Of a DNA stretch of 57,474 nucleotides, positions 1-57,474 are shown piece by piece. The translations under genes and the position numbers were made by a program. How positions within the stretch are numbered: position 1 is the stretch's first letter; the number at the start of each line of letters is the position of its first letter. The notes under the pieces are model-generated. The model was not told where the DNA came from. It worked only from the letters and a program-made list of their open reading frames with translations, and did not search any database. The stretch is taken from positions 1 through 57,474 of the forward strand of contig JAFVPI010000051.1 of NCBI GenBank assembly GCA_017505405.1, written 5' to 3'. This DNA is from Mogibacterium sp. (GTDB lineage Bacteria; Bacillota; Clostridia; Peptostreptococcales; Anaerovoracaceae).

Positions 1-1
1 G

Positions 2-106
2 CTGAATCCTATCAGAGACATCAAGCTGGAAGTGGTCCGGGCAAGTTTAGGGGAGGCTTTTCAGAATGCGGAAGGTATAAGTGAACCGGGGCAGGATCAG
101 TTATAA
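2..106 (+). CDS. C-terminal fragment of an unknown protein (truncated by window edge)
   Basis: An open frame enters from the left edge and runs 34 codons to a TAA at 104-106. The visible peptide ends in GEAFQNAEGISEPGQDQL and shows no motif I recognise. The frame is supported by its position directly upstream of a clean intrinsic terminator at 177-212 and by coding-like residue use; the other frame opening at the edge ends sooner. The function is unknown. Confidence 0.45.
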   Translation: MNPIRDIKLEVVRASLGEAFQNAEGISEPGQDQL

Positions 107-176
107 CCCGATTTTGGCAGCAATTGAGGCAGCGGTAATGTAAGGCCCTTGATAATAAGCAAAGAAGTGTATTTTA

Positions 177-212
177 TGACGGTTTCGATGATGAACCGTC
201 ATTTTTATTTTA
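177..212 (+). terminator. Rho-independent terminator after the edge gene
   Basis: The perfect 8-bp stem TGACGGTT / AACCGTCA (177-184 with 194-201) is followed by a T-rich tract. It ends the transcript entering from the left edge. Confidence 0.8.
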
Positions 213-286
213 TAAATAAGTCATAGTTATTTATATAGTGGCGCTTCAAATGACGATTATTTTGTTAACATGTACTCACAGAGAAC

Positions 287-430
287 ATGAACAATCCGAT
301 GATATTCACGGACAGATGGACTATCCTCATGGCAGTTATCCTGCTGATCCAGGCAGTCGTAGCGATCTTCGCAAAGAAGTCAGAAGACGAGAATGAGGAT
401 GACGAGATCGCAGAACCAGTAAACGCATAA
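287..430 (+). CDS. Small single-pass membrane protein, 47 aa
   Basis: This short gene encodes 47 residues: a short N-terminus (MNNPMIFTDRW), one hydrophobic segment at about residues 12-30 (TILMAVILLIQAVVAIFAKK) and an acidic tail rich in Asp and Glu (about residues 32-41). It stands alone between two intrinsic terminators (177-212 and 485-516), which argues that it is a separate small transcript and not noise. The ribosome binding site is weak (AGAG before the ATG). The Lys-Lys after the hydrophobic helix suggests the acidic tail lies in the cytoplasm. I do not recognise a family; small membrane regulators or stress peptides have this shape, but no function can be assigned. Confidence 0.65.
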   Translation: MNNPMIFTDRWTILMAVILLIQAVVAIFAKKSEDENEDDEIAEPVNA

Positions 431-484
431 CAAGAAAGAATCCAGGAAATCCAACTCCAAATAAAAGGGACATTCCCTGGCAGG

Positions 485-516
485 ACCCCGGCTGATCAAC
501 AGCCGGGGTTTTGCTT
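485..516 (+). terminator. Rho-independent terminator after the 47-aa gene
   Basis: A strong GC-rich stem ACCCCGGCTG / CAGCCGGGGT (485-494 with 500-509) around a 5-nt loop is followed by TTTTGCTT. Confidence 0.9.
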
Positions 517-683
517 AGCTTAGACAGGGAGAAGGCAGATACACACGATACTCCGGATGCTTTTTTACATGAACTGCGATACAATAATTGCAAATATGCA
601 TACGTACAGAACGGATACTTCAAAATGATGAAAGCTGCTGTCAGATAGCTGAACAAAGCGCCCGCGGAAAGGGGGTACCGATC

Positions 684-2546
684 ATGAAGAAAAACAAACT
701 GATACTGCTGCTTACTGCAATCATGTGCTTTACGATACTCGCGCTGCCTGCCGGAGTATTCGCGGCATCCAACTTCATTATCAGAAACTACAATATCAGG
801 ATGGTTGTGAACGAAGACGATACTTACGAGATCACTGAGACCCTGGATGTTGAGTTCACTGCTCCGAGCCACGGCATATACGTTTCCATACCGCGCAAAA
901 CAAGGCTCGACCGTGACGGACAGCTTTCGCAGTACAACGCTGCCGTGAAGGGGTTCCGGATGCTGTCGGGCCAGCCGTTCAATGAGGAAAAGGACGGAGA
1001 CGCATATCTCTTCAGGATAGGCGATCCGGATAAGTACGCAGACACGGAGACGCATTACGAGTACACATATATCTACGACACGCGCGGAGATCATTTCAAG
1101 GGCGGCGATGAGGTATACTACAACCTGGTAGGAACTACCTGGGAGGCGCAGTCTATAGACAATGCAAGCTTCGAAGTGGTGTTCCCGAAGGACATCGATA
1201 TGAGCAAGGTCGGGATCAAGACCGGTGATGATGTCAGAGTGCCTTTTGAAGCGGTCGACTCACGCACCATAAAGGGAGAGACCAATGAGAACGTGATGGG
1301 CGGACTTACCGTCAGAGCCGTTCTGCCTGAAGGATATTTCACGCGCCAGGCGAAGAACCTGGTCGTTCTGTTCTACATCATGACGGGAGGGCTCGCCCTG
1401 CTCGCTGTGTTCGGCTTTGTTCTGTGGCGAAAGTACGGAAAGGATCCGGTGTATCCGGTGACCGAGGAGTTCTATCCGCCGGATGGACTGAGCGCGCCTG
1501 AAGCTGCCTATCTGGCAAAGGGTTCGCTCAACAAGCAGGATGTGGTGAGCACGCTGCTCTCACTTGCTGACAGGGGCTACCTTAAGATAAGAGAGTTCGA
1601 GGAAGAAAAAGGCATACGCAAAAAGAAAAAGACCGCATATGAGATCATCAGACTGCGCGATTATGATGATGATGTCGTAGGCGAGAAGACATTCATGGAC
1701 GGACTGTTTGCAAGCGGGGACGTTGTAGGCGTGAAGGATCTTGAAGACAAGTTTTACAAGACGATCGACCTGATCGAAGAAGAGATCCGCGACAAGTACG
1801 ACGGCATGCTTTATGACGAGACGGCTGCATCAAAGGCGAGTATCATGTACGCCGCCGGATGGGCCGGCCTCGCGGTATTGACAGTAGTCTCAAAGATCGC
1901 CGCCACGGGCTTCATGACGGGCAGCTTAACGGCCCTGCTAATGAACTTTGCTCCGCTGGTACTGTTTGGCCTGGGCTTCCGGGCGGCGGCAAAGGCCATC
2001 CGTGACAAAAAGCGCATAGTGTATTATCTGTATGCGGTGATACCGGTCGCTCTGGGATGGGTCCTCGCTATGGCGACTGACATGTTCTACGGCCCGCAGA
2101 CGGTACCGTTCGCCGTAAGTCTGCTGTCCTGCCTGATACTCTTCGTACTCGGAGGGCTCTGCGAGAAGAAGACCGATTTTTATGCGGAGATACAGTCGAG
2201 GATAAAGGGATATACCGACTTCCTGAAGACAGCCGAAAAGGATCAGATGGAAGCGCTCGCGGAGCAGGATCCGGGCTATTATTACAGAAACTTAGCTTAC
2301 GCTTTCGCTCTCGGAGTGACCGCAGTATATGTAAAGAGATTCGCTGCCATGGCAAAGACCGCACCGGGCTGGTACGATACGCATCATTACCACGGCGGGT
2401 TCGAAGCTGAAAGGCTCACTGACTCGCTTACCGGCATGATGTCGAGCGTCAGCGATTCACTGTCCTCATCGCCTTCTGACGGCGGAGGCGGCGGTTCATT
2501 TTCAGGCGGAGGCGGCGGAGGAGGATCCGGCGGCGGCTCCTGGTAA
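684..2546 (+). CDS. DUF2207 domain membrane protein with glycine-rich tail
   Basis: A 620-residue exported membrane protein of the DUF2207 family, whose molecular role is unknown. The start at 684 is chosen because it has a GGGGG-type ribosome binding site and begins a typical signal peptide (MKKNK, then a hydrophobic core ending near ALPAGVFAA); the frame stays open further upstream but nothing supports that extension. Residues 28 to about 220 form the extracytoplasmic DUF2207 domain, followed by a transmembrane helix near 225-250 and then a cytoplasmic winged-helix-like stretch containing YPPDGLSAPEAAYL. Two or more further helices lie near residues 380-480. The C-terminus ends in a Gly/Ser-rich tail closing with GSW, a hallmark of this family. 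The gene stands alone in front of a HAD phosphatase 21 bp downstream. Family assignment is confident; function is not known. Confidence 0.9.
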   Translation: MKKNKLILLLTAIMCFTILALPAGVFAASNFIIRNYNIRMVVNEDDTYEITETLDVEFTAPSHGIYVSIPRKTRLDRDGQLSQYNAAVKGFRMLSGQPFNEEKDGDAYLFRIGDPDKYADTETHYEYTYIYDTRGDHFKGGDEVYYNLVGTTWEAQSIDNASFEVVFPKDIDMSKVGIKTGDDVRVPFEAVDSRTIKGETNENVMGGLTVRAVLPEGYFTRQAKNLVVLFYIMTGGLALLAVFGFVLWRKYGKDPVYPVTEEFYPPDGLSAPEAAYLAKGSLNKQDVVSTLLSLADRGYLKIREFEEEKGIRKKKKTAYEIIRLRDYDDDVVGEKTFMDGLFASGDVVGVKDLEDKFYKTIDLIEEEIRDKYDGMLYDETAASKASIMYAAGWAGLAVLTVVSKIAATGFMTGSLTALLMNFAPLVLFGLGFRAAAKAIRDKKRIVYYLYAVIPVALGWVLAMATDMFYGPQTVPFAVSLLSCLILFVLGGLCEKKTDFYAEIQSRIKGYTDFLKTAEKDQMEALAEQDPGYYYRNLAYAFALGVTAVYVKRFAAMAKTAPGWYDTHHYHGGFEAERLTDSLTGMMSSVSDSLSSSPSDGGGGGSFSGGGGGGGSGGGSW

Positions 2547-2567
2547 GTAAAAATGAAATGAGGGGAA

Positions 2568-3209
2568 ATGAAATATAAATACTATCTGTTCGACCTTGAC
2601 GGGACCCTGACGGATCCCGGCATAGGCATAACTAATTCTGTAATGTACGCTTTGGAAAAGTTCGGTATCCATGTATCAAACAGGGAAGAACTATATCCGT
2701 TTATCGGGCCTCCGCTTACAGATTCATTCATAAAGTACTTTGACTTTAGTGAGAAACAGGCTCTTCAGGCTGTTGAGTACTACAGGGAATATTTCCGTGC
2801 AGACGGGATCTTTGAAAACAAGGTGTACGACGGTATCCCGGAGATGCTGGGAGAACTGAAGGCACGGAATGCAATAACAGCGCTTGCCACATCCAAGCCG
2901 TACGAATTCTCGGTCCGGATACTTGAGCACTTTGGCCTGCGTCAGTACTTCGACTATGTCGGTGCGGCAACGATGGACGGACGCATCAGCAGAAAAGCAG
3001 ATGTTATCAGGCATCTTCTTGGTGAACTGGGAGATGCAGATACCGGATCTGTTCTGATGATCGGAGACAGGGATCAGGACATTGAGGGGGCAAAAGCAAA
3101 CGGACTGCACTGCGTAGGAGTGCTGTGGGGATACGGAAGCAATGATGAGCTTATGGGTGCGGGAGCTGACTATATAGTTTCCGCACCGTCAGATATTCTC
3201 AGCCTATGA
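2568..3209 (+). CDS. HAD-superfamily hydrolase (phosphoglycolate phosphatase-like)
   Basis: A 213-residue soluble HAD phosphatase. Motif I is DLDGTLTD at residues 9-16 (nucleophile and acid/base Asp). Motif II is ATSKP near residue 107. The conserved Lys of motif III is in the SRKADV stretch. Motif IV is GDRDQD near residue 166. A helical cap domain sits between motifs I and II, as in Gph/PpaX-like enzymes. The ribosome binding site AGGGG lies 6 bp before the ATG, 21 bp after the DUF2207 gene, so co-transcription is possible. Substrates of this subfamily cannot be read from sequence: phosphoglycolate, pyrophosphate or sugar phosphates are all possible. Its position before a glycosidase gene weakly favours sugar phosphate. 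Confidence 0.88.
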   Translation: MKYKYYLFDLDGTLTDPGIGITNSVMYALEKFGIHVSNREELYPFIGPPLTDSFIKYFDFSEKQALQAVEYYREYFRADGIFENKVYDGIPEMLGELKARNAITALATSKPYEFSVRILEHFGLRQYFDYVGAATMDGRISRKADVIRHLLGELGDADTGSVLMIGDRDQDIEGAKANGLHCVGVLWGYGSNDELMGAGADYIVSAPSDILSL

Positions 3210-3260
3210 CATTTAGATGATCTCAGATTCGATAAACAACTGCTGATCGGAGACGATAAC

Positions 3261-4958
3261 ATGACAAAAAAGTGGTGGCACGACAAGACAGCGTATCAGA
3301 TATATCCAAAAAGTTTCTGCGACTCAAATGGAGACGGCATCGGAGACATTCAGGGGATCATTTCCCGGCTTGATTATCTGCAGGAACTGGGTATTGACAT
3401 AATATGGATCTCGCCTTGCTATCCTTCACCGTGGGCTGATCAGGGCTATGATATTTCCGATTATTATAATGTGGATCCCAGATTCGGTACCATGGATGAC
3501 ATGGATCGTCTGATCAGAGAGGCGCGCAGACGCAATATGTATATACTGATGGATCTGGTCGTTAATCACTGCTCGGATGAGCATGAGTGGTTCAGAAAGG
3601 CATGTGAGGACCCTGACGGCAGGTACGGGAAGTACTTTTACATAGAAGACAGGGATCCGTCGGGAGGAGTACCGTGCAACTGGCGGTCTGTATTTGGAGG
3701 GTCTGCCTGGGAACCGCTTCCGGGGCATCCGGACAAGTGCTATCTCCATCTGTTCCATAAAAAACAGCCTGATCTTAACTGGGAAAATGCAGAAGTGCGC
3801 GAAGAAGTGTATAACATCGTAAAGTGGTGGATGGAAAGGGGCATTGCCGGATTCAGGATCGATGCAATAATCGATATAAAAAAGGCGCTGCCATTCAGGG
3901 ACTATGCATCCGAAAGAGAGGACGGACTGTGCGATATAAGCGAGATGCTCGAGAATGCCGAGGGCATCGGGGAATTCCTCGGCGAAATGAGAGATAAAGC
4001 TTTTGCGCCATATAAAGCTCTCACGATAGGCGAAGTGTTCAATGAGAAATATGATGAACTGGGGGATTTTATAGGAGAAAACGGATACTTTTCTTCGATG
4101 TTTGATTTCTCGCATGTTGTGGAAGGGCAGAGCCGCCTCGGCTGCCATGATCACAGGAGGATCAGCATCGATGGTTATAAACGCTGCGTATTTGCCGCAC
4201 AGAAAAGAATAGGTGATACAGGGTTCTTCTCAAATGTGATCGAGAACCATGACAGACCGAGGGCGGCAAGCTATTACCTGCCGGACCCTGGCAGGACGGA
4301 AGCAGGCAAAAAGTGCTTCGCCCTGGCGTATTTCATGCTCAGAGGTCTTCCTTTTGTTTATCAGGGGCAGGAGATAGGCATGGAAAACACCACGTTCAAT
4401 TCGCCTGATGACTTCGATGACATCGGTACTATCGATGCATATAAGGTGGCCGTTGATGCAGGTCTGAGCGAAGAGGAAGCCATGAATGCAGCGAGCCTGT
4501 ACTCAAGAGACAACGCCAGAACGCCTATGCAGTGGAGTGACAGCCCTAATGCCGGGTTCAGCAAAGCAGATCCATGGCTGCCGGTAAACCCTGATTACAA
4601 ACTGATAAATGTGAGTGAACAGGCTGAGCGGCAGGATTCCGTTTACAGTTTTTACAAGCAGCTCATTGCGCTGAGAAAGGACCCGGATTACAGGGAGACT
4701 CTGGTGTGGGGAGAGCTTGAGCCGGCGTATGAAGACAGGAAAGGACTGATGGCTTATTTCCGAAAAGCAGACCGTACTCTGCTGATACTGGCCAACCTCA
4801 AAGCAGAGCCTGAAGAAATAGATACCGGCTGTGAATACAGAGTCCTGCTGGACAATATGGGTCCGTTCGATCTGGGTACAGACCGTATCCGGGAACAAAC
4901 ACAGCAAAGTGTGCATCTGCAGGCCTGGCAGGGCATGATCCTGGAATTCATAACATGA
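3261..4958 (+). CDS. GH13 alpha-glucosidase (oligo-1,6-glucosidase / MalL type)
   Basis: A 565-residue cytoplasmic glycoside hydrolase of family GH13, normal length for the oligo-1,6-glucosidase / trehalose-6-phosphate hydrolase subfamily; there is no signal peptide. The (beta/alpha)8 barrel motifs are all present: DLVVNH (98-103), GFRIDAI with nucleophile Asp201, GEVF with acid/base Glu258, and IENHD with Asp331. The residue after the nucleophile is Ala, which in this subfamily has been linked to alpha-1,4 preference, whereas Val accompanies alpha-1,6 preference. That makes maltose or maltodextrin hydrolysis the likelier role (inference). No signal or PTS gene lies next to it. It is followed at once by a bidirectional hairpin at 4957-4984. 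Family confidence is high, exact specificity low. Confidence 0.93.
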   Translation: MTKKWWHDKTAYQIYPKSFCDSNGDGIGDIQGIISRLDYLQELGIDIIWISPCYPSPWADQGYDISDYYNVDPRFGTMDDMDRLIREARRRNMYILMDLVVNHCSDEHEWFRKACEDPDGRYGKYFYIEDRDPSGGVPCNWRSVFGGSAWEPLPGHPDKCYLHLFHKKQPDLNWENAEVREEVYNIVKWWMERGIAGFRIDAIIDIKKALPFRDYASEREDGLCDISEMLENAEGIGEFLGEMRDKAFAPYKALTIGEVFNEKYDELGDFIGENGYFSSMFDFSHVVEGQSRLGCHDHRRISIDGYKRCVFAAQKRIGDTGFFSNVIENHDRPRAASYYLPDPGRTEAGKKCFALAYFMLRGLPFVYQGQEIGMENTTFNSPDDFDDIGTIDAYKVAVDAGLSEEEAMNAASLYSRDNARTPMQWSDSPNAGFSKADPWLPVNPDYKLINVSEQAERQDSVYSFYKQLIALRKDPDYRETLVWGELEPAYEDRKGLMAYFRKADRTLLILANLKAEPEEIDTGCEYRVLLDNMGPFDLGTDRIREQTQQSVHLQAWQGMILEFIT

Positions 4959-4984
4959 AAAAAGAGGCAGGAAACTGCCTCTTT
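4957..4984. terminator. Shared convergent terminator
   Basis: A perfect 10-bp stem AAAGAGGCAG / CTGCCTCTTT with a GAAA tetraloop (4961-4984). On the minus strand it is followed by a long T run and serves the 4991-5503 gene; it also ends the GH13 gene, whose stop codon touches it. Confidence 0.85.
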
Positions 4985-4990
4985 GAATTG

Positions 4991-5503
4991 TCAGGAGATG
5001 TCTTGTTCTGCTTCTTTCAGTTCAAATATTATAGGACAGTTTTTCTCCATATCATTGATCATATTTTTTCTTGCTTTGTTGCTGGGCAGATCTGTAAGGC
5101 AGATACCCGCCGCTCTGCCAAGAGAAACAGACCCCAGTACAGGGATTATAGTATATGCAAGCACGTCGATCTGACTTTCCAGCCTTAAACTCAGAATAAT
5201 GAAAAATGAAGCAATAACAAGAAATCCGATCAACATGCGGTTGGTCGTTTTTTCTTCCTGCCTGAATTTCATCTTTTCATCCGCTATCCAGTTTGATACT
5301 GCAGACCGGAATCTGTCTTCATCCAAAGGAACTGCGGAGACAACAGTAAGTCTGAGGAGATAACCGAGTTCTGCGCCTGCGTATTTTGTTTTGATATAGT
5401 CTCTTACAGAAAACGCGAATTCATCCCCGTCACTGAAGGGCATATACAGGGATTCTTCGTCGTTTACTATCAGCTTTACGTCTTTATATTTTCTCTGTTC
5501 CAT
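4991..5503 (-). CDS. Hypothetical membrane-anchored protein, 170 aa
   Basis: A 170-residue protein with no family I recognise. The start (ATG complementary to 5501-5503) is chosen for its GGAGG site about 10 bp upstream; the frame is open further upstream but lacks a site. The N-terminal half (MEQRKYKDVKL...) is soluble, with an acidic stretch NDEESLYMPFSDGDE. Two adjacent hydrophobic helices follow at about residues 89-106 (LIGFLVIASFFIILSL) and 114-130. The tail is soluble. It lies alone on the minus strand between two plus-strand sugar genes and shares its terminator with GH13. The promoter probably lies in the TATTATAATA stretch near 5582-5592, which also reads as a -10 on the other strand. 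Function unknown. Confidence 0.7.
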   Translation of the reverse strand: MEQRKYKDVKLIVNDEESLYMPFSDGDEFAFSVRDYIKTKYAGAELGYLLRLTVVSAVPLDEDRFRSAVSNWIADEKMKFRQEEKTTNRMLIGFLVIASFFIILSLRLESQIDVLAYTIIPVLGSVSLGRAAGICLTDLPSNKARKNMINDMEKNCPIIFELKEAEQDIS

Positions 5504-5557
5504 AAATCCCGTCCCTCCATATAGATGCCCCTGTGCCGACTCGCCGCCCATTTGCCC

Positions 5558-5592
5558 TTGACAGTCTGCAAAAGTGACTACATTATTATAAT
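5558..5592 (+). promoter_or_regulatory. Putative promoter for the GH120 gene
   Basis: TTGACA (5558-5563) with CATTAT 17 bp downstream (5581-5586), overlapping a better TATAAT at 5587-5592 with a long 23-bp spacer. The near-palindromic TATTATAATA can also serve the divergent minus-strand gene. Confidence 0.45.
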
Positions 5593-5654
5593 AGCATGAA
5601 AACAGAGCTTTTATAGCAGTCACAAAGGATAATTCAGAAGGGTATTTTGTAAGA

Positions 5655-7550
5655 ATGGATATTTATGTAGATATAAACGCAGAACCTAATGGTGACGGCA
5701 GCGCGGAAAGGCCGCTCAGAAAAATAAATGACGCAGCTGCGATCGCATGTCCGGGAGATACGGTCCTTGTAGCTCCCGGTGTATATCGTGAATCTGTGGA
5801 TCCGAAGAATTCCGGTGCTGAGGACAAAAGGATAACATATGTCAGCACTGAGCCACTCGGCGCGGTCATAACCGGTGCGGAGTGTATTTCGCAGTGGGAG
5901 CGGTATTCTGACAGCGTCTGGTTCGCAAGGATCAGCAACAGCCTGTTTGGAGACTACAATCCGTACACGACGCTTGTGTACGGCGACTGGTACTTTGCGA
6001 AGGCGGACAAGCATACGGGCTGCGTGTACCTGAACGATGAGGCCATGTATGAGACCTCCGGCCTTGAAGACTGTATCCGGGGAGAGATCAGCGATGTCAG
6101 CTGGGATCCGGATAATTCGAGGCTGAAGTGGTACGCGGAGCAGGACGCAGAGCGCGATGAGACCGTGATATATGCGAATTTTCAGGGGCTGGATCCTAAC
6201 TGCGAAAAAGTTGAGATCAATGTAAGGCGCGAATGTTTCTGGCCTTCCGGAACAGGGAAAAGCTATATCACTGTCAGGGGCTTCAAAGTAGAGAAAGCGG
6301 CCACGACATGGGCGCCTCCTGCAGCCTTTCAGGACGGCATGATAGGACCGCACTGGAGCAGGGGCTGGATAATAGAGGATTGTGAGATAGCAAACAGCAA
6401 GTGCGCCGGTATCTCGCTCGGAAGGTACTATGATCCTGACAACGACAATTATTTCTCTACTAAGTATGTAAAAAGCCCTACCCAGATGGAAAGGGACTCC
6501 GTGTGCCGGGGCCAGTATCACGGATGGCTAAAGGAGAACATCGGCAGCCACATCATCAGGCGCAACGATATACACCATTGCCAGCAGGGGGGCATCATCG
6601 GCCGCATGGGAGGCGTCTTCAGTATAATAGAGGACAATCACATCCATCATATTAATAATATGATGGAGCTCGGAGGAGCGGAGATAGCCGGAATAAAACT
6701 GCATGCAGCCATAGATGTGATCATACGCAGAAACCATATCCACCACTGTACGATGGGGGTCTGGTGCGACTGGGAAGCTCAGGGAACCAGGATAAGCTGC
6801 AATTATCTGCACGATAATCAGCGTCCGCAGGGCGTCAGACAGCTGAAGGGCGGCATGATGTCACAGGACCTGTTTGTAGAAGTGAGCCACGGCCCTACTC
6901 TGATCGACAACAACATCCTGCTTTCAGAAGTGAGCCTGCGCTTTGCCACGCAGGGTATCGCAATGGTACACAACCTTATTTGCGGAGCCTTTACATGCGT
7001 GGGGGAGGGAACGAGCTGGAGGTATACTCCGTATCACATCCCTCACCGCACAGAGGTCATGGGATTCATGACGATCCTGCACGGTGACAACAGATTCTAC
7101 AATAACATCTTTGTTCAGAAGTGGCCTGAAGATGATGCGGAGATACTGCACGATATCGATGACGGACGTGAGTATGAGAACCGCAGAGTCGGAACATGGG
7201 TGTTCGATGAGTACCCGACTTACGGGGAGTGGCATTCGCAGTTCGACTTTTCGAGACCGGCTGATATGGCTGAACTCGAGAAGGTGCATTTCGGCCATCT
7301 GCCTGTATGGTCAGAGGGCAATGTCTATCTCAACGGCGCACGTGCATGCAGACAGGAGAAAAAAGGAAAATGCAGACTGATAACTTCAGACATACTCGGT
7401 AAGGCGTTTGAACCGGAGCAGAGGTTTGAGTCTCCTGACGGGTCTGAGATAATTTTTGATACAGATTATTATGGCGATGTCCGCAAGGGGCAGATAATAC
7501 CGGGACCATTCGCCTATCTGCATACAGACGGAATACCGTCAGATAAATAA
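5655..7550 (+). CDS. GH120-type beta-xylosidase (right-handed beta-helix protein)
   Basis: A 631-residue cytoplasmic protein without signal peptide. It begins with a DUF1565-like strand (YVDINAEPNGDGSAERPLRKI) and is rich in beta-helix rungs (IIRRNDIHHC, IIEDNHIHHI, IIRRNHIHHC). The overall pattern, including WAPPAAFQDGMIGPHWS, GVWCDWEAQGTRIS and FVEVSHGP, matches what I recall of GH120 beta-xylosidases such as XylC of Thermoanaerobacterium saccharolyticum. In those the nucleophile Asp and acid/base Glu lie in the DWEAQG and VEVSHGP motifs; here they are Asp372 and Glu409. The spacing between them is longer by an insertion at about residues 389-404. It would release xylose from short xylo-oligosaccharides. 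It heads a run with a glycerophosphodiesterase, a carboxylesterase and a GPH symporter. Family confidence is good; substrate is inferred. Confidence 0.82.
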   Translation: MDIYVDINAEPNGDGSAERPLRKINDAAAIACPGDTVLVAPGVYRESVDPKNSGAEDKRITYVSTEPLGAVITGAECISQWERYSDSVWFARISNSLFGDYNPYTTLVYGDWYFAKADKHTGCVYLNDEAMYETSGLEDCIRGEISDVSWDPDNSRLKWYAEQDAERDETVIYANFQGLDPNCEKVEINVRRECFWPSGTGKSYITVRGFKVEKAATTWAPPAAFQDGMIGPHWSRGWIIEDCEIANSKCAGISLGRYYDPDNDNYFSTKYVKSPTQMERDSVCRGQYHGWLKENIGSHIIRRNDIHHCQQGGIIGRMGGVFSIIEDNHIHHINNMMELGGAEIAGIKLHAAIDVIIRRNHIHHCTMGVWCDWEAQGTRISCNYLHDNQRPQGVRQLKGGMMSQDLFVEVSHGPTLIDNNILLSEVSLRFATQGIAMVHNLICGAFTCVGEGTSWRYTPYHIPHRTEVMGFMTILHGDNRFYNNIFVQKWPEDDAEILHDIDDGREYENRRVGTWVFDEYPTYGEWHSQFDFSRPADMAELEKVHFGHLPVWSEGNVYLNGARACRQEKKGKCRLITSDILGKAFEPEQRFESPDGSEIIFDTDYYGDVRKGQIIPGPFAYLHTDGIPSDK

Positions 7551-7577
7551 ACTATAAAAAAGGAGATGCAGATCCGC

Positions 7578-8612
7578 ATGAAGTATTACGATATGGAATT
7601 TCACCGGGGCGGCAGGGATGCGCGCCCTGAGAATACACTATGGTCTTATCAGTATTCGCTGGAGAACGGCGCGCTGACCATTGAATGCGACATGCAGCTG
7701 GCCGGCGACGGACAGATAGTGATGTCGCACAATCCGGCCCTGAATCCCGACATAACGACGGATGCAGAGGGCAGACGCATTGAGACGGACGATCACTACA
7801 TACATGACATGACGCTTGAGGAAATACAGTCGTTCAATGTGGGGAATATGGATACAGCTGCGGAATACTATGAACTGCACGGACGCACACAGGTGCAGAC
7901 GGAAGCATTCATTCCATCGCTGCGCCAGATGTTTGAGCTGGTCAGGGACAGCGGCAATGAAGACATAAGGATGAGCATTGAGGCAAAGGCCTATGCTGAT
8001 CCTGCCCTCGGGACCAGATACGAGAAGAATCCTGACTACGAAAAGCTGCTCAGGGAGTTCCTGGCGCTTGTGAACGAATTCGGCTTCCGCGACCGGGTGA
8101 TACTTCAGTCGTTCGACTGGGCGGCGCTTGTAAAGATGAAGGAGCTTGATCCGGAGATAAGGACTATAGCTTTATACAGCGAACAGCCCTCATGGGGCAC
8201 ACCGGACGCGACAACGCTCTGGCTGGACAGGGACGAGCCGTCGCCGTGGCTTGCGGGGCTCAACATCCATGATTTCGACGGAGACCCTGTACGCGCGGCG
8301 CATTCGCTCGGACTGGATGATATCAGTCCTTTCTTTAAGGAGATAACAAAGGAACTCACCGACGAAGCTCATGAGCTGGGAATGAGAGTAGTCCCGTGGA
8401 CGGTCAGTTTTAAAGAAGATATGGAGATCCTTTATGAGATGGGGGTCGACGGTATAATAACGGACAAGCCATGGGTGTTGAGAGAGTTCCTGGAGGAGAA
8501 GGGTGAAAACCTGCTTCCGAAAAGGAAGGTGGATCTGCCGTATCACCTCGACCCGGATCATCTTGAGACTGAGGACAGGAAATCTGAAAGCGGAAGAGAC
8601 GCTGCATATTAG
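7578..8612 (+). CDS. Glycerophosphodiester phosphodiesterase family protein
   Basis: A 344-residue member of the GDPD TIM-barrel family, which hydrolyses glycerophosphodiesters to glycerol 3-phosphate and an alcohol. The catalytic signature is complete: HRGGRDARPENT near residue 9, then TIECDMQLAGDGQIVMSHNP with the metal-binding Glu and Asp and second His, SIEAKAY in mid-protein, and the C-terminal VVPWTV and GVDGIITDKP motifs. The ATG at 7566 is directly fused to the AGGAG site, so translation more likely starts at 7578, 12 bp after it. There is no signal peptide, so it is cytoplasmic. The gene lies 27 bp behind the xylosidase gene and 18 bp before the esterase gene, pointing to one operon. 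Its substrate could be a glycerophosphodiester or a related sugar phosphodiester. Confidence 0.88.
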   Translation: MKYYDMEFHRGGRDARPENTLWSYQYSLENGALTIECDMQLAGDGQIVMSHNPALNPDITTDAEGRRIETDDHYIHDMTLEEIQSFNVGNMDTAAEYYELHGRTQVQTEAFIPSLRQMFELVRDSGNEDIRMSIEAKAYADPALGTRYEKNPDYEKLLREFLALVNEFGFRDRVILQSFDWAALVKMKELDPEIRTIALYSEQPSWGTPDATTLWLDRDEPSPWLAGLNIHDFDGDPVRAAHSLGLDDISPFFKEITKELTDEAHELGMRVVPWTVSFKEDMEILYEMGVDGIITDKPWVLREFLEEKGENLLPKRKVDLPYHLDPDHLETEDRKSESGRDAAY

Positions 8613-8630
8613 TGCATATAAAGGAGAACG

Positions 8631-9974
8631 ATGAAAAAGGTTACCATTGAGACCGGGCTCGGCAAAGTTACCGGTACCGAAGAAAAGGGCATACGCATGT
8701 TCCGCGGCATTCCGTACGCGGTCACGGAACGTTTCGAACTCCCTGAACCTTATCCGGAGTGGGACGAATTCGATGCGACCGGACAGGAAACCGACTGCTT
8801 TCAGTTCAGGGCATACCATAAGGAATCCATCGGCCGCTACTGGTTCTATCACAGCGAATTCAGATATGGCCAGGACATCCCGGACTGGAAATTTGCTGAA
8901 TCCCCGATGACCCTCAACGTGATCACGCGTGCAGACGCTGATAAAGATCCTGTGCTCGTATATATACATGGAGGTTCATTCGAAAACGGAAGCGTGGGAG
9001 AGCATCCTTACGGAACGAGTACCGAATACGCTGAACGCGGAATAGTATATGTGTCGCTCGGATACAGGCTCAATGTGTTCGGACTGTATAAATCCGGCAA
9101 TTATGGACTCCATGACATGGTGTTCGGCCTTCGCTGGATCAAAGAGCATATCGCTGATTTCGGCGGCGACCCTGAGAAGATCACTATAATGGGACAGTCC
9201 GCCGGAGCGATGGCAGTGATGGACCTGCTCTACACTCAGATCCTGAAGGATGTGGTAAAAGGCGCGGTGATGATGTCGGGCGCGGGCAACGTGCCGGATA
9301 TTGCCGGCCCGCTGACACCTGAGGAATCCGAAGAAAGATTCTGGTCAAAGGTAAGGGAGCGCGCAGGGGCGAAGACTGAAGAGGAATTCAGAAGGCTCCC
9401 GGATCAGACGATATTTGACGCCTGGTACGCAACGGGCCGCGAGATCGGAAATGTTCGTACACAGCAGCCGGGCATCGACGGCACCATAATTCCTAAGAAA
9501 CCATCACAGATAATGAAGGAAAACACCTATCTTGATGTTCCCATTATTGCCGGAGTAACATCGCAGGACTTCATGCCTTATCTTATATTCGAGCTTGCGC
9601 TCAGACTGGGGAAGCTGCATGCGAAACGCGGGCAGTCGCCTGTATGGGGCTACATGTTCGATAAGACTCCGCCGGGAGACAGGTTCAAGGCTTACCATGC
9701 TGCGGATCTTTGGTATATGTTCGGCAACTTTGACAAGAGCTGGCGCCCGTTTGATGAGAACGACCGCAGACTTAAGGACGAGATGGCGGATTACGTGGCG
9801 AATTTCGTAAAGACCGGCGATCCGAACGGAGCAGGCCTGCAGGAATGGCCGGCGATCAGCAAAAGGAACAGCAGGTTCCGCCTGTTTGACGGAAAGGGCG
9901 GAGGCCTGATCGGTCCGGCTCAATGCAGACTCAAGGAGTGGAACAGCTTCCTGCGCGACAAAGGACCAATGTAA
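8631..9974 (+). CDS. Type-B carboxylesterase
   Basis: A 447-residue alpha/beta-hydrolase of the carboxylesterase type-B family, slightly shorter than the usual 480-550. Seen motifs are RGIPYA near residue 25, the oxyanion-hole motif HGGSF at 113-117, GNYGLHD at 157-162, and the nucleophile elbow GQSAGA with Ser190; the His of the triad is probably in the YHAADLWYMFGN region. The start has an AAAGGAG site 5 bp upstream, and there is no signal peptide. Its neighbours are a xylosidase and a sugar symporter, so it may remove acetyl or feruloyl esters from imported xylo-oligosaccharides (inference). It is followed by the palindromic element at 9977. Confidence 0.9.
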   Translation: MKKVTIETGLGKVTGTEEKGIRMFRGIPYAVTERFELPEPYPEWDEFDATGQETDCFQFRAYHKESIGRYWFYHSEFRYGQDIPDWKFAESPMTLNVITRADADKDPVLVYIHGGSFENGSVGEHPYGTSTEYAERGIVYVSLGYRLNVFGLYKSGNYGLHDMVFGLRWIKEHIADFGGDPEKITIMGQSAGAMAVMDLLYTQILKDVVKGAVMMSGAGNVPDIAGPLTPEESEERFWSKVRERAGAKTEEEFRRLPDQTIFDAWYATGREIGNVRTQQPGIDGTIIPKKPSQIMKENTYLDVPIIAGVTSQDFMPYLIFELALRLGKLHAKRGQSPVWGYMFDKTPPGDRFKAYHAADLWYMFGNFDKSWRPFDENDRRLKDEMADYVANFVKTGDPNGAGLQEWPAISKRNSRFRLFDGKGGGLIGPAQCRLKEWNSFLRDKGPM

Positions 9975-9976
9975 AA

Positions 9977-10187
9977 CAGACTGCAATAATACCGTCAGGC
10001 ACGCTCTCGCTGTTATCGAAGGAGCTTGCCGACGCAGATCAATGCTTTCTACACTACGGCAACGCCGTGGTGAGAAAGAAAGCATTTCATTCGGACGCAG
10101 CGGTACTAGGCTCTGTCTGCACCTGACGGCTTGCCAGTCGCTAAGTACCGGCGTCCTCGAGTCACCTGCCGATATTATTGCAGTCTG
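9977..10187. repeat. Long intergenic palindromic element A (211 bp)
   Basis: The element is bounded by a perfect 15-bp inverted repeat, CAGACTGCAATAATA (9977-9991) and its complement (10173-10187). In the middle lies a long hairpin: AATGCTTTCT (10041-10050) pairs with 10077-10086, and inside it CACTACGGC (10052-10060) pairs with 10064-10072. A core reading CTCGCTGTTATCGAA resembles cores in elements B and C. No ORF of note and no transposase are present. It starts two bases after the esterase stop codon, so it may also act as that operon's 3-prime end structure. Confidence 0.75.
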
Positions 10188-10242
10188 AGACTGAATATAG
10201 TGCAGTCTGAGACTGAATATATTGCAGATTATATGCTAAAAT
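10181..10242 (+). promoter_or_regulatory. Tandem palindromic operators and promoter of the GPH symporter
   Basis: Two identical palindromes CAGTCTGAGACTG (10181-10193 and 10203-10215) lie 22 bp apart, two helical turns. The second overlaps the expected -35 position of an extended -10 promoter (TG-C-TAAAAT, 10234-10242). This is the geometry of a repressor binding as two dimers. No regulator gene lies beside it. Confidence 0.65.
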
Positions 10243-10283
10243 CAAAATGACAACTGTGTTATGTCAAGGAGAGGGATTATAAC

Positions 10284-11777
10284 ATGAAAGAAGAAATCGC
10301 AGGCAGAAAGCCCGGTTACGGTTTTTTTAACAGACTGACCTATGGAGTGGGAGAGATCTTCGGCGGAGGGTGCTTTGTTATCATCAATGCATTCTTCATC
10401 GTTTTCCTCACGGATGCAATGGGGATGAACGCGGCGCTCGCCGGTACTATCCCTATGGTTGGAAAGATCTGGGATGCCATTACGGACCCTATAATGGGCA
10501 ATATCACTGAGAGGACGCATTCAAAGTTCGGGGCCAAGAGGTTCTACATACTGCTGGGAAGCTTTGCTTCGGGCATAACGTTCGTGCTTATATGGCTGAA
10601 CCTCAATACGCCGTCCATGACCGCGAAGTATGTTTTCTACATGGTAATGTACTGCCTGTTCAACACCGCTTTTACGGTCCTGAGCGTGCCGTACAACGGG
10701 CTGCTTCCTGATATGATGGACGATTACAGGATGCGCGCGAAGTTCTCCAACATGCGCATGATCTTCTCGACCCTGGGAGCGATGATCTGCGGCCTTGTAC
10801 CGGGAATGATCATCAACCCTACCAATGAACCGGCGCTTTACATGAAGTGCGGACTCATATTCGGAGTGCTGTTCTTTTTAGTATCGATAACCGTTTTCTT
10901 CGGAACATGGGAGAAGCAGAAGGAGCCTGTAAAAACGACTCTGGGAGAGAGCTTCACACAGGCGGCAAGCGTGTTCAGAAGCCGCTCGTTCCTGCTCTTC
11001 CTGGGGCTTTATCTCTTCGGACAGGGCGGAATGGACTTCATCTCCGGCATGGCCGTTTACTATGTAAAACACACTCTGGATGCATACAACGATAAGGTCA
11101 ACTACTATCTGCCTATACTTGCTGTGCTGATGGTGGCACAGCTCATAGGCATGCTCATATTCGGACCTCTGATGAGAAAGACTTCCAAGAAGATGGCGAT
11201 CGTGATCGCTGCGCCTGTCAGACTCGCCGGCGTTCTGGGATTGTTCGCGTTCTCACATCCGGGCGTATCGCTCATACCTGTACTTGCTCTGGCAGCTCTT
11301 ATCGGACTCGGCAATGCAGGCTCTCTCACGGGAATATTCGCGATCATGGCTGACATGACAGATGTGGACGAACTCATCACATCGGTCCGCAGACCGGGCA
11401 TCGTATCCAGTATGGCTACCTTTATAAGAAAGATCGCTTCCGGTATCTCGGCAGCCCTGATCGGGTTCATGCTGTCGGCTGTTCACTATGACGAAGCCCT
11501 CGCGAATGCCGGCATGGCTCAGAGCGCTGCAACGCAGCACGGCATAGGCATCTGCTTCATAATGGCGCCTGCGATCCTTTCCGCGCTGCTGCTCATCGTA
11601 GCCGTGCTCTTCCCGATGACAAGCACGGAATTCGATCTTGTTCAGAAGGAAGTCGCCCGCCGCAAGGGCGAGGACGCGAGCGTAACGACGGAAGAAGAAA
11701 AGGAGATGCTGAGAAAGGTTACGGGATTCTCCTATGACAGGCTCTGGAGCAAGGAGAATGCCGGGCTTAAGAAGTAG
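10284..11777 (+). CDS. GPH-family (glycoside-pentoside-hexuronide) sugar:cation symporter
   Basis: A 497-residue, 12-helix transporter of the MFS_2 / GPH family (MelB, XylP, YicJ relatives). Diagnostic stretches are the N-terminal YGVGEIFGG, the loop motif WDAITDPIMGNITERTHSKFGAKR between helices 2 and 3, and VPYNGLLPDM in helix 5. It ends in a hydrophilic cytoplasmic tail. The ribosome binding site AAGGAGAGG lies about 10 bp before the ATG. It sits downstream of the xylosidase-esterase genes, separated by element A, and has its own operator-promoter, so it can be controlled separately. Import of xylosides or related oligosaccharides is the natural inference. Confidence 0.92.
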   Translation: MKEEIAGRKPGYGFFNRLTYGVGEIFGGGCFVIINAFFIVFLTDAMGMNAALAGTIPMVGKIWDAITDPIMGNITERTHSKFGAKRFYILLGSFASGITFVLIWLNLNTPSMTAKYVFYMVMYCLFNTAFTVLSVPYNGLLPDMMDDYRMRAKFSNMRMIFSTLGAMICGLVPGMIINPTNEPALYMKCGLIFGVLFFLVSITVFFGTWEKQKEPVKTTLGESFTQAASVFRSRSFLLFLGLYLFGQGGMDFISGMAVYYVKHTLDAYNDKVNYYLPILAVLMVAQLIGMLIFGPLMRKTSKKMAIVIAAPVRLAGVLGLFAFSHPGVSLIPVLALAALIGLGNAGSLTGIFAIMADMTDVDELITSVRRPGIVSSMATFIRKIASGISAALIGFMLSAVHYDEALANAGMAQSAATQHGIGICFIMAPAILSALLLIVAVLFPMTSTEFDLVQKEVARRKGEDASVTTEEEKEMLRKVTGFSYDRLWSKENAGLKK

Positions 11778-11811
11778 GGCAGTATAATACATGGAATAAT
11801 GATCATAACTG

Positions 11812-11843
11812 AAAAGCGGAGGGGTGACCCTCCGCTTTGGTTT
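11812..11843. terminator. Bidirectional terminator between convergent operons
   Basis: Perfect 11-bp stem AAAGCGGAGGG / CCCTCCGCTTT (11813-11823 with 11828-11838) and GTGA loop. It lies between the symporter gene and the convergent Fe-S oxidoreductase operon. Confidence 0.85.
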
Positions 11844-11857
11844 AGCCGTTACCGGCT

Positions 11858-13066
11858 TTAGTAGTATTCACCAGGAACTATGATGGTTATGTCTGAAAGG
11901 GCGAATGAAGTGCAAGGATGGATCTCTCCGCACTGCTTGTCAGCCCATCTTCTGCCGTCAGTTTCTTCAGGAATGAATACTTCACCTGATGTGACTCTTG
12001 AGCGGCACCATCCGCAGTCACCCGAACGGCATTTTGAAGGAGCCTTTATGCCTGCGCGCTCTATCGCTACAAGTATAGGCTCATTCGCGAGACAGTCGCA
12101 CACATACTCGTTCGGTCCCTGCTTTACTGTAAGCTTGAATACCTTGTCTTTTGCCTCCTTCGGGTATCCCGGCTGCTCCCATACAGTCTTGGTCGCGCCG
12201 AGGAACTCGCTGCGTACGAACTTCTTCTCAAGACCCAGTTTGGCGACCTCTTTTCCGATGAAGCGGTACATTGCCTCAGGTCCGCAGATGAATACGCTGT
12301 ATGGTTCCTCACCGGCATATTTCCTGATGAGATCAGCTGTTATGAAACCGTGCTCAAAGCCGTCCTTCTCTTCGTCCGAAAGGACATGGATGACTTTCAC
12401 CTTGTCGGTCTCAGCCATTATGCTGTCGAATTCATCCCTGAAAAGGATAGCCTCCTCTGTTCTGCTACCGAAAAGGATAGTCAGTCTGAAGTCTTCGATC
12501 CCGTCCCTTATGGCGTAAGCCATGGAGAGGAAAGGAGTTATGCCTGAGCCGCCGGCCAGGGCAACAACATGATCCGCATCCCTGTATTTCTGATAATAGA
12601 ATGCCCCGAGTCCTTCAGAACCTTTTACCTCGTCTCCGACCTTGAAGCTGTCGAGCATCCAGTCAGCAGCGAAGCCGCCCGGATTGGCCTTGACAGTGAC
12701 CGCGACCTTGCCTTCCAGAGCCCACTTAGGCGAGGACGAGATCGAGTACGGACGTGTAACGAAGCTGTCCCCGATAGGGAGCTTGAGGGATATATACTGG
12801 CCTGCCCTGAAATATGAAGCAGGTTTTCCGTCAGCTCTTTTGAAAATGAATGTCTTTGCTCCTGCAGCAGCGTGGTCTATGATCTCGTCGATCACCAGAG
12901 GCTGGAAGTCAGGATGCATAGCCTTCGCAAAGTTGTTTACCGGATAGTCTGCAGTGATCTCTTTTGCCGGGGCGGCCGCAATGACTTTTTCCCGGTCTTT
13001 AGACAGATTTGCAAATTTGAGCATATCCAGAAGTCCTACAAGACCTACTTTAAAATTGAGAGCCAT
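11858..13066 (-). CDS. FAD/NAD(P) ferredoxin-reductase-like protein with C-terminal 2Fe-2S domain (copy 1)
   Basis: A 402-residue soluble electron-transfer protein. Residues 1 to about 60 form an N-terminal extension (GLLDMLKFANLSKDREK, then EITADYPVN and ALHPDFQ-like motifs) shared only with its paralogue at 19715-20926. Next comes a ferredoxin-NADP reductase type FAD domain (RPYSISSSP near residue 105), an NAD(P)-binding domain (LAGGSGITPFLSM and CGPEAMY), and a plant-type 2Fe-2S domain with CRSGDCGWC and a fourth Cys in HPCTSF. It would pass electrons from NAD(P)H through FAD to a 2Fe-2S centre. Its start overlaps the stop of the FAD oxidoreductase (TAATG), so the two are translationally coupled, probably as donor and terminal enzyme. 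Last gene of a five-gene minus-strand operon. Confidence 0.9.
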   Translation of the reverse strand: MALNFKVGLVGLLDMLKFANLSKDREKVIAAAPAKEITADYPVNNFAKAMHPDFQPLVIDEIIDHAAAGAKTFIFKRADGKPASYFRAGQYISLKLPIGDSFVTRPYSISSSPKWALEGKVAVTVKANPGGFAADWMLDSFKVGDEVKGSEGLGAFYYQKYRDADHVVALAGGSGITPFLSMAYAIRDGIEDFRLTILFGSRTEEAILFRDEFDSIMAETDKVKVIHVLSDEEKDGFEHGFITADLIRKYAGEEPYSVFICGPEAMYRFIGKEVAKLGLEKKFVRSEFLGATKTVWEQPGYPKEAKDKVFKLTVKQGPNEYVCDCLANEPILVAIERAGIKAPSKCRSGDCGWCRSRVTSGEVFIPEETDGRRWADKQCGEIHPCTSFALSDITIIVPGEYY

Positions 13067-14604
13067 TACTTCTTACCTCCTTCCCTGAGATCAGCACATA
13101 CCATCTGGGCGCAAAGGTCTCCGTTGATCCATGTGGATGAATAACCGTCTGCCATGAACGAACCTGCGCCTATGTGACGGAGGCCCTTGATGGTGAAGTC
13201 TGCCTGAACGTCCATCATTCTGGCGATGATGCCGTCCCAGTCGCTCAGCTCGAATCCGTAAGGCGTGCCGTCCGGAGTCCCGAGATATCTGGCGAATGTC
13301 ATCGGCGTAGCGACTTCGACTTCCTCAATGTACGGAGTGATGTCGATGTTAAGATTCTTCTTTACATCATCTATGCACTTCGCGATCATTTTGTCCTTGA
13401 CCTTGTAGTATTCTTCCGGAGTCAGCTTTGCCCAGTCCTCTGATTCGCTGAACAGCTTGGTGAAGCTGATGACACAGGTGCCTTCAGGTGAGAAATCAGG
13501 GATCAGGGTGTTGTAACTGATGAGGATGTTGTAACCGTTATCGATGCTCTTCATGAGCTCGTATTCCTTGCGGGAGTCTGCAGTCTCCGCGAAGAATATG
13601 CAGTAATCCTTGATGCCTATTTCTTCGACCGGCCTGTTGAGAGCCATGTAGATCATGCAGAACTTGGTGCTGAACTTCTTGTTCCTTGCAGCCGAGAGTT
13701 TTTTGTCGCGCTCAGGCACGAGTTCCTTAGGGATCATCTTCGCGTCTATGATGTCCGGGTTGATGTTTGCGAGCACCTGCTCACATTCCACGTCTCCGAG
13801 GCTTGTCCTTACGCCGCAGACCTTGTCTCCGTCAAAGAGGAACTGTTCCGCTCTGCAGTTGAACCACGCTTCTCCGCCAAGCTCATAGAACCTGTTCATG
13901 AAGGTCATCGATATCTCGTGAGATGTGTGGTGAGGAATGACCGCCTGACGGATGACATACATGTCGATCATGTTGCCAAAGTGGAAGAAGTTGATCTCAT
14001 CCAGCGGAACTCCGAGGTAAGGCCAGTAGACACCGAGGATATCTATTGCTTTCTGCGGCATCCTCAACGCCTGCAGGACTCTCAGCGAATTGTATCCGCA
14101 CGCCCTCAGGGTGTTAGGGAAGTGCTTCTGCATGTACTTCGCGTCATTCGGAGTGCCGTCGTTCATATAGACCTTGGCTGCTCTTACCTCAAGCAGCAGA
14201 TCGAAGAACTTCTCCATCGGTCCTCTTGAACCCGGAACATACTTCTCCATCGCGTCTATGAACTGCTCGCGGCCGCAAGGCATCGTGACATCCATAGGCG
14301 TCCCGTCGGAGTATGTAGAGATGCATCTGTAGCACTCAGGAACGGTGATCCAGTCGACATTGACGCCGTTTCTCTCCATGAGAAGTCTGACGTGGCCTTT
14401 ATTGTCTTCAGGACCGAAGTCACAGATCTCATGGACACTCGGGTCGAACTCGAACCGTCCTCTTCTGAAGCTGGATGCGCATCCTCCCGGCAGGTTGTGC
14501 TGATCGATAAGGAGGGTCTTTTTCCCCTCGACAGCACATTTGACAGCTGCACTGAGACCGGCGTTTCCGGCTCCGACAACTACTACATCGTACTTTGCTG
14601 CCAT
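13066..14604 (-). CDS. CrtI / phytoene desaturase-like FAD oxidoreductase (copy 1)
   Basis: A 512-residue FAD-dependent oxidoreductase of the amine-oxidase / phytoene-desaturase superfamily. The N-terminal dinucleotide motif VVVGAGNAGLSAA is followed by the Glu/Asp-bearing LLIDQHNLPGGCASSFRRGRFEF signature. A C-terminal FAD-contact motif lies near GLRHIGAGSFMADG. It is closely related to the protein at 18169-19710. Family members desaturate, saturate or isomerise polyenes, steroids and retinoids; the substrate here is unknown and no carotenoid genes are nearby. Its ATG lies inside the end of the MoxR gene (22-nt overlap) and its stop overlaps the start of the Fe-S reductase gene, showing tight coupling. 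It is probably reduced by that partner and acts as a reductase (inference). Confidence 0.9.
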   Translation of the reverse strand: MAAKYDVVVVGAGNAGLSAAVKCAVEGKKTLLIDQHNLPGGCASSFRRGRFEFDPSVHEICDFGPEDNKGHVRLLMERNGVNVDWITVPECYRCISTYSDGTPMDVTMPCGREQFIDAMEKYVPGSRGPMEKFFDLLLEVRAAKVYMNDGTPNDAKYMQKHFPNTLRACGYNSLRVLQALRMPQKAIDILGVYWPYLGVPLDEINFFHFGNMIDMYVIRQAVIPHHTSHEISMTFMNRFYELGGEAWFNCRAEQFLFDGDKVCGVRTSLGDVECEQVLANINPDIIDAKMIPKELVPERDKKLSAARNKKFSTKFCMIYMALNRPVEEIGIKDYCIFFAETADSRKEYELMKSIDNGYNILISYNTLIPDFSPEGTCVISFTKLFSESEDWAKLTPEEYYKVKDKMIAKCIDDVKKNLNIDITPYIEEVEVATPMTFARYLGTPDGTPYGFELSDWDGIIARMMDVQADFTIKGLRHIGAGSFMADGYSSTWINGDLCAQMVCADLREGGKK

Positions 14605-16046
14605 AATTCTTCTCCTTTCTTCAGGATCTCCAGTTTTCTTTCATACAGCTTTAGTGAATCGTTATTTCTATAATATGCATCGCAGCCATATCTTGCTATG
14701 AACCTCGATGAATATGAACCCAGTGTAAGTTCGGTTACCAGTATGACCATCTCCTGACCCTGTCCCCATACCTTTTCGGCAAAAGCGAAAAGATTGTCAA
14801 GCTTTATGCGGGCCTGAGAGGCAGCAGCCTTCATGTCTGCAACCATCCTGTCATAGTCGTCCTTTATATCGGCAAAAGCGGCATGCTCGTGCTGCTTCAG
14901 AAAATCCAGAACAGTCTCATACTTGAGACGGGCATCCGCGGAGAGCACGCCCATCCTGCGGAAACGGTGATAGACCGCTTTTTCCTCTGCGGTGATCTCT
15001 GAGATGTCAGCGCCTTCCTTTACCTGTCTCAGCAGCTTTACCAGCTCGGCGACGCAGTCCTCGGTCTTTATCACCTCCGAGATATCTGCATTGACATTGT
15101 CGAGAAGGAGACCTGTAAGGGCAAGCCTTTCGTCAAACGGCGCATCCTTTGCGCGCTGAGCGATGAGCGGATCCTCTGCTGCGGAAAGGATGTCGCTGAC
15201 CTTATAGTCAGATTTGTATTTGTTGAACAGTTCATAGTATGAAGCGAAGTCCTCTGCGGTCTCAGGATGCTGCAGATACTGAGCGATGAGTGACTTGTCG
15301 ACCGTGAGTCCGAGTTCCTCATAAATGCTTATGATCCTGCTCAGGTCCGTCCAGCCCCTTGCAGTCACAAAGCGCTTTCCGAGGGCGGTCTCTTCGATCC
15401 TGTAGAAACCGGATCTGCGCGCCTCAAGATAGGTGACTACGGAAGCGTGTATGCCCGTGCTGTAGGAGTATGTCTTCCAGGCCTCAAGATCCGGATCGAT
15501 GTCGATGCGCTTGAGTCTGTCCCAGATAACGACATCGAATTCCTTCGCGTTGCGGTTGTATTCAACGGGATTGCCGGCCGTGACTATGATCCAGCCCTCC
15601 GGCACCTTGTGCTTGCCGAATGTCTTGAACTGCAGGAACTGCAGCATGGAAGGCGTGAGGGTCTCCGAAGCGCAGTTGACCTCGTCAAGAAAGAGTATGC
15701 CTTCCTTAAGACCGGTCTCGGACATCACATCATATACGGATGATATGATCTCGCTCATAGTGTATTCGGACACGTCATATTCATTGCCCTCATAGGTCTT
15801 GTGAACGATCTTCGGGAGTCCCAGCGCCGACTGCCTGGTGTGGTGGGTGATGGAGTAGCTGACAAGACCTATCCCGAGCTCCTCTGCGACCTGACGGACG
15901 ATAGCCGTCTTGCCTATCCCCGGAGGCCCCATAAGGAAAAGAGGCCTCTGATCTTCAGGCGGCAGCAGGAAATTCCCGAATCTGTCCCTGACAGAATACG
16001 CCTTGATGGTGTTGATGAGCTGGACCTTTGCTTCTGCAATATTCAT
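14583..16046 (-). CDS. MoxR-type AAA+ ATPase
   Basis: A 487-residue AAA+ ATPase of the MoxR / AAA_5 class. Walker A is GPPGIGKT (residues 40-47), Walker B is GILFLDEVN (116-124), and the sensor-1 region reads VTAGNP. An arginine-finger region follows in VIWDRLKRIDID. The C-terminal 200 residues are helical, with coiled-coil character near KLKLYERKLEILKKGEELW. MoxR ATPases typically work with a VWA protein to mature or remodel a metal- or cofactor-containing enzyme (NorQ-NorD, CbbQ-CbbO, CoxD-CoxE, RavA-ViaA). Here a VWA gene lies two genes upstream in the same operon and a redox enzyme gene overlaps its 3-prime end, which fits that scheme. Its start overlaps the LRR stop by ATGA. Confidence 0.92.
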   Translation of the reverse strand: MNIAEAKVQLINTIKAYSVRDRFGNFLLPPEDQRPLFLMGPPGIGKTAIVRQVAEELGIGLVSYSITHHTRQSALGLPKIVHKTYEGNEYDVSEYTMSEIISSVYDVMSETGLKEGILFLDEVNCASETLTPSMLQFLQFKTFGKHKVPEGWIIVTAGNPVEYNRNAKEFDVVIWDRLKRIDIDPDLEAWKTYSYSTGIHASVVTYLEARRSGFYRIEETALGKRFVTARGWTDLSRIISIYEELGLTVDKSLIAQYLQHPETAEDFASYYELFNKYKSDYKVSDILSAAEDPLIAQRAKDAPFDERLALTGLLLDNVNADISEVIKTEDCVAELVKLLRQVKEGADISEITAEEKAVYHRFRRMGVLSADARLKYETVLDFLKQHEHAAFADIKDDYDRMVADMKAAASQARIKLDNLFAFAEKVWGQGQEMVILVTELTLGSYSSRFIARYGCDAYYRNNDSLKLYERKLEILKKGEELWQQSTM

Positions 16047-16729
16047 AGTTCGAATTCTCCTTCCTCTGCATGTCCTTTCATGGACATCAGCAGGGCAGTG
16101 ATCTCATTTGTTCCCGCGAGATTTGATGCCGTTATGTAGCTGCCTGTGTTTCCGCGCAGCAGGCCGCGGCCTGCGATCCCGCTCATGGCCGGGACGTTGT
16201 TGTGCTTTATTATCCATTCCATTATAAGGTCTTCATAGCTGTGTATGAAAGCCTCGGCCCGTTTCGATGTCTCCGGAGTATGCCGGTCAGGGCAGGAGCA
16301 CCAGAGAAGGGTATACTGAAGCTCCTCATGGTGTCTTGTCTTTTCAGGATAGCCGCATGCGATATAACCCTCGTGCAGATTATCGCAGCAGCCGAAGGCA
16401 TCGCTGCCGACCACCGTTGAACGGCCCGGCACTTCCGCTTTGCGGAGATGCTCACAGCTGAAGAATGCCTTTTCTTCGATCAGCTCCAGGCCGGCGGGCA
16501 GGATCGCCTCTGTTATGGCAGAATCGCCGAACGCTTCCTCGCGTATGTAACGCAGGCTCGAAGGAAAGACGACTTCCTTCAGATTCGCACATCCGTAGAA
16601 AGCGATCTCGCCTATGTCTGTAACTCCTTCCGGAATGATGACAGAGCTGAGGCTCAGGTCTTCAGCAAACGAGCCCTCGATTATGCGTCCGTTTCTTATT
16701 TTATCTTCTCCGATCTCAAATCTTTCCAT
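16043..16729 (-). CDS. BspA-type leucine-rich-repeat protein
   Basis: A 228-residue protein with LRR_5 (BspA-like) repeats in its first half: VIIPEGVTDIGEIAFYGCANLKEVVFPSSL, then RYIREEAFGDSAITEAILPAGL and so on, about four 20-23-residue repeats up to residue 125. The second half (after GYPEKTRHHEEL) is not repetitive and contains WCSCPDRHTPE. There is no signal peptide, so it is likely cytoplasmic, unlike many surface BspA proteins. It lies between the VWA gene (10 bp) and the MoxR gene (4-nt ATGA overlap), so it is co-produced with both. A scaffold or client-recognition role in the MoxR-VWA system is possible but is inference. Confidence 0.85.
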   Translation of the reverse strand: MERFEIGEDKIRNGRIIEGSFAEDLSLSSVIIPEGVTDIGEIAFYGCANLKEVVFPSSLRYIREEAFGDSAITEAILPAGLELIEEKAFFSCEHLRKAEVPGRSTVVGSDAFGCCDNLHEGYIACGYPEKTRHHEELQYTLLWCSCPDRHTPETSKRAEAFIHSYEDLIMEWIIKHNNVPAMSGIAGRGLLRGNTGSYITASNLAGTNEITALLMSMKGHAEEGEFEL

Positions 16730-16739
16730 CGATAGTCCT

Positions 16740-18044
16740 TTACAGTCCCATTATCTCTTCGCCCTGCATCTCGATCTTCATGGCCCAGTCCGGGACCCAT
16801 ACATCCCGCATGCTGTCGTTGTGTATAATGAACGCCACATCGTAGCCGGGAGCTCTCTCGGGGAACTTTCCCATACCGTCAGTGAAGTAGAGGACTCCCC
16901 GCAGGTCGGTTAGCTTTCTTTCTTCCAGAAGCCTGCCGACATACTCAAAGACCGGCCTGAAATCAGTGCGCCCCAGGCCCTTGATCTCTTTATCAATAAA
17001 GTATCTTTCAAAATCGTCAGCAGAGCTGATTACTTCAACATCCCTGATCTCGTCATCGCACTGGATTATATACAGATTGATCCTGGTATCGAAAGAGTTC
17101 TGGGCTGCCAGCACATCATGCGTATGCTGCACAAACTTCTGAACGATCTCGCCTTTTACGCTGCCTGATGTATCTATGGCTATAACGAAGTCGCGTATGT
17201 TCTTTTTATCCCTGTATTCGAGCGGCTCTATAAGCGGGATGTCGCCGTAGAGATCAAGTCCGTAAGTATAGTAATTATTGTCGAATTCCTCTTCGGACAG
17301 CCTGATCGTCTCGGAGTGGATGCCGAAGCGTTTCAGGAATTCCGTATAGTTGTATCTTACACGGTTTATGTCCCTGAGATTCTGCGTCAGGGCACCGCTG
17401 TCATTGCGGAACAGCTCAAGCTCCGTCTGCATGCGCCTTGAGATATCATCCCACAGCTCCCGCAGGTCTATTTCGCTGGTTATGACCTGATCCTGCGTGC
17501 CTGCACCGTACCACATATCGTGCTGATCCCCGGCAAACAGCTCGCTCCACTCATAGCATTCCGTCATGGATACATCACCCCTGACGAGATAATTGTAGAT
17601 CCTCTCGGCCGTAAGCGCCGGCAGCTTTTCCCTCAGCTGTCTTATGACATCGGTCTGACCATCCTGACGCTTGACTCTGAGAAAGTCGCGCTCCAGTCCG
17701 TTTATAGAGTCTTCAACAGCGATGTCGCATGCCAGATCCCACTTCAGCCTCTCTATCCCCGGACCGACGATGCTGTGCCTGAACACGCTGTGGAGTATGC
17801 TGTGAAGCAGGTTGCGCGCTATGAGATTCTGCTCCTGCCTGTAGGTGATTATCAGCGTCCACGGACTGTACATCACGAATCCGCCGCCTGAGGCAAAGCC
17901 GTAATTCATATTCGGGACACAGCGAAAATTGCCAACAGCCCGATCCATAAACCGCAGATTAACAAGGATCGAATTCCTGGCAAGAGTGATTATTTCGCCT
18001 GATAATTCCTGCGCCTGCCTGTCGCGTTCAGTAAGGTTATCCAT
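16740..18044 (-). CDS. VWA-domain protein (DUF2201-like, metallopeptidase-like N-terminus)
   Basis: A 434-residue protein with a C-terminal von Willebrand factor A-like domain. The MIDAS motif DTSGS starts at residue 291, and a later FTDGMG supplies further metal-site residues. The N-terminal 250 residues resemble the DUF2201 putative metallopeptidase domain, but the expected HExxH reads HSILH (residues 81-85, then a further His at 90), so the catalytic Glu is missing. I chose the ATG at 18044 because residues from there match the family start. The frame extends 21 codons upstream to a TTG (18107) through a hydrophobic stretch and has no better ribosome binding site. It is the first gene of the five-gene minus-strand operon and the natural partner of the MoxR ATPase. 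Confidence 0.85.
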   Translation of the reverse strand: MDNLTERDRQAQELSGEIITLARNSILVNLRFMDRAVGNFRCVPNMNYGFASGGGFVMYSPWTLIITYRQEQNLIARNLLHSILHSVFRHSIVGPGIERLKWDLACDIAVEDSINGLERDFLRVKRQDGQTDVIRQLREKLPALTAERIYNYLVRGDVSMTECYEWSELFAGDQHDMWYGAGTQDQVITSEIDLRELWDDISRRMQTELELFRNDSGALTQNLRDINRVRYNYTEFLKRFGIHSETIRLSEEEFDNNYYTYGLDLYGDIPLIEPLEYRDKKNIRDFVIAIDTSGSVKGEIVQKFVQHTHDVLAAQNSFDTRINLYIIQCDDEIRDVEVISSADDFERYFIDKEIKGLGRTDFRPVFEYVGRLLEERKLTDLRGVLYFTDGMGKFPERAPGYDVAFIIHNDSMRDVWVPDWAMKIEMQGEEIMGL

Positions 18045-18168
18045 GTCATAATGATATACTTTTCGGACTTTTTTTAAAACAATGATGGGAATATAATTAA
18101 GTATCAAATATTAACTTAAGCCTTGATAAATATTGTTGTTTCACCAAGTGACGAAGGGGGTGTGTTGC

Positions 18169-19710
18169 TTGAAAAAACATTATGACATAGTTGTTGTCGG
18201 CGCAGGCAACGCGGGTCTGTCGGCAGCGCTTCACAGTGCTGTAGAGGGTAAAAAGGTGCTGCTGATCGAACAGCACAATCTGCCGGGCGGCTGCGCAACA
18301 AGTTTCAGAAGGGGAAGATTCGAGTTTGAGCCTTCGCTGCATGAGCTCTGCGACATAGGAAGCGAAGATGATCCTGCAGAGATCAGGCAGATGATGATGG
18401 ACTACGGTGTAAAGGTGGACTGGAAGGAAGTGCCTGACTGCTTCCGCATCATAAGCAAGTACTCGGACGGAACGCCGATGGACGTAAGCATGCCTTTCGG
18501 ATGCAAAAACTTCATCGATAAGATGGAATACTACGTTCCGGGTTCGCGTCCTAAGATGGAAGAGTATTTTGAACTGCTCAACGAAACGGTCGCAGGTACA
18601 GCATATATAAGTGCATCCAACGGAAAGGCGGACTCCGGTGTTCTCAAGGAAAAGTATCCTAACCTGCTTAGGACGGGTTCATATCCGGTGACCAGAGTAT
18701 GGAAGGCAATGAACATCCCTCAGAAATGCTGCGACATCATGTCGACATACTGGGGATATCTCGGGATAGATCTGGACCGCATGGCGTTCATACATTATTG
18801 TAACATGTTCATGAAGTATGTATCGCGTGCCGCTTACATCCCGGCTCATACTTCGCATGAGATAAGCAATGCCATGGTCGAAAGGCTGAGAGAGCTCGGC
18901 GGAGACATCTGGTTCAACTGCAGGGCGGAGGAGTTCCTGTTTGACGGCGACCAGCTTTGCGGAGTGCGCACGAGCTGCGGAGAAGTCGAATGCGACTACG
19001 TGCTGGCGAATATAAATCCGGATATCATCTATGCAAAGATGGTACCGAAGGAGCTCATTCCTGAAAGGGAGAAGAAGCTTTCTGCCGCAAGGGGCAAAAA
19101 CTACAGCGCCAGAATGTACACTGTTTATGTAGGCCTCAACAAGACTGCCGAGGAACTGGGTATCAAGGACTACTGCATATTTTTCGCGGATACGGCGGAT
19201 TCCGTACAGGAGTACAAAAACATTCTCGGCGGATTCGACAAAAACAACTTCACTATCTTCCTCTGCAACAACGTCGTGAATCCTGACGCTTCACCTGCCG
19301 GTACATCGATGGGATTCTTCACATCCATGGGCAACCGTGAGGAGTGGAGCGATCTTTCGCAGGAAGACTATGTTGCATACAAGAACAAATACGCAAAGAA
19401 GTTTATCAAAACACTGAAGGACCGCGCGGGCATAGATATTGAACCATACATCGAGGAGATCTGTGTTGCGTCACCGTGGACCTTCGCAAGGTATCTCGGA
19501 ACGCCTGAAGGCTCTGTTTACGGCTACGAGACGGCCGACTGGGACGGCATGATGGCGAGAATGATGATGCTGAATGAAGACTATCCGATCAAGGGTCTCA
19601 GGCCAATCGGTGCTGCCGGCCCGAGAGGCGACGGGTACAGTTCGGCTTACGTATGCGGCAGGCTCATGGCCCGCCTTGCTATCAGGGATCTTAAGGAAGA
19701 AGGGAGGTAG
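18169..19710 (+). CDS. CrtI / phytoene desaturase-like FAD oxidoreductase (copy 2)
   Basis: A 513-residue paralogue of the minus-strand protein at 13066-14604. The same motifs occur: VVVGAGNAGLSAA, NLPGGCATSFRRGRFEF, AHTSHEIS and the C-terminal GLRPIGAAGPRGDGYSS. The start is the TTG at 18169, nine bases after an AGGGGG site; the frame runs upstream to another TTG at 18133 without a site. The copy-2 C-terminal motif has PRGDG where copy 1 has FMADG, so the FAD or substrate pocket may differ. It is divergent from the VWA-MoxR operon with a 124-bp shared control region, and is followed 4 bp later by its own Fe-S reductase gene. The duplication of the whole pair suggests two related substrates or conditions. 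Confidence 0.9.
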   Translation: MKKHYDIVVVGAGNAGLSAALHSAVEGKKVLLIEQHNLPGGCATSFRRGRFEFEPSLHELCDIGSEDDPAEIRQMMMDYGVKVDWKEVPDCFRIISKYSDGTPMDVSMPFGCKNFIDKMEYYVPGSRPKMEEYFELLNETVAGTAYISASNGKADSGVLKEKYPNLLRTGSYPVTRVWKAMNIPQKCCDIMSTYWGYLGIDLDRMAFIHYCNMFMKYVSRAAYIPAHTSHEISNAMVERLRELGGDIWFNCRAEEFLFDGDQLCGVRTSCGEVECDYVLANINPDIIYAKMVPKELIPEREKKLSAARGKNYSARMYTVYVGLNKTAEELGIKDYCIFFADTADSVQEYKNILGGFDKNNFTIFLCNNVVNPDASPAGTSMGFFTSMGNREEWSDLSQEDYVAYKNKYAKKFIKTLKDRAGIDIEPYIEEICVASPWTFARYLGTPEGSVYGYETADWDGMMARMMMLNEDYPIKGLRPIGAAGPRGDGYSSAYVCGRLMARLAIRDLKEEGR

Positions 19711-19714
19711 AGTC

Positions 19715-20926
19715 ATGGCAGTAAAAGTTAAAATCGGACTGATCGGCGCGCTCGACATGCTGAAGTTCAAGAACATGTCCAAGGTGCGTGAGATGGCCAT
19801 ACAGGCGGCTCCGGCCAACGAGATCACGGCTGACTATGCGATCAACGACCATGCCAGAGCCCTGCATCCGGATTTCCAGGAGCTGGTGGTGGACAAGGTG
19901 ATCGATCATGAAGGAGCCGGTGCAAAGACCTTCCTGATGAGATCAAAAGACGGAGGTCCGGTCGCTTACTTCCGCGCCGGGCAGTATCTCTCGCTCAAGC
20001 TGAAGATCGACGGAAGCTCCATCAGCAGACCTTACTCGATAAGCTCATGCCCGAAGGATGCTCTCCAGGGGGCCGTATCAGTCACAGTGCGCAGCAATCC
20101 GGGAGGGTTCGCAGCCGAGCACATGCTGAAAGAGTTCAAGGAGGGCGATGAGGTGCTCTCATCCGGACCTCAGGGCAATTTCTATTATGAACCGCTGCGC
20201 GATCCTGAACATATAGTGGCTCTGGCGGGCGGAAGCGGCATCACGCCGTTCCTCTCGATGGCACAGGCCATTGCGGACGGGACTGAAGATTTCGACCTTA
20301 CGATACTCTTCGGAAGCAGAACGAAAGAGCAGATACTGTTCAGGGAAGAGCTCGATGAGCTTGCAGCAAACTGCAGCAAGATCCACGTTGTGCATGTTCT
20401 GTCGGATGAAGAGGCGGAAGGGTTCGAGCATGGCTTCATTACAGCAGATCTCATAAAGAAATATGCGAAGGCACCGTACAGCGTTTTCGTATGCGGACCT
20501 GAAGCAATGTATAAATTCCTCAGGGGAGAGCTGGACAAGCTCGGGCTTCCGAAAAAGAACATAAGATGCGAGATGCTCGGCGTAACGAAGAAGATCACTG
20601 AGGCGGAAGGCTTCCCGAAAGAAGCGTCCGGCAAGGAGTTTGACCTGACGGTCAGACAGGGCACATATGAATACTCATTCAAGGCCAGCGCTGAAGAACC
20701 TATACTGGTTGCGATAGAAAGAGCGGGCATAACAGCGCCTTCGCGCTGCAGAAGCGGCGAGTGCGGCTGGTGCCGCTCGAAGGTGCTCTCGGGCACATAC
20801 TTCGCGCCTGCTGAGAATGAGAACAGAAGATGGGCGGATATCAAATGGGACTACATCCATCCGTGCGCGACCTTCCCAACATCAGACATGGTGATAGAAG
20901 TACCTGCTGAATACACGCCGAAATAG
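19715..20926 (+). CDS. FAD/NAD(P) ferredoxin-reductase-like protein with C-terminal 2Fe-2S domain (copy 2)
   Basis: A 403-residue paralogue of the protein at 11858-13066. The same special N-terminal extension (GALDMLKFKNMSK, EITADYAIN, ALHPDFQELV) precedes the FAD domain (RPYSISSCP), the NAD(P) domain (LAGGSGITPFLSM, CGPEAMYKF) and the 2Fe-2S domain (CRSGECGWC plus Cys in HPCATF). The start is the ATG at 19715 with GGGAGG 8 bp upstream; the longer open frame upstream overlaps copy 2 of the FAD gene and is rejected. It should feed electrons from NAD(P)H to the adjacent FAD oxidoreductase. A terminator at 20942-20976 ends this two-gene operon. Confidence 0.9.
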   Translation: MAVKVKIGLIGALDMLKFKNMSKVREMAIQAAPANEITADYAINDHARALHPDFQELVVDKVIDHEGAGAKTFLMRSKDGGPVAYFRAGQYLSLKLKIDGSSISRPYSISSCPKDALQGAVSVTVRSNPGGFAAEHMLKEFKEGDEVLSSGPQGNFYYEPLRDPEHIVALAGGSGITPFLSMAQAIADGTEDFDLTILFGSRTKEQILFREELDELAANCSKIHVVHVLSDEEAEGFEHGFITADLIKKYAKAPYSVFVCGPEAMYKFLRGELDKLGLPKKNIRCEMLGVTKKITEAEGFPKEASGKEFDLTVRQGTYEYSFKASAEEPILVAIERAGITAPSRCRSGECGWCRSKVLSGTYFAPAENENRRWADIKWDYIHPCATFPTSDMVIEVPAEYTPK

Positions 20927-20941
20927 AAAGTAAAATCATAA

Positions 20942-20976
20942 CGGGACCTCCGGAATCAGTTCCGGAGGCCGTTTTT
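20942..20976 (+). terminator. Rho-independent terminator after the copy-2 FAD/Fe-S pair
   Basis: Stem CCTCCGGAA / TTCCGGAGG (20947-20955 with 20960-20968), extended by flanking G-C pairs and followed by GTTTTT. Confidence 0.88.
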
Positions 20977-21095
20977 ATGTTAGAATGGTATTTGATTCAG
21001 TAAGAACTCTGCCACAAGGCAGAAAAAACTTTTTGCATCCGCAGTGGAATAATGATGACAGATCCGTCAGCTGCCTCGGAGAGGGATAAGACACT

Positions 21096-22019
21096 TTGAA
21101 AAAAGGCATAGACAGGACCATACAGAAATACGCATTGATAATGCTCTCGGGCATACTCTGGGGAACGATAGGGCTTTTCGTGAAGGTGCTCGACGCAAAG
21201 GGGTCGACCTCGGAATATACTACGTTCATGAGGATGTTTTTCGCATTCCTGCTTCTGCTTGCGATCACCCTTATAAAAGAGGGTACTGCGGCATTCAGGA
21301 TAGGGAAGCGGACGATGCTTTCGTGCGCCCTGCTTGGATTCGTGTCGATGTCGCTCAATAACCTGTGCTACACCAACGCGGTGAACAGACTGGGGATGTC
21401 TCTTGCTGCGGCCATCCTTTACATGGCGCCGATATTCACGAGCATACAGTCGAAGCTGATCTTCCATGAAAAGATCGGAAAGAACAAGATGACAGCGCTG
21501 GCGCTCAATGTGCTGGGCTGCGGGCTTGCCGCCACGGGAGGCAAACTGTCGCTGGAGGGTCTGTCTGTGATCGGACTGATGTTCGGCATCGGGGCGGCTT
21601 TCGCGTATTCGACACAGAATATCTTCGGCAGGCTGGCTACTGACGAAGCATCGCCTTTTGTGGTTGCAACATACAATTTCTTTTTCGCGGCGGTCTTCAC
21701 GCTGGCCGTCGCAAGGCCGTTCTCGGGAATGAGCGATCCGTTCGATCCGCAGATACTGATGTGGGGACTGTTCTTCGGCCTCATACCTACAACTATTGCA
21801 TATCTGCTTTATTTTGCGGGAATACAGGGCCTGAAGGAGACAAGCAAGGTGCCTGTGTTCTGCTCGCTGGAGCTCGTGGTGGCTACCATGCTCGGGGGAC
21901 TGCTGTTCAACGAGGATCTGCCGCCTGCATCGCTTCTCGGCACAGCGATGATACTGGTATCCATCATGCTGATGAACCGCAGAACGGCTGATAAAACGCA
22001 GGACCGCGATGCTGCTTAA
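21096..22019 (+). CDS. EamA/DMT-family transporter
   Basis: A 307-residue drug/metabolite transporter superfamily protein with two EamA repeats and about ten hydrophobic helices. The first repeat begins ALIMLSGILWGTIGLFVKVL and the second begins near IGLMFGIGAAFAYSTQNIFGRL. The start codon is TTG at 21096, after a GGAGAGGG site. Substrate is unknown; EamA members export amino acids, nucleosides or other metabolites. The gene lies 20 bp upstream of an alpha/beta-hydrolase gene and probably shares its transcript. Confidence 0.9.
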   Translation: MKKGIDRTIQKYALIMLSGILWGTIGLFVKVLDAKGSTSEYTTFMRMFFAFLLLLAITLIKEGTAAFRIGKRTMLSCALLGFVSMSLNNLCYTNAVNRLGMSLAAAILYMAPIFTSIQSKLIFHEKIGKNKMTALALNVLGCGLAATGGKLSLEGLSVIGLMFGIGAAFAYSTQNIFGRLATDEASPFVVATYNFFFAAVFTLAVARPFSGMSDPFDPQILMWGLFFGLIPTTIAYLLYFAGIQGLKETSKVPVFCSLELVVATMLGGLLFNEDLPPASLLGTAMILVSIMLMNRRTADKTQDRDAA

Positions 22020-22039
22020 CACTTAAACGGAGGACTGCG

Positions 22040-22858
22040 ATGCTGTATAACGCCAGAAACGAAAACATAAGATTCAACGGCCACGACTGTGACTACATAA
22101 GCTTCGGCTCGGGAGATGATGTGCTGATCATGCTCCCGGGAGTAGGAGACGGATTCAGGACCGCGAAGGGAGTCGCTGTTCCTTTTTCCGTCATGTACCG
22201 GTGCTTTGCCGGAGACTTTAAGGTGCTTGTGTTCAGCAGGAGGAACCGTATGTTTAAAGGATTCACCACTGAAGACATGGCGGATGACCTCGCGGTCATC
22301 ATGGAGAAGCTGAAAACCGGATCTGCTCATATATTCGGAGTATCGCAGGGAGGCATGATAGCGCAGCAGATGGCTATACGCCATCCGGAGAAGGTGAAGA
22401 GCCTGGTGCTTGCCGTGACTGCCCCGCGCCCGACAGACCTGATGCGGGAGTCGCTCGGCTTATGGCTGCAGATGGCCGGCAGGGGAGATTATAAAGGCAT
22501 TATGCTTGATACCGCAGAGCGCTCCTATACGGGAGCATATCTTGAGCGGGGGCGGATGCTGAACAATCTGATCGCGCTCGCGAAACCGAAGGACTATGAG
22601 AGGTTCAGGATACTCTGCGAGTCATGCCTTGCGCATGACGCATACGAAGACCTTAAAAAAATAAACTGCCCGGTGCTCGTTATAGGCGCGGACAGAGACA
22701 TGGTGCTCGGAGGGGAGGCGTCGGAGGAGATAGCTTCTGCGATACCAGGCGCTGAGCTGTATATGTATGAAGGATACAGCCACGGGGTATATGAGCAGGC
22801 AAAGGACTTCAACAGCAGGGTGCTGGAATTCCTGCTGCGCCAGAAAGAAAGAAGATAG
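22040..22858 (+). CDS. Alpha/beta-hydrolase
   Basis: A 272-residue alpha/beta-hydrolase fold protein. Visible are the early LIMLPGVGDGF oxyanion-type loop, the nucleophile elbow GVSQGG (Ser near residue 101), an acid in VIGADRDMVLGG, and the catalytic His in GYSHGVYEQ near the C-terminus. It has a GGAGG site 8 bp upstream and no signal peptide. It follows the EamA transporter by 20 bp and ends before an imperfect inverted hairpin at 22905. Substrate is unknown; the triad and size fit a lipase, esterase or peroxidase-like hydrolase. Confidence 0.88.
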   Translation: MLYNARNENIRFNGHDCDYISFGSGDDVLIMLPGVGDGFRTAKGVAVPFSVMYRCFAGDFKVLVFSRRNRMFKGFTTEDMADDLAVIMEKLKTGSAHIFGVSQGGMIAQQMAIRHPEKVKSLVLAVTAPRPTDLMRESLGLWLQMAGRGDYKGIMLDTAERSYTGAYLERGRMLNNLIALAKPKDYERFRILCESCLAHDAYEDLKKINCPVLVIGADRDMVLGGEASEEIASAIPGAELYMYEGYSHGVYEQAKDFNSRVLEFLLRQKERR

Positions 22859-22904
22859 CACGGAAAATATCAAAGATATTAATACGGAAAGCAAGGAAAT
22901 TGAA

Positions 22905-22937
22905 GGGGCTGTCGCACAATAAAAGTGTGGCAGCCCC
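22905..22937. terminator. GGGGCTG-type hairpin between hydrolase and TetR genes
   Basis: Stem GGGGCTG / CAGCCCC with an extended inner pairing (CGCACA with TGTG), lying between convergent genes; the TetR stop codon is 2 bp away. T runs are weak on both sides. It is a near copy, in inverted orientation, of the hairpin at 24306-24344. Confidence 0.6.
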
Positions 22938-22939
22938 AT

Positions 22940-23524
22940 TTATCCGGCGTTATCCGGCGCATTCCCGGTAGCCAGAGCGTTCTGTATTATCAGCTCCGCT
23001 GACCCTCTCTTGAGCTGGCATATCCTGTGCATATCCTGAACGTACTCTTCGCTCATGCCGCACTGCAGCCAGTCGATGATCAGCCCGAAACATGCGCACT
23101 TGTGGTACCTGATGAAGAGCTCCCTGTCGCTTTCGGATACAGGCACGTCAGGGAAGACCGTCTCCGAGTATTTTCTGATCACGTGCTCGCATATCCTCCA
23201 CAGGGAAGAAATGTTGGAGTGGCTGCCCGAACTGAATATGTGCATGATGACGCGCTTGTTGGCGCGGGCGAATTCCATTGCCGCAGCAATGCACTCATCT
23301 ATGGAGTTGAGCTGCGGATACTCAAGTACAAAATCATCCGCCTTATCTGACAGGATGCCCTCAAGAAGTGCGGGGATATCCTGGTAGTGGTAGTAGAAAG
23401 TGTTGCGGTTGATCCCGCATCGCTCAGTTATATCTCTTACAGTTATCTTCTCTAGAGGCTTTTCGGCAAGGATATCCAGAAAAGCCTGGTTGATCGCTTT
23501 CTTGGTAAGCTCAGAAGCGGCCAT
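22940..23524 (-). CDS. TetR/AcrR-family transcriptional regulator
   Basis: A 194-residue regulator. The N-terminal helix-turn-helix reads KITVRDITERCGINRNTFYYHYQDI (residues about 22-46), typical of TetR proteins whose helix ends in TFYYHF. The C-terminal ligand domain (Cys-rich near KCACFGLIIDWLQCGM) is divergent. The start is the ATG at 23524, with an AGGGGG site 6 bp upstream; a longer frame upstream is rejected. It is divergent from the membrane-anchored protein gene at 23727. The intervening 200 bp contains ATTATCTG and CAGATAAT half-sites, a possible operator. It likely represses itself and perhaps its divergent neighbour. Confidence 0.88.
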   Translation of the reverse strand: MAASELTKKAINQAFLDILAEKPLEKITVRDITERCGINRNTFYYHYQDIPALLEGILSDKADDFVLEYPQLNSIDECIAAAMEFARANKRVIMHIFSSGSHSNISSLWRICEHVIRKYSETVFPDVPVSESDRELFIRYHKCACFGLIIDWLQCGMSEEYVQDMHRICQLKRGSAELIIQNALATGNAPDNAG

Positions 23525-23726
23525 ATGAGAACCCCCTTTCATTGCTTTGGCCTGAAAGTCAGGCAAAACCGGTAATTTGCCCGGTTTCTGTGCATCACCT
23601 GACAATTATCTGTGCAACATCCTTTCCCGGAGAGTTATTATGATGCCGGTAAAAGATGACCATAGGTCAGATAATGATATCAGATGGCAGTCTGAAATTA
23701 AAGATTCATGAAAGGTCGTGAAAGAT

Positions 23727-24260
23727 ATGAAGATTAGTAAAAGAGCTATAAACGTAGCAGTATTTACAGCTGTGGCTCTGATGTTCGTTATGGTTTTCGG
23801 TTACACATTCAGAATGTTCAGCGAGATCAAAGCTATGGATCTCAGCGGACTTGATTCAGATAAAATGGGCATCGCAGCGACAGATATGACAGAGGACAGC
23901 AGCAAGGCTGAGCCGGGCGAGGCTGATGCGGTCGCCAAAGTTGAGACTGTAATGCTGAACAGCGTGGATGCCAGGGACATGACAGCCAGCATCAGGGCAG
24001 ACTATGACAACAACAGAATGGTCCTCCTGATCCTCTCGGACGGAACCGAGGCGGCAGCAAAGGCAGATGACCCGGCAGAGTGGAATAAGGTCATCGAACT
24101 CGGAGACACCTGCTCAGCAGAAGGTGAGCAGATCCTCAGCAGAAGCGGACTGGAAGGCTGGAGCTTCGATGTTGAGATCCTGAACGATACCTGTCCGCAG
24201 AACGCGCTCCTTACATTCGCAGACGGTGAGTGCACATACAATGCAAGAATTGCAGAATAA
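23727..24260 (+). CDS. Hypothetical membrane-anchored extracytoplasmic protein
   Basis: A 177-residue protein with a short basic N-terminus (MKISKRAINV), one hydrophobic helix at about residues 8-28 and an extracytoplasmic domain of about 145 residues rich in Asp and Ala. I see no known domain. ATG at 23727 is preferred over GTG at 23718, though the AAAGG stretch could serve either. It is divergent from the TetR gene and is followed by a strong hairpin at 24306. If the TetR controls it, it may be part of an envelope response; that is a guess. Confidence 0.7.
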   Translation: MKISKRAINVAVFTAVALMFVMVFGYTFRMFSEIKAMDLSGLDSDKMGIAATDMTEDSSKAEPGEADAVAKVETVMLNSVDARDMTASIRADYDNNRMVLLILSDGTEAAAKADDPAEWNKVIELGDTCSAEGEQILSRSGLEGWSFDVEILNDTCPQNALLTFADGECTYNARIAE

Positions 24261-24305
24261 CTGATCTGCGTTCACCTGATCCCTGATAACCCGCATAACT
24301 GAAAT

Positions 24306-24344
24306 GGGGCTGCCACATTTTATCCAAATGCGACAGCCCCTTTT
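24306..24344 (+). terminator. GGGGCTG-type terminator after the anchored protein gene
   Basis: A 15-bp imperfect stem GGGGCTGCCACATTT / AAATGCGACAGCCCC (24306-24320 with 24326-24340) followed by TTTT. The sequence matches the hairpin at 22905-22937 read on the other strand. Confidence 0.8.
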
Positions 24345-24391
24345 ACCTGACAGATTGGGAAACGCATGGGCGGTTCCTGCAGGCGCAGGGA

Positions 24392-24673
24392 TCATTTACG
24401 CTCCCTGACGCTCTTTGTCAGCAGATATTCTATCTGGCCGTTTATGGACCTGAAATCATCCTCGGCCCATCTCGCTATATCATTCCACAGCGATTCAGGC
24501 AGGCGCAGCACGATCTGCTTTCTCTTTGATTCTTTGGCTGCAAGCTCACGTTCCCTGGCCTTCAGGCCGGCTTCGAGAGCGTCGAGCTTCTCCTTGCGCT
24601 TCAGAAGCTTTGCTTCGCGGGCATCAAGGTCAGGTCCGCTTATTCCGTTGTTATCGTTATTGTTTCCGGGCAT
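24392..24673 (-). CDS. Small coiled-coil protein with Arc-like ribbon-helix-helix domain
   Basis: A 93-residue protein. Residues 17-50 are a heptad-rich coiled coil (REAKLLKRKEKLDALEAGL...). Residues 52-93 look like an Arc-type ribbon-helix-helix DNA-binding domain (KQIVLRLPESLWNDIARW followed by SINGQIEYLL), with the strand KQIVLRLP as the DNA-contacting ribbon. It lies 18 bp downstream of the SPFH gene and in the same operon, a pairing I recall from other Clostridia. Its target is unknown; it may act on its own operon, or the RHH fold may serve as a dimerisation module for the SPFH protein. Confidence 0.85.
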   Translation of the reverse strand: MPGNNNDNNGISGPDLDAREAKLLKRKEKLDALEAGLKARERELAAKESKRKQIVLRLPESLWNDIARWAEDDFRSINGQIEYLLTKSVRERK

Positions 24674-24691
24674 AGAGACCTCACTTGATCA

Positions 24692-25777
24692 TTAATAGAT
24701 CGATCCGCTGTTCACTATCGGCTGCGCATCCTTGTTGCCGCAGAGCACCACGAGCAGGTTAGACACCATCTGAGCCTTGCGCTCCTCATCGAGGTTCACG
24801 ATATCCTCGTCATTCAGCTTGTCGATGGCCATTTTGACCATGCTTACGGCACCGTCGACGATCTTTGCACGGGCCGCTATGATAGCCGATGCCTGCTGTC
24901 TCTGGAGCATGGCTGCAGCGATCTCTTCCGCATAAGCAATGTGGGTTATGCGCACTTCCTCGATGACGAGTCCGGCGAATGCCACCTTCTCGGCGAGCTC
25001 CACCTGCATCTTTTCGGCGATCTCCTGAGAGCTTCCGCGGAGAGTCTGTTCAGCCTTGGCTGAATCATCATCGTCAAGGCCGTCGTCGAATACATCGTAA
25101 GGGTAGAGCCTTGCCATGTTCCTGATAGTGGAGTCCGTCTGTATCGAAAGAAATTCAGTGTAGTTTTCTACATTAAATACTGCCTTGGTCGGGTCCTCTA
25201 CGTGCCAGAGAACTACTGCTCCGATGATGATAGGGTTGCCCAGGGCATCGTTGACCTTCTGCGTGCCGTTGTCGAGAGTCGCCCTCTTGAGCGATACGGT
25301 CTTTCTGACTCTTGTGCCTCCGGTCTTGCTGCTCTTGAGGCTGCTGCCTTTCATGGTGTTGCTGACCTCTGCCATGTCGGCGGCTGCCTGGCTTTCATAG
25401 GCCGGATTGTTATACCTCGCGAAAGGGTTCACGAAGAAGAATCCCGGCTTAACGATCGTGCCGTAGTACTTGCCGAAAAGGGTGAGCACCAGAGCTTCAT
25501 TAGGCCTTACGCTGCGGAGCCCTGCGAACATGAACGGGAGCACGATGGTGAGGAGTACCGCCAGGATCATCCTTAAGCCGCCGCCGTGCCATGCGGTCGC
25601 TCCGCTTATGAAGAGAACAGGCACCATGAGGCACAGAAAGATGAGTATGCCCAGCGCGATTATGCCGCTCGGCGGGTTGATGATCTTCTGCTCCACGGTT
25701 TCAGCCTTAGCGACTTCCCTGATCACTGCGGCGTCTTCGACCTGAGTCTCGAATTCTACATGCTTATCGTCTGCCAT
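24692..25777 (-). CDS. SPFH / band-7 (stomatin-prohibitin) membrane protein
   Basis: A 361-residue SPFH protein. The N-terminal 40 residues are cytoplasmic and acidic. Two hydrophobic segments follow near residues 40-60 and 68-88. The SPFH domain begins with LRSVRPNEALVLTLFGKYYGTIVKPGFFFVNPFARYN. The C-terminal half has the usual helical region with EIAAAMLQRQQASAIIAARAKIVDGAV. A Ser/Gly/Lys-rich insertion (about residues 140-163) separates the first strands of the domain. SPFH proteins form large membrane assemblies that organise lipid domains or protease complexes. The start has a GGAGG site 9 bp upstream. It is transcribed with the ribbon-helix-helix gene downstream. Confidence 0.92.
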   Translation of the reverse strand: MADDKHVEFETQVEDAAVIREVAKAETVEQKIINPPSGIIALGILIFLCLMVPVLFISGATAWHGGGLRMILAVLLTIVLPFMFAGLRSVRPNEALVLTLFGKYYGTIVKPGFFFVNPFARYNNPAYESQAAADMAEVSNTMKGSSLKSSKTGGTRVRKTVSLKRATLDNGTQKVNDALGNPIIIGAVVLWHVEDPTKAVFNVENYTEFLSIQTDSTIRNMARLYPYDVFDDGLDDDDSAKAEQTLRGSSQEIAEKMQVELAEKVAFAGLVIEEVRITHIAYAEEIAAAMLQRQQASAIIAARAKIVDGAVSMVKMAIDKLNDEDIVNLDEERKAQMVSNLLVVLCGNKDAQPIVNSGSIY

Positions 25778-25830
25778 ATTTTGTATCCTCCTTGTTTATT
25801 CCTCATTTCTTAATATATTTGCTTAATATT

Positions 25831-25936
25831 CATGCAATATCATGCAGCAGACACTATATTCGATATGCTGCAGATACTGCATCCAATATGCAGCAGAAGC
25901 TATGTGATATCATTTTGATATCATTCTTATATCACA
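25831..25936. promoter_or_regulatory. Motif cluster upstream of the SPFH operon
   Basis: This intergenic stretch (25778-26143) has no gene. It holds AATATCATGCAGCAGA (25836-25851), AATATGCAGCAGA (25885-25897) and the inverted form ATATGCTGCAGATA (25863-25876), plus an 8-bp inverted repeat TGTGATAT (25903-25910) / ATATCACA (25929-25936) flanking two GATATCATT copies. These repeats between divergent genes look like binding sites; the protein is unknown. Confidence 0.5.
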
Positions 25937-26108
25937 TGGTGACCGGGCTGTCAACTGCATGTGCCGGATAAACGAATTAGACATCCAGCCGGATTGCAGG
26001 AACCTGATAATACTGATCCGGCAAGCCGTTGATCACGCTCGTTTTTGTGAGCAATACACTCCTGATCCGTATCACCCGAAAGCCCTTGATGCATCGCAAC
26101 AATTAGTC

Positions 26109-26137
26109 GTGATTATCGAATGACTTTGTAATATAAT
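26109..26137 (+). promoter_or_regulatory. Putative -10 promoter almost touching the exporter start codon
   Basis: TATAAT at 26132-26137 lies only 6 bp before the ATG at 26144, so a transcript starting about 7 bp after the -10 would be leaderless. The -35 region is poor (GTGATT at 26109). Confidence 0.4.
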
Positions 26138-26143
26138 AGGCGC

Positions 26144-27016
26144 ATGGCTGTAATAATCGACTCGCTGAAAGACACAATAAAGGATACGGTGACCCTTATA
26201 CCGTTTCTGTTTATTACATATCTGGCGATGGAATGGCTCGAGGATAAAACCGAAGAGCAGTCTGTCGCTGTGCTTTCGCGTATCAGCAGATTCAGTCACG
26301 TGCTCGGAGCGGGCATAGGGCTCATACCGCAGTGCGGATTCTCGGCCGGCGCCGCGAGTCTGTACTCGGGTGGAGTGATCACGGCTGGCACGCTTATTGC
26401 CGTGTTCCTCTCCACCTCCGATGAGATGATCCCTATTTTCATCAGCTCATCGGTGGCGCCGGCCACGATCGGAAAGATCCTTGCGGCCAAGTTCGTGATC
26501 GCCCTTATCAGCGGGATCATTATAGATGCCGCTTCGCATGTCATACGTTACGGTTTCCATGCCGACAAGCACATACACGATCTCTGCGAGCGCGAACACT
26601 GCGGCTGCGGAGATGAAGAAGGGGGCATAGTCCGTTCGGCGTTTATACACACAATGAAAATCACGGGTTTCATTTTCGTGATATCCCTCGCGCTCAGCCT
26701 TCTCATGGGCTTTGCCGGAAGAGACACCGTCTCATCGATCCTGACGGCAGTGCCTCTGCTCGGCACGATATTCACCGGTATAATCGGGCTCATACCAAAC
26801 TGCGCGGCTTCAGTAGTCATCACGCAGATGTATCTTGAAGGCCTTCTCACATGCGGACAGCTGATGGCCGGACTACTTGTAGGAGCCGGAGTCGGACTTC
26901 TCGTGCTTTTCAGGACCAATAACCACCACAGAGAAAACATCGCGATAACGACATCGCTGCTCGTGCTTGGCATAGGCTGGGGCATTCTGATCGACATGCT
27001 CGGTATCGTTTTTTAG
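26144..27016 (+). CDS. Putative 10-TM heavy-metal exporter (ArsP_2 / DUF2899 family)
   Basis: A 290-residue polytopic membrane protein of the putative manganese/arsenic exporter family. Two inverted halves carry the related motifs GLIPQCGFSAGAASLYSGG (about residue 58) and GLIPNCAASVVITQMYLEG (about residue 214), each with a Cys after Pro-Gln/Asn, which are family signatures. A central His/Cys-rich loop (HADKHIHDLCEREHCGCGDE) probably binds metal. The ATG has no ribosome binding site and sits just after a -10 element. No regulator gene is adjacent. Metal substrate is unknown. Confidence 0.85.
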   Translation: MAVIIDSLKDTIKDTVTLIPFLFITYLAMEWLEDKTEEQSVAVLSRISRFSHVLGAGIGLIPQCGFSAGAASLYSGGVITAGTLIAVFLSTSDEMIPIFISSSVAPATIGKILAAKFVIALISGIIIDAASHVIRYGFHADKHIHDLCEREHCGCGDEEGGIVRSAFIHTMKITGFIFVISLALSLLMGFAGRDTVSSILTAVPLLGTIFTGIIGLIPNCAASVVITQMYLEGLLTCGQLMAGLLVGAGVGLLVLFRTNNHHRENIAITTSLLVLGIGWGILIDMLGIVF

Positions 27017-27030
27017 CGAGTTGCATGCTG

Positions 27031-27186
27031 CGATGCGCTCAGCAGGTTAAGCCGGTACTCCGCAGAGTGCGATGCATTCCGCAGGCAAAGCAGATGCTCC
27101 GCGGACCGCAATGCATTCAGCAGGTCAGGCAGGTGCTTCGCAGACCGCGATGCACTGGCAGGTATAAACAAGCCCTCCGCAAGAGA
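27031..27186. repeat. Tandem 39-bp repeat, four imperfect copies
   Basis: Four consecutive 39-bp units (27031-27069, 27070-27108, 27109-27147, 27148-27186), each starting CGATGC or CAATGC and containing GCAGG and a TCCGCAG-like end. The period is a multiple of three and one frame (27025-27207) is open through all four, encoding about 13-residue Arg/Cys/Gln-rich repeats. That frame has no ribosome binding site and begins 8 bp after the exporter stop codon. Confidence 0.85.
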
Positions 27187-27276
27187 CCTTTACTGAAAAT
27201 CTTATAAATCACATTGCCTGAGAGGGCAGTCAGGACTATAATATACGGGACTTTTACACGGAAGAGAGAAATACTA

Positions 27277-27987
27277 ATGGAAGAAAACAAAGAACTGAAA
27301 GTTTCAACGGAAGCAAACAAAGAGCTGAAAGCTTCAACGGAAGCAAAACGTCAGAAAAAGGCAGAAAGAAGAGATGCCAAGGCAGCCCGTAAAGAGGCAA
27401 ATAAGGTAGAAGAAAAAAAGAGCAGACCTAACAATATCGTGCTCGCAATAATGATCTTCGGAGTCCTCATAATCATGTTTGCTTTTTCAGGCGGGTACAA
27501 CTACTTCAACAAGCCGGCTACAATAGAAAAGTATATAACGGACAACGGCATAGACCAGATGTACTCTGACGTTCCGGTCAGCGAGCATACAACCATGAAG
27601 CTGCGTGCTGATAAAAATACCATTAAGATATGGCTCAACATCGATGAAGATGCTCCTGAATCTGAAATCGAGCAGTATCAGGGCGAAGAAGGCACCAAGA
27701 CACTCAAGAACATGGGCGCATACTTCCTTACTTCAACGAAGCCTCAGACACGGGCTCTCAGCGGAACTGTCAAAATAAAGGCTAAACAGGGTGACGAGTC
27801 GGTCAACTATGTAAAGATGTCTTACAGCGAAGCAAAGAAGTTCATGAAGGAGATGCAGAAAGAAGCTGAAGAGGGCATCGATGATGATGAAACCAATGAT
27901 GCTGAAGCGGATGCCGACGCTGATGCAGCTGGAGCTGAAACCGACGCCGATGCGGACGCAGACGCTGCAGAGACTGACGGAGAATAG
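27277..27987 (+). CDS. Hypothetical membrane-anchored protein with acidic Ala-Asp tail
   Basis: A 236-residue protein. The N-terminus carries a duplicated ENKELKVSTEA / NKELKASTEA repeat and a basic Lys/Arg/Ala-rich stretch (about residues 22-50). One transmembrane helix lies at about 53-72 (NIVLAIMIFGVLIIMFAFS). An extracytoplasmic domain follows (IEKYITDNGIDQMYSDVP to about residue 200), and the end is a low-complexity Asp/Ala/Glu tail. The ATG at 27277 has a GAAGAGAG site 7-10 bp upstream; the frame is open further upstream, but that extension is not supported. The middle part resembles small DUF4854-like lipoprotein domains, but I am not sure. Function unknown. Confidence 0.75.
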   Translation: MEENKELKVSTEANKELKASTEAKRQKKAERRDAKAARKEANKVEEKKSRPNNIVLAIMIFGVLIIMFAFSGGYNYFNKPATIEKYITDNGIDQMYSDVPVSEHTTMKLRADKNTIKIWLNIDEDAPESEIEQYQGEEGTKTLKNMGAYFLTSTKPQTRALSGTVKIKAKQGDESVNYVKMSYSEAKKFMKEMQKEAEEGIDDDETNDAEADADADAAGAETDADADADAAETDGE

Positions 27988-27997
27988 GAGTTTTTTG

Positions 27998-28048
27998 AAA
28001 AAAGGTACATATTAGGATAAATAAAAGTATATATGTACCTTTTCAATA
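27998..28048 (+). terminator. Terminator hairpin with GGTACATAT stem (copy 1)
   Basis: Perfect 13-bp stem AAAAGGTACATAT (28000-28012) with ATATGTACCTTTT (28031-28043), ending in a short T run. Confidence 0.75.
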
Positions 28049-28164
28049 CAGAACAGCTCATTCAATGATCATCCAATGGTCAAAACCCTCAGGCAGCTTT
28101 ACGATAACCCCGTCAAAACGGGTTATTGTCAAGTCAGAACAGCAAAACCAGTAAAACGGAATTT

Positions 28165-28212
28165 AAAAAGGTACATATACGGAGCGGATTGCCCGGATAT
28201 GCACCTTTTTTT
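28165..28212. terminator. Terminator hairpin with GGTACATAT stem (copy 2)
   Basis: Stem AAAAAGGTACATAT (28165-28178) pairs with ATATGCACCTTTTT (28197-28210), followed by TT. It uses nearly the same stem as the hairpin 165 bp upstream. It probably serves the minus-strand response regulator gene as well. A smaller hairpin ATAACCCCGT / ACGGGTTAT lies between the two. Confidence 0.75.
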
Positions 28213-28234
28213 CTGAAAGTCTTTTTCGCAGCCG

Positions 28235-28924
28235 CTATCTTACTGTGAAGCGGTATCCAAGGCCGCGTACCGTGATGAGGTAGCGCGGGTTCGAAGGGTC
28301 ATCTTCTATTTTTTGTCTGAGTCTGTTGACGTAAACCATTATGGCGTTCTCGTCGATTATGGTCTCGCCCCAGATGACGCTGTAGATCATGTCCTTTGAG
28401 AAGATGTGGTCTACATTATCAATGAAGAGCTTGATCATGGAGTTCTCTTTTGCTGACAGAGGGATCTCCACATCATTTTTATAGAATCTCAGGGTCGAGG
28501 TGTTGTACGTGAACGGACCTGCTTCGATTATGTTGGATGTGCTCTGCGGTGAGCGCTCACGGCTCCTTCTGATGAGAGCCTTGGCCTTCGCCACAAGCGT
28601 TACCGGGTTGAACGGCTTGATTATGTAATCGTCCGCTCCGATCTCGAGTCCGTAAAGCGCGTCCTGATCCTCCTTGCGTCCGCTTACTACCATGACCGGT
28701 GTGGTCAGGCCTTTGGATCTGATCCTCTGGATGACTTCGAATCCGTTGATGCCGCGCATGTTTATGTCGAGCAGTATAAGATCGTAACTATTGGTCTCGA
28801 GCAGCTCAAGCGCCGCCTCGCCGCTGATGGCCAGGTCGTTTTCGATACCGTTGCTCTTGAGTGCTTTGTGGAGCATAGTCAGGATCGCTTTATCATCGTC
28901 CACTACCAGGACTTTGTCTGCCAT
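28235..28924 (-). CDS. OmpR/PhoB-family response regulator
   Basis: A 229-residue two-domain response regulator. The receiver domain has acidic pocket DDD (residues 9-11), phosphoacceptor Asp53 in LILLDINM, and the conserved Lys in IIKPFNP. The C-terminal winged helix (residues about 130-229) ends with VYVNRLRQKIEDDPSNPRYLITVRGLGYRF, the OmpR signature. The GGAGG site lies 6 bp before the ATG. It is divergent from a histidine kinase gene, 167 bp apart, its probable partner. Confidence 0.95.
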   Translation of the reverse strand: MADKVLVVDDDKAILTMLHKALKSNGIENDLAISGEAALELLETNSYDLILLDINMRGINGFEVIQRIRSKGLTTPVMVVSGRKEDQDALYGLEIGADDYIIKPFNPVTLVAKAKALIRRSRERSPQSTSNIIEAGPFTYNTSTLRFYKNDVEIPLSAKENSMIKLFIDNVDHIFSKDMIYSVIWGETIIDENAIMVYVNRLRQKIEDDPSNPRYLITVRGLGYRFTVR

Positions 28925-29021
28925 GTGAGCCTCCTATCTTAACCGGTCTGTTTCCGGATACCATACCTAGTGCAATAATAACACACTTGCCACATAATAT
29001 GTACTTTTTTGTTTCGCTTCG

Positions 29022-29030
29022 TGTTAAAAT
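29022..29030 (+). promoter_or_regulatory. Extended -10 promoter of the histidine kinase gene
   Basis: TGTTAAAAT (TG-N-TAAAAT) at 29022-29030 lies about 60 bp upstream of the kinase start, in the region divergent from the response regulator; the -35 is weak. Confidence 0.5.
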
Positions 29031-29091
29031 ATGACTCGTAAAGAAAAGCAGGCCTTATATCAGCCTGCCAGGGACAGCGGAGGTGCAACTT

Positions 29092-30930
29092 TTGAAAAAG
29101 AAGACTGCCGGAAGAGAATGGTTCATAATTGCTCTCGCGGTGGCTGTTTTATGCGTAGCGTTAGGCATCAACGGCGTGTGGAGATCCTTTGAGAGGTTTG
29201 ACAGCAGCATCCTCTCCGAGAAGGATACCCAGCTGTATAGCTTGATGCGCTCCGGGGACATAAATCTTGAGAACTCAATAAACGCTATACAGCGTGAGGC
29301 CGAAACATTCCTCGGGAGAGAAAGACTCAGGACTGAGATCGCAAACTGGAAGGAGAGCGGAGACACTGCAGGGCTCCGGACATATATAAGCAACAATACA
29401 CTGGCAACAAACCCGATCTATGCAGACCTCGTTGTGAGCCACAAAGATAAAATCATCTGTACGGAATCCGGCAGCAAGTCGTATTCCCAGGTGACCGGAA
29501 GTGACTCCAACGGAATGTCCCTGTGGAAGGACGATAATGGCACCTATTACATGGCATGGCATCAGGAAGCTCCGGGAAACATCACTTACGATGTTCTTAT
29601 CGATCTTCTCAGGCTTTACAGCATGGCCATAGGCAAAAGCAATGACCGTGAGATAATGCTCCTTGACGCATCCTCCGTGCTTGTAATGACCGCAGGTCCT
29701 GACGGGCCGATCATCATGGAGACAGATGCTGAGGCTGACGGAAGGATCTCGAATTTCAGGGACTTCATGATGAGCTGCCAGAAGGAGGGCATAGCTGACG
29801 GGATATCCGTTGATACCACCGATGAAGCGGGCAATCCTTACACAGCCAGAATGGTGGCTCTCCCGAGCGGAAACACGGTTAACGGAGAGTTTGCCATGGG
29901 CATATTCGCGAATTATGAAGAAGCGATTGCTCCATCAAGAAAGGCAGCCGAGGAGATACTTTTTTACGGCGGACTCGCAGTGATCGGTGTCGCAGGACTT
30001 CTTTTGCTCCTCATACTTATGAGGCGCGCCAACGCCGCCAGCTCGGCAGAACTGCGCGTCTTAAAAAAGAAGAACGAGACAATGGAGGAGATCAACCAGA
30101 AGATGCAGGCTCTTGCGCACCATCAGAGGCTTGAGACCATCGGAACCATGACTGCCAGCATCGCGCACGACTTCAACAATCTTCTTACTCCTATTATGGG
30201 ATACAGCATCATGACCATGGAGATGCTTCCTGCTGATGCGACCGATCTTCAGGACAATCTCATGGAGATCTATGATGCCTCGGTCAAGGCAAAGGACATC
30301 GTGACAAGACTGGCTGAACTCACAAAAAAAGGCAATGAGGAGAGCTTCAGGGAGATCGAAGTGGATGAGGTTATCCAGAGTGCCCTCAAGGTGACCCTTC
30401 CTGCCAAGCCGAAAGAGGTGGAGGTGAAGGCCAACTTCAATGCTGAGGGCGAAAAAATCAAAGCCGACAGTACACAGATCTCGCAGCTTGTCATGAATAT
30501 AGTGCTGAATGCCTATGATGCCATGAGAGAAAATGGAGGCACTCTGCTGGTTTCGACCAGAATATCCGGCGAGGAGGTCGTTATCAGGTTCAAGGACAAC
30601 GGATGCGGCATGGACACCGAGACCATGTCGAGAATATTCGATCCTTTCTATACTACTAAAGAATCGGGCAAGGGCACCGGCCTCGGGCTTGCCATAGTGG
30701 CCCAGATAGTGGAGACTCACGGAGGCAAGATATACGTGGATTCCGAACCGGGAGAAGGCACTGAATTCAGGGTATACATACCTCTCGCGGGAGCAGCGAT
30801 GGAGAGCCTGGCCTGGGGTCCTGGAGGCGAAGGAAAGTTCGATACCAAGCGTTACAGCGTCAGTCTCATCCGGAAAGAGCTTGCAAGAATACAGGCAGAA
30901 AAAGAGGAAGAGAACAGAGTACAAAATTAA
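29092..30930 (+). CDS. Membrane sensor histidine kinase with extracytoplasmic domain
   Basis: A 612-residue sensor kinase. TTG at 29092 is the likely start, with CGGAGG 8 bp upstream; a GTG three codons earlier overlaps that site. An N-terminal helix (about 10-27) is followed by a large extracytoplasmic sensor region (about 30-285) and a second helix near 290-310. The phosphoacceptor is His359 in SIAHDFNNLLTPI, a DHp of the type found in NtrB- and PAS-linked kinases. The ATPase domain shows the N box MNIVLNAYDAM, the G1 box DNGCGMD and the G2 box GKGTGLGLAIV. It probably phosphorylates the divergently encoded response regulator. The signal is unknown. Confidence 0.93.
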   Translation: MKKKTAGREWFIIALAVAVLCVALGINGVWRSFERFDSSILSEKDTQLYSLMRSGDINLENSINAIQREAETFLGRERLRTEIANWKESGDTAGLRTYISNNTLATNPIYADLVVSHKDKIICTESGSKSYSQVTGSDSNGMSLWKDDNGTYYMAWHQEAPGNITYDVLIDLLRLYSMAIGKSNDREIMLLDASSVLVMTAGPDGPIIMETDAEADGRISNFRDFMMSCQKEGIADGISVDTTDEAGNPYTARMVALPSGNTVNGEFAMGIFANYEEAIAPSRKAAEEILFYGGLAVIGVAGLLLLLILMRRANAASSAELRVLKKKNETMEEINQKMQALAHHQRLETIGTMTASIAHDFNNLLTPIMGYSIMTMEMLPADATDLQDNLMEIYDASVKAKDIVTRLAELTKKGNEESFREIEVDEVIQSALKVTLPAKPKEVEVKANFNAEGEKIKADSTQISQLVMNIVLNAYDAMRENGGTLLVSTRISGEEVVIRFKDNGCGMDTETMSRIFDPFYTTKESGKGTGLGLAIVAQIVETHGGKIYVDSEPGEGTEFRVYIPLAGAAMESLAWGPGGEGKFDTKRYSVSLIRKELARIQAEKEEENRVQN

Positions 30931-30962
30931 AAGCAATAATAAGCCTGATAGGGTAGAGAAAG

Positions 30963-30997
30963 TCCGCATTATTGTGATACAATATATGCGGATTTTT
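30963..30997 (+). terminator. Terminator of the histidine kinase gene, overlapping the ackA promoter
   Basis: Stem TCCGCAT (30963-30969) / ATGCGGA (30986-30992) followed by five Ts. The loop contains the extended -10 element of ackA. Confidence 0.65.
30975..30983 (+). promoter_or_regulatory. Extended -10 promoter of ackA
   Basis: TGATACAAT (TG-A-TACAAT) at 30975-30983 would start transcripts near 30990, giving a 75-nt leader that begins with the hairpin at 30993-31047. Confidence 0.5.
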
Positions 30998-31047
30998 AGC
31001 GACGTTTAAGACGTTCTCCAGTCTTACGTTGCGTCTAAAAATTTTTT
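30993..31047 (+). promoter_or_regulatory. Hairpin with T run in the ackA leader (possible attenuator)
   Basis: A long imperfect stem: 30993-31012 pairs with 31021-31041 (outer TTTTTAG / CTAAAAA, inner TAAGAC / GTCTTA), followed by six Ts just before the ackA ribosome binding site. It has the form of an intrinsic terminator inside the leader, or a 5-prime stabilising hairpin. Confidence 0.6.
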
Positions 31048-31064
31048 ATGAAAGGAAACATAAC

Positions 31065-32261
31065 ATGATAATTCTGGTAGTAAACACAGGAAGTTCCTCT
31101 CTCAAGTATCAGCTGATCAACATGGACAATGAGGCAGTTCTTGCTAAGGGACTCTGCGAAAGAATCGGCGAAGACGGTCACATGAATTACAAGACAGATG
31201 CCGGCACAGTATTTGACAAGGACATCGCACTGCCTGATCACGGCGTTGCAATGCAGCTCGTAATCGATGCTCTGACCGACAAGGAGCACGGTGTTATCGC
31301 AGACATGAGCGAGATCGGTGCTGTAGGCCACAGGATCGTACAGGGAGGATACATCTTCGATAAGTCGGAGATCATCACTGACGAGGTAGAAGCAGGAATC
31401 GAAGAACTCTGCACACTCGGACCTCTCCACAATCCTCCTGCACTCGTAGGAATCAGAGCCTGCAAGAAGGTTCTGCCGAACACACCGGGCGTTGTTGTAT
31501 TCGATACAACATTCCACAGAACAATGCCTGATGAATGCAAATACTATGCTATCCCTTGGGTATATGCCGAGAAGTATCATGTTCAGAGATACGGAGCTCA
31601 CGGCACGAGCCACCGCTATGTTGCCAACAGAGTAGCAGAGCTCATGGGCAAGGATCTCAAGGACATCAACGTTATCACATGCCACCTCGGAAACGGTTCC
31701 TCGATCACAGCAGTCAAGGACGGCAAGTGCTATGACACATCGATGGGCCTCACGCCGCTCGAAGGTCTCGTAATGGGAACACGCTGCGGATCGATCGACC
31801 CTACAGTTGTCAGCTTCATCTATGAGCAGACAGGAATGCCTGTAAAAGAGATCACAGACATGATGACAAAGAAGTCCGGACTCCTCGCTATTTCCGAGAT
31901 CTCCGGAGACTGCAGAGACATCACAAAGGCAGAGGCAGAGGGCAACCACAAGGCTCACGTTGCCAGAGAGATGCTCCTCAGATCAGTCAAGCGCTTCATC
32001 GGTGCTTACGCTGCAGAGCTTGGTCATGTAGATGCCATGGTATTCACAGCAGGTATCGGCGAGAACGATATCGAGCTGAGAGAAAAGGTTTGCGCAAACC
32101 TCGGATTCATGGATCTCTACATTGACAAAGAGAAGAACAACTGCAGAGGCAAAGAGGTTGAGATCACAGGCGAAGGTTCAAAGGTCAGAGTATTCGTCAT
32201 TCCGACCAACGAAGAGCTGATGATAGCCAAGGATACTCAGGCTCTCGTAGAGGCTATGTAA
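31065..32261 (+). CDS. ackA: Acetate kinase
   Basis: A 398-residue cytoplasmic acetate kinase that makes ATP and acetate from acetyl phosphate. Signatures are the N-terminal LVVNTGSSSLKYQL, the substrate motif VFDTTFH, the ATP-binding CHLGNGSS and MGLTPLEGLVMGTRCG, and FTAGIGEN. The start is ATG 31065, with AAAGGAA 8 bp upstream; a longer frame from 31029 is rejected. It stands directly upstream of PFOR, so pyruvate to acetyl-CoA to acetate steps are clustered, although no phosphotransacetylase gene is visible here. Its leader carries a terminator-like hairpin (30993-31047). Confidence 0.97.
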   Translation: MIILVVNTGSSSLKYQLINMDNEAVLAKGLCERIGEDGHMNYKTDAGTVFDKDIALPDHGVAMQLVIDALTDKEHGVIADMSEIGAVGHRIVQGGYIFDKSEIITDEVEAGIEELCTLGPLHNPPALVGIRACKKVLPNTPGVVVFDTTFHRTMPDECKYYAIPWVYAEKYHVQRYGAHGTSHRYVANRVAELMGKDLKDINVITCHLGNGSSITAVKDGKCYDTSMGLTPLEGLVMGTRCGSIDPTVVSFIYEQTGMPVKEITDMMTKKSGLLAISEISGDCRDITKAEAEGNHKAHVAREMLLRSVKRFIGAYAAELGHVDAMVFTAGIGENDIELREKVCANLGFMDLYIDKEKNNCRGKEVEITGEGSKVRVFVIPTNEELMIAKDTQALVEAM

Positions 32262-32282
32262 AACCCTGTTATTCCTACGGCA

Positions 32283-32315
32283 TTGCCGCAATGGAGTAAT
32301 CCCTGATTGCGGTAA
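32283..32315 (+). other. Hairpin between ackA and PFOR
   Basis: TTGCCGCAAT (32283-32292) pairs with ATTGCGGTAA (32306-32315), nine of ten positions, without a T run. It may mark the ackA mRNA end or PFOR leader; its role is unclear. Confidence 0.4.
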
Positions 32316-32439
32316 AGCATATATGGGATTGGGACCAAATCACGTTTGGAAATAATTATTTCACCATATTTATTTCAAAAAAGTGCTTTTTTACTAACTA
32401 TCACTTAATTTCAAAAATCTTTTAAAGGGAGATGAAAGA

Positions 32440-34815
32440 ATGAAGAGACAATTCAAAACTATGGACGGCAACAACGCTGCTGCACATGTCTCCTACGCGT
32501 TCACAGAGGTATCCGGAATCTATCCGATTACTCCGTCCTCGCCGATGGCAGACTATGTAGACCAGTGGGCAGCTGCTGGACGCAAGAACATCTTCGGATC
32601 GACAGTACAGGTAGTCGAGATGGAGTCTGAAGCTGGTGCTGCTGGTGCTGTACACGGCTCACTCGGAGCTGGCGCACTCACCACAACTTACACAGCTTCC
32701 CAGGGACTTCTCCTGATGATCCCGAACATGTACAAGATCGCTGGAGAACTTCTTCCGGCAGTATTCCATGTATCGGCTCGTACAGTTTCGACTCACGCGC
32801 TGAACATCTTCGGAGACCACTCAGACGTTTATGCTTGCCGTCAGACAGGATTCGCAATGCTCGCAGAGAGCAATGTACAGGAAGTTATGGACCTCGCTCC
32901 TGTAGCTCACCTGGCTGCTATCGAGGGCAGAGTGCCTTTCCTGAACTTCTTCGACGGATTCAGAACATCCCACGAGATCCAGAAAGTCGCTGTATGGGAC
33001 TATGAAGATCTCAAGGAAATGTGCGACATGGAAGCTGTTAAGAAATTCCGCGACGCATGCCTGAACCCAGATCATCCTCATCTGAGAGGATCTCATGAGA
33101 ATGGCGACGTATTCTTCCAGCACAGAGAAGCATGCAACAAGTTCTATGATGCAGTTCCTGAAGTTGTTGAGAAGTACATGGCCAAGATCAATGAGAAACT
33201 CGGAACAGACTATCAGCTCTTCAACTACTATGGTGCAGCTGATGCTGACAGAGTCATCATCGCTATGGGATCCATCTGCGACGTTGCTGAGGAAGTTATC
33301 GACTACCTCAATGCAAAGGGCGAGAAGGTAGGTCTCATCAAGGTAAGACTTTACAGACCGTTCAGAGCAGACAAGCTGATCGCCGCACTGCCAAAGACAT
33401 GCAAGAAGGTTGCAGTTCTCGACAGAACAAAAGAGCCTGGCGCTCTCGGCGAGCCACTCTACCTCGACGTAATGACAGCATTCGCTGAGGCAGGAATGAG
33501 CGATGTAAAGGTTATCGGAGGACGTTACGGACTCGGTTCGAAGGATACACCTCCGGCATCAGTATTCGCAGTTTATGATGAGCTTCTCAAGGACGAGCCA
33601 AAGAGAAAGTTCACTATCGGCATCGTAGATGACGTTACGAACCTCTCGCTCGAGGAGAAGCCGGCACCGATCACAGCTCCTTCGGGAACTATCGAGTGCA
33701 AGTTCTGGGGTCTCGGCGGCGACGGAACAGTCGGAGCCAACAAGAACTCCATCAAGATCATCGGAGACCACACAGACAAGTACGTACAGGCTTACTTCCA
33801 GTATGACTCCAAGAAGACAGGCGGTGTTACAATTTCTCACCTGAGATTCGGTGACAAGCCAATCAAGAGCTCGTACTACATCAACAAGGCTGACTTCGTT
33901 GCTTGCCACAACCCATCCTACATTGAGAAGGGATTCAAGATCGTTCAGGACGTTAAGCCGGGCGGAATCTTCCTGATCAACTGCCAGTGGAAGCCTGAGG
34001 AAGTCGGACAGCACCTCAACGCTGCTGCTAAGAAGTACATCGCTGAGAACAACATCCAGCTGTACATCATCGACGCTATCGATCTCTGCGCTAAGATCGG
34101 AATGGGCAAGAGAACAAATACAACTCTCCAGTCCGCATTCTTCTCACTCGCAGAGGTACTGCCAAAGGCAGACGCAATCAAGTACATGAAGGACGCTGCT
34201 ACGAAGTCCTACCTCAAGAAGGGTCAGAACATCGTAGACATGAACCACAAGGCTATCGACGCCGGTGCTGACGCTCTTGTCAAGATCGACGTTCCTGCTG
34301 AGTGGGCTAATCCTGCTGCTGACGCTGAGAAGGCTCCTCTCGAGGGACCTGAAGCTCTCGTTAAGCAGGTCAAGAACATCCTGCTGCCGATCGACAACAT
34401 GGATGGAGACAGCCTGCCTGTATCCGCATTCCTGCCACACGTTGACGGTGAGTGGGAACTCGGAGCTTCCGCATACGAGAAGAGAGGCGTTGCTGTTATG
34501 GTTCCTGAGTGGGACAGCACAAAGTGCGCACAGTGCAACAGATGCGCATTCGTATGCCCACATGCTACTATCAGACCATATCTGCTCGACGAAGCTGAGA
34601 TGGCAGCTGCTCCGGAAGGATTCAAGGCTGTTGATCACAAGCTGAGCAAGGGCGCATATAAGTATGGTCTCGCTGTATCCCCGCTCGATTGTATGGGATG
34701 CGGAGTATGCGTAACAGTATGCCCAACCAAGTCGCTTGAAATGAAGCCGCTTGAAGAGCAGCTCTCAGAGCAGAAGAACTTCGACTATGCTGTAAAGAGC
34801 GTATCCGTCAAGTAG
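32440..34815 (+). CDS. nifJ: Pyruvate:ferredoxin oxidoreductase, N-terminal part (ends at in-frame TAG)
   Basis: The first 791 residues of PFOR (domains I to V). They contain the N-terminal pyrimidine-binding domain (YPITPSSPMADYVDQW), the gamma-domain stretch GLGGDGTVGANKNSIKII, and the ferredoxin domain with two 4Fe-4S motifs: CAQCNRC...C (Cys696, 699, 702, 706) and CMGCGVC...C (751, 754, 757, 761). The frame ends at TAG (34813-34815) within the linker VKSVSVK before the TPP domain, which continues in the same frame right after the TAG. The full reading frame, with one residue for TAG, is 1176 codons long, the normal PFOR length. GGGAG lies upstream of the ATG. It converts pyruvate and CoA to acetyl-CoA, CO2 and reduced ferredoxin; whether a whole enzyme is made depends on the TAG. 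Confidence 0.95.
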   Translation: MKRQFKTMDGNNAAAHVSYAFTEVSGIYPITPSSPMADYVDQWAAAGRKNIFGSTVQVVEMESEAGAAGAVHGSLGAGALTTTYTASQGLLLMIPNMYKIAGELLPAVFHVSARTVSTHALNIFGDHSDVYACRQTGFAMLAESNVQEVMDLAPVAHLAAIEGRVPFLNFFDGFRTSHEIQKVAVWDYEDLKEMCDMEAVKKFRDACLNPDHPHLRGSHENGDVFFQHREACNKFYDAVPEVVEKYMAKINEKLGTDYQLFNYYGAADADRVIIAMGSICDVAEEVIDYLNAKGEKVGLIKVRLYRPFRADKLIAALPKTCKKVAVLDRTKEPGALGEPLYLDVMTAFAEAGMSDVKVIGGRYGLGSKDTPPASVFAVYDELLKDEPKRKFTIGIVDDVTNLSLEEKPAPITAPSGTIECKFWGLGGDGTVGANKNSIKIIGDHTDKYVQAYFQYDSKKTGGVTISHLRFGDKPIKSSYYINKADFVACHNPSYIEKGFKIVQDVKPGGIFLINCQWKPEEVGQHLNAAAKKYIAENNIQLYIIDAIDLCAKIGMGKRTNTTLQSAFFSLAEVLPKADAIKYMKDAATKSYLKKGQNIVDMNHKAIDAGADALVKIDVPAEWANPAADAEKAPLEGPEALVKQVKNILLPIDNMDGDSLPVSAFLPHVDGEWELGASAYEKRGVAVMVPEWDSTKCAQCNRCAFVCPHATIRPYLLDEAEMAAAPEGFKAVDHKLSKGAYKYGLAVSPLDCMGCGVCVTVCPTKSLEMKPLEEQLSEQKNFDYAVKSVSVK
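34813..34815 (+). other. In-frame TAG codon inside the PFOR gene
   Basis: Context AAG-TAG-GAA between the Fd domain and the TPP domain. Coding quality and the reading frame are unbroken on both sides, no indel is needed to join them, and no ATG, GTG or TTG follows in frame before 35086. TAG ends many other genes here (for example at 11777, 20926, 42531, 49429), so it is a working stop in this genome. Confidence 0.9.
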
Positions 34816-35970
34816 GAATTCGCAGACAACAGCAACCTGATCAAGTCGCAGTTCAAGACTCCGCTCCTCGAGTTCTCGGGCTCCTGCGCAGGATGTGCTG
34901 AGACATCATATGCAAGACTTATCACACAGCTTTGCGGAGATCACACATTCATCTCCAACGCTACAGGATGCTCCTCAATCTGGGGCGGCCCTGGCGCAAC
35001 AGCACCTTACACAACTGACGCATGCGGACATGGTCCTGCATGGAACAACTCCCTCTTCGAGGACAACGCTGAGCACGGTCTCGGAATGAGAATGGCTATC
35101 AAGGCCAGAAGAGCTAAGATCAAGGCTGACGTTGAGGCTCTGGTAGAGGCAGGAGTACCTGCAGAGGTCAAGGATGCAGCTGACGCATGGTTCGCAGTAT
35201 TCAATGATCCTGTTGAGTCAAGAGCTAAGGGCGAAGAGCTCGCAGCAGCACTCGAGAAGGCAGGCATCGGAGCTGAGATCGTAGAGCGCAAAGACCTCCT
35301 CGGCGAGAAGACCGTATGGATCTTCGGCGGAGACGGCTGGGCATACGATATCGGTTACGGCGGACTCGATCACGTACTCGCAAGCGGCGAGAACGTAAAC
35401 GTAATGGTATTCGATACAGAGGTTTACTCCAACACAGGCGGACAGGCTTCCAAGGCTTCCAACATCGGACAGGTAGCACAGTTCGCTGCAGCTGGTAAGG
35501 CAATCGAGAAGAAGTCGCTGTCTCAGATCGCTATGGCTTACGGCTATGTATACGTAGCTCAGGTAGCTATGGGCGCTGACCCGAATCAGACTCTGAAGGC
35601 AATGAACGAAGCTATCGCTTACGACGGCCCATCCCTGATCATCGGATACTCCCCATGCGAGATGCACTCCATCAAGGGCGGCATGATGAACTGCCAGATG
35701 GAGATGAAGAAGGCTGTAGATTGCGGTTACTGGAACCTCTTCAGATTCAACCCTGCTGCAAAGGCAGAAGGCAAGAATCCGTTCACACTGGACAGCAAGG
35801 TACCTGCAGGCGGATATCAGGAATTCCTGAAGAACGAAGCACGTTACAACAGACTGACCAGAGAGAATCCGGAAAGAGCAGAGAAGCTCTTCGCGGAGAA
35901 CGAGGCAGCTGCAATGGCACGTTACGAGAAGCTGAAGAAGTTCGTAGACTTCTACGCACCGGAAGCTTAA
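34816..35970 (+). CDS. nifJ: Pyruvate:ferredoxin oxidoreductase, C-terminal TPP/4Fe-4S part
   Basis: 384 codons in the same frame as the N-terminal part, directly after the TAG. It holds SQFKTPLLEFSGSCAGCAETSY (proximal cluster Cys pair), NATGCSSIWGG (third Cys), the TPP-binding motif GDGWAYDIGYGGLDHVLASGENVNVMVFDTEVYSNTGG, and YSPCEMHSI (fourth cluster Cys). If translation had to start anew, the first usable codon is ATG 35086, which would remove the CAGC pair and NATGC and so three of the four cluster ligands, making a separate functional subunit unlikely. The TAA at 35968-35970 is followed by a UUCG-loop terminator. Readthrough, a nonsense allele or a sequence error are the alternatives. 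Confidence 0.88.
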   Translation, partial: EFADNSNLIKSQFKTPLLEFSGSCAGCAETSYARLITQLCGDHTFISNATGCSSIWGGPGATAPYTTDACGHGPAWNNSLFEDNAEHGLGMRMAIKARRAKIKADVEALVEAGVPAEVKDAADAWFAVFNDPVESRAKGEELAAALEKAGIGAEIVERKDLLGEKTVWIFGGDGWAYDIGYGGLDHVLASGENVNVMVFDTEVYSNTGGQASKASNIGQVAQFAAAGKAIEKKSLSQIAMAYGYVYVAQVAMGADPNQTLKAMNEAIAYDGPSLIIGYSPCEMHSIKGGMMNCQMEMKKAVDCGYWNLFRFNPAAKAEGKNPFTLDSKVPAGGYQEFLKNEARYNRLTRENPERAEKLFAENEAAAMARYEKLKKFVDFYAPEA

Positions 35971-35994
35971 TCGCAGCACAACATCACATCAAAG

Positions 35995-36022
35995 GAGCCG
36001 GTCTTCGGACCGGCTCTTTTAT
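35995..36022 (+). terminator. Rho-independent terminator after PFOR
   Basis: Stem GAGCCGGTC / GACCGGCTC (35995-36003 with 36008-36016) around a TTCG tetraloop, followed by TTTTATT. Confidence 0.92.
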
Positions 36023-36037
36023 TACATATCGTAAATA

Positions 36038-36198
36038 CTGCAGACGGAATGGATCCTTTCGCTCGTGCCTCGTTGTCTCGAAGCACAAGCCGCTTCATCG
36101 CTCCTCCAATGGCTCCGGGAATAAGTTCCCGGATTCCTTTCGCTGTCGGAGCCCTGCCGCGGTGTGCTTCAGTTCCTCCTCGGACCATCTCGCTGCAG
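36038..36198. repeat. Long intergenic palindromic element B (161 bp)
   Basis: The ends pair imperfectly: CTGCAGACGGAATGGATCC (36038-36056) with GGACCATCTCGCTGCAG (36182-36198). Inside is a perfect hairpin TCCGGGAA / TTCCCGGA (around 36116-36135) enclosed by GCTCCG / CGGAGC. The sequence GGATCCTTTCGCT recurs as GGATTCCTTTCGCT. The core CTCGTTGTCTCGAA resembles elements A and C. It fills much of the 347-bp PFOR-fba gap; no gene is seen in it. Confidence 0.65.
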
Positions 36199-36253
36199 GA
36201 TTCATGCCGCCTGCTTTCATTCTCTTATGTATTTTAAAGAAGCAGAATTGCGG

Positions 36254-36282
36254 TTGAATGTACGTACGATAGAAGGTAAAAT
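36254..36282 (+). promoter_or_regulatory. Promoter of fba
   Basis: TTGAAT (36254-36259), a 17-bp spacer and TAAAAT (36277-36282), about 35 bp upstream of the fba start codon. Confidence 0.75.
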
Positions 36283-36317
36283 AAAAGTGTGTTATTTATG
36301 AAGAAGGAGGTACACAT

Positions 36318-37286
36318 ATGCCACTCGTAACAACAACCGAAATGTTCAAGAAGGCTTATGACGGCGGATATGCTATCGGAGCTTTCAACGTAAACAATAT
36401 GGAGATCGTACAGGGCATCACAGAAGCTGCCGGCGAGCTCAGAAGCCCTGTAATCCTGCAGGTTTCGAAGGGCGCACGCGCTTATGCTAACCACACATAT
36501 CTGGTTAAGCTGGTAGAGGCTGCTATCATCGAGAACCCTGAGATCCCTATTGCACTCCACCTTGACCACGGTGATTCATTCGAGCTTTGCAAGAGCTGCA
36601 TCGACGGAGGATTCACTTCGGTAATGATCGACATGTCTTCGAAGTCATTCGAAGAAAACATCGCTGTAACAAAGCAGGTAGTAGATTATGCTCATGCTCA
36701 TGGCGTAGTAGTAGAGGCTGAACTCGGAACACTCGCCGGAGTAGAGGATGAGGTAGTCGTAGAAGCCGGACACGAGAGCTATACAAGACCTGAAGAGGTT
36801 GAGGAGTTCGTAAGCAGAACAGGCTGCGATTCTCTGGCAATCGCAATCGGAACTTCCCATGGCGCATACAAGTTCACACCGGCACAGTGCACAAGAAACG
36901 AAGAAGGCATACTCGTACCGCCTCCACTGCGTTTCGACGTACTCGAAGAAGTAACAAAGAGACTGCCGGGATTCCCGATCGTTCTCCACGGATCTTCATC
37001 TGTTCCGCAGGAGTTCGTAAAGATAGTAAATACATACGGCGGCAACATGCCTGACGCTGTAGGTATTCCTGAAGCACAGCTCCGTAAGGCAGCAGAGTCT
37101 GCAGTCTGCAAGATCAACATCGACTCGGATATCCGTCTCGCAATGACAGGTAACATCCGTAAGTACTTCGCAGAGCATCCTGATCACTTCGACCCGCGTC
37201 AGTATCTGAAGCCGGCAAGACAGGCTGTAAAGGATATGGTAGCTCACAAGATCGTAAACGTTCTCGGATCGGACGGAAAGATTTAG
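36318..37286 (+). CDS. fba: Class II fructose-bisphosphate aldolase
   Basis: A 322-residue zinc-dependent aldolase that splits fructose 1,6-bisphosphate in glycolysis. Motifs include HLDHGD (residues 81-86, with catalytic Asp83 and Zn ligand His84), VEAELG with a metal-binding Glu, GTSHGAYKF with the second Zn His, and LHGSSS with the third. The ending KINIDSDIRLAMT is typical. The AAGAAGGAGG site is 8 bp upstream and a TTGAAT-17-TAAAAT promoter is visible. It is a single-gene transcript between two terminators. Codon use matches the other central-metabolism genes nearby. Confidence 0.96.
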   Translation: MPLVTTTEMFKKAYDGGYAIGAFNVNNMEIVQGITEAAGELRSPVILQVSKGARAYANHTYLVKLVEAAIIENPEIPIALHLDHGDSFELCKSCIDGGFTSVMIDMSSKSFEENIAVTKQVVDYAHAHGVVVEAELGTLAGVEDEVVVEAGHESYTRPEEVEEFVSRTGCDSLAIAIGTSHGAYKFTPAQCTRNEEGILVPPPLRFDVLEEVTKRLPGFPIVLHGSSSVPQEFVKIVNTYGGNMPDAVGIPEAQLRKAAESAVCKINIDSDIRLAMTGNIRKYFAEHPDHFDPRQYLKPARQAVKDMVAHKIVNVLGSDGKI

Positions 37287-37310
37287 GCTCTGAAACAACT
37301 GAACATGAAG

Positions 37311-37341
37311 CGGCGCAGAAATTCATTCTGCGCCGTTTTTT
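37311..37341 (+). terminator. Rho-independent terminator after fba
   Basis: Perfect 10-bp stem CGGCGCAGAA (37311-37320) / TTCTGCGCCG (37326-37335), followed by six Ts. Confidence 0.93.
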
Positions 37342-37387
37342 CATACTCGTTCCCGGCAGGATACTCTGCCGGGAGGAGCAAATAATA

Positions 37388-37547
37388 CAGCCGCAGCTGA
37401 TCCGGAGATATCCCTTCCGGAGTTTATCGCTCATAAGCGTGCGAAAGCCGGTATAGGCTTAAGGGCTGCTGGATTGCTAAATGCGTTAGTTAATGGCTGC
37501 GTCCAGCTTCGCTCATTCCGGTCGGGATACTCTCCGGCGCGCGGCTG
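37388..37547. repeat. Long intergenic palindromic element D (160 bp)
   Basis: CAGCCGC (37388-37394) and CCGGAGATATCCC (37402-37414) pair with GCGGCTG (37541-37547) and GGGATACTCTCCGG (37524-37537), so the outer arms close a stem of about 20 bp with a bulge. CCGGA / TCCGG extend it inwards. A separate hairpin TCCCGGCAG / CTGCCGGGA lies just upstream near 37350-37373. No gene is seen between fba and the ABC gene. Confidence 0.6.
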
Positions 37548-37665
37548 TGATAAGCGGGCGGCAGTATGTAATTTCTGTAAGGATTCAGACTGAAAACGGG
37601 CTAGAATGATATACTTTCCTGGAATATATGGTGTGCTCTGCATGCCGCAGCAGGGAGGACATAAT

Positions 37666-40077
37666 TTGTCTCATACGATAGAACTCAGAAAAGTCTCAAA
37701 ATACTATGCTGCCGAAGATTCGGTCAGCATGGGTTTTTCACGTATAGATCTCAACCTAGACATCGGTGAGTTCGTTGCAATAACCGGCGAGAGCGGAAGC
37801 GGAAAGTCCACTCTCCTCAACGTTATCAGCGGACTTGATACCTATGAAGAGGGTGAGATGTTTGTTTGCGGAGAAGATACCACCGCTTACGGAACTGAAG
37901 ACTACGAATTATACCGCAAAACGTACATAGGCAACATCTTTCAGGACTTCAACCTGATCAACAGCTATACAGTTTATCAGAATATCGAGGCTGTTATGCT
38001 TTTATCCGGAAAGAGGAGCGGAGAGTGTAGAAACAGGATACTCGAGCTGATCGATCTGGTAGGGCTCAGCAAGTACCGCCGCACAAAAGTCTCGAAGCTG
38101 TCCGGGGGCCAGAAGCAAAGAGTTGCCATCGCGCGCGCACTTGCGAAAAATGCGCCGATAATCGTTGCGGATGAGCCTACGGGCAATCTCGACAGTGCTT
38201 CGGCTCAGAGCGTCATGGAGACACTTGCCAAAGTGTCTGCTGATAAGCTTGTCGTCATCGTTACGCATAACTATGAGCAGGCCGAGCCTTATGTGACCCG
38301 CAAGCTCACGATGAATGACGGCAAGATAATAGAGGATAAAAAGATCGGGCCGCGCCGCCTTACCGAGGATGATTATCTTGCAGAGGTAGGCGCTTATACC
38401 GCATCTCCTGCTGAAGGCAGGGACGGACAGAAGAGGAGAGAAGGGCGCGTAGCGAGGGCGGAAAAAGCGGAAAAAGCAAAGGAAGCAGGCATCACGACTC
38501 AGCATGCTGAAGCTCCGGCGCCGGGAAAGATGCGTAAATCTTCAGAGTTAAAACTCGGTATCCGCAATACATTTAACCTGCCGGCAAAATTCATATTGCT
38601 CTTCATTGTGTATTTCTTTGTATCTACTGCAGTGCTCAGTCAGTATGCGACCACCAAAAACAGCATGCACGAGGGCGATCTGCTGGGAAACAATCCTTAC
38701 TTTGTAAACGCAGACACGGACAGGATCATAGTTAAAAAGAAGGATGAGAGTGCTTTTACTGATGAGGACTTTGCTGCAGTAGAGTCGACGGAAAATATAA
38801 AGGGTATAGTAAAGAACGACCTTGTGATGGACAGCGGCGTAAGTTTCAGCCTTGGAGATTTTTATGTCGAAGGCCCGGTGATGCCCGTCAGCTCGATCAG
38901 CGGGAGCGATATCACATACGGGCACATGCCTGAGAACGACTATGAGATCGTTATAAAGCTTGATGCTTCGTCTGACGCGCTTACCATGGGGAATCCGTCA
39001 GAGTACATCGGCCTGCCCGTAAAGCTCAGGGATATGAGCCATATGCAGGCTTATCAGTTCGAAAAAAGTATCCGCATCGCGGGGATCATAGTGAGCGATG
39101 GAGTCAGTGACAATGAGATCTACTCGCTCTATGGATATTCAACTATATATGCGAGCGAGAACGTCGGCAATGAGCTGCTCATATCGATGATGGCGGCAAG
39201 CTCAAAAACCGAATTGAACTTTGCGGGAAAAAAAGTCAACTGCGATTATGAGCGGGGGATCTATACATCTGATAAAGTACCTGAGGGCAAGGTCTATCTG
39301 CTGCAGGATCAGGCGTATTTCTACAAGGATGAAAAAGCTGTTGGAGAGGATTTCAGCCTCAAAGTGAAAAACAGATTCTTCGAATCAAAGGGGAAGTACA
39401 CAGTAGATAAGATCCTGACTGATGAAAACTGCAAGGAACTCGCAGGCATACCGAAAGATGAATTCGACATGTATTACAACTGCGTATTCATCAGTGAAAA
39501 GGATTTCAGGAAGCTCTTTGACAAGGGCTATTATCAGATAAGCGCGATCATGGCAAATGAGCAGGATTCGGACGCAACACAGCAGGCTCTTAATGAGAAG
39601 GGATTCTCTGCATTTGCAATAAAGGACTCGCTTTCGGATGTCACAGGCGGCTTCGGAGGGGTCATGAGCCTTATGACATACGCAAGGCTTGCGCTCGAAT
39701 TCATTATCCTGTTCTTTATAGCATATGCTGTCATCAGACTGATCATGAGATCGCGCAACTCATATTACGCAACTCTCAGGATACTGGGTGCTACAAAAGG
39801 CAATACCGACACCATACTGAGGGTCGAGCTTATCCTCATGATGCTCATTGCCTACAGTGCAGACCTGGCATTCGCGCTGCTCATCAAAAGGGGCGTGCTG
39901 CAGGATCTGGTCCGGAATGACCTGAAAGAAGTAGTAAAAATGCTGCATTATCTCACGCCGCTTGATTACGGTGTGCTCGGAGCAGCTCTGCTGATCATGT
40001 CGCTCCTGATCGCAAACAGATACTCCAGGCACATCTTCACGAAGAGCGCCATGAAGGCATTCAGAGAGGGGGCGTAG
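37666..40077 (+). CDS. ABC transporter, fused ATPase-permease (MacB/FtsX type), subunit 1
   Basis: An 803-residue fusion. The N-terminal ABC ATPase (residues about 5-230) has Walker [10 protein letters not shown], signature LSGGQKQR and Walker [14 protein letters not shown] linker rich in Lys, Glu and Ala follows (about 240-290). A transmembrane helix near 305-325 ([16 protein letters not shown]) leads to a large extracytoplasmic MacB-type domain, and three helices form the FtsX domain at the C-terminus. The start is TTG 37666, with GGGAGG 8 bp upstream; an upstream ATG frame is not supported. It lies 3 bp before its partner, so the two likely form a heterodimer. Substrate unknown: peptides, lipoproteins or antimicrobials are the usual options. 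Confidence 0.9.
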
Positions 40078-40080
40078 CGG

Positions 40081-42531
40081 ATGATAAAGATCGAAAAGGT
40101 CAACAAGTATTACAATAAGGGAAAGGCCAACCAGATCCACGTCATCAACAACACCACGATGACTCTGCCTGATGAGGGGATAGTATGCCTGCTCGGCCCT
40201 TCGGGCTGCGGAAAGACCACATTGCTGAACGCCATAGGCGGGCTCGACAGCGTGGACAGCGGAACGATCACCATCGACGGCCAGCGCATAACGAGGTTCT
40301 CGTCGAGCAAGATCGACAGCATCCGGAACGCGCGCATAGGCTACATCTTCCAGAACTTCAATCTGATCGATGACAGGACCGTCTTTGAAAACGTTGCCAT
40401 GGCGCTCCGCATGATCGGCATCAGGGATAATACGACGGTTACGGCCCGCGTAAGATACTGCCTGCAGAAGGTGGGCATAGACCAGTACAGAAACAAGCTT
40501 GCCGGTTCTCTCTCCGGCGGTCAGAGACAGAGGGTCGCCATCGCACGCGCGATAGTCAAGAACCCGAGAATAATCATCGCTGATGAGCCTACGGGTAACC
40601 TCGACAGCAGCAACACCCTTGAGATCATGAACATCATCAAGACGATCTCAAAGGAGAGACTTGTAATACTGGTTACACACGAGAGGAACATTGCCGAATT
40701 CTACTCCGACTATATCGCTGAGATGAGGGACGGAAAGATCATAAAGGCATATAACAACGATTCATCCCGTTACCTCGATTACCAGCTCGAAAACAAGATA
40801 TACCTTAAGGATATGGCGGTCCATAAGGGCTTCGCAAAGGATGATGTCAGGGTCGATGTCTACAGCGACGAGGAACGTCAGGCTGAGCTGAAGGTGGTCA
40901 TAAGAGGCAACAACCTGTATATCAACACGGGCGGAATGCTCAACGTGGTAGATGAAACGTCCAATGTTGAGATGATCGATGAGCACTATACGGCCATGGA
41001 CGAGAGTTATTTCGAAGACAATGACTTCGACTATACCGCGTGCCTGCCATCAAAATACAAGGCCCGTTACACACCGGTTTACCGCCTTACCAACATGATC
41101 AGCAGCGGCTGGAAAACAGTCAGGTCGTTCAGAAAGGTGAGGAAGGTACTGATGCTGGGCTTCGTATTCGCGGCAATGTTTGCTTTCCTTGCAGTCAGCA
41201 ATATAGCCGGACTGATCGACCTTAAGCCAGTCGACTACAGAACGACAAACGGCAGTTACATAACAGTCTCAAACCCTGAAAAGTCTGAGGAGGCGCTGGC
41301 TATGGCTGCTGACTTTGACGGTGTGGCTTTTGTAATGCCGGGCACCACTGTAAAGAGCGTGACTCTCCCTATGGACGATTATCTGCAGACGGGTCATGCA
41401 CAGGAAGATCTTACTGTATCTCTTGTGCTCGACAGCGTGCTTACGGATGATCAGATAATAGAGGGAGCGATGCCGACCAACGAGCATGAAGTCGTGATGG
41501 ACAGGTCCATAATAGACAAGTTCATCAGAAACGGGACAGGCAGCGCTGTAGGCCTTGATACAATGGAGGAATTCATTGGCCGCAGGCTCAGCTTTCCGAA
41601 TCTCGATGATTACATCATTGCCGGCATTGCGGACACCGAGTCACCGTCGCTCTTTGTGGATGAGAGCCAGGTGATGTATATTCTGTCGAACGCAAACGAT
41701 GCCGGTGAGGAGATGTCATACGGCATCGAAGACTATGATGAGGAAGATGTGATAAAGAGCGGCAGGGTGAAGGACCTCGATCTCAGCGGCAATACGATCA
41801 AGATAACAAAGGGCAGGAAACCTAAGGCAGTATGTGAGACCATCATAAACGAAGTGCACGGGGAAGATACTGAAATCGGTGAGACTATCGATACCAGGGT
41901 CGCCGGCCGCAAGCTGAAAGTCGTCGGTTTCTACTCAAGCGATGCAGTAGATGATGATACATACTATGTGAATGCCAAAACCATAAAGAGAGATTACATT
42001 CAGAAGCAGAAAAGTTTCAGCGTTTACGCAAACGATCTGTCTGCAGTGGAGATGGCCCTGGATAATGAAGGCATGGCGTCAAAGATAAACGACGTCCGCG
42101 ACCGCAAAGCATATGTAAGCGCCCGCAGGGACCAGCTGACATCGTCCGTCATTGTCGCGGTCATAATAATTCTCATATCGCTCGTCGAGATGTTCCTTAT
42201 GCTCAGGTCGTCGTTCCTTTCAAGGATCAGGGAGGTAGGCACACTGAGAGCCATAGGTCTCAAGAAAAAGGACATTTACAGGATGTTTACGGGCGAGATA
42301 CTGGTGATAACCTTTATCACAGCCGTCCCGGGCATAGCCGTCATGTACTTCATCCTTACGCAGGTCGTTAGGATCACATACTACATTGAGGGACTCTACA
42401 TGGTAACGCCTGCGACAGCGCTGATCACATTCGGCGTCATACTGGTGTTCAATCTGCTCGCGGGACTAATCCCGGTGCTTGCAACGATGCGAAAGACGCC
42501 GGCGCAGATACTTGCCAGAACAGACATATAG
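40081..42531 (+). CDS. ABC transporter, fused ATPase-permease (MacB/FtsX type), subunit 2
   Basis: An 816-residue partner of the preceding gene with the same order. The ATPase domain carries Walker A GPSGCGKTT, signature LSGGQRQR and Walker [14 protein letters not shown] transmembrane helix sits near 355-375 (VLMLGFVFAAMFAFLAVSNIAGL), an extracytoplasmic domain follows, and the three C-terminal helices include SSVIVAVIIILISLVEMFLML. Between the ATPase and the helix lies an acidic, structured linker (residues about 250-330) not present in MacB of E. coli. The ATG follows the stop of subunit 1 by 3 bp. No two-component system is adjacent, so the inducer cannot be inferred. Confidence 0.9.
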   Translation: MIKIEKVNKYYNKGKANQIHVINNTTMTLPDEGIVCLLGPSGCGKTTLLNAIGGLDSVDSGTITIDGQRITRFSSSKIDSIRNARIGYIFQNFNLIDDRTVFENVAMALRMIGIRDNTTVTARVRYCLQKVGIDQYRNKLAGSLSGGQRQRVAIARAIVKNPRIIIADEPTGNLDSSNTLEIMNIIKTISKERLVILVTHERNIAEFYSDYIAEMRDGKIIKAYNNDSSRYLDYQLENKIYLKDMAVHKGFAKDDVRVDVYSDEERQAELKVVIRGNNLYINTGGMLNVVDETSNVEMIDEHYTAMDESYFEDNDFDYTACLPSKYKARYTPVYRLTNMISSGWKTVRSFRKVRKVLMLGFVFAAMFAFLAVSNIAGLIDLKPVDYRTTNGSYITVSNPEKSEEALAMAADFDGVAFVMPGTTVKSVTLPMDDYLQTGHAQEDLTVSLVLDSVLTDDQIIEGAMPTNEHEVVMDRSIIDKFIRNGTGSAVGLDTMEEFIGRRLSFPNLDDYIIAGIADTESPSLFVDESQVMYILSNANDAGEEMSYGIEDYDEEDVIKSGRVKDLDLSGNTIKITKGRKPKAVCETIINEVHGEDTEIGETIDTRVAGRKLKVVGFYSSDAVDDDTYYVNAKTIKRDYIQKQKSFSVYANDLSAVEMALDNEGMASKINDVRDRKAYVSARRDQLTSSVIVAVIIILISLVEMFLMLRSSFLSRIREVGTLRAIGLKKKDIYRMFTGEILVITFITAVPGIAVMYFILTQVVRITYYIEGLYMVTPATALITFGVILVFNLLAGLIPVLATMRKTPAQILARTDI

Positions 42532-42547
42532 CTTCAAAAAACAGACA

Positions 42548-42577
42548 CAAAAAGTGCCGGCTCCAGCGCCGGCACTT
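42548..42577. terminator. Shared convergent terminator between ABC and phosphatase operons
   Basis: Stem AAGTGCCGGC / GCCGGCACTT (42552-42561 with 42568-42577). On the minus strand it is followed by a T run, ending the sensor-hydrogenase operon. Confidence 0.85.
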
Positions 42578-42582
42578 GTCAT

Positions 42583-43863
42583 TTATAAGTACTGAACTTC
42601 GCATTCCTTGAAGTAGTTCTTTATGAGAGCTCTCCTGATCTCATCGACTGTAGGGAACCTGAGGCCTATCTTTGCTGCCATTGACGGGTCATCAACGTCG
42701 TCGTTTATCTTTGTGCCTACTATGATCTCTACCTGGTCGGTCTCCCTGAGCAACGCTATCATGCGCTTTGCAGCGTCTTCGCTCATATGCTTGAGCAAAG
42801 TGCCGCTGGACAATCTTTTTGCTACCTCAGAAAGTGTGAGCATACCCTCGGTCACAAGATCGATACCGTCGATCTTGCTTGCAGGAGGCAGGTTGCCTGC
42901 AGGTGACTTATCGGCCTTGACATCCTTGCCGAGTTCGCGCGCTACTATCTTGGCTGTTGTTCCTCCGCATACGATCACCTGACCGTCGAAGTTCTTTATG
43001 CGCTCTCCGAGCTTCTTATCTGACTCACGGCTGCGAGGAGCGCCGGTAACTATAAGCGTGCGCCTTGGCTTCTTGACAGCGATGACACAGCAGGTGATGT
43101 CGTCATTAGGCGTGTATTTGTCATTTTTGGCAGCTTCTGTGACAATCGCGCGCGCAAGCTGCCTCGAGGATATGTCAGCGTTATTTGCGAGCTTTTTCTG
43201 AACGAAGTCAGAGACATTATCTGTTCCCCAGCCCGTGTTTTTCACGACGGATGGCAGTGACTGAACGATGCGCCTCTGTGATCTGAAAACTGCATAAGCC
43301 GGATCGTCTTCTCTTTCTTTTGCTGATGGACCGAGCGCTATGCCTGACTGAGCTACTCCGTCGCTGAAGAATATCAGCCTGTCACCTTCTTTCATCTCAA
43401 AAGTCGATGAGTAGACGATCTCCTCCTTGATCGCTGCCTTTCGTTTCAACCTGATAGCTGTCTTGTCCCATTCCACCGGATCGCTTCCTATGAATCTGAG
43501 ACTGTCAGGATTGTCGTACTCAGCAAGCTCCACCCGGATAAAGGATTTGTCATCAGAGAAAATGATCCTCGCAATAGTAAACGTGGAATAACTGATGCCT
43601 TTCACACTGTCTATCGGAAGCGTGTCCATTATGACTTCTGCGGATTTTTCCAGATCCATAGGAGAGAGTGACAGCTTGCTTGCCATGTGGGAGGTCAGAG
43701 ATGCCAGTACGTTGGCTCTTACGCCGCTGCCCAGCCCGTCCGAAAGGATGACGGTCATAACATTGCTGTTCTCGTTCCTGTCAATGTAGTAAACGTCTCC
43801 GCCGATGTGCTGGCCGTGCTTGAAAAGCTGTGAATAATCGATATCGATACATAAATCGTTCAT
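42583..43863 (-). CDS. SpoIIE-family PP2C-type serine/threonine phosphatase
   Basis: A 426-residue soluble protein with a SpoIIE/PP2C catalytic domain in about the first 280 residues. Metal-binding Asp residues are seen in VILSDGLGSGV, FFSDGVAQSG and TPNDDITCCVIAV. The C-terminal part (about residues 285-426, RTLIVTGAPRSRESDKK...) is a separate alpha/beta region containing IVCGGTTAKIVAREL, of unknown role. It begins 1 bp after the stop of the sensor hydrogenase gene, so the two are translationally coupled. Such phosphatases usually act on phosphoserine or phosphothreonine of anti-sigma-like partners; here the hydrogenase-like protein is the likely input. Confidence 0.9.
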   Translation of the reverse strand: MNDLCIDIDYSQLFKHGQHIGGDVYYIDRNENSNVMTVILSDGLGSGVRANVLASLTSHMASKLSLSPMDLEKSAEVIMDTLPIDSVKGISYSTFTIARIIFSDDKSFIRVELAEYDNPDSLRFIGSDPVEWDKTAIRLKRKAAIKEEIVYSSTFEMKEGDRLIFFSDGVAQSGIALGPSAKEREDDPAYAVFRSQRRIVQSLPSVVKNTGWGTDNVSDFVQKKLANNADISSRQLARAIVTEAAKNDKYTPNDDITCCVIAVKKPRRTLIVTGAPRSRESDKKLGERIKNFDGQVIVCGGTTAKIVARELGKDVKADKSPAGNLPPASKIDGIDLVTEGMLTLSEVAKRLSSGTLLKHMSEDAAKRMIALLRETDQVEIIVGTKINDDVDDPSMAAKIGLRFPTVDEIRRALIKNYFKECEVQYL

Positions 43864-43864
43864 A

Positions 43865-45649
43865 CTAGCCCTCGTTGCTTTCTTCGGCCATCAGACCGCC
43901 TTCTTCAGTTTCGTTGTTGTTCACGTTAAACTCTTCGATAATGGAGTTGAGCATTATCTCAGTCTCCGCGGCGTTGTCGCCAAGGAGAGCTGCGATCTGC
44001 TGAACTGAGGTCATAGACTTTCTGATGACTTCTTCGGCTTTTTCTATGACAGCCTCTCTTCTGACTGAAGGTGTCGTTATATCTTCGAACATAGCGCCGA
44101 GAAGGGCTTTACTCTCCACGAGGAAGAATGTGATCCTGTAGATCTTGCCTTTGTGGCGGAACCTGTACTGCTGAGGCTTGCTCATGTAGAACTGCTCACG
44201 GAACTTCTCCTCGAAAGGAACAAATGCCGATACAGGGTATCCGCGGAACGATCTCAGTCCCTCGGAATCAAGGAATTCATCAGGATAGTCCTCGAAGATC
44301 TTGATGAAACGCTTGTTGCATTCTGCTATTTCAAGATCATTGTTTACGATGACCACGCCATGAGGTATCGTCGAGAGGAGGATGTCGACCTTGGTCTCAG
44401 CATCCTTGCGCATCTTTGTGACACACATCTCGGTCTCAGCGAGACCTGCAAGCAGTGCTCTTGCCATGTCGCGGCATGTCGGGTATCCGCATCCGCCGCA
44501 GTTGAGCTCGTCCGAAGCTGACGTTTTACCGAGCCTGGCGAGTGCGCCGCGGATCTCCTCTTCAGAGTAATCAGCTGAGGTCAGCCCTGTCGGAGCCGGG
44601 AAGTCTGCTCCGAGGATACCGTAGCCTTTTTCATATACTTCTCTGGCGAACTCTTCATCGCCGTCGAAAACGTCCGGTTCTCCCAGACGCTCAAATACGT
44701 ATGACGCGACGGCTTTTTTCTGCACTACTGCCGAGTAACTGTGAGAGGTGCCCGGACCGCTTATGCATCCGCCGTCGCAGTTGAGGGCTTCAAGGAAGTC
44801 GCTTGTGTGAACTCCCTTGAGCGATGACATGACTCTTGTGATCCCGGAGACCGAGAGAGCGGACTGCTCAACGAAGCGGCCTTCCCAGATTTTCGAAGTC
44901 TCGATCTGGCCGTTTTCGATAGGGTATATCGCCGCTTTACCAGCCTTTGCCGGCACGAAGTCAACAGGTATGCCTGTATCGATGTTTGCAAGGTCGATGT
45001 TTTCTTCTTCGAGCCACTCGCGCACTTCTCTGAATGTGAGAGCTACATCAGGGTACCCCGGATGCTCGTCCGCCTCGATCTTCTTGGCAACGCAAGGCCC
45101 TATAAATACTATGACGATGTCATTTCCGTACAGCTTGCGCAGATAAGCGCTGTGAGTCTGCAGCGGGCTTGGCACAGGAGCGAGTGATTTTATATCCTGA
45201 GGGAAGTATTTCCTTATGAGCTCCACGACGGAAGGGCAGGCAGTCGAGATGAAAGGCGCCTCACCGTGATCTTCCATGTACATATCGAGAGCCTGAGATA
45301 CCAGCGCGGCTCCTATGGCTGTCTCGGAGACAGCGTGGAAACCAAGCTTGTACAGGGCTCTTACAAAGTTTTCCTCATAGCCAATGAACTCAGAAACATA
45401 TGATGGAGCCAGCGAAACTATGACTCTGCGATTCGACAGGAAGGCCATTCTGACTTTGTCAGTGTCATTCCTTATGACCTTGACTGCGTTAGGGCATTCG
45501 TTTACGCATGTACCGCAGAACGTGCAGCGGTCATATATGATCTCCGCATGTGCATCCTTGATCTGGATCGCTTTTACAGGGCAGTGCCTTACGCAGCGAT
45601 AGCAGTCGCGGCAGTTATTGACTTCCGTATAAATAGGGTATTTTTCCAA
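43865..45649 (-). CDS. Sensory [FeFe]-hydrogenase-like protein (HydS type) with PAS domain
   Basis: A 594-residue protein. Two N-terminal 4Fe-4S motifs (CRDCYRC...C and CTFCGTC...C, residues 13-52) precede a hydrogenase large-subunit domain. The H-cluster ligand positions are kept: Cys138 (TACPS), Cys186 (IGPCVAKK), Cys291 and Cys295 (NCDGGC). The catalytic second Cys of TSCCP is replaced by Ala and the MPC Met by Gly. A further 4Fe-4S motif (CGGCGYPTC...C, residues 384-409) and a PAS domain (about 425-535) follow. This is the layout of group C/D sensory hydrogenases. The start is TTG, with GGAGG 7 bp upstream. Coupled to a PP2C phosphatase, it probably turns H2 or redox level into a phosphorylation signal. 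Confidence 0.9.
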   Translation of the reverse strand: MEKYPIYTEVNNCRDCYRCVRHCPVKAIQIKDAHAEIIYDRCTFCGTCVNECPNAVKVIRNDTDKVRMAFLSNRRVIVSLAPSYVSEFIGYEENFVRALYKLGFHAVSETAIGAALVSQALDMYMEDHGEAPFISTACPSVVELIRKYFPQDIKSLAPVPSPLQTHSAYLRKLYGNDIVIVFIGPCVAKKIEADEHPGYPDVALTFREVREWLEEENIDLANIDTGIPVDFVPAKAGKAAIYPIENGQIETSKIWEGRFVEQSALSVSGITRVMSSLKGVHTSDFLEALNCDGGCISGPGTSHSYSAVVQKKAVASYVFERLGEPDVFDGDEEFAREVYEKGYGILGADFPAPTGLTSADYSEEEIRGALARLGKTSASDELNCGGCGYPTCRDMARALLAGLAETEMCVTKMRKDAETKVDILLSTIPHGVVIVNNDLEIAECNKRFIKIFEDYPDEFLDSEGLRSFRGYPVSAFVPFEEKFREQFYMSKPQQYRFRHKGKIYRITFFLVESKALLGAMFEDITTPSVRREAVIEKAEEVIRKSMTSVQQIAALLGDNAAETEIMLNSIIEEFNVNNNETEEGGLMAEESNEG

Positions 45650-45674
45650 AACAGAACCTCCGTTATTTATTGCT

Positions 45675-45690
45675 ATTAGACCTGTCTAAT
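45675..45690. promoter_or_regulatory. Perfect palindrome in the control region of the sensor hydrogenase operon
   Basis: ATTAGAC-CT-GTCTAAT, two 7-bp arms with a 2-bp centre. On the minus strand it lies just downstream of TGTTATAAT, an extended -10, so it covers the expected transcription start of the hydrogenase operon. This is the position of a repressor site. No regulator is adjacent. Confidence 0.6.
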
Positions 45691-45726
45691 AATTATAACA
45701 TTATTTTCCCCGTTTCGCGTCCGGTG

Positions 45727-45735
45727 TGGTATAAT
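45727..45735 (+). promoter_or_regulatory. Extended -10 promoter of glnS
   Basis: TGGTATAAT (TG-G-TATAAT) at 45727-45735, about 38 bp before the glnS start codon; the -35 is poor. Confidence 0.6.
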
Positions 45736-45773
45736 ATGAAAGAATTTTTGGGACAAAGATCCGGAGGTATTAT

Positions 45774-47432
45774 ATGGCATTTGCAACAGCAGAAGAATAT
45801 AAGGATATGGCGGGTAATTTCATCCACGATATCATCAATGAAGATCTCGCCAGCGGAAAGCATAAAACCATCGTTACCAGATTCCCGCCGGAGCCTAACG
45901 GCTACCTGCACATCGGACACGCCAAGTCGCTCTGCCTCAATTTCGGCACAGCGCTCAAGTACGGCGGCCGCTGCAATCTGAGATATGATGACACAAACCC
46001 GACAAAAGAGGACATTGAATTCGTAAAGTCGATCGAAGCAGACGTAAACTGGCTCGGATTCCAGTGGGACGAAAAGCTCTGGGCTTCAGATTATTTCGAC
46101 ACGATGTATGACGCTGCGGTAGAACTCATCAAGCAGGGCAAGGCATTCGTGTGTGAGCTGACTCCGGACCAGATCAGAGAATACAGAGGCACGCTTACAA
46201 AGCCGGGCAAGGAAAGCCCGTACAGAAACAGACCTGTAGAGGAAAACCTCGAGCTCTTCGAAAAGATGAGAGCAGGGGAGTTTAAGGACGGAGAGGTCTG
46301 CCTCAGGGCAAAAATTGACATGGCAAGCCCTAACATCAACATGAGAGACCCTGTCATCTACAGAGTCGTTCATGCGTCACATCACAACACAGGAGACAAG
46401 TGGTGCGTATATCCGATGTACGATTTTGCTCATCCGATCGAGGATGCAATCGAGGGCATCACGCACTCCATCTGTACTCTTGAGTTCGAAGATCACAGAC
46501 CGCTCTACGACTGGGTAGTCCGCGAGGTTGGCTGGTGGCCGAATCCTCCTCGCCAGATCGAGTTTGCACCGCTCAACATCACAACGATGCTGATGAGCAA
46601 GAGATTCATCCGCAGGCTCGTAGAGGAGGGCAAGGTAGAAGGCTGGGACGATCCTAGACTCTGCACTCTCGCAGGTATCCGCCGCAGAGGCTACACACCT
46701 GAAGCGATCCGCAAGTTCTGCAATGACATCGGAGTCACTAAGGCAGACACCATGATCGACATAGCCCAGCTCGAGCAGTGTGTCAGGGAAGACCTCCAGC
46801 TCAAGGTGCCGGCAATAAACGTTGTAAAGAACCCTATCAAGGTGATCATCGACAATTATCCTGAAGGCCAGACCGAGATGTGCACGGTCGAGAACAACGC
46901 CAAGGTCCCTGAAATGGGCACGCGCGAGATCCCGTTCGGCCGCGAACTGTGGGTAGACGGCGATGACTTCATGGAAGTCCCTGTGAAGAAGTACTTCAGG
47001 CTTTTCCCTGGCAACGAGGTAAGGTTCAAGGGCGCATACTTCATCAGGTGCAACGAGGTCGAGAAGGATGCAGACGGCAACATCGTTGCTCTCCACTGCA
47101 CATACGACCCTGAGACACACAGCGGAAGCGGATTCGAAGGCCGCAAGGTGAAGGGCACTATCCACTTCGTTGAGGCCAGCACAGCTGTTAAGATCAAAAT
47201 CAGAGAGTACGGCTATCTCATGAAAGAGAATGAGGAGACAGGCGAGCAGGAGTTCGATCCTGAATCCCTTGTCGAAACATGGGGATATGCAGAGCCATCC
47301 GTCAGTGAAGTCAAGCCGGGAGAAAGATTCCAGTTCTTCCGCAAGGGATACTACATTGCAGACTCAAAGCTCACAACAGACGATGAAAAGGTGTTCAACA
47401 GCATCGTAGGATTAAAGAGCTCCTGGAAATAA
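45774..47432 (+). CDS. glnS: Glutaminyl-tRNA synthetase
   Basis: A 552-residue class I aminoacyl-tRNA synthetase that charges tRNA-Gln. The catalytic signatures are [17 protein letters not shown] (HIGH at 46-49) and LMSKRFI (the KMSKS equivalent, about residue 280), and [11 protein letters not shown] and DPVIYRV are typical of GlnRS rather than GluRS. The C-terminal anticodon-binding beta-barrels are complete. Many Firmicutes lack GlnRS and use the amidotransferase route; its presence is a useful lineage mark and may reflect old transfer. The GGAGG site is 7 bp upstream. It forms a single-gene transcript divergent from the sensor hydrogenase operon and is followed by palindromic element C. 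Confidence 0.96.
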
Positions 47433-47450
47433 CATTAAGAATTCAATAAT

Positions 47451-47601
47451 ATGCCTCGGAATAGTCTTCGAGGGAGTACGCCTCCCGGCTCAAAATTTGC
47501 GACGCATCGGTTTCGGACTCGAACTTCGCAGCATAAAACTGCTCGTTCTCCTCTCGAAACCGGCTGCAAATTGGCCTCCCTCTCAGACTATTCCGAGGCA
47601 T
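47451..47601. repeat. Long intergenic palindromic element C (151 bp)
   Basis: Perfect 17-bp terminal inverted repeat ATGCCTCGGAATAGTCT (47451-47467) and its complement (47585-47601). The next arm AGGGAG / CTCCCT continues it, and further inside CAAATT..ACCGAAAC-type arms (ATTTGC / GCAAAT and CGGTTTCG / CGAAACCG) pair again. The whole element can fold as one long stem. Its core CTCGTTCTCCTCTCGAA resembles those of elements A and B. No gene is present. Confidence 0.8.
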
Positions 47602-47628
47602 TTGTTGTGGATTTATATTCTTTAAGAT

Positions 47629-47659
47629 TTGAGATATGTGTTATCAGTGCGCATATAAT
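47629..47659 (+). promoter_or_regulatory. Promoter of the FHA-SEDS / PBP operon
   Basis: TTGAGA (47629-47634) and TATAAT (47654-47659) with a 19-bp spacer. Start of transcription is expected near 47666. Confidence 0.6.
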
Positions 47660-47701
47660 TACTGTGTATGATTGGATAACTGTCGGTACAGGAGGACAGC
47701 C

Positions 47702-49429
47702 ATAGAAACATTAATCAACGAGATACTGACTTTCTCAGAAAATAATCCGCAGCTCGCGGTCCATATCACCACCGCTTTCCGGTGGATCTTTGTGGTGCTT
47801 GCGGCTTACATACTCCTGATCTCGATAGTTTCGCTGCTCTCCACGAGGGCGACTCCTGAGATCTGGGGATACTTCATGGTGGAAGACGGCGGGAATTATC
47901 CGCTGACTCACTGGGAGAACGTGATAGGACGGTCGAGATCGGCTGATATCAGGATCCCGCTCAGGACTATCTCGAACAACCACGCGCTCCTGGTGCGGCG
48001 GTCCGAGGATAAGTGGATGATCAAGGACCTGGGGTCGAGCAACGGCATCAAAGTGAACGGCTATAAGCTGGATCCGGATAAGCGGTATGTCATAAGTCCC
48101 GGCGACCTGATCGAGATGGGCGGCACTAAATCCACTATTTCACCTCCGAGTATTGAGGAGACCCGCAACAACAGATTCATGCGGCGCCTTGACAAGGAAC
48201 CGGTAGCGCCGTGGAAGATACTGCTCGCGATCACGCTGTTCCAGCTGATGACAATGGTGCAGCTGGTCCTGAGCATGGGCACGGATATGACTGCGACTGC
48301 GCTTATAAGCATCGTGGTGCTTTCTGCGGTGATGTGGGCGTATGTCATGATCTTTAACGCAATGGGAAGGCGCGGCTTCGAAATGGAGATGATAGCGTTC
48401 TTCCTTTCAACGATAAACCTTGCGGTCACGGCATCATCGGATCCGGGCTCTGTGCTTAAAGAGCTCATCGCCATACTGATCGGCCTGGCTCTTATGATCT
48501 TTATGTGCGTTTATATGCGCGACATAAGCAGACTGCGCAAGCTGAAGCCTGTGCTGATAGGCCTTTCAGTGATCGCTCTAATAATCAACCTCATATTCGG
48601 CACGGCTAAATACGGAGCCACCAACTGGATAAAGATAGGAGAGAGTGGCTCTATACAGCCGTCAGAGCTCGTAAAGCTGGCGTTCATAGTCATCGGAGCC
48701 GGAACACTCGAGGAACTTTATGAGAAAAAGAATACTGTAGTCTATGCTGCGTTCTCGCTCTTCTGTCTTGGCTGTCTGGCCATGATGAGCGACTTCGGAA
48801 CAGCTCTCATATTCTTTGCAACATACCTGGTCGTTTCCTTCCTCAGGAGCGGCGATATCTCTCGCTTCATTCTGACGGGCGTAGCAGCTCTGGCAATGGG
48901 GCTGATCGTACTCAGGTTCAAGCCGTACATAGCGTCAAGATTCGATGCCTGGGGGCACGTATGGGAAGCAGAGTTCATGGATGATCTTGGATACCAGCAG
49001 ACACGCACAATGTCATTCGGCGCCGGCGGAGGGCTGCTCGGGCTCGGCGCGGGCAACGGATCGCTCAAGTACGTCGGAGCAGCCAATACTGACCTCGTGT
49101 TCGGATTCGTGATGGAGGAGTGGGGATTCATAATAGCAGTCCTTGCTGTACTTTGCATCGCTACTCTTTCAGTATTCGCCGTAATGCACATCGTTGCCGG
49201 AAGATCGACCATCTACACCATACTTGCGTGCAGTGCAGCTACCATGTTCCTTGTGCAGACAATGCTCAACGTGTTTGGCGCCATCGACCTGTTCCCGCTT
49301 ACGGGTGTCACATTCCCGTTCGTTTCGACCGGCGGCACGAGCCTTATGACTTCGTGGGCGATGCTTGCGTATTTCAAGGCCGCAGACATGCGGCGCAACG
49401 CGAGCCTTGCGGTGAGGAAGGAGGATTAG
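47702..49429 (+). CDS. FHA-domain SEDS glycosyltransferase (RodA/FtsW/SpoVE family)
   Basis: A roughly 575-residue membrane protein. One N-terminal helix (FRWIFVVLAAYILLISIVSLL) is followed by a cytoplasmic FHA domain (GRSRSADIRIPLRTISNNHALLVRR and DLGSSNGIKVNG) and then a ten-helix SEDS domain with GAT..W, IQPSELVKLAFI and LFPLTGVTFPFVSTGGTSL. SEDS proteins polymerise lipid II; FHA binds phosphothreonine, so kinase control is likely. The start is uncertain: AGGAGG (47690-47695) is ideally placed for ATA at 47702, and no ATG, GTG or TTG lies in frame nearby except TTG 47672, which is upstream of the site and only 6 bp past the expected transcript start. It is followed by its transpeptidase partner 2 bp later. 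Confidence 0.9.
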   Translation: METLINEILTFSENNPQLAVHITTAFRWIFVVLAAYILLISIVSLLSTRATPEIWGYFMVEDGGNYPLTHWENVIGRSRSADIRIPLRTISNNHALLVRRSEDKWMIKDLGSSNGIKVNGYKLDPDKRYVISPGDLIEMGGTKSTISPPSIEETRNNRFMRRLDKEPVAPWKILLAITLFQLMTMVQLVLSMGTDMTATALISIVVLSAVMWAYVMIFNAMGRRGFEMEMIAFFLSTINLAVTASSDPGSVLKELIAILIGLALMIFMCVYMRDISRLRKLKPVLIGLSVIALIINLIFGTAKYGATNWIKIGESGSIQPSELVKLAFIVIGAGTLEELYEKKNTVVYAAFSLFCLGCLAMMSDFGTALIFFATYLVVSFLRSGDISRFILTGVAALAMGLIVLRFKPYIASRFDAWGHVWEAEFMDDLGYQQTRTMSFGAGGGLLGLGAGNGSLKYVGAANTDLVFGFVMEEWGFIIAVLAVLCIATLSVFAVMHIVAGRSTIYTILACSAATMFLVQTMLNVFGAIDLFPLTGVTFPFVSTGGTSLMTSWAMLAYFKAADMRRNASLAVRKED

Positions 49430-49431
49430 CC

Positions 49432-50790
49432 ATGCGGAAACAGGAAAGAAGAGCGTGGATATGCCTCCTGCTGGTAATGGTGCTTCTTGCCGGCATAGGA
49501 CTTTTCGGATACAGATTCGTGAAATCCGGCGGTGAATGGGCGACATTCTACGGCAATACGCAGATATACACAGACGGAACTATAAACCGCGGCACCATTA
49601 CGGACCGCTATGGAGAGGAGCTCCTTAAATGCACTCCTGACGGATTCGAATACAGCGATGATTACGAAACCAGAGTCGCCACTGTACACGCGGTCGGCGA
49701 TTCGCAGGGCAATATATCTGACGGAGCGATATCGGTCTTCAAAAGCCAGCTCATAGGCTACGACATACTCAACGGCACATACGACGCTACGGCAAACGGT
49801 AAAAAAATAGCGCTTACGATCGACGCAAACGCTAACCGCACAGCTTACGAAGCCCTGGCCGGAAGGACAGGAACAGTAGGTGTATACAACTGGAAGACAG
49901 GCGAGGTGGTCTGCATGGTAAGTACGCCTACATTCGACCCTGCATACGAGCCTGATGCTTCAGCAGACGAGGAGAGCTCGTACTTCTTCAACAACTTCCT
50001 CGACGGTCTGCTTACACCGGGATCGACTTTCAAATTAGTCACCGCTGCTGCTGTCATAGAGAACATGCCTGACAGGGATTCCTTTACCTTCGACTGCGAC
50101 GGAGTCAATAAGATCGGTAAAGGAGACGATGCAAAACTTACTGATGTGTCGGCTCATGGCGAGGTCAGCTTCAGGGATGCGCTCGCGCAGTCCTGCAACG
50201 GAGCCTTCGGAGCTCTGACACGCGAGCTCGGATCAAAAACCATGTCGAAATATGCCAAAAAGGCCGGGCTTACTGAACCGGTGCAGGTCGACAGCATTGA
50301 GACGGCAGCCGGATCATTCGATTTTCCGAAAGATGACAAGGTGAAGCTCAGCTGGGCGGGGATTGGCCAGGCTGATGACCTCGTGAACCCGTGCGCAATG
50401 ATGGTGTACATGGGAGCGATCGCTAACGGCGGGGAGCCGGTGCAGCCTACTCTGATCAAGAGCGCCACTTTCATCAAGGAACTGACGGGCGGAAAGAGCC
50501 TGGGCAGATACATAGACAGCGATACGGCGGCTGAGCTTAAGGATATGATGAAGAACAATGTTGTCGAAAACTACGGTGAGTACAATTTCGAAGGCATGGA
50601 CATGTATGCCAAGTCCGGTACTGCCGAAGTGGGCTCGTGGAACCCTGACGCCTGGTTCATAGGCTTTACGGATGATGAGGACGCGCCGTATGCGTTCGTC
50701 GTCTGGGTCAAGGAGGGCGGCTTCGGAGCCGAAGCAGCAGCTCCTATCGCAGCGCGGGTCATTCGAGCTCTCGGCTCATACGGAGAGTAA
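49432..50790 (+). CDS. Penicillin-binding protein, class B-like transpeptidase
   Basis: A 452-residue membrane-anchored transpeptidase, PbpA/FtsI type. An N-terminal anchor (residues about 9-26) precedes a short pedestal with RGTITDRYGEEL. The transpeptidase domain carries STFK (Ser198 to Lys201), the SCN motif (AQSCNGAFG), and KSGTAEVGSW. It is shorter than typical class B proteins because the N-terminal pedestal is reduced, as in PbpA of Actinobacteria. The ATG has a GGAGG site 7 bp upstream and follows the SEDS gene by 2 bp, so the pair forms a glycosyltransferase-transpeptidase complex for cell-wall synthesis. Confidence 0.94.
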   Translation: MRKQERRAWICLLLVMVLLAGIGLFGYRFVKSGGEWATFYGNTQIYTDGTINRGTITDRYGEELLKCTPDGFEYSDDYETRVATVHAVGDSQGNISDGAISVFKSQLIGYDILNGTYDATANGKKIALTIDANANRTAYEALAGRTGTVGVYNWKTGEVVCMVSTPTFDPAYEPDASADEESSYFFNNFLDGLLTPGSTFKLVTAAAVIENMPDRDSFTFDCDGVNKIGKGDDAKLTDVSAHGEVSFRDALAQSCNGAFGALTRELGSKTMSKYAKKAGLTEPVQVDSIETAAGSFDFPKDDKVKLSWAGIGQADDLVNPCAMMVYMGAIANGGEPVQPTLIKSATFIKELTGGKSLGRYIDSDTAAELKDMMKNNVVENYGEYNFEGMDMYAKSGTAEVGSWNPDAWFIGFTDDEDAPYAFVVWVKEGGFGAEAAAPIAARVIRALGSYGE

Positions 50791-50864
50791 ATGGCGGTTT
50801 TGTGGATGAATACATATGATGGTTGAATAATTAATAATGTTTTTGTATTAATTCACAATAACTG

Positions 50865-50893
50865 TTGACATTGCATCAAGCTGAATTTATTAT
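50865..50893 (+). promoter_or_regulatory. Promoter of the lysine riboswitch transcript
   Basis: Near-consensus TTGACA (50865-50870), a 17-bp spacer and TATTAT (50888-50893). Transcription should start near 50900, just upstream of the riboswitch. Confidence 0.85.
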
Positions 50894-50919
50894 CTTAAGG
50901 TATCAACAAGTGAATAACA

Positions 50920-51092
50920 CCTGACCCGATAGAGGTCGCGGAGATTATGAGTAACGGTCAATGATGCGCAGGGGGGCGCGCCCGTGAAAGGATGATCCGC
51001 CGAAGCTCGCCGGAATCCCAAAACCGGTTTGCTGGGACGGCACAATAAGATGTGCCGGACTGTCACGTATGTGGAGCGCTATCATGGTAGGC
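50920..51092 (+). promoter_or_regulatory. Lysine riboswitch (L box)
   Basis: Conserved lysine-riboswitch blocks occur in order: GATAGAGGTCGCG (50928-50940), GAGTAACGG (about 50949-50957), AAGGATGATCCGCCGAAG (50988-51005), TTTGCTGGGACGGCAC and GGACTGTCACGTATGTGGAG (51057-51076). The P1 stem closes with CTATC at 51079-51083. It binds lysine and is followed by a terminator at 51116-51159, so the downstream transporter should be switched off when lysine is plentiful. Confidence 0.93.
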
Positions 51093-51115
51093 GGTAAATA
51101 AATATGTAATTACCT

Positions 51116-51159
51116 GATCCATGGCAGTTTCGTTTCAAGCGTTATTCATGGATCTTTTT
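51116..51159 (+). terminator. Riboswitch-controlled terminator
   Basis: Stem GATCCATG (51116-51123) / CATGGATC (51147-51154) followed by TTTTTAATT, 20-40 bp before the transporter start codon. Antitermination would require pairing with the riboswitch P1 region. Confidence 0.85.
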
Positions 51160-51188
51160 AATTATATGGAGTATATGGAGGTAACTTA

Positions 51189-52769
51189 ATGGACACACCT
51201 GCTCTTTATGCAACAGCCTGGGCGGTTCTGCCGCCTCTCATCGCCATCGTACTGGCGCTTATTACAAAGGAAGTCTACAGCTCGCTCTTCCTGGGCGTAC
51301 TCACCGGTGCGATCCTTTACGCCGGCGCTGATTTTGATGGCATTCTGAATCACCTTCTTTACGAAGAAGTTGGCGACAGCAAATTCGGTATTATAAGTGC
51401 TCTTACAGATCCATGGAATGTCGGTATTTTGATATTCCTGGTAATACTCGGAATCATTGTAGCCCTGATGAATCTTTCCGGCGGCTCCAAAGCATTCGGT
51501 GCGTGGGCGCTGAGACGCGTCAGGACACGTGTAGCGGCAGAGATAGCTACAGTGCTTCTCGGTATCGTCATCTTTGTAGACGACTATTTCAACTGCCTCA
51601 CGGTAGGCAGCGTAATGAAGCCTGTTACGGATGAGTTCAAGGTCTCAAGAGCTAAGCTGGCTTATATCATCGACGCGACCGCTGCTCCGGTCTGCATCAT
51701 AGCCCCTGTATCTTCATGGGCAGCTGCAGTATCGAGCTTTGCCGGTGAAGGGGAGGGCATCTCTCTGTTCATCAGATGCATCCCTTACAATTTTTACGCG
51801 TTATTCACTCTCGTGATGATGTTCTCAATCATCCTCATGAGATTCGATTATGCCGGTATGGTAAATTTCGAGAGGAACGCTATAGAAAACGGTGATCTCT
51901 TTACAGTAAAGGACGCCAACGCTCAGATGGCTGATGCCGCTGATGAAGGAAGCGACAAAGGAAACGTGTTCGACCTCGTATTCCCTGTAATCGTTCTCGT
52001 AGTAAGCTGCGTTCTGGGAATGGTCTACACCGGCGGCTTCTTTGACGGAGCTGGCTTCGTTACAGCTTTCTCTGATTCCGATGCTTCCATAGGTCTGTCG
52101 ATGGGCTCTCTCGTAGCACTGGTGATCATTATCGCTTACTATACGATCAGACGCACCATCAGCTTCAATCAGTGCATGAGCTGCGTTCCTGAAGGAATGA
52201 AAGCAATGGCTTCCCCGATCCTCGTACTGACATTGGCGTGGACACTCAAATCCATGACAGACAGTCTCGGACTTGCAGATTACGTAAGCGGGCTCGTTGA
52301 GGGAATGAGCGGAGCAGCAGTAGGAATCATCCCTGCGGCACTCTTCCTGATCGCATGCGTACTTGCATTTGCATCCGGTACATCATGGGGAACATTCGGT
52401 ATCCTGATCCCGCTCGGACTTGCGATCACGACTTCGCATCCGGAGCTGTCCACACCTATCATCGCAGCCTGCATGGCTGGTGCTGTATACGGCGACCACT
52501 GCTCACCTATCTCGGATACAACGATCATGGCTTCCGCCGGCGCAAACTGCAACCACGTTTCACACGTATCGACACAGCTTCCATATGCGACAACAGTTGC
52601 AGCTGTATCTGCGGTATCCTATGTGATAGCAGGTTACACAAGCAGCCCGGTCATTCCTCTGATCGTAGGCGCTGTACTTCTCCTCGGAGTACTCTTCGTC
52701 CTCAGAGGCCGCGAAGGCAGCTACAGAGTGCCTGAATCAGCAAACGTCAACCGCGCAGCTGCAGAATAA
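51189..52769 (+). CDS. NhaC-family transporter under lysine control (probable lysine importer)
   Basis: A 526-residue polytopic membrane protein of the NhaC ion-transporter superfamily. Characteristic motifs are VDDYFNCLTVGSVMKP, ASGTSWGTFGILIPLG and AVYGDHCSPISDTTIMASAGANCNHVSHVSTQLPYA. Though named for Na+/H+ exchange, NhaC-type proteins placed behind lysine riboswitches have been predicted to import lysine, and that is the best reading here. The TATGGAGG site is 7 bp upstream. It is the only gene of its transcript, ended by the hairpin at 52807-52850. Confidence 0.92.
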   Translation: MDTPALYATAWAVLPPLIAIVLALITKEVYSSLFLGVLTGAILYAGADFDGILNHLLYEEVGDSKFGIISALTDPWNVGILIFLVILGIIVALMNLSGGSKAFGAWALRRVRTRVAAEIATVLLGIVIFVDDYFNCLTVGSVMKPVTDEFKVSRAKLAYIIDATAAPVCIIAPVSSWAAAVSSFAGEGEGISLFIRCIPYNFYALFTLVMMFSIILMRFDYAGMVNFERNAIENGDLFTVKDANAQMADAADEGSDKGNVFDLVFPVIVLVVSCVLGMVYTGGFFDGAGFVTAFSDSDASIGLSMGSLVALVIIIAYYTIRRTISFNQCMSCVPEGMKAMASPILVLTLAWTLKSMTDSLGLADYVSGLVEGMSGAAVGIIPAALFLIACVLAFASGTSWGTFGILIPLGLAITTSHPELSTPIIAACMAGAVYGDHCSPISDTTIMASAGANCNHVSHVSTQLPYATTVAAVSAVSYVIAGYTSSPVIPLIVGAVLLLGVLFVLRGREGSYRVPESANVNRAAAE

Positions 52770-52806
52770 AGGTCTTTATAAAGGTATTAAATTCAATAAG
52801 AAAAGA

Positions 52807-52850
52807 ACACGGTCCGGCAATATACCTGCGGACCGTGTTTTTCTTTTTTG
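52807..52850 (+). terminator. Rho-independent terminator after the NhaC-type gene
   Basis: Perfect 10-bp stem ACACGGTCCG / CGGACCGTGT (52807-52816 with 52829-52838), then TTTTTCTTTTTT. Confidence 0.92.
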
Positions 52851-52899
52851 TGCGTAGTATAATTCATCTGAAGATACAAGACAGAGAAAGGGAACAGAG

Positions 52900-53706
52900 A
52901 TGAATTTCACTTCCAGCGAAACTGATTTTGTTAAAGAAAACGAAGCTTACAGGCCTATACCCGAAAAAGATAAGCGGCGTCTTGAGTCTCCTGAAGCTTT
53001 CGAGGCAGAGCTTCAGAAAATGCGTGGTGAAGCTTCCCGCGGAGCCATGCCTGACATGCGCCACTGCATCATAAAGGGGATCGACCTTGCAGGCCGTGAC
53101 CTTGGCGGAATAGATTTCAGGCGTGCTACCTTTGACAGCTGCAATCTTCATGGAACGGATTTCAGCGGATCGCAGATGGACAACGTTGCTTTCTATAATA
53201 ATGACCTCACGGACATGAAGCTGTGCGGCTGCAAGGCACGCGGCTGCAGCTTCCGCTTTCAGGATATGACGGGCATAGACCTCCGGGGTGCCAATATCTA
53301 TTCATCTGTGCTCGAGGACGCGCTCAATCAGGACAAGGTCATTATTGACGATAACACCAAATGGTATAAGATGCGCTGCCCTGAGGAGGGCGAAGCTTTC
53401 ATCGCATGGAAATGCTGCACAGATCTTCGCGTAGTGATGATGCTGGTGCCGAGGGATGCCCACCGCTGCATGGCGACCATGGAGACAGGCCGCGTATCCA
53501 AGGTAAAGGTCCTGAAGATCACAAGCATTGATGAAACTGAGAATTACACATGGGCGCAGTCGACGGTCGACCCGGACTTCTACTATGAGGTCGGAAAATG
53601 GCTTGAGCCTGCCAACGGTTTTCAGACCGACCGCTGGAAGGACTCATCACCGGGGATACATTTCTTCCTCGACCGCCAGCAATGCGTAGATTACCAATCC
53701 AAATAG
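52900..53706 (+). CDS. Pentapeptide-repeat protein with DUF5758-like C-terminal domain
   Basis: A 268-residue soluble protein. The first part (about residues 55-140) contains pentapeptide repeats of the A(D/N)LXX type: GIDLAGRDLGGIDFRRATFDSCNLHGTDFSGSQMDN, then NNDLTDMKLCG and GIDLRGANIYSS. A C-terminal globular domain (about 150-268, KWYKMRCPEEGEAFIAWKCC...) resembles DUF5758, seen with pentapeptide repeats in Clostridia. No catalytic motif is evident. A TATAAT lies at 52858-52863. Function unknown. Confidence 0.85.
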   Translation: MNFTSSETDFVKENEAYRPIPEKDKRRLESPEAFEAELQKMRGEASRGAMPDMRHCIIKGIDLAGRDLGGIDFRRATFDSCNLHGTDFSGSQMDNVAFYNNDLTDMKLCGCKARGCSFRFQDMTGIDLRGANIYSSVLEDALNQDKVIIDDNTKWYKMRCPEEGEAFIAWKCCTDLRVVMMLVPRDAHRCMATMETGRVSKVKVLKITSIDETENYTWAQSTVDPDFYYEVGKWLEPANGFQTDRWKDSSPGIHFFLDRQQCVDYQSK

Positions 53707-53716
53707 AAAACCAGCT

Positions 53717-53747
53717 GAAGCAGGAGCGCAGGCCCTTGCTTCTTTTT
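53717..53747 (+). terminator. Terminator after the pentapeptide gene
   Basis: Stem GAAGCA (53717-53722) / TGCTTC (53737-53742), extended by partial inner GC pairs, followed by TTTTT. Confidence 0.8.
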
Positions 53748-53763
53748 AGTGCAAAGCGCGAGA

Positions 53764-53792
53764 TTGAAAGAGAAGGTTAACCGCTGTATAAT
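53764..53792 (+). promoter_or_regulatory. Promoter of iorAB
   Basis: TTGAAA (53764-53769), a 17-bp spacer and TATAAT (53787-53792). Transcripts should start near 53799, leaving a leader of about 125 nt. Confidence 0.85.
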
Positions 53793-53815
53793 AATTAATG
53801 CAAAATATCGTGTTT

Positions 53816-53894
53816 CTTCTATATTATATAGAAGCTAATGATGGCGTTAGGGCATTAAACAATCAATAACGGTATCGCCGGTCCGGCGGTACCG
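53816..53894 (+). promoter_or_regulatory. Structured leader of iorAB
   Basis: Two hairpins: CTTCTATA / TATAGAAG (53816-53834) and CGGTATCGCCGG / CCGGCGGTACCG (53870-53894). Neither has a T run. They may stabilise the mRNA or bind a regulator. Confidence 0.45.
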
Positions 53895-53923
53895 ACATTA
53901 ATGTAAAAGGGAGGAAATGCTTT

Positions 53924-55702
53924 ATGAAAGTTATCATGTCCGGTAACGAAGCAACTGCTCGCGGAGCCTGGGAAGGCGGCGCAAGATTTGCTTCGGCATA
54001 TCCGGGAACACCAAGCACCGAGATCCTCGAAAACATGCCTCAGTACGGAGCAGATGTTTACTCCGAGTGGGCACCTAATGAAAAGGTAGCTACAGAGGCA
54101 GCGATCGGTGCTTCCATCGCAGGCGTGAGGGCCTTCTGTGCCATGAAGCACGTAGGAATGAATGTTGCGGCAGACCCAATCTTCACATTCGCTTACACCG
54201 GCGTTACAGGCGGATTCGTTATGGTAGTAGCAGACGATCCGGGTCAGCACAGCTCGCAGAACGAGCAGGACAACAGAAACACGGCGAAGTCCGCAAGGCT
54301 TCTCATGCTCGAACCATCCGATTCGCAGGAATCGAAGGACTTCATGAAGAAAGCATTCGCACTTTCAGAAAAATTCGACATGCCGGTACTCTTCCATGTA
54401 ACCACCAGAACATGCCACTCCAAGGGCCTTGTAGAGCTCGGAGAAAGAGAAGAGGCAGAAGTGCCTGATTACGAGCCGAAGATCAAGAAGTATGTAACTG
54501 CTCCGGCCAATGCAAAGGTGCTCAGAGCTACACTCGAAGACAGGATCGCAGCAGCAAAGGCATTCTCGAACGACTGTGAGTTCAACAGAGTCGAGATGCA
54601 TGATACAAAGATAGGAGTCATCACATCCGGCATTTCGTATCAGTATGCAAGAGAGACCTTTGAGGACAACGCTTCTTATCTGAAACTGGGACTCACGTTC
54701 CCTATGCCTGATGATCTGATCAGGGATTTCTGCTCCAAGGTAGATAAAGTCTATATCGTAGAGGAGATGGATCCGTACATCGAAGAGCACGTAAAGATGC
54801 TCGGCATCGAGTGCACAGGCAAGGATGTCATTCCTAGATTTGACGAGCTCAACACTGATATCGTGAGAAAGGCTTTCCTCGGCGTCGAGCCAGAGACCTA
54901 CACTACAGACATGAAGACTGTAGTCAGACCTCCGGCACTTTGCGCAGGCTGCCCTCACAGAGGACTGTTCTATGCACTGTCCAAGAGAAAGGGCATCATG
55001 ATCACAGGCGACATCGGATGCTACACACTCGGTATGGCACCTCCGCTCAATGCCGTACACACTACTATATGCATGGGCGCATCGATCTCGCAGGGACACG
55101 GCGCATCGATCGCTCTCAAGGACGCCGGCAAGGACACAAAGGTAGTTTCTGTGATCGGAGACTCCACGTTCTTCCATACAGGCGTGAACTCGCTGATGGA
55201 TGCTGTATACAACAGCGGACATAACCTGTCCATCATCCTCGACAACCGTATCACGGGAATGACCGGCCACCAGCAGAACCCTGGAACAGGATACACACTG
55301 ATGGGCAAGGAAGCTCCTGAGGTAGATATCCCTGCACTCTGCAAGGCTATCGGCGTCAAGGAAGACAACATCATCACTGTTAATCCGAACCACCTCGACG
55401 AGGTAAATGCCGCTCTCGACAAGCTGCTGCCGAAGGACGAGCCAACCGTACTCATCACAAGATGGCCGTGCGTGCTCAAGAAGTTCAGCCAGCAGGATAT
55501 CGACGAGTTCCCGACACTGCACAAGACACAGTGCGTGATCGATCAGGACAAGTGCAAAAACTGCAAGATGTGCGTAAAGACCGGATGCCCGGCTCTGATC
55601 AGCACAAAGGAGAAGGTAGTCATCGACAAGACAAGCTGCAACGGATGTACAGTCTGCAAGCAGGTTTGCCCATTCAAGGCTATTGAGGAGGTGACAAGAT
55701 AA
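53924..55702 (+). CDS. iorA: Indolepyruvate:ferredoxin oxidoreductase, alpha subunit
   Basis: A 592-residue TPP-dependent subunit that oxidises arylpyruvates to aryl-acetyl-CoA with ferredoxin as acceptor. The N-terminal domain begins MKVIMSGNEATARGAWEGG and has SAYPGTPSTEI; the middle contains APNEKVATEAAIGAS and DDPGQHSSQNEQDNR. The TPP motif is GDSTFFHTGVNSLMDAVYN. Two C-terminal 4Fe-4S motifs (CKNCKMC...C and CNGCTVC...C) complete the protein. Length is normal for IorA. The start has a GGGAGG site. It overlaps the iorB start by one base. It belongs to aromatic amino-acid fermentation. Confidence 0.96.
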   Translation: MKVIMSGNEATARGAWEGGARFASAYPGTPSTEILENMPQYGADVYSEWAPNEKVATEAAIGASIAGVRAFCAMKHVGMNVAADPIFTFAYTGVTGGFVMVVADDPGQHSSQNEQDNRNTAKSARLLMLEPSDSQESKDFMKKAFALSEKFDMPVLFHVTTRTCHSKGLVELGEREEAEVPDYEPKIKKYVTAPANAKVLRATLEDRIAAAKAFSNDCEFNRVEMHDTKIGVITSGISYQYARETFEDNASYLKLGLTFPMPDDLIRDFCSKVDKVYIVEEMDPYIEEHVKMLGIECTGKDVIPRFDELNTDIVRKAFLGVEPETYTTDMKTVVRPPALCAGCPHRGLFYALSKRKGIMITGDIGCYTLGMAPPLNAVHTTICMGASISQGHGASIALKDAGKDTKVVSVIGDSTFFHTGVNSLMDAVYNSGHNLSIILDNRITGMTGHQQNPGTGYTLMGKEAPEVDIPALCKAIGVKEDNIITVNPNHLDEVNAALDKLLPKDEPTVLITRWPCVLKKFSQQDIDEFPTLHKTQCVIDQDKCKNCKMCVKTGCPALISTKEKVVIDKTSCNGCTVCKQVCPFKAIEEVTR

Positions 55703-56274
55703 TGAGTGAAGTAAAGAATATCCTCCTGGTAGGAGTAGGCGGACAGGGAACCATCCTGGCAAGCAAGATCCTGACAAGCGGTCTCATCAAGGCCGGCTAT
55801 GATGTCAAGATGAGTGAGATCCACGGAATGTCGCAGAGAGGCGGCTCCGTATCTACACAGGTAAGATACGGCGATAAGGTATACAGCCCTATCGTAGGCA
55901 AGGGATCCGCTGACGTTATCGTTGCATTCGAAGAGATGGAAGCTCTCAGATGGCTCGATCACCTCAAGATCGGCGGCAAGATGGTAATTAATGATTACCG
56001 CATACAGCCTGTACCGGTCAACCTTGGTGCGGCTGAGTATCCGGAAGGCATCATCGATCATCTCAAGGAGAAATGCGAAGTGCTCTCCTTCAAGGCTGCT
56101 GAGGTAGCTACAGAGCTCGGCAACCCTAAGGCAATGAACATCGTTCTTCTCGGAGCTCTCGTAAAGGCTATGGGACTCGATGAGATCGACTGGGATGCAG
56201 AGATCGAGGCCAACGTCAAGGCAAAATTCATCGACCTCAACAAGAAGGCGTTCCACGCAGGTTACAGCCTGTAG
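55702..56274 (+). CDS. iorB: Indolepyruvate:ferredoxin oxidoreductase, beta subunit
   Basis: A 190-residue gamma-type subunit of the 2-oxoacid:ferredoxin oxidoreductase superfamily. Signatures are NILLVGVGGQGTILASKIL at the N-terminus and EIHGMSQRGGSVSTQVRYG after it. It forms the active enzyme with IorA; the one-base TAATG overlap ensures matched synthesis. It ends before a terminator at 56296-56324. Confidence 0.96.
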   Translation: MSEVKNILLVGVGGQGTILASKILTSGLIKAGYDVKMSEIHGMSQRGGSVSTQVRYGDKVYSPIVGKGSADVIVAFEEMEALRWLDHLKIGGKMVINDYRIQPVPVNLGAAEYPEGIIDHLKEKCEVLSFKAAEVATELGNPKAMNIVLLGALVKAMGLDEIDWDAEIEANVKAKFIDLNKKAFHAGYSL

Positions 56275-56295
56275 TATCCGCATAAATGCGCAAAG

Positions 56296-56324
56296 ATACC
56301 CGCTCTTGCGAGGGCGGGTATTTT
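56296..56324 (+). terminator. Rho-independent terminator after iorAB
   Basis: Stem ATACCCGC / GCGGGTAT (56296-56303 with 56314-56321) followed by TTTTA. Confidence 0.85.
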
Positions 56325-56360
56325 AGTGGTAGTATATAACGGATTTCTAAGGAGGAAGCA

Positions 56361-57089
56361 ATGAGAACACTGATGATGATCGCGAGCGTCGCGATGATAG
56401 GCGCGGGAGTATTCTGCGTAGCAAATGCCAGCGCAGCCTTTCTGTCGGTCGCTTTTATTATAGGCCTCATATTCATACTGCTTGGCGCATTTGAAATACT
56501 TATTGGAAGACAGGCTGATTTTGATGTTTCCGAGATCGGAGTAGGTTTTGCCAAGGACGGATTCCTTATGCTTATATTCGGCATAGTGATCATTTCGGGG
56601 CAGGTCACGGATGACAACAGCGCTCAGATGATGTTTGCGCTCTGGATGCTCATCGAGGGAGTACTGGCATTCAGAAATGAATGGCTCGACATCATGGAAG
56701 CTGATATGGATCAGAGAATAGGCGTAACACTCTGCACTATGATGCTCATCGCCGGCGGATACATGTTCTTCAACAACTCCACGCTCAGGCTGAGCCAGAC
56801 CCTGCTGATAGGTATCTGCATGATCATACTCGGGCTCAGGAGATTCAGCCAGTCATTCAGCATAGAGTACTCCAGGCCGAGCTTCGTAACCGGCAATGAG
56901 GAAAAGCTCATGGAGGCTCAGGAGGATGAGAAGCGTGCCCTTGCCAAGGCTAAGGAGGGCATACGCGAGCAGAAGAATGCTCAGAGAAGGATCGCCAAAA
57001 TAAAAGCCGACATGGCGGCGGAACAGGATATTATGATGAGTGCAGCCATTACCCGTCAGGAGCGTGAAGCTGAGCGCGAGATGGAATAA
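56361..57089 (+). CDS. DUF308 / HdeD-like membrane protein with charged C-terminal coil
   Basis: A 242-residue membrane protein. About six hydrophobic helices occupy residues 3 to 160 with internal repeat character (IGAGVFCV and FGIVIIS, then IAGGYMFF). This is the DUF308 (HdeD) pattern. The last 65 residues (from about EEKLMEAQEDEKRALAKAKEG) form a highly charged cytoplasmic coiled coil not found in E. coli HdeD. The AAGGAGG site lies 6 bp upstream. Function unknown; HdeD relates to acid stress in E. coli. Confidence 0.85.
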   Translation: MRTLMMIASVAMIGAGVFCVANASAAFLSVAFIIGLIFILLGAFEILIGRQADFDVSEIGVGFAKDGFLMLIFGIVIISGQVTDDNSAQMMFALWMLIEGVLAFRNEWLDIMEADMDQRIGVTLCTMMLIAGGYMFFNNSTLRLSQTLLIGICMIILGLRRFSQSFSIEYSRPSFVTGNEEKLMEAQEDEKRALAKAKEGIREQKNAQRRIAKIKADMAAEQDIMMSAAITRQEREAEREME

Positions 57090-57152
57090 TGAGCCGGATC
57101 TGAAGCATATAATCATACCCGAAAAATTATTTTAAAAATAGCAAAAAAGGTA

Positions 57153-57180
57153 TTGACTATTATTCAGAAAGTAGTACTAT
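57153..57180 (+). promoter_or_regulatory. rRNA operon promoter P1
   Basis: TTGACT (57153-57158), a 16-bp spacer and TACTAT (57175-57180), preceded by an A/T-rich stretch that could act as an UP element. Confidence 0.75.
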
Positions 57181-57197
57181 ATACGAGTGCTTGAAAA

Positions 57198-57224
57198 CAG
57201 GGCAAAACAAAGCCCTGATTTTTT
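57198..57224 (+). terminator. Hairpin with T run between P1 and P2
   Basis: CAGGGC / GCCCTG (57198-57203 with 57212-57217) followed by ATTTTTT, about 15-20 bp downstream of the expected P1 start. Confidence 0.65.
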
Positions 57225-57300
57225 AGGCAAAAGGGCAGCCTCGTGCTGCAGCAGCTCAATAAAGAACAAAAAAGAAATTAAAAAAACTTTGAAAAAGTTC

Positions 57301-57329
57301 TTGACAGAAATGACTGAGCTGTGTATACT
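57301..57329 (+). promoter_or_regulatory. rRNA operon promoter P2
   Basis: Consensus TTGACA (57301-57306), a 17-bp spacer and TATACT (57324-57329), with A-tracts upstream. This tandem P1-P2 layout is typical of rRNA operons in Firmicutes. Confidence 0.85.
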
Positions 57330-57474
57330 AATAAAGCTGTCGCTGAAAAGCACAGCGGAACCTTGAAAACTTCATAGTGCAGAACAGGTCTTGAATTAAC
57401 AGGGCGAAAGTCCTGAAAATGAAAGACTTTGAAAGAAAAAAGACAAACAAGCAAAACTTGTTAGTCCTCGAAAA
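57330..57474 (+). other. Leader of an rRNA operon (16S gene lies beyond the window)
   Basis: The leader holds GGAACCTTGAAAACTTCATAG (57358-57378 region), a boxA-like stretch common before rRNA in Firmicutes, and a short stem AACAAG / CTTGTT near 57448-57464 of the kind used for RNase processing. The 16S sequence itself is not reached. Confidence 0.75.

Follow-up and report, generated by a model that had tools for sequence, protein, structure and literature searches.

An ordinary single-chain PFOR gene interrupted by a private in-frame TAG in one draft Mogibacterium genome

We conclude that the gene for PFOR, the enzyme coupling the oxidation of pyruvate to acetyl-CoA with the reduction of ferredoxin, is of the usual single-chain type and carries a private stop codon in one draft genome of a Mogibacterium species. 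A one-base error in the consensus or the assembly is, in our judgement, the most likely origin of this stop. The stretch of DNA analysed here (the window, 57,474 nucleotides) is contig C33 of a draft genome (G000) of 2,305,637 bases in 148 contigs, which is 95.29% complete and 2.74% contaminated. On its forward strand, the PFOR frame at 32440–35970 runs for 791 codons, meets a TAG at 34813–34815 and continues for 384 codons to the terminal stop, giving the following features:

32440..34812, forward strand: PFOR codons 1–791, comprising the alpha, gamma and ferredoxin-like (delta) parts; open frame matching NCBIfam TIGR02176 at positions 1–782 with 1207.5 bits.
34813..34815, forward strand: in-frame TAG, codon 792 of 1176, in the linker that joins the ferredoxin-like part to the TPP part; all 24 congener loci spanning this position carry a sense codon instead.
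34816..35970, forward strand: PFOR codons 793–1176 and the terminal stop, comprising the TPP (beta) part; matching TIGR02176 at positions 790–1165 with 500.2 bits.

The two parts match adjoining positions of the family model, which has a length of 1167. Read through the TAG, the chain scores 1723.3 bits against a cut-off of 911.35 and covers positions 1–1165, so that the family cut-off is passed along the whole chain, but the chain itself is broken at codon 792. Neither a second stop nor a frameshift was seen between 32440 and 35970. The gene layout proposed in the first-pass annotation, 791 codons followed by a TAG and continuation in the same frame with no other damage, is therefore upheld by both the frame and the profile matches. 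In length, domain order and score the gene is the same as other fused PFORs; it differs from the TIGR02176 relatives compared in the TAG at codon 792, which is found in the present assembly only. The genome check for a second intact copy that had been recommended at the outset returned no further fused PFOR by TIGR02176 profile match, and the interrupted gene is the only fused PFOR of the genome. It lies between acetate kinase (ackA) and class II fructose-bisphosphate aldolase (fba), each scoring above its model cut-off, in an order that is kept in the nearest congener, G024. The contig is syntenic with G024 on both sides of the gene, and no gross misassembly is thus visible, a point that speaks against an error.

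Comparison with relatives places the stop in this assembly alone. We compared 27 congener loci, 24 of which cover the site, and all 24 have a sense codon there. A stop in the middle of the linker is likewise absent from all 80 PFOR loci of named genomes: in 67 of them the frame stays open for 1100 codons or more, in 12 it stays open up to the end of the retrieved sequence or of the contig, and one (L036) has a deletion with a frameshift far from the TAG site. Open PFOR frames of at least 1100 codons were found in 18 of 35 congeners and in 4 further congeners, and 59 of 60 genomes (own genome included) gave a hit to the TPP part at E ≤ 0.001, some of the weaker hits being other enzymes. Intact PFOR copies exist widely. 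The protein, stop aside, is 98.4% identical to the intact protein of G024, and within the part covered by at least eight congeners the only other residue private to the present copy is at codon 776, located 16 codons upstream of the stop, where the linker differs from one species to another. The first-pass annotation had named two observations that would speak against a functional stop, a sense codon in close relatives or an intact second PFOR beside a decaying copy; the former was found, the latter was not.

The pattern of substitutions narrows the origin of the stop further. Relative to G024, the gene shows 115 synonymous and 19 other codon differences, the stop being one of the 19, which corresponds to dN 0.0072, dS 0.166 and dN/dS of about 0.04 for the whole gene. 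Values of dN 0.0076 (13 codons) and dS 0.163 (77 codons) upstream of the stop compare with dN 0.0062 (5 codons) and dS 0.171 (38 codons) downstream of it, and relaxed selection after the stop is not detected in this comparison, dN/dS being no higher than before it. A TPP part left untranslated for much of the branch would have piled up amino-acid changes, and since it has not, the TAG either does not exist in nature, arose extremely recently, or is read through. The three choices offered initially, sequence error, fresh nonsense allele and readthrough, are the right list. Long-term decay into a pseudogene is rejected on the same grounds, given the low dN/dS with no rise downstream of the stop and the lack of further lesions.

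The preferred explanation is that the TAG would stem from a single wrong base in the consensus or the assembly of a draft made up of many contigs. With an error as the most likely origin, the living organism probably makes one normal PFOR chain of 1176 residues. Support for this explanation comes from the sense codon in every covering congener locus, from the low dN/dS that is alike on both sides of the stop, and from the TAG being the sole lesion of the gene and the sole mid-gene stop among 28 frames shared with G024. Further support comes from the observation that PFOR assembles badly in the genus, as seen from an excess of contig ends and from three unrelated breaks. At least 9 of 35 congeners (G003, G007, G008, G009, G010, G017, G018, G028 and G033) have a TPP match that stops where the contig stops, within the last third of PFOR, whereas 2.2 would be expected if contig ends were placed at random (P about 0.0002, calculated from rounded sizes). 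The three breaks are (i) a scramble of pieces from the ferredoxin and TPP parts with a change of frame in the linker, in the G004 copy at a contig end (L004 2634–2982), (ii) a loss of about 39 codons with a frameshift in the G035 copy (L036, about 2796), and (iii) a frameshift near codon 640 in the G031 copy (L027, about 1030–1040). None of these faults is a single substitution; they consist of indels, scrambles and contig ends, and they render an error credible without proving it. That this particular base is wrong is our inference.

The PFOR gene has a DNA identity of 96.1% to its G024 counterpart, compared to 72.9–93.9% for ten other chosen window genes, with 93.9% for ackA and 93.4% for fba as its direct neighbours. 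Such high identity may let short reads of related species mix. Viewed along the window, ackA, PFOR and fba together (31029–37286) form a stretch of 93–96% DNA identity to G024, and the other tested window genes lie at 73–89%. There is precedent for errors of this kind: in PMC1852416, 28 of 73 interrupted genes checked in one finished genome are reported to be sequencing errors. The interrupted coding sequences described there likewise include one in-frame stop with the rest of the gene undamaged, but in that study resequencing and mass spectrometry settled each case, whereas the present stop is known from the assembly alone.

What counts against an error is that the assembly is not riddled with such stops. 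Among 28 G024 open reading frames that match the window at more than 60% identity, 22 are whole in one frame without a stop. The other six comprise PFOR, with the sole mid-gene stop (codon 792 of 1176), three frames with stops no more than 25 residues from an end, and two that match in part only and contain no stop. In the reverse direction, 26 of 28 window frames match G024 whole; the two remaining ones are interrupted by a stop in G024, one at residue 15 of 257 and the other at residue 89 of 556. We further scanned 426 kb by codon usage, which flagged 21 stops. The next in-frame start follows the PFOR stop after 90 codons and the other 20 stops after no more than 21 codons, leaving PFOR as the sole flagged stop without a start within about 20 codons. 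The sensitivity of the scan is about 23% if a start within 12 codons is counted as a miss and 43% otherwise, so that a few similar stops could have been missed.

The next most likely reading, though we regard it as rather unlikely, is that the TAG is a real and very recent nonsense allele, either confined to the strain or fixed among the cells sampled, which would cut PFOR short ahead of the TPP part and inactivate it. In its favour, the stop amounts to one clean substitution, and the gene around it is undamaged and in synteny. Against it, the codons downstream of the stop differ from G024 in the amino acid at 5 positions and synonymously at 38, and without relaxed selection after the stop such an allele would have to be very young. 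Under this reading, and with the same reservation, another enzyme would have to oxidise pyruvate. Pyruvate formate-lyase is rejected as a by-pass, since no protein of the genome passes the cut-off of 994 and two relatives score 150 and 129 bits. A second candidate is encoded on another contig of the same bin:

L193 (G000:C101) 5934–9931: genes for a four-subunit 2-oxoacid:ferredoxin oxidoreductase and a butyrate-kinase-like gene.

On contig C101, the gamma, alpha and beta subunits of the oxidoreductase are encoded together with a ferredoxin-like delta that lies between them; the butyrate-kinase-like gene follows (these last two names read from sequence), and a permease-like gene lies upstream on the other strand. 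Being intact, this predicted enzyme could in principle stand in for PFOR. Two observations weaken its candidacy. The best model for the alpha subunit is PorA, at 452 of 550 bits and thus below the cut-off, and pyruvate is not assigned as its substrate. Counterparts of the beta subunit at 43–47% identity are present in 5 of 39 congeners, others being more distant and often matched via PFOR itself, and the contig may for that reason be acquired or wrongly binned. Its GC content is 48.1%, and its composition is not unusual.

Readthrough of a real TAG by a near-cognate or undetected tRNA, with truncated and full-length PFOR both being made, is improbable. Purifying selection continues downstream of the stop, as readthrough predicts, but a stop that does not exist would leave an identical pattern. 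We counted 60 tRNA genes in the draft (Rfam RF00005), 59 of which were typed by ARAGORN on fetched regions and the last of which was read by eye as UUC. An anticodon CUA occurs in none of the 60 genes in the 95.3% complete draft, and at this completeness a tRNA gene could be missing. The best match to the PylS model scores 40 bits against a cut-off of 178.15; 13 of 14 control genomes also give matches, one of them above the cut-off. With these two results, the search for pylS and a CUA tRNA suggested by the first-pass annotation gave no PylS above the cut-off and no CUA tRNA in the draft genome, and pyrrolysine decoding of UAG is rejected. RF1 is intact (550 bits, cut-off 423), and TAG closes 15 of 37 mechanically chosen window frames of at least 200 codons and 68 of 266 long frames in the 426 kb read, the broken PFOR being among both the 15 and the 68. 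The earlier statement that TAG ends at least a dozen window genes and that global reassignment is unlikely is in agreement with these counts, and with TAG still an ordinary terminator and RF1 intact we reject global UAG reassignment.

RNA structure provides no further argument for readthrough. The 120 bases from the stop onward fold with z = +0.73, a stability equalled or exceeded by 152 of 200 shuffles, so that a stable downstream structure is rejected. The 123 bases that end with the stop (34693–34815) are more stable than all 200 shuffles (z = −2.69); this fold lies in coding sequence upstream of the stop and carries no weight in the verdict. Bacterial genes with in-frame stops that remain under purifying selection have been reported, and the readthrough stops proposed in PMC7918605 resemble the present one in being an in-frame TAG with purifying selection around it. 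That study required stops at the same place in at least two species in order to remove errors, whereas the present stop occurs in one genome and in 0 of 24 congener loci covering the site. We found no published stop codon or readthrough in PFOR in one search of one open-access library, which is weak evidence of absence; PMC13277313 reports a stop-codon change in phoU, not in PFOR.

A stronger version, in which a genuine TAG is fixed in the lineage and efficient UAG readthrough without a dedicated tRNA yields truncated and full-length forms in a set ratio, is very improbable. The first-pass annotation had rated the prospect of functional recoding, and with it a regulatory switch, as being of high interest. 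Taken with the stop being present in no relative seen, the lack of a CUA tRNA and of a PylS above cut-off, the intact RF1 and the lack of a stable fold after the stop do not bear this out, and the high interest is unwarranted. That the stop constitutes a new kind of genetic switch is not supported; we found no evidence for it.

Least probable of all, to the point where we give it hardly any credence, is that the TAG has turned PFOR into two chains translated independently of each other, the TPP part being initiated downstream as a beta subunit. The break does fall at the boundary of delta-like and beta-like parts, as located by the TIGR02176 matches, and this boundary is a natural division in multi-subunit enzymes. 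An in-frame CTG is also available at 34837, but no ribosome-binding motif is seen close upstream of it, and the linkers of L015, L019 and L026, all of which lack a stop, contain a CTG as well. Apart from this CTG and ATC codons, the frame offers nothing before 35086 (codon 883), the first in-frame ATG, GTG or TTG downstream of the TAG, and separate translation of the C-terminal part is rejected for this reason. A start at 35086 would drop three cysteines of the TPP part, at codons 816, 819 and 843 by visual count, which, from solved PFOR structures, we take to be three of the four ligands of the proximal cluster. The frame reading thus confirms the initial observations that no ATG, GTG or TTG follows the stop in frame ahead of 35086 and that a start there would cost three cysteines.

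An assembly error being the preferred reading, the main message is one of caution: a stop in a single draft genome, within a gene prone to poor assembly across its genus, calls for support from reads ahead of any interpretation. If a genuine TAG were nevertheless read through, it would represent a translational control point in ferredoxin-based fermentation, and a central fermentation enzyme of this organism would be controlled at a stop codon.
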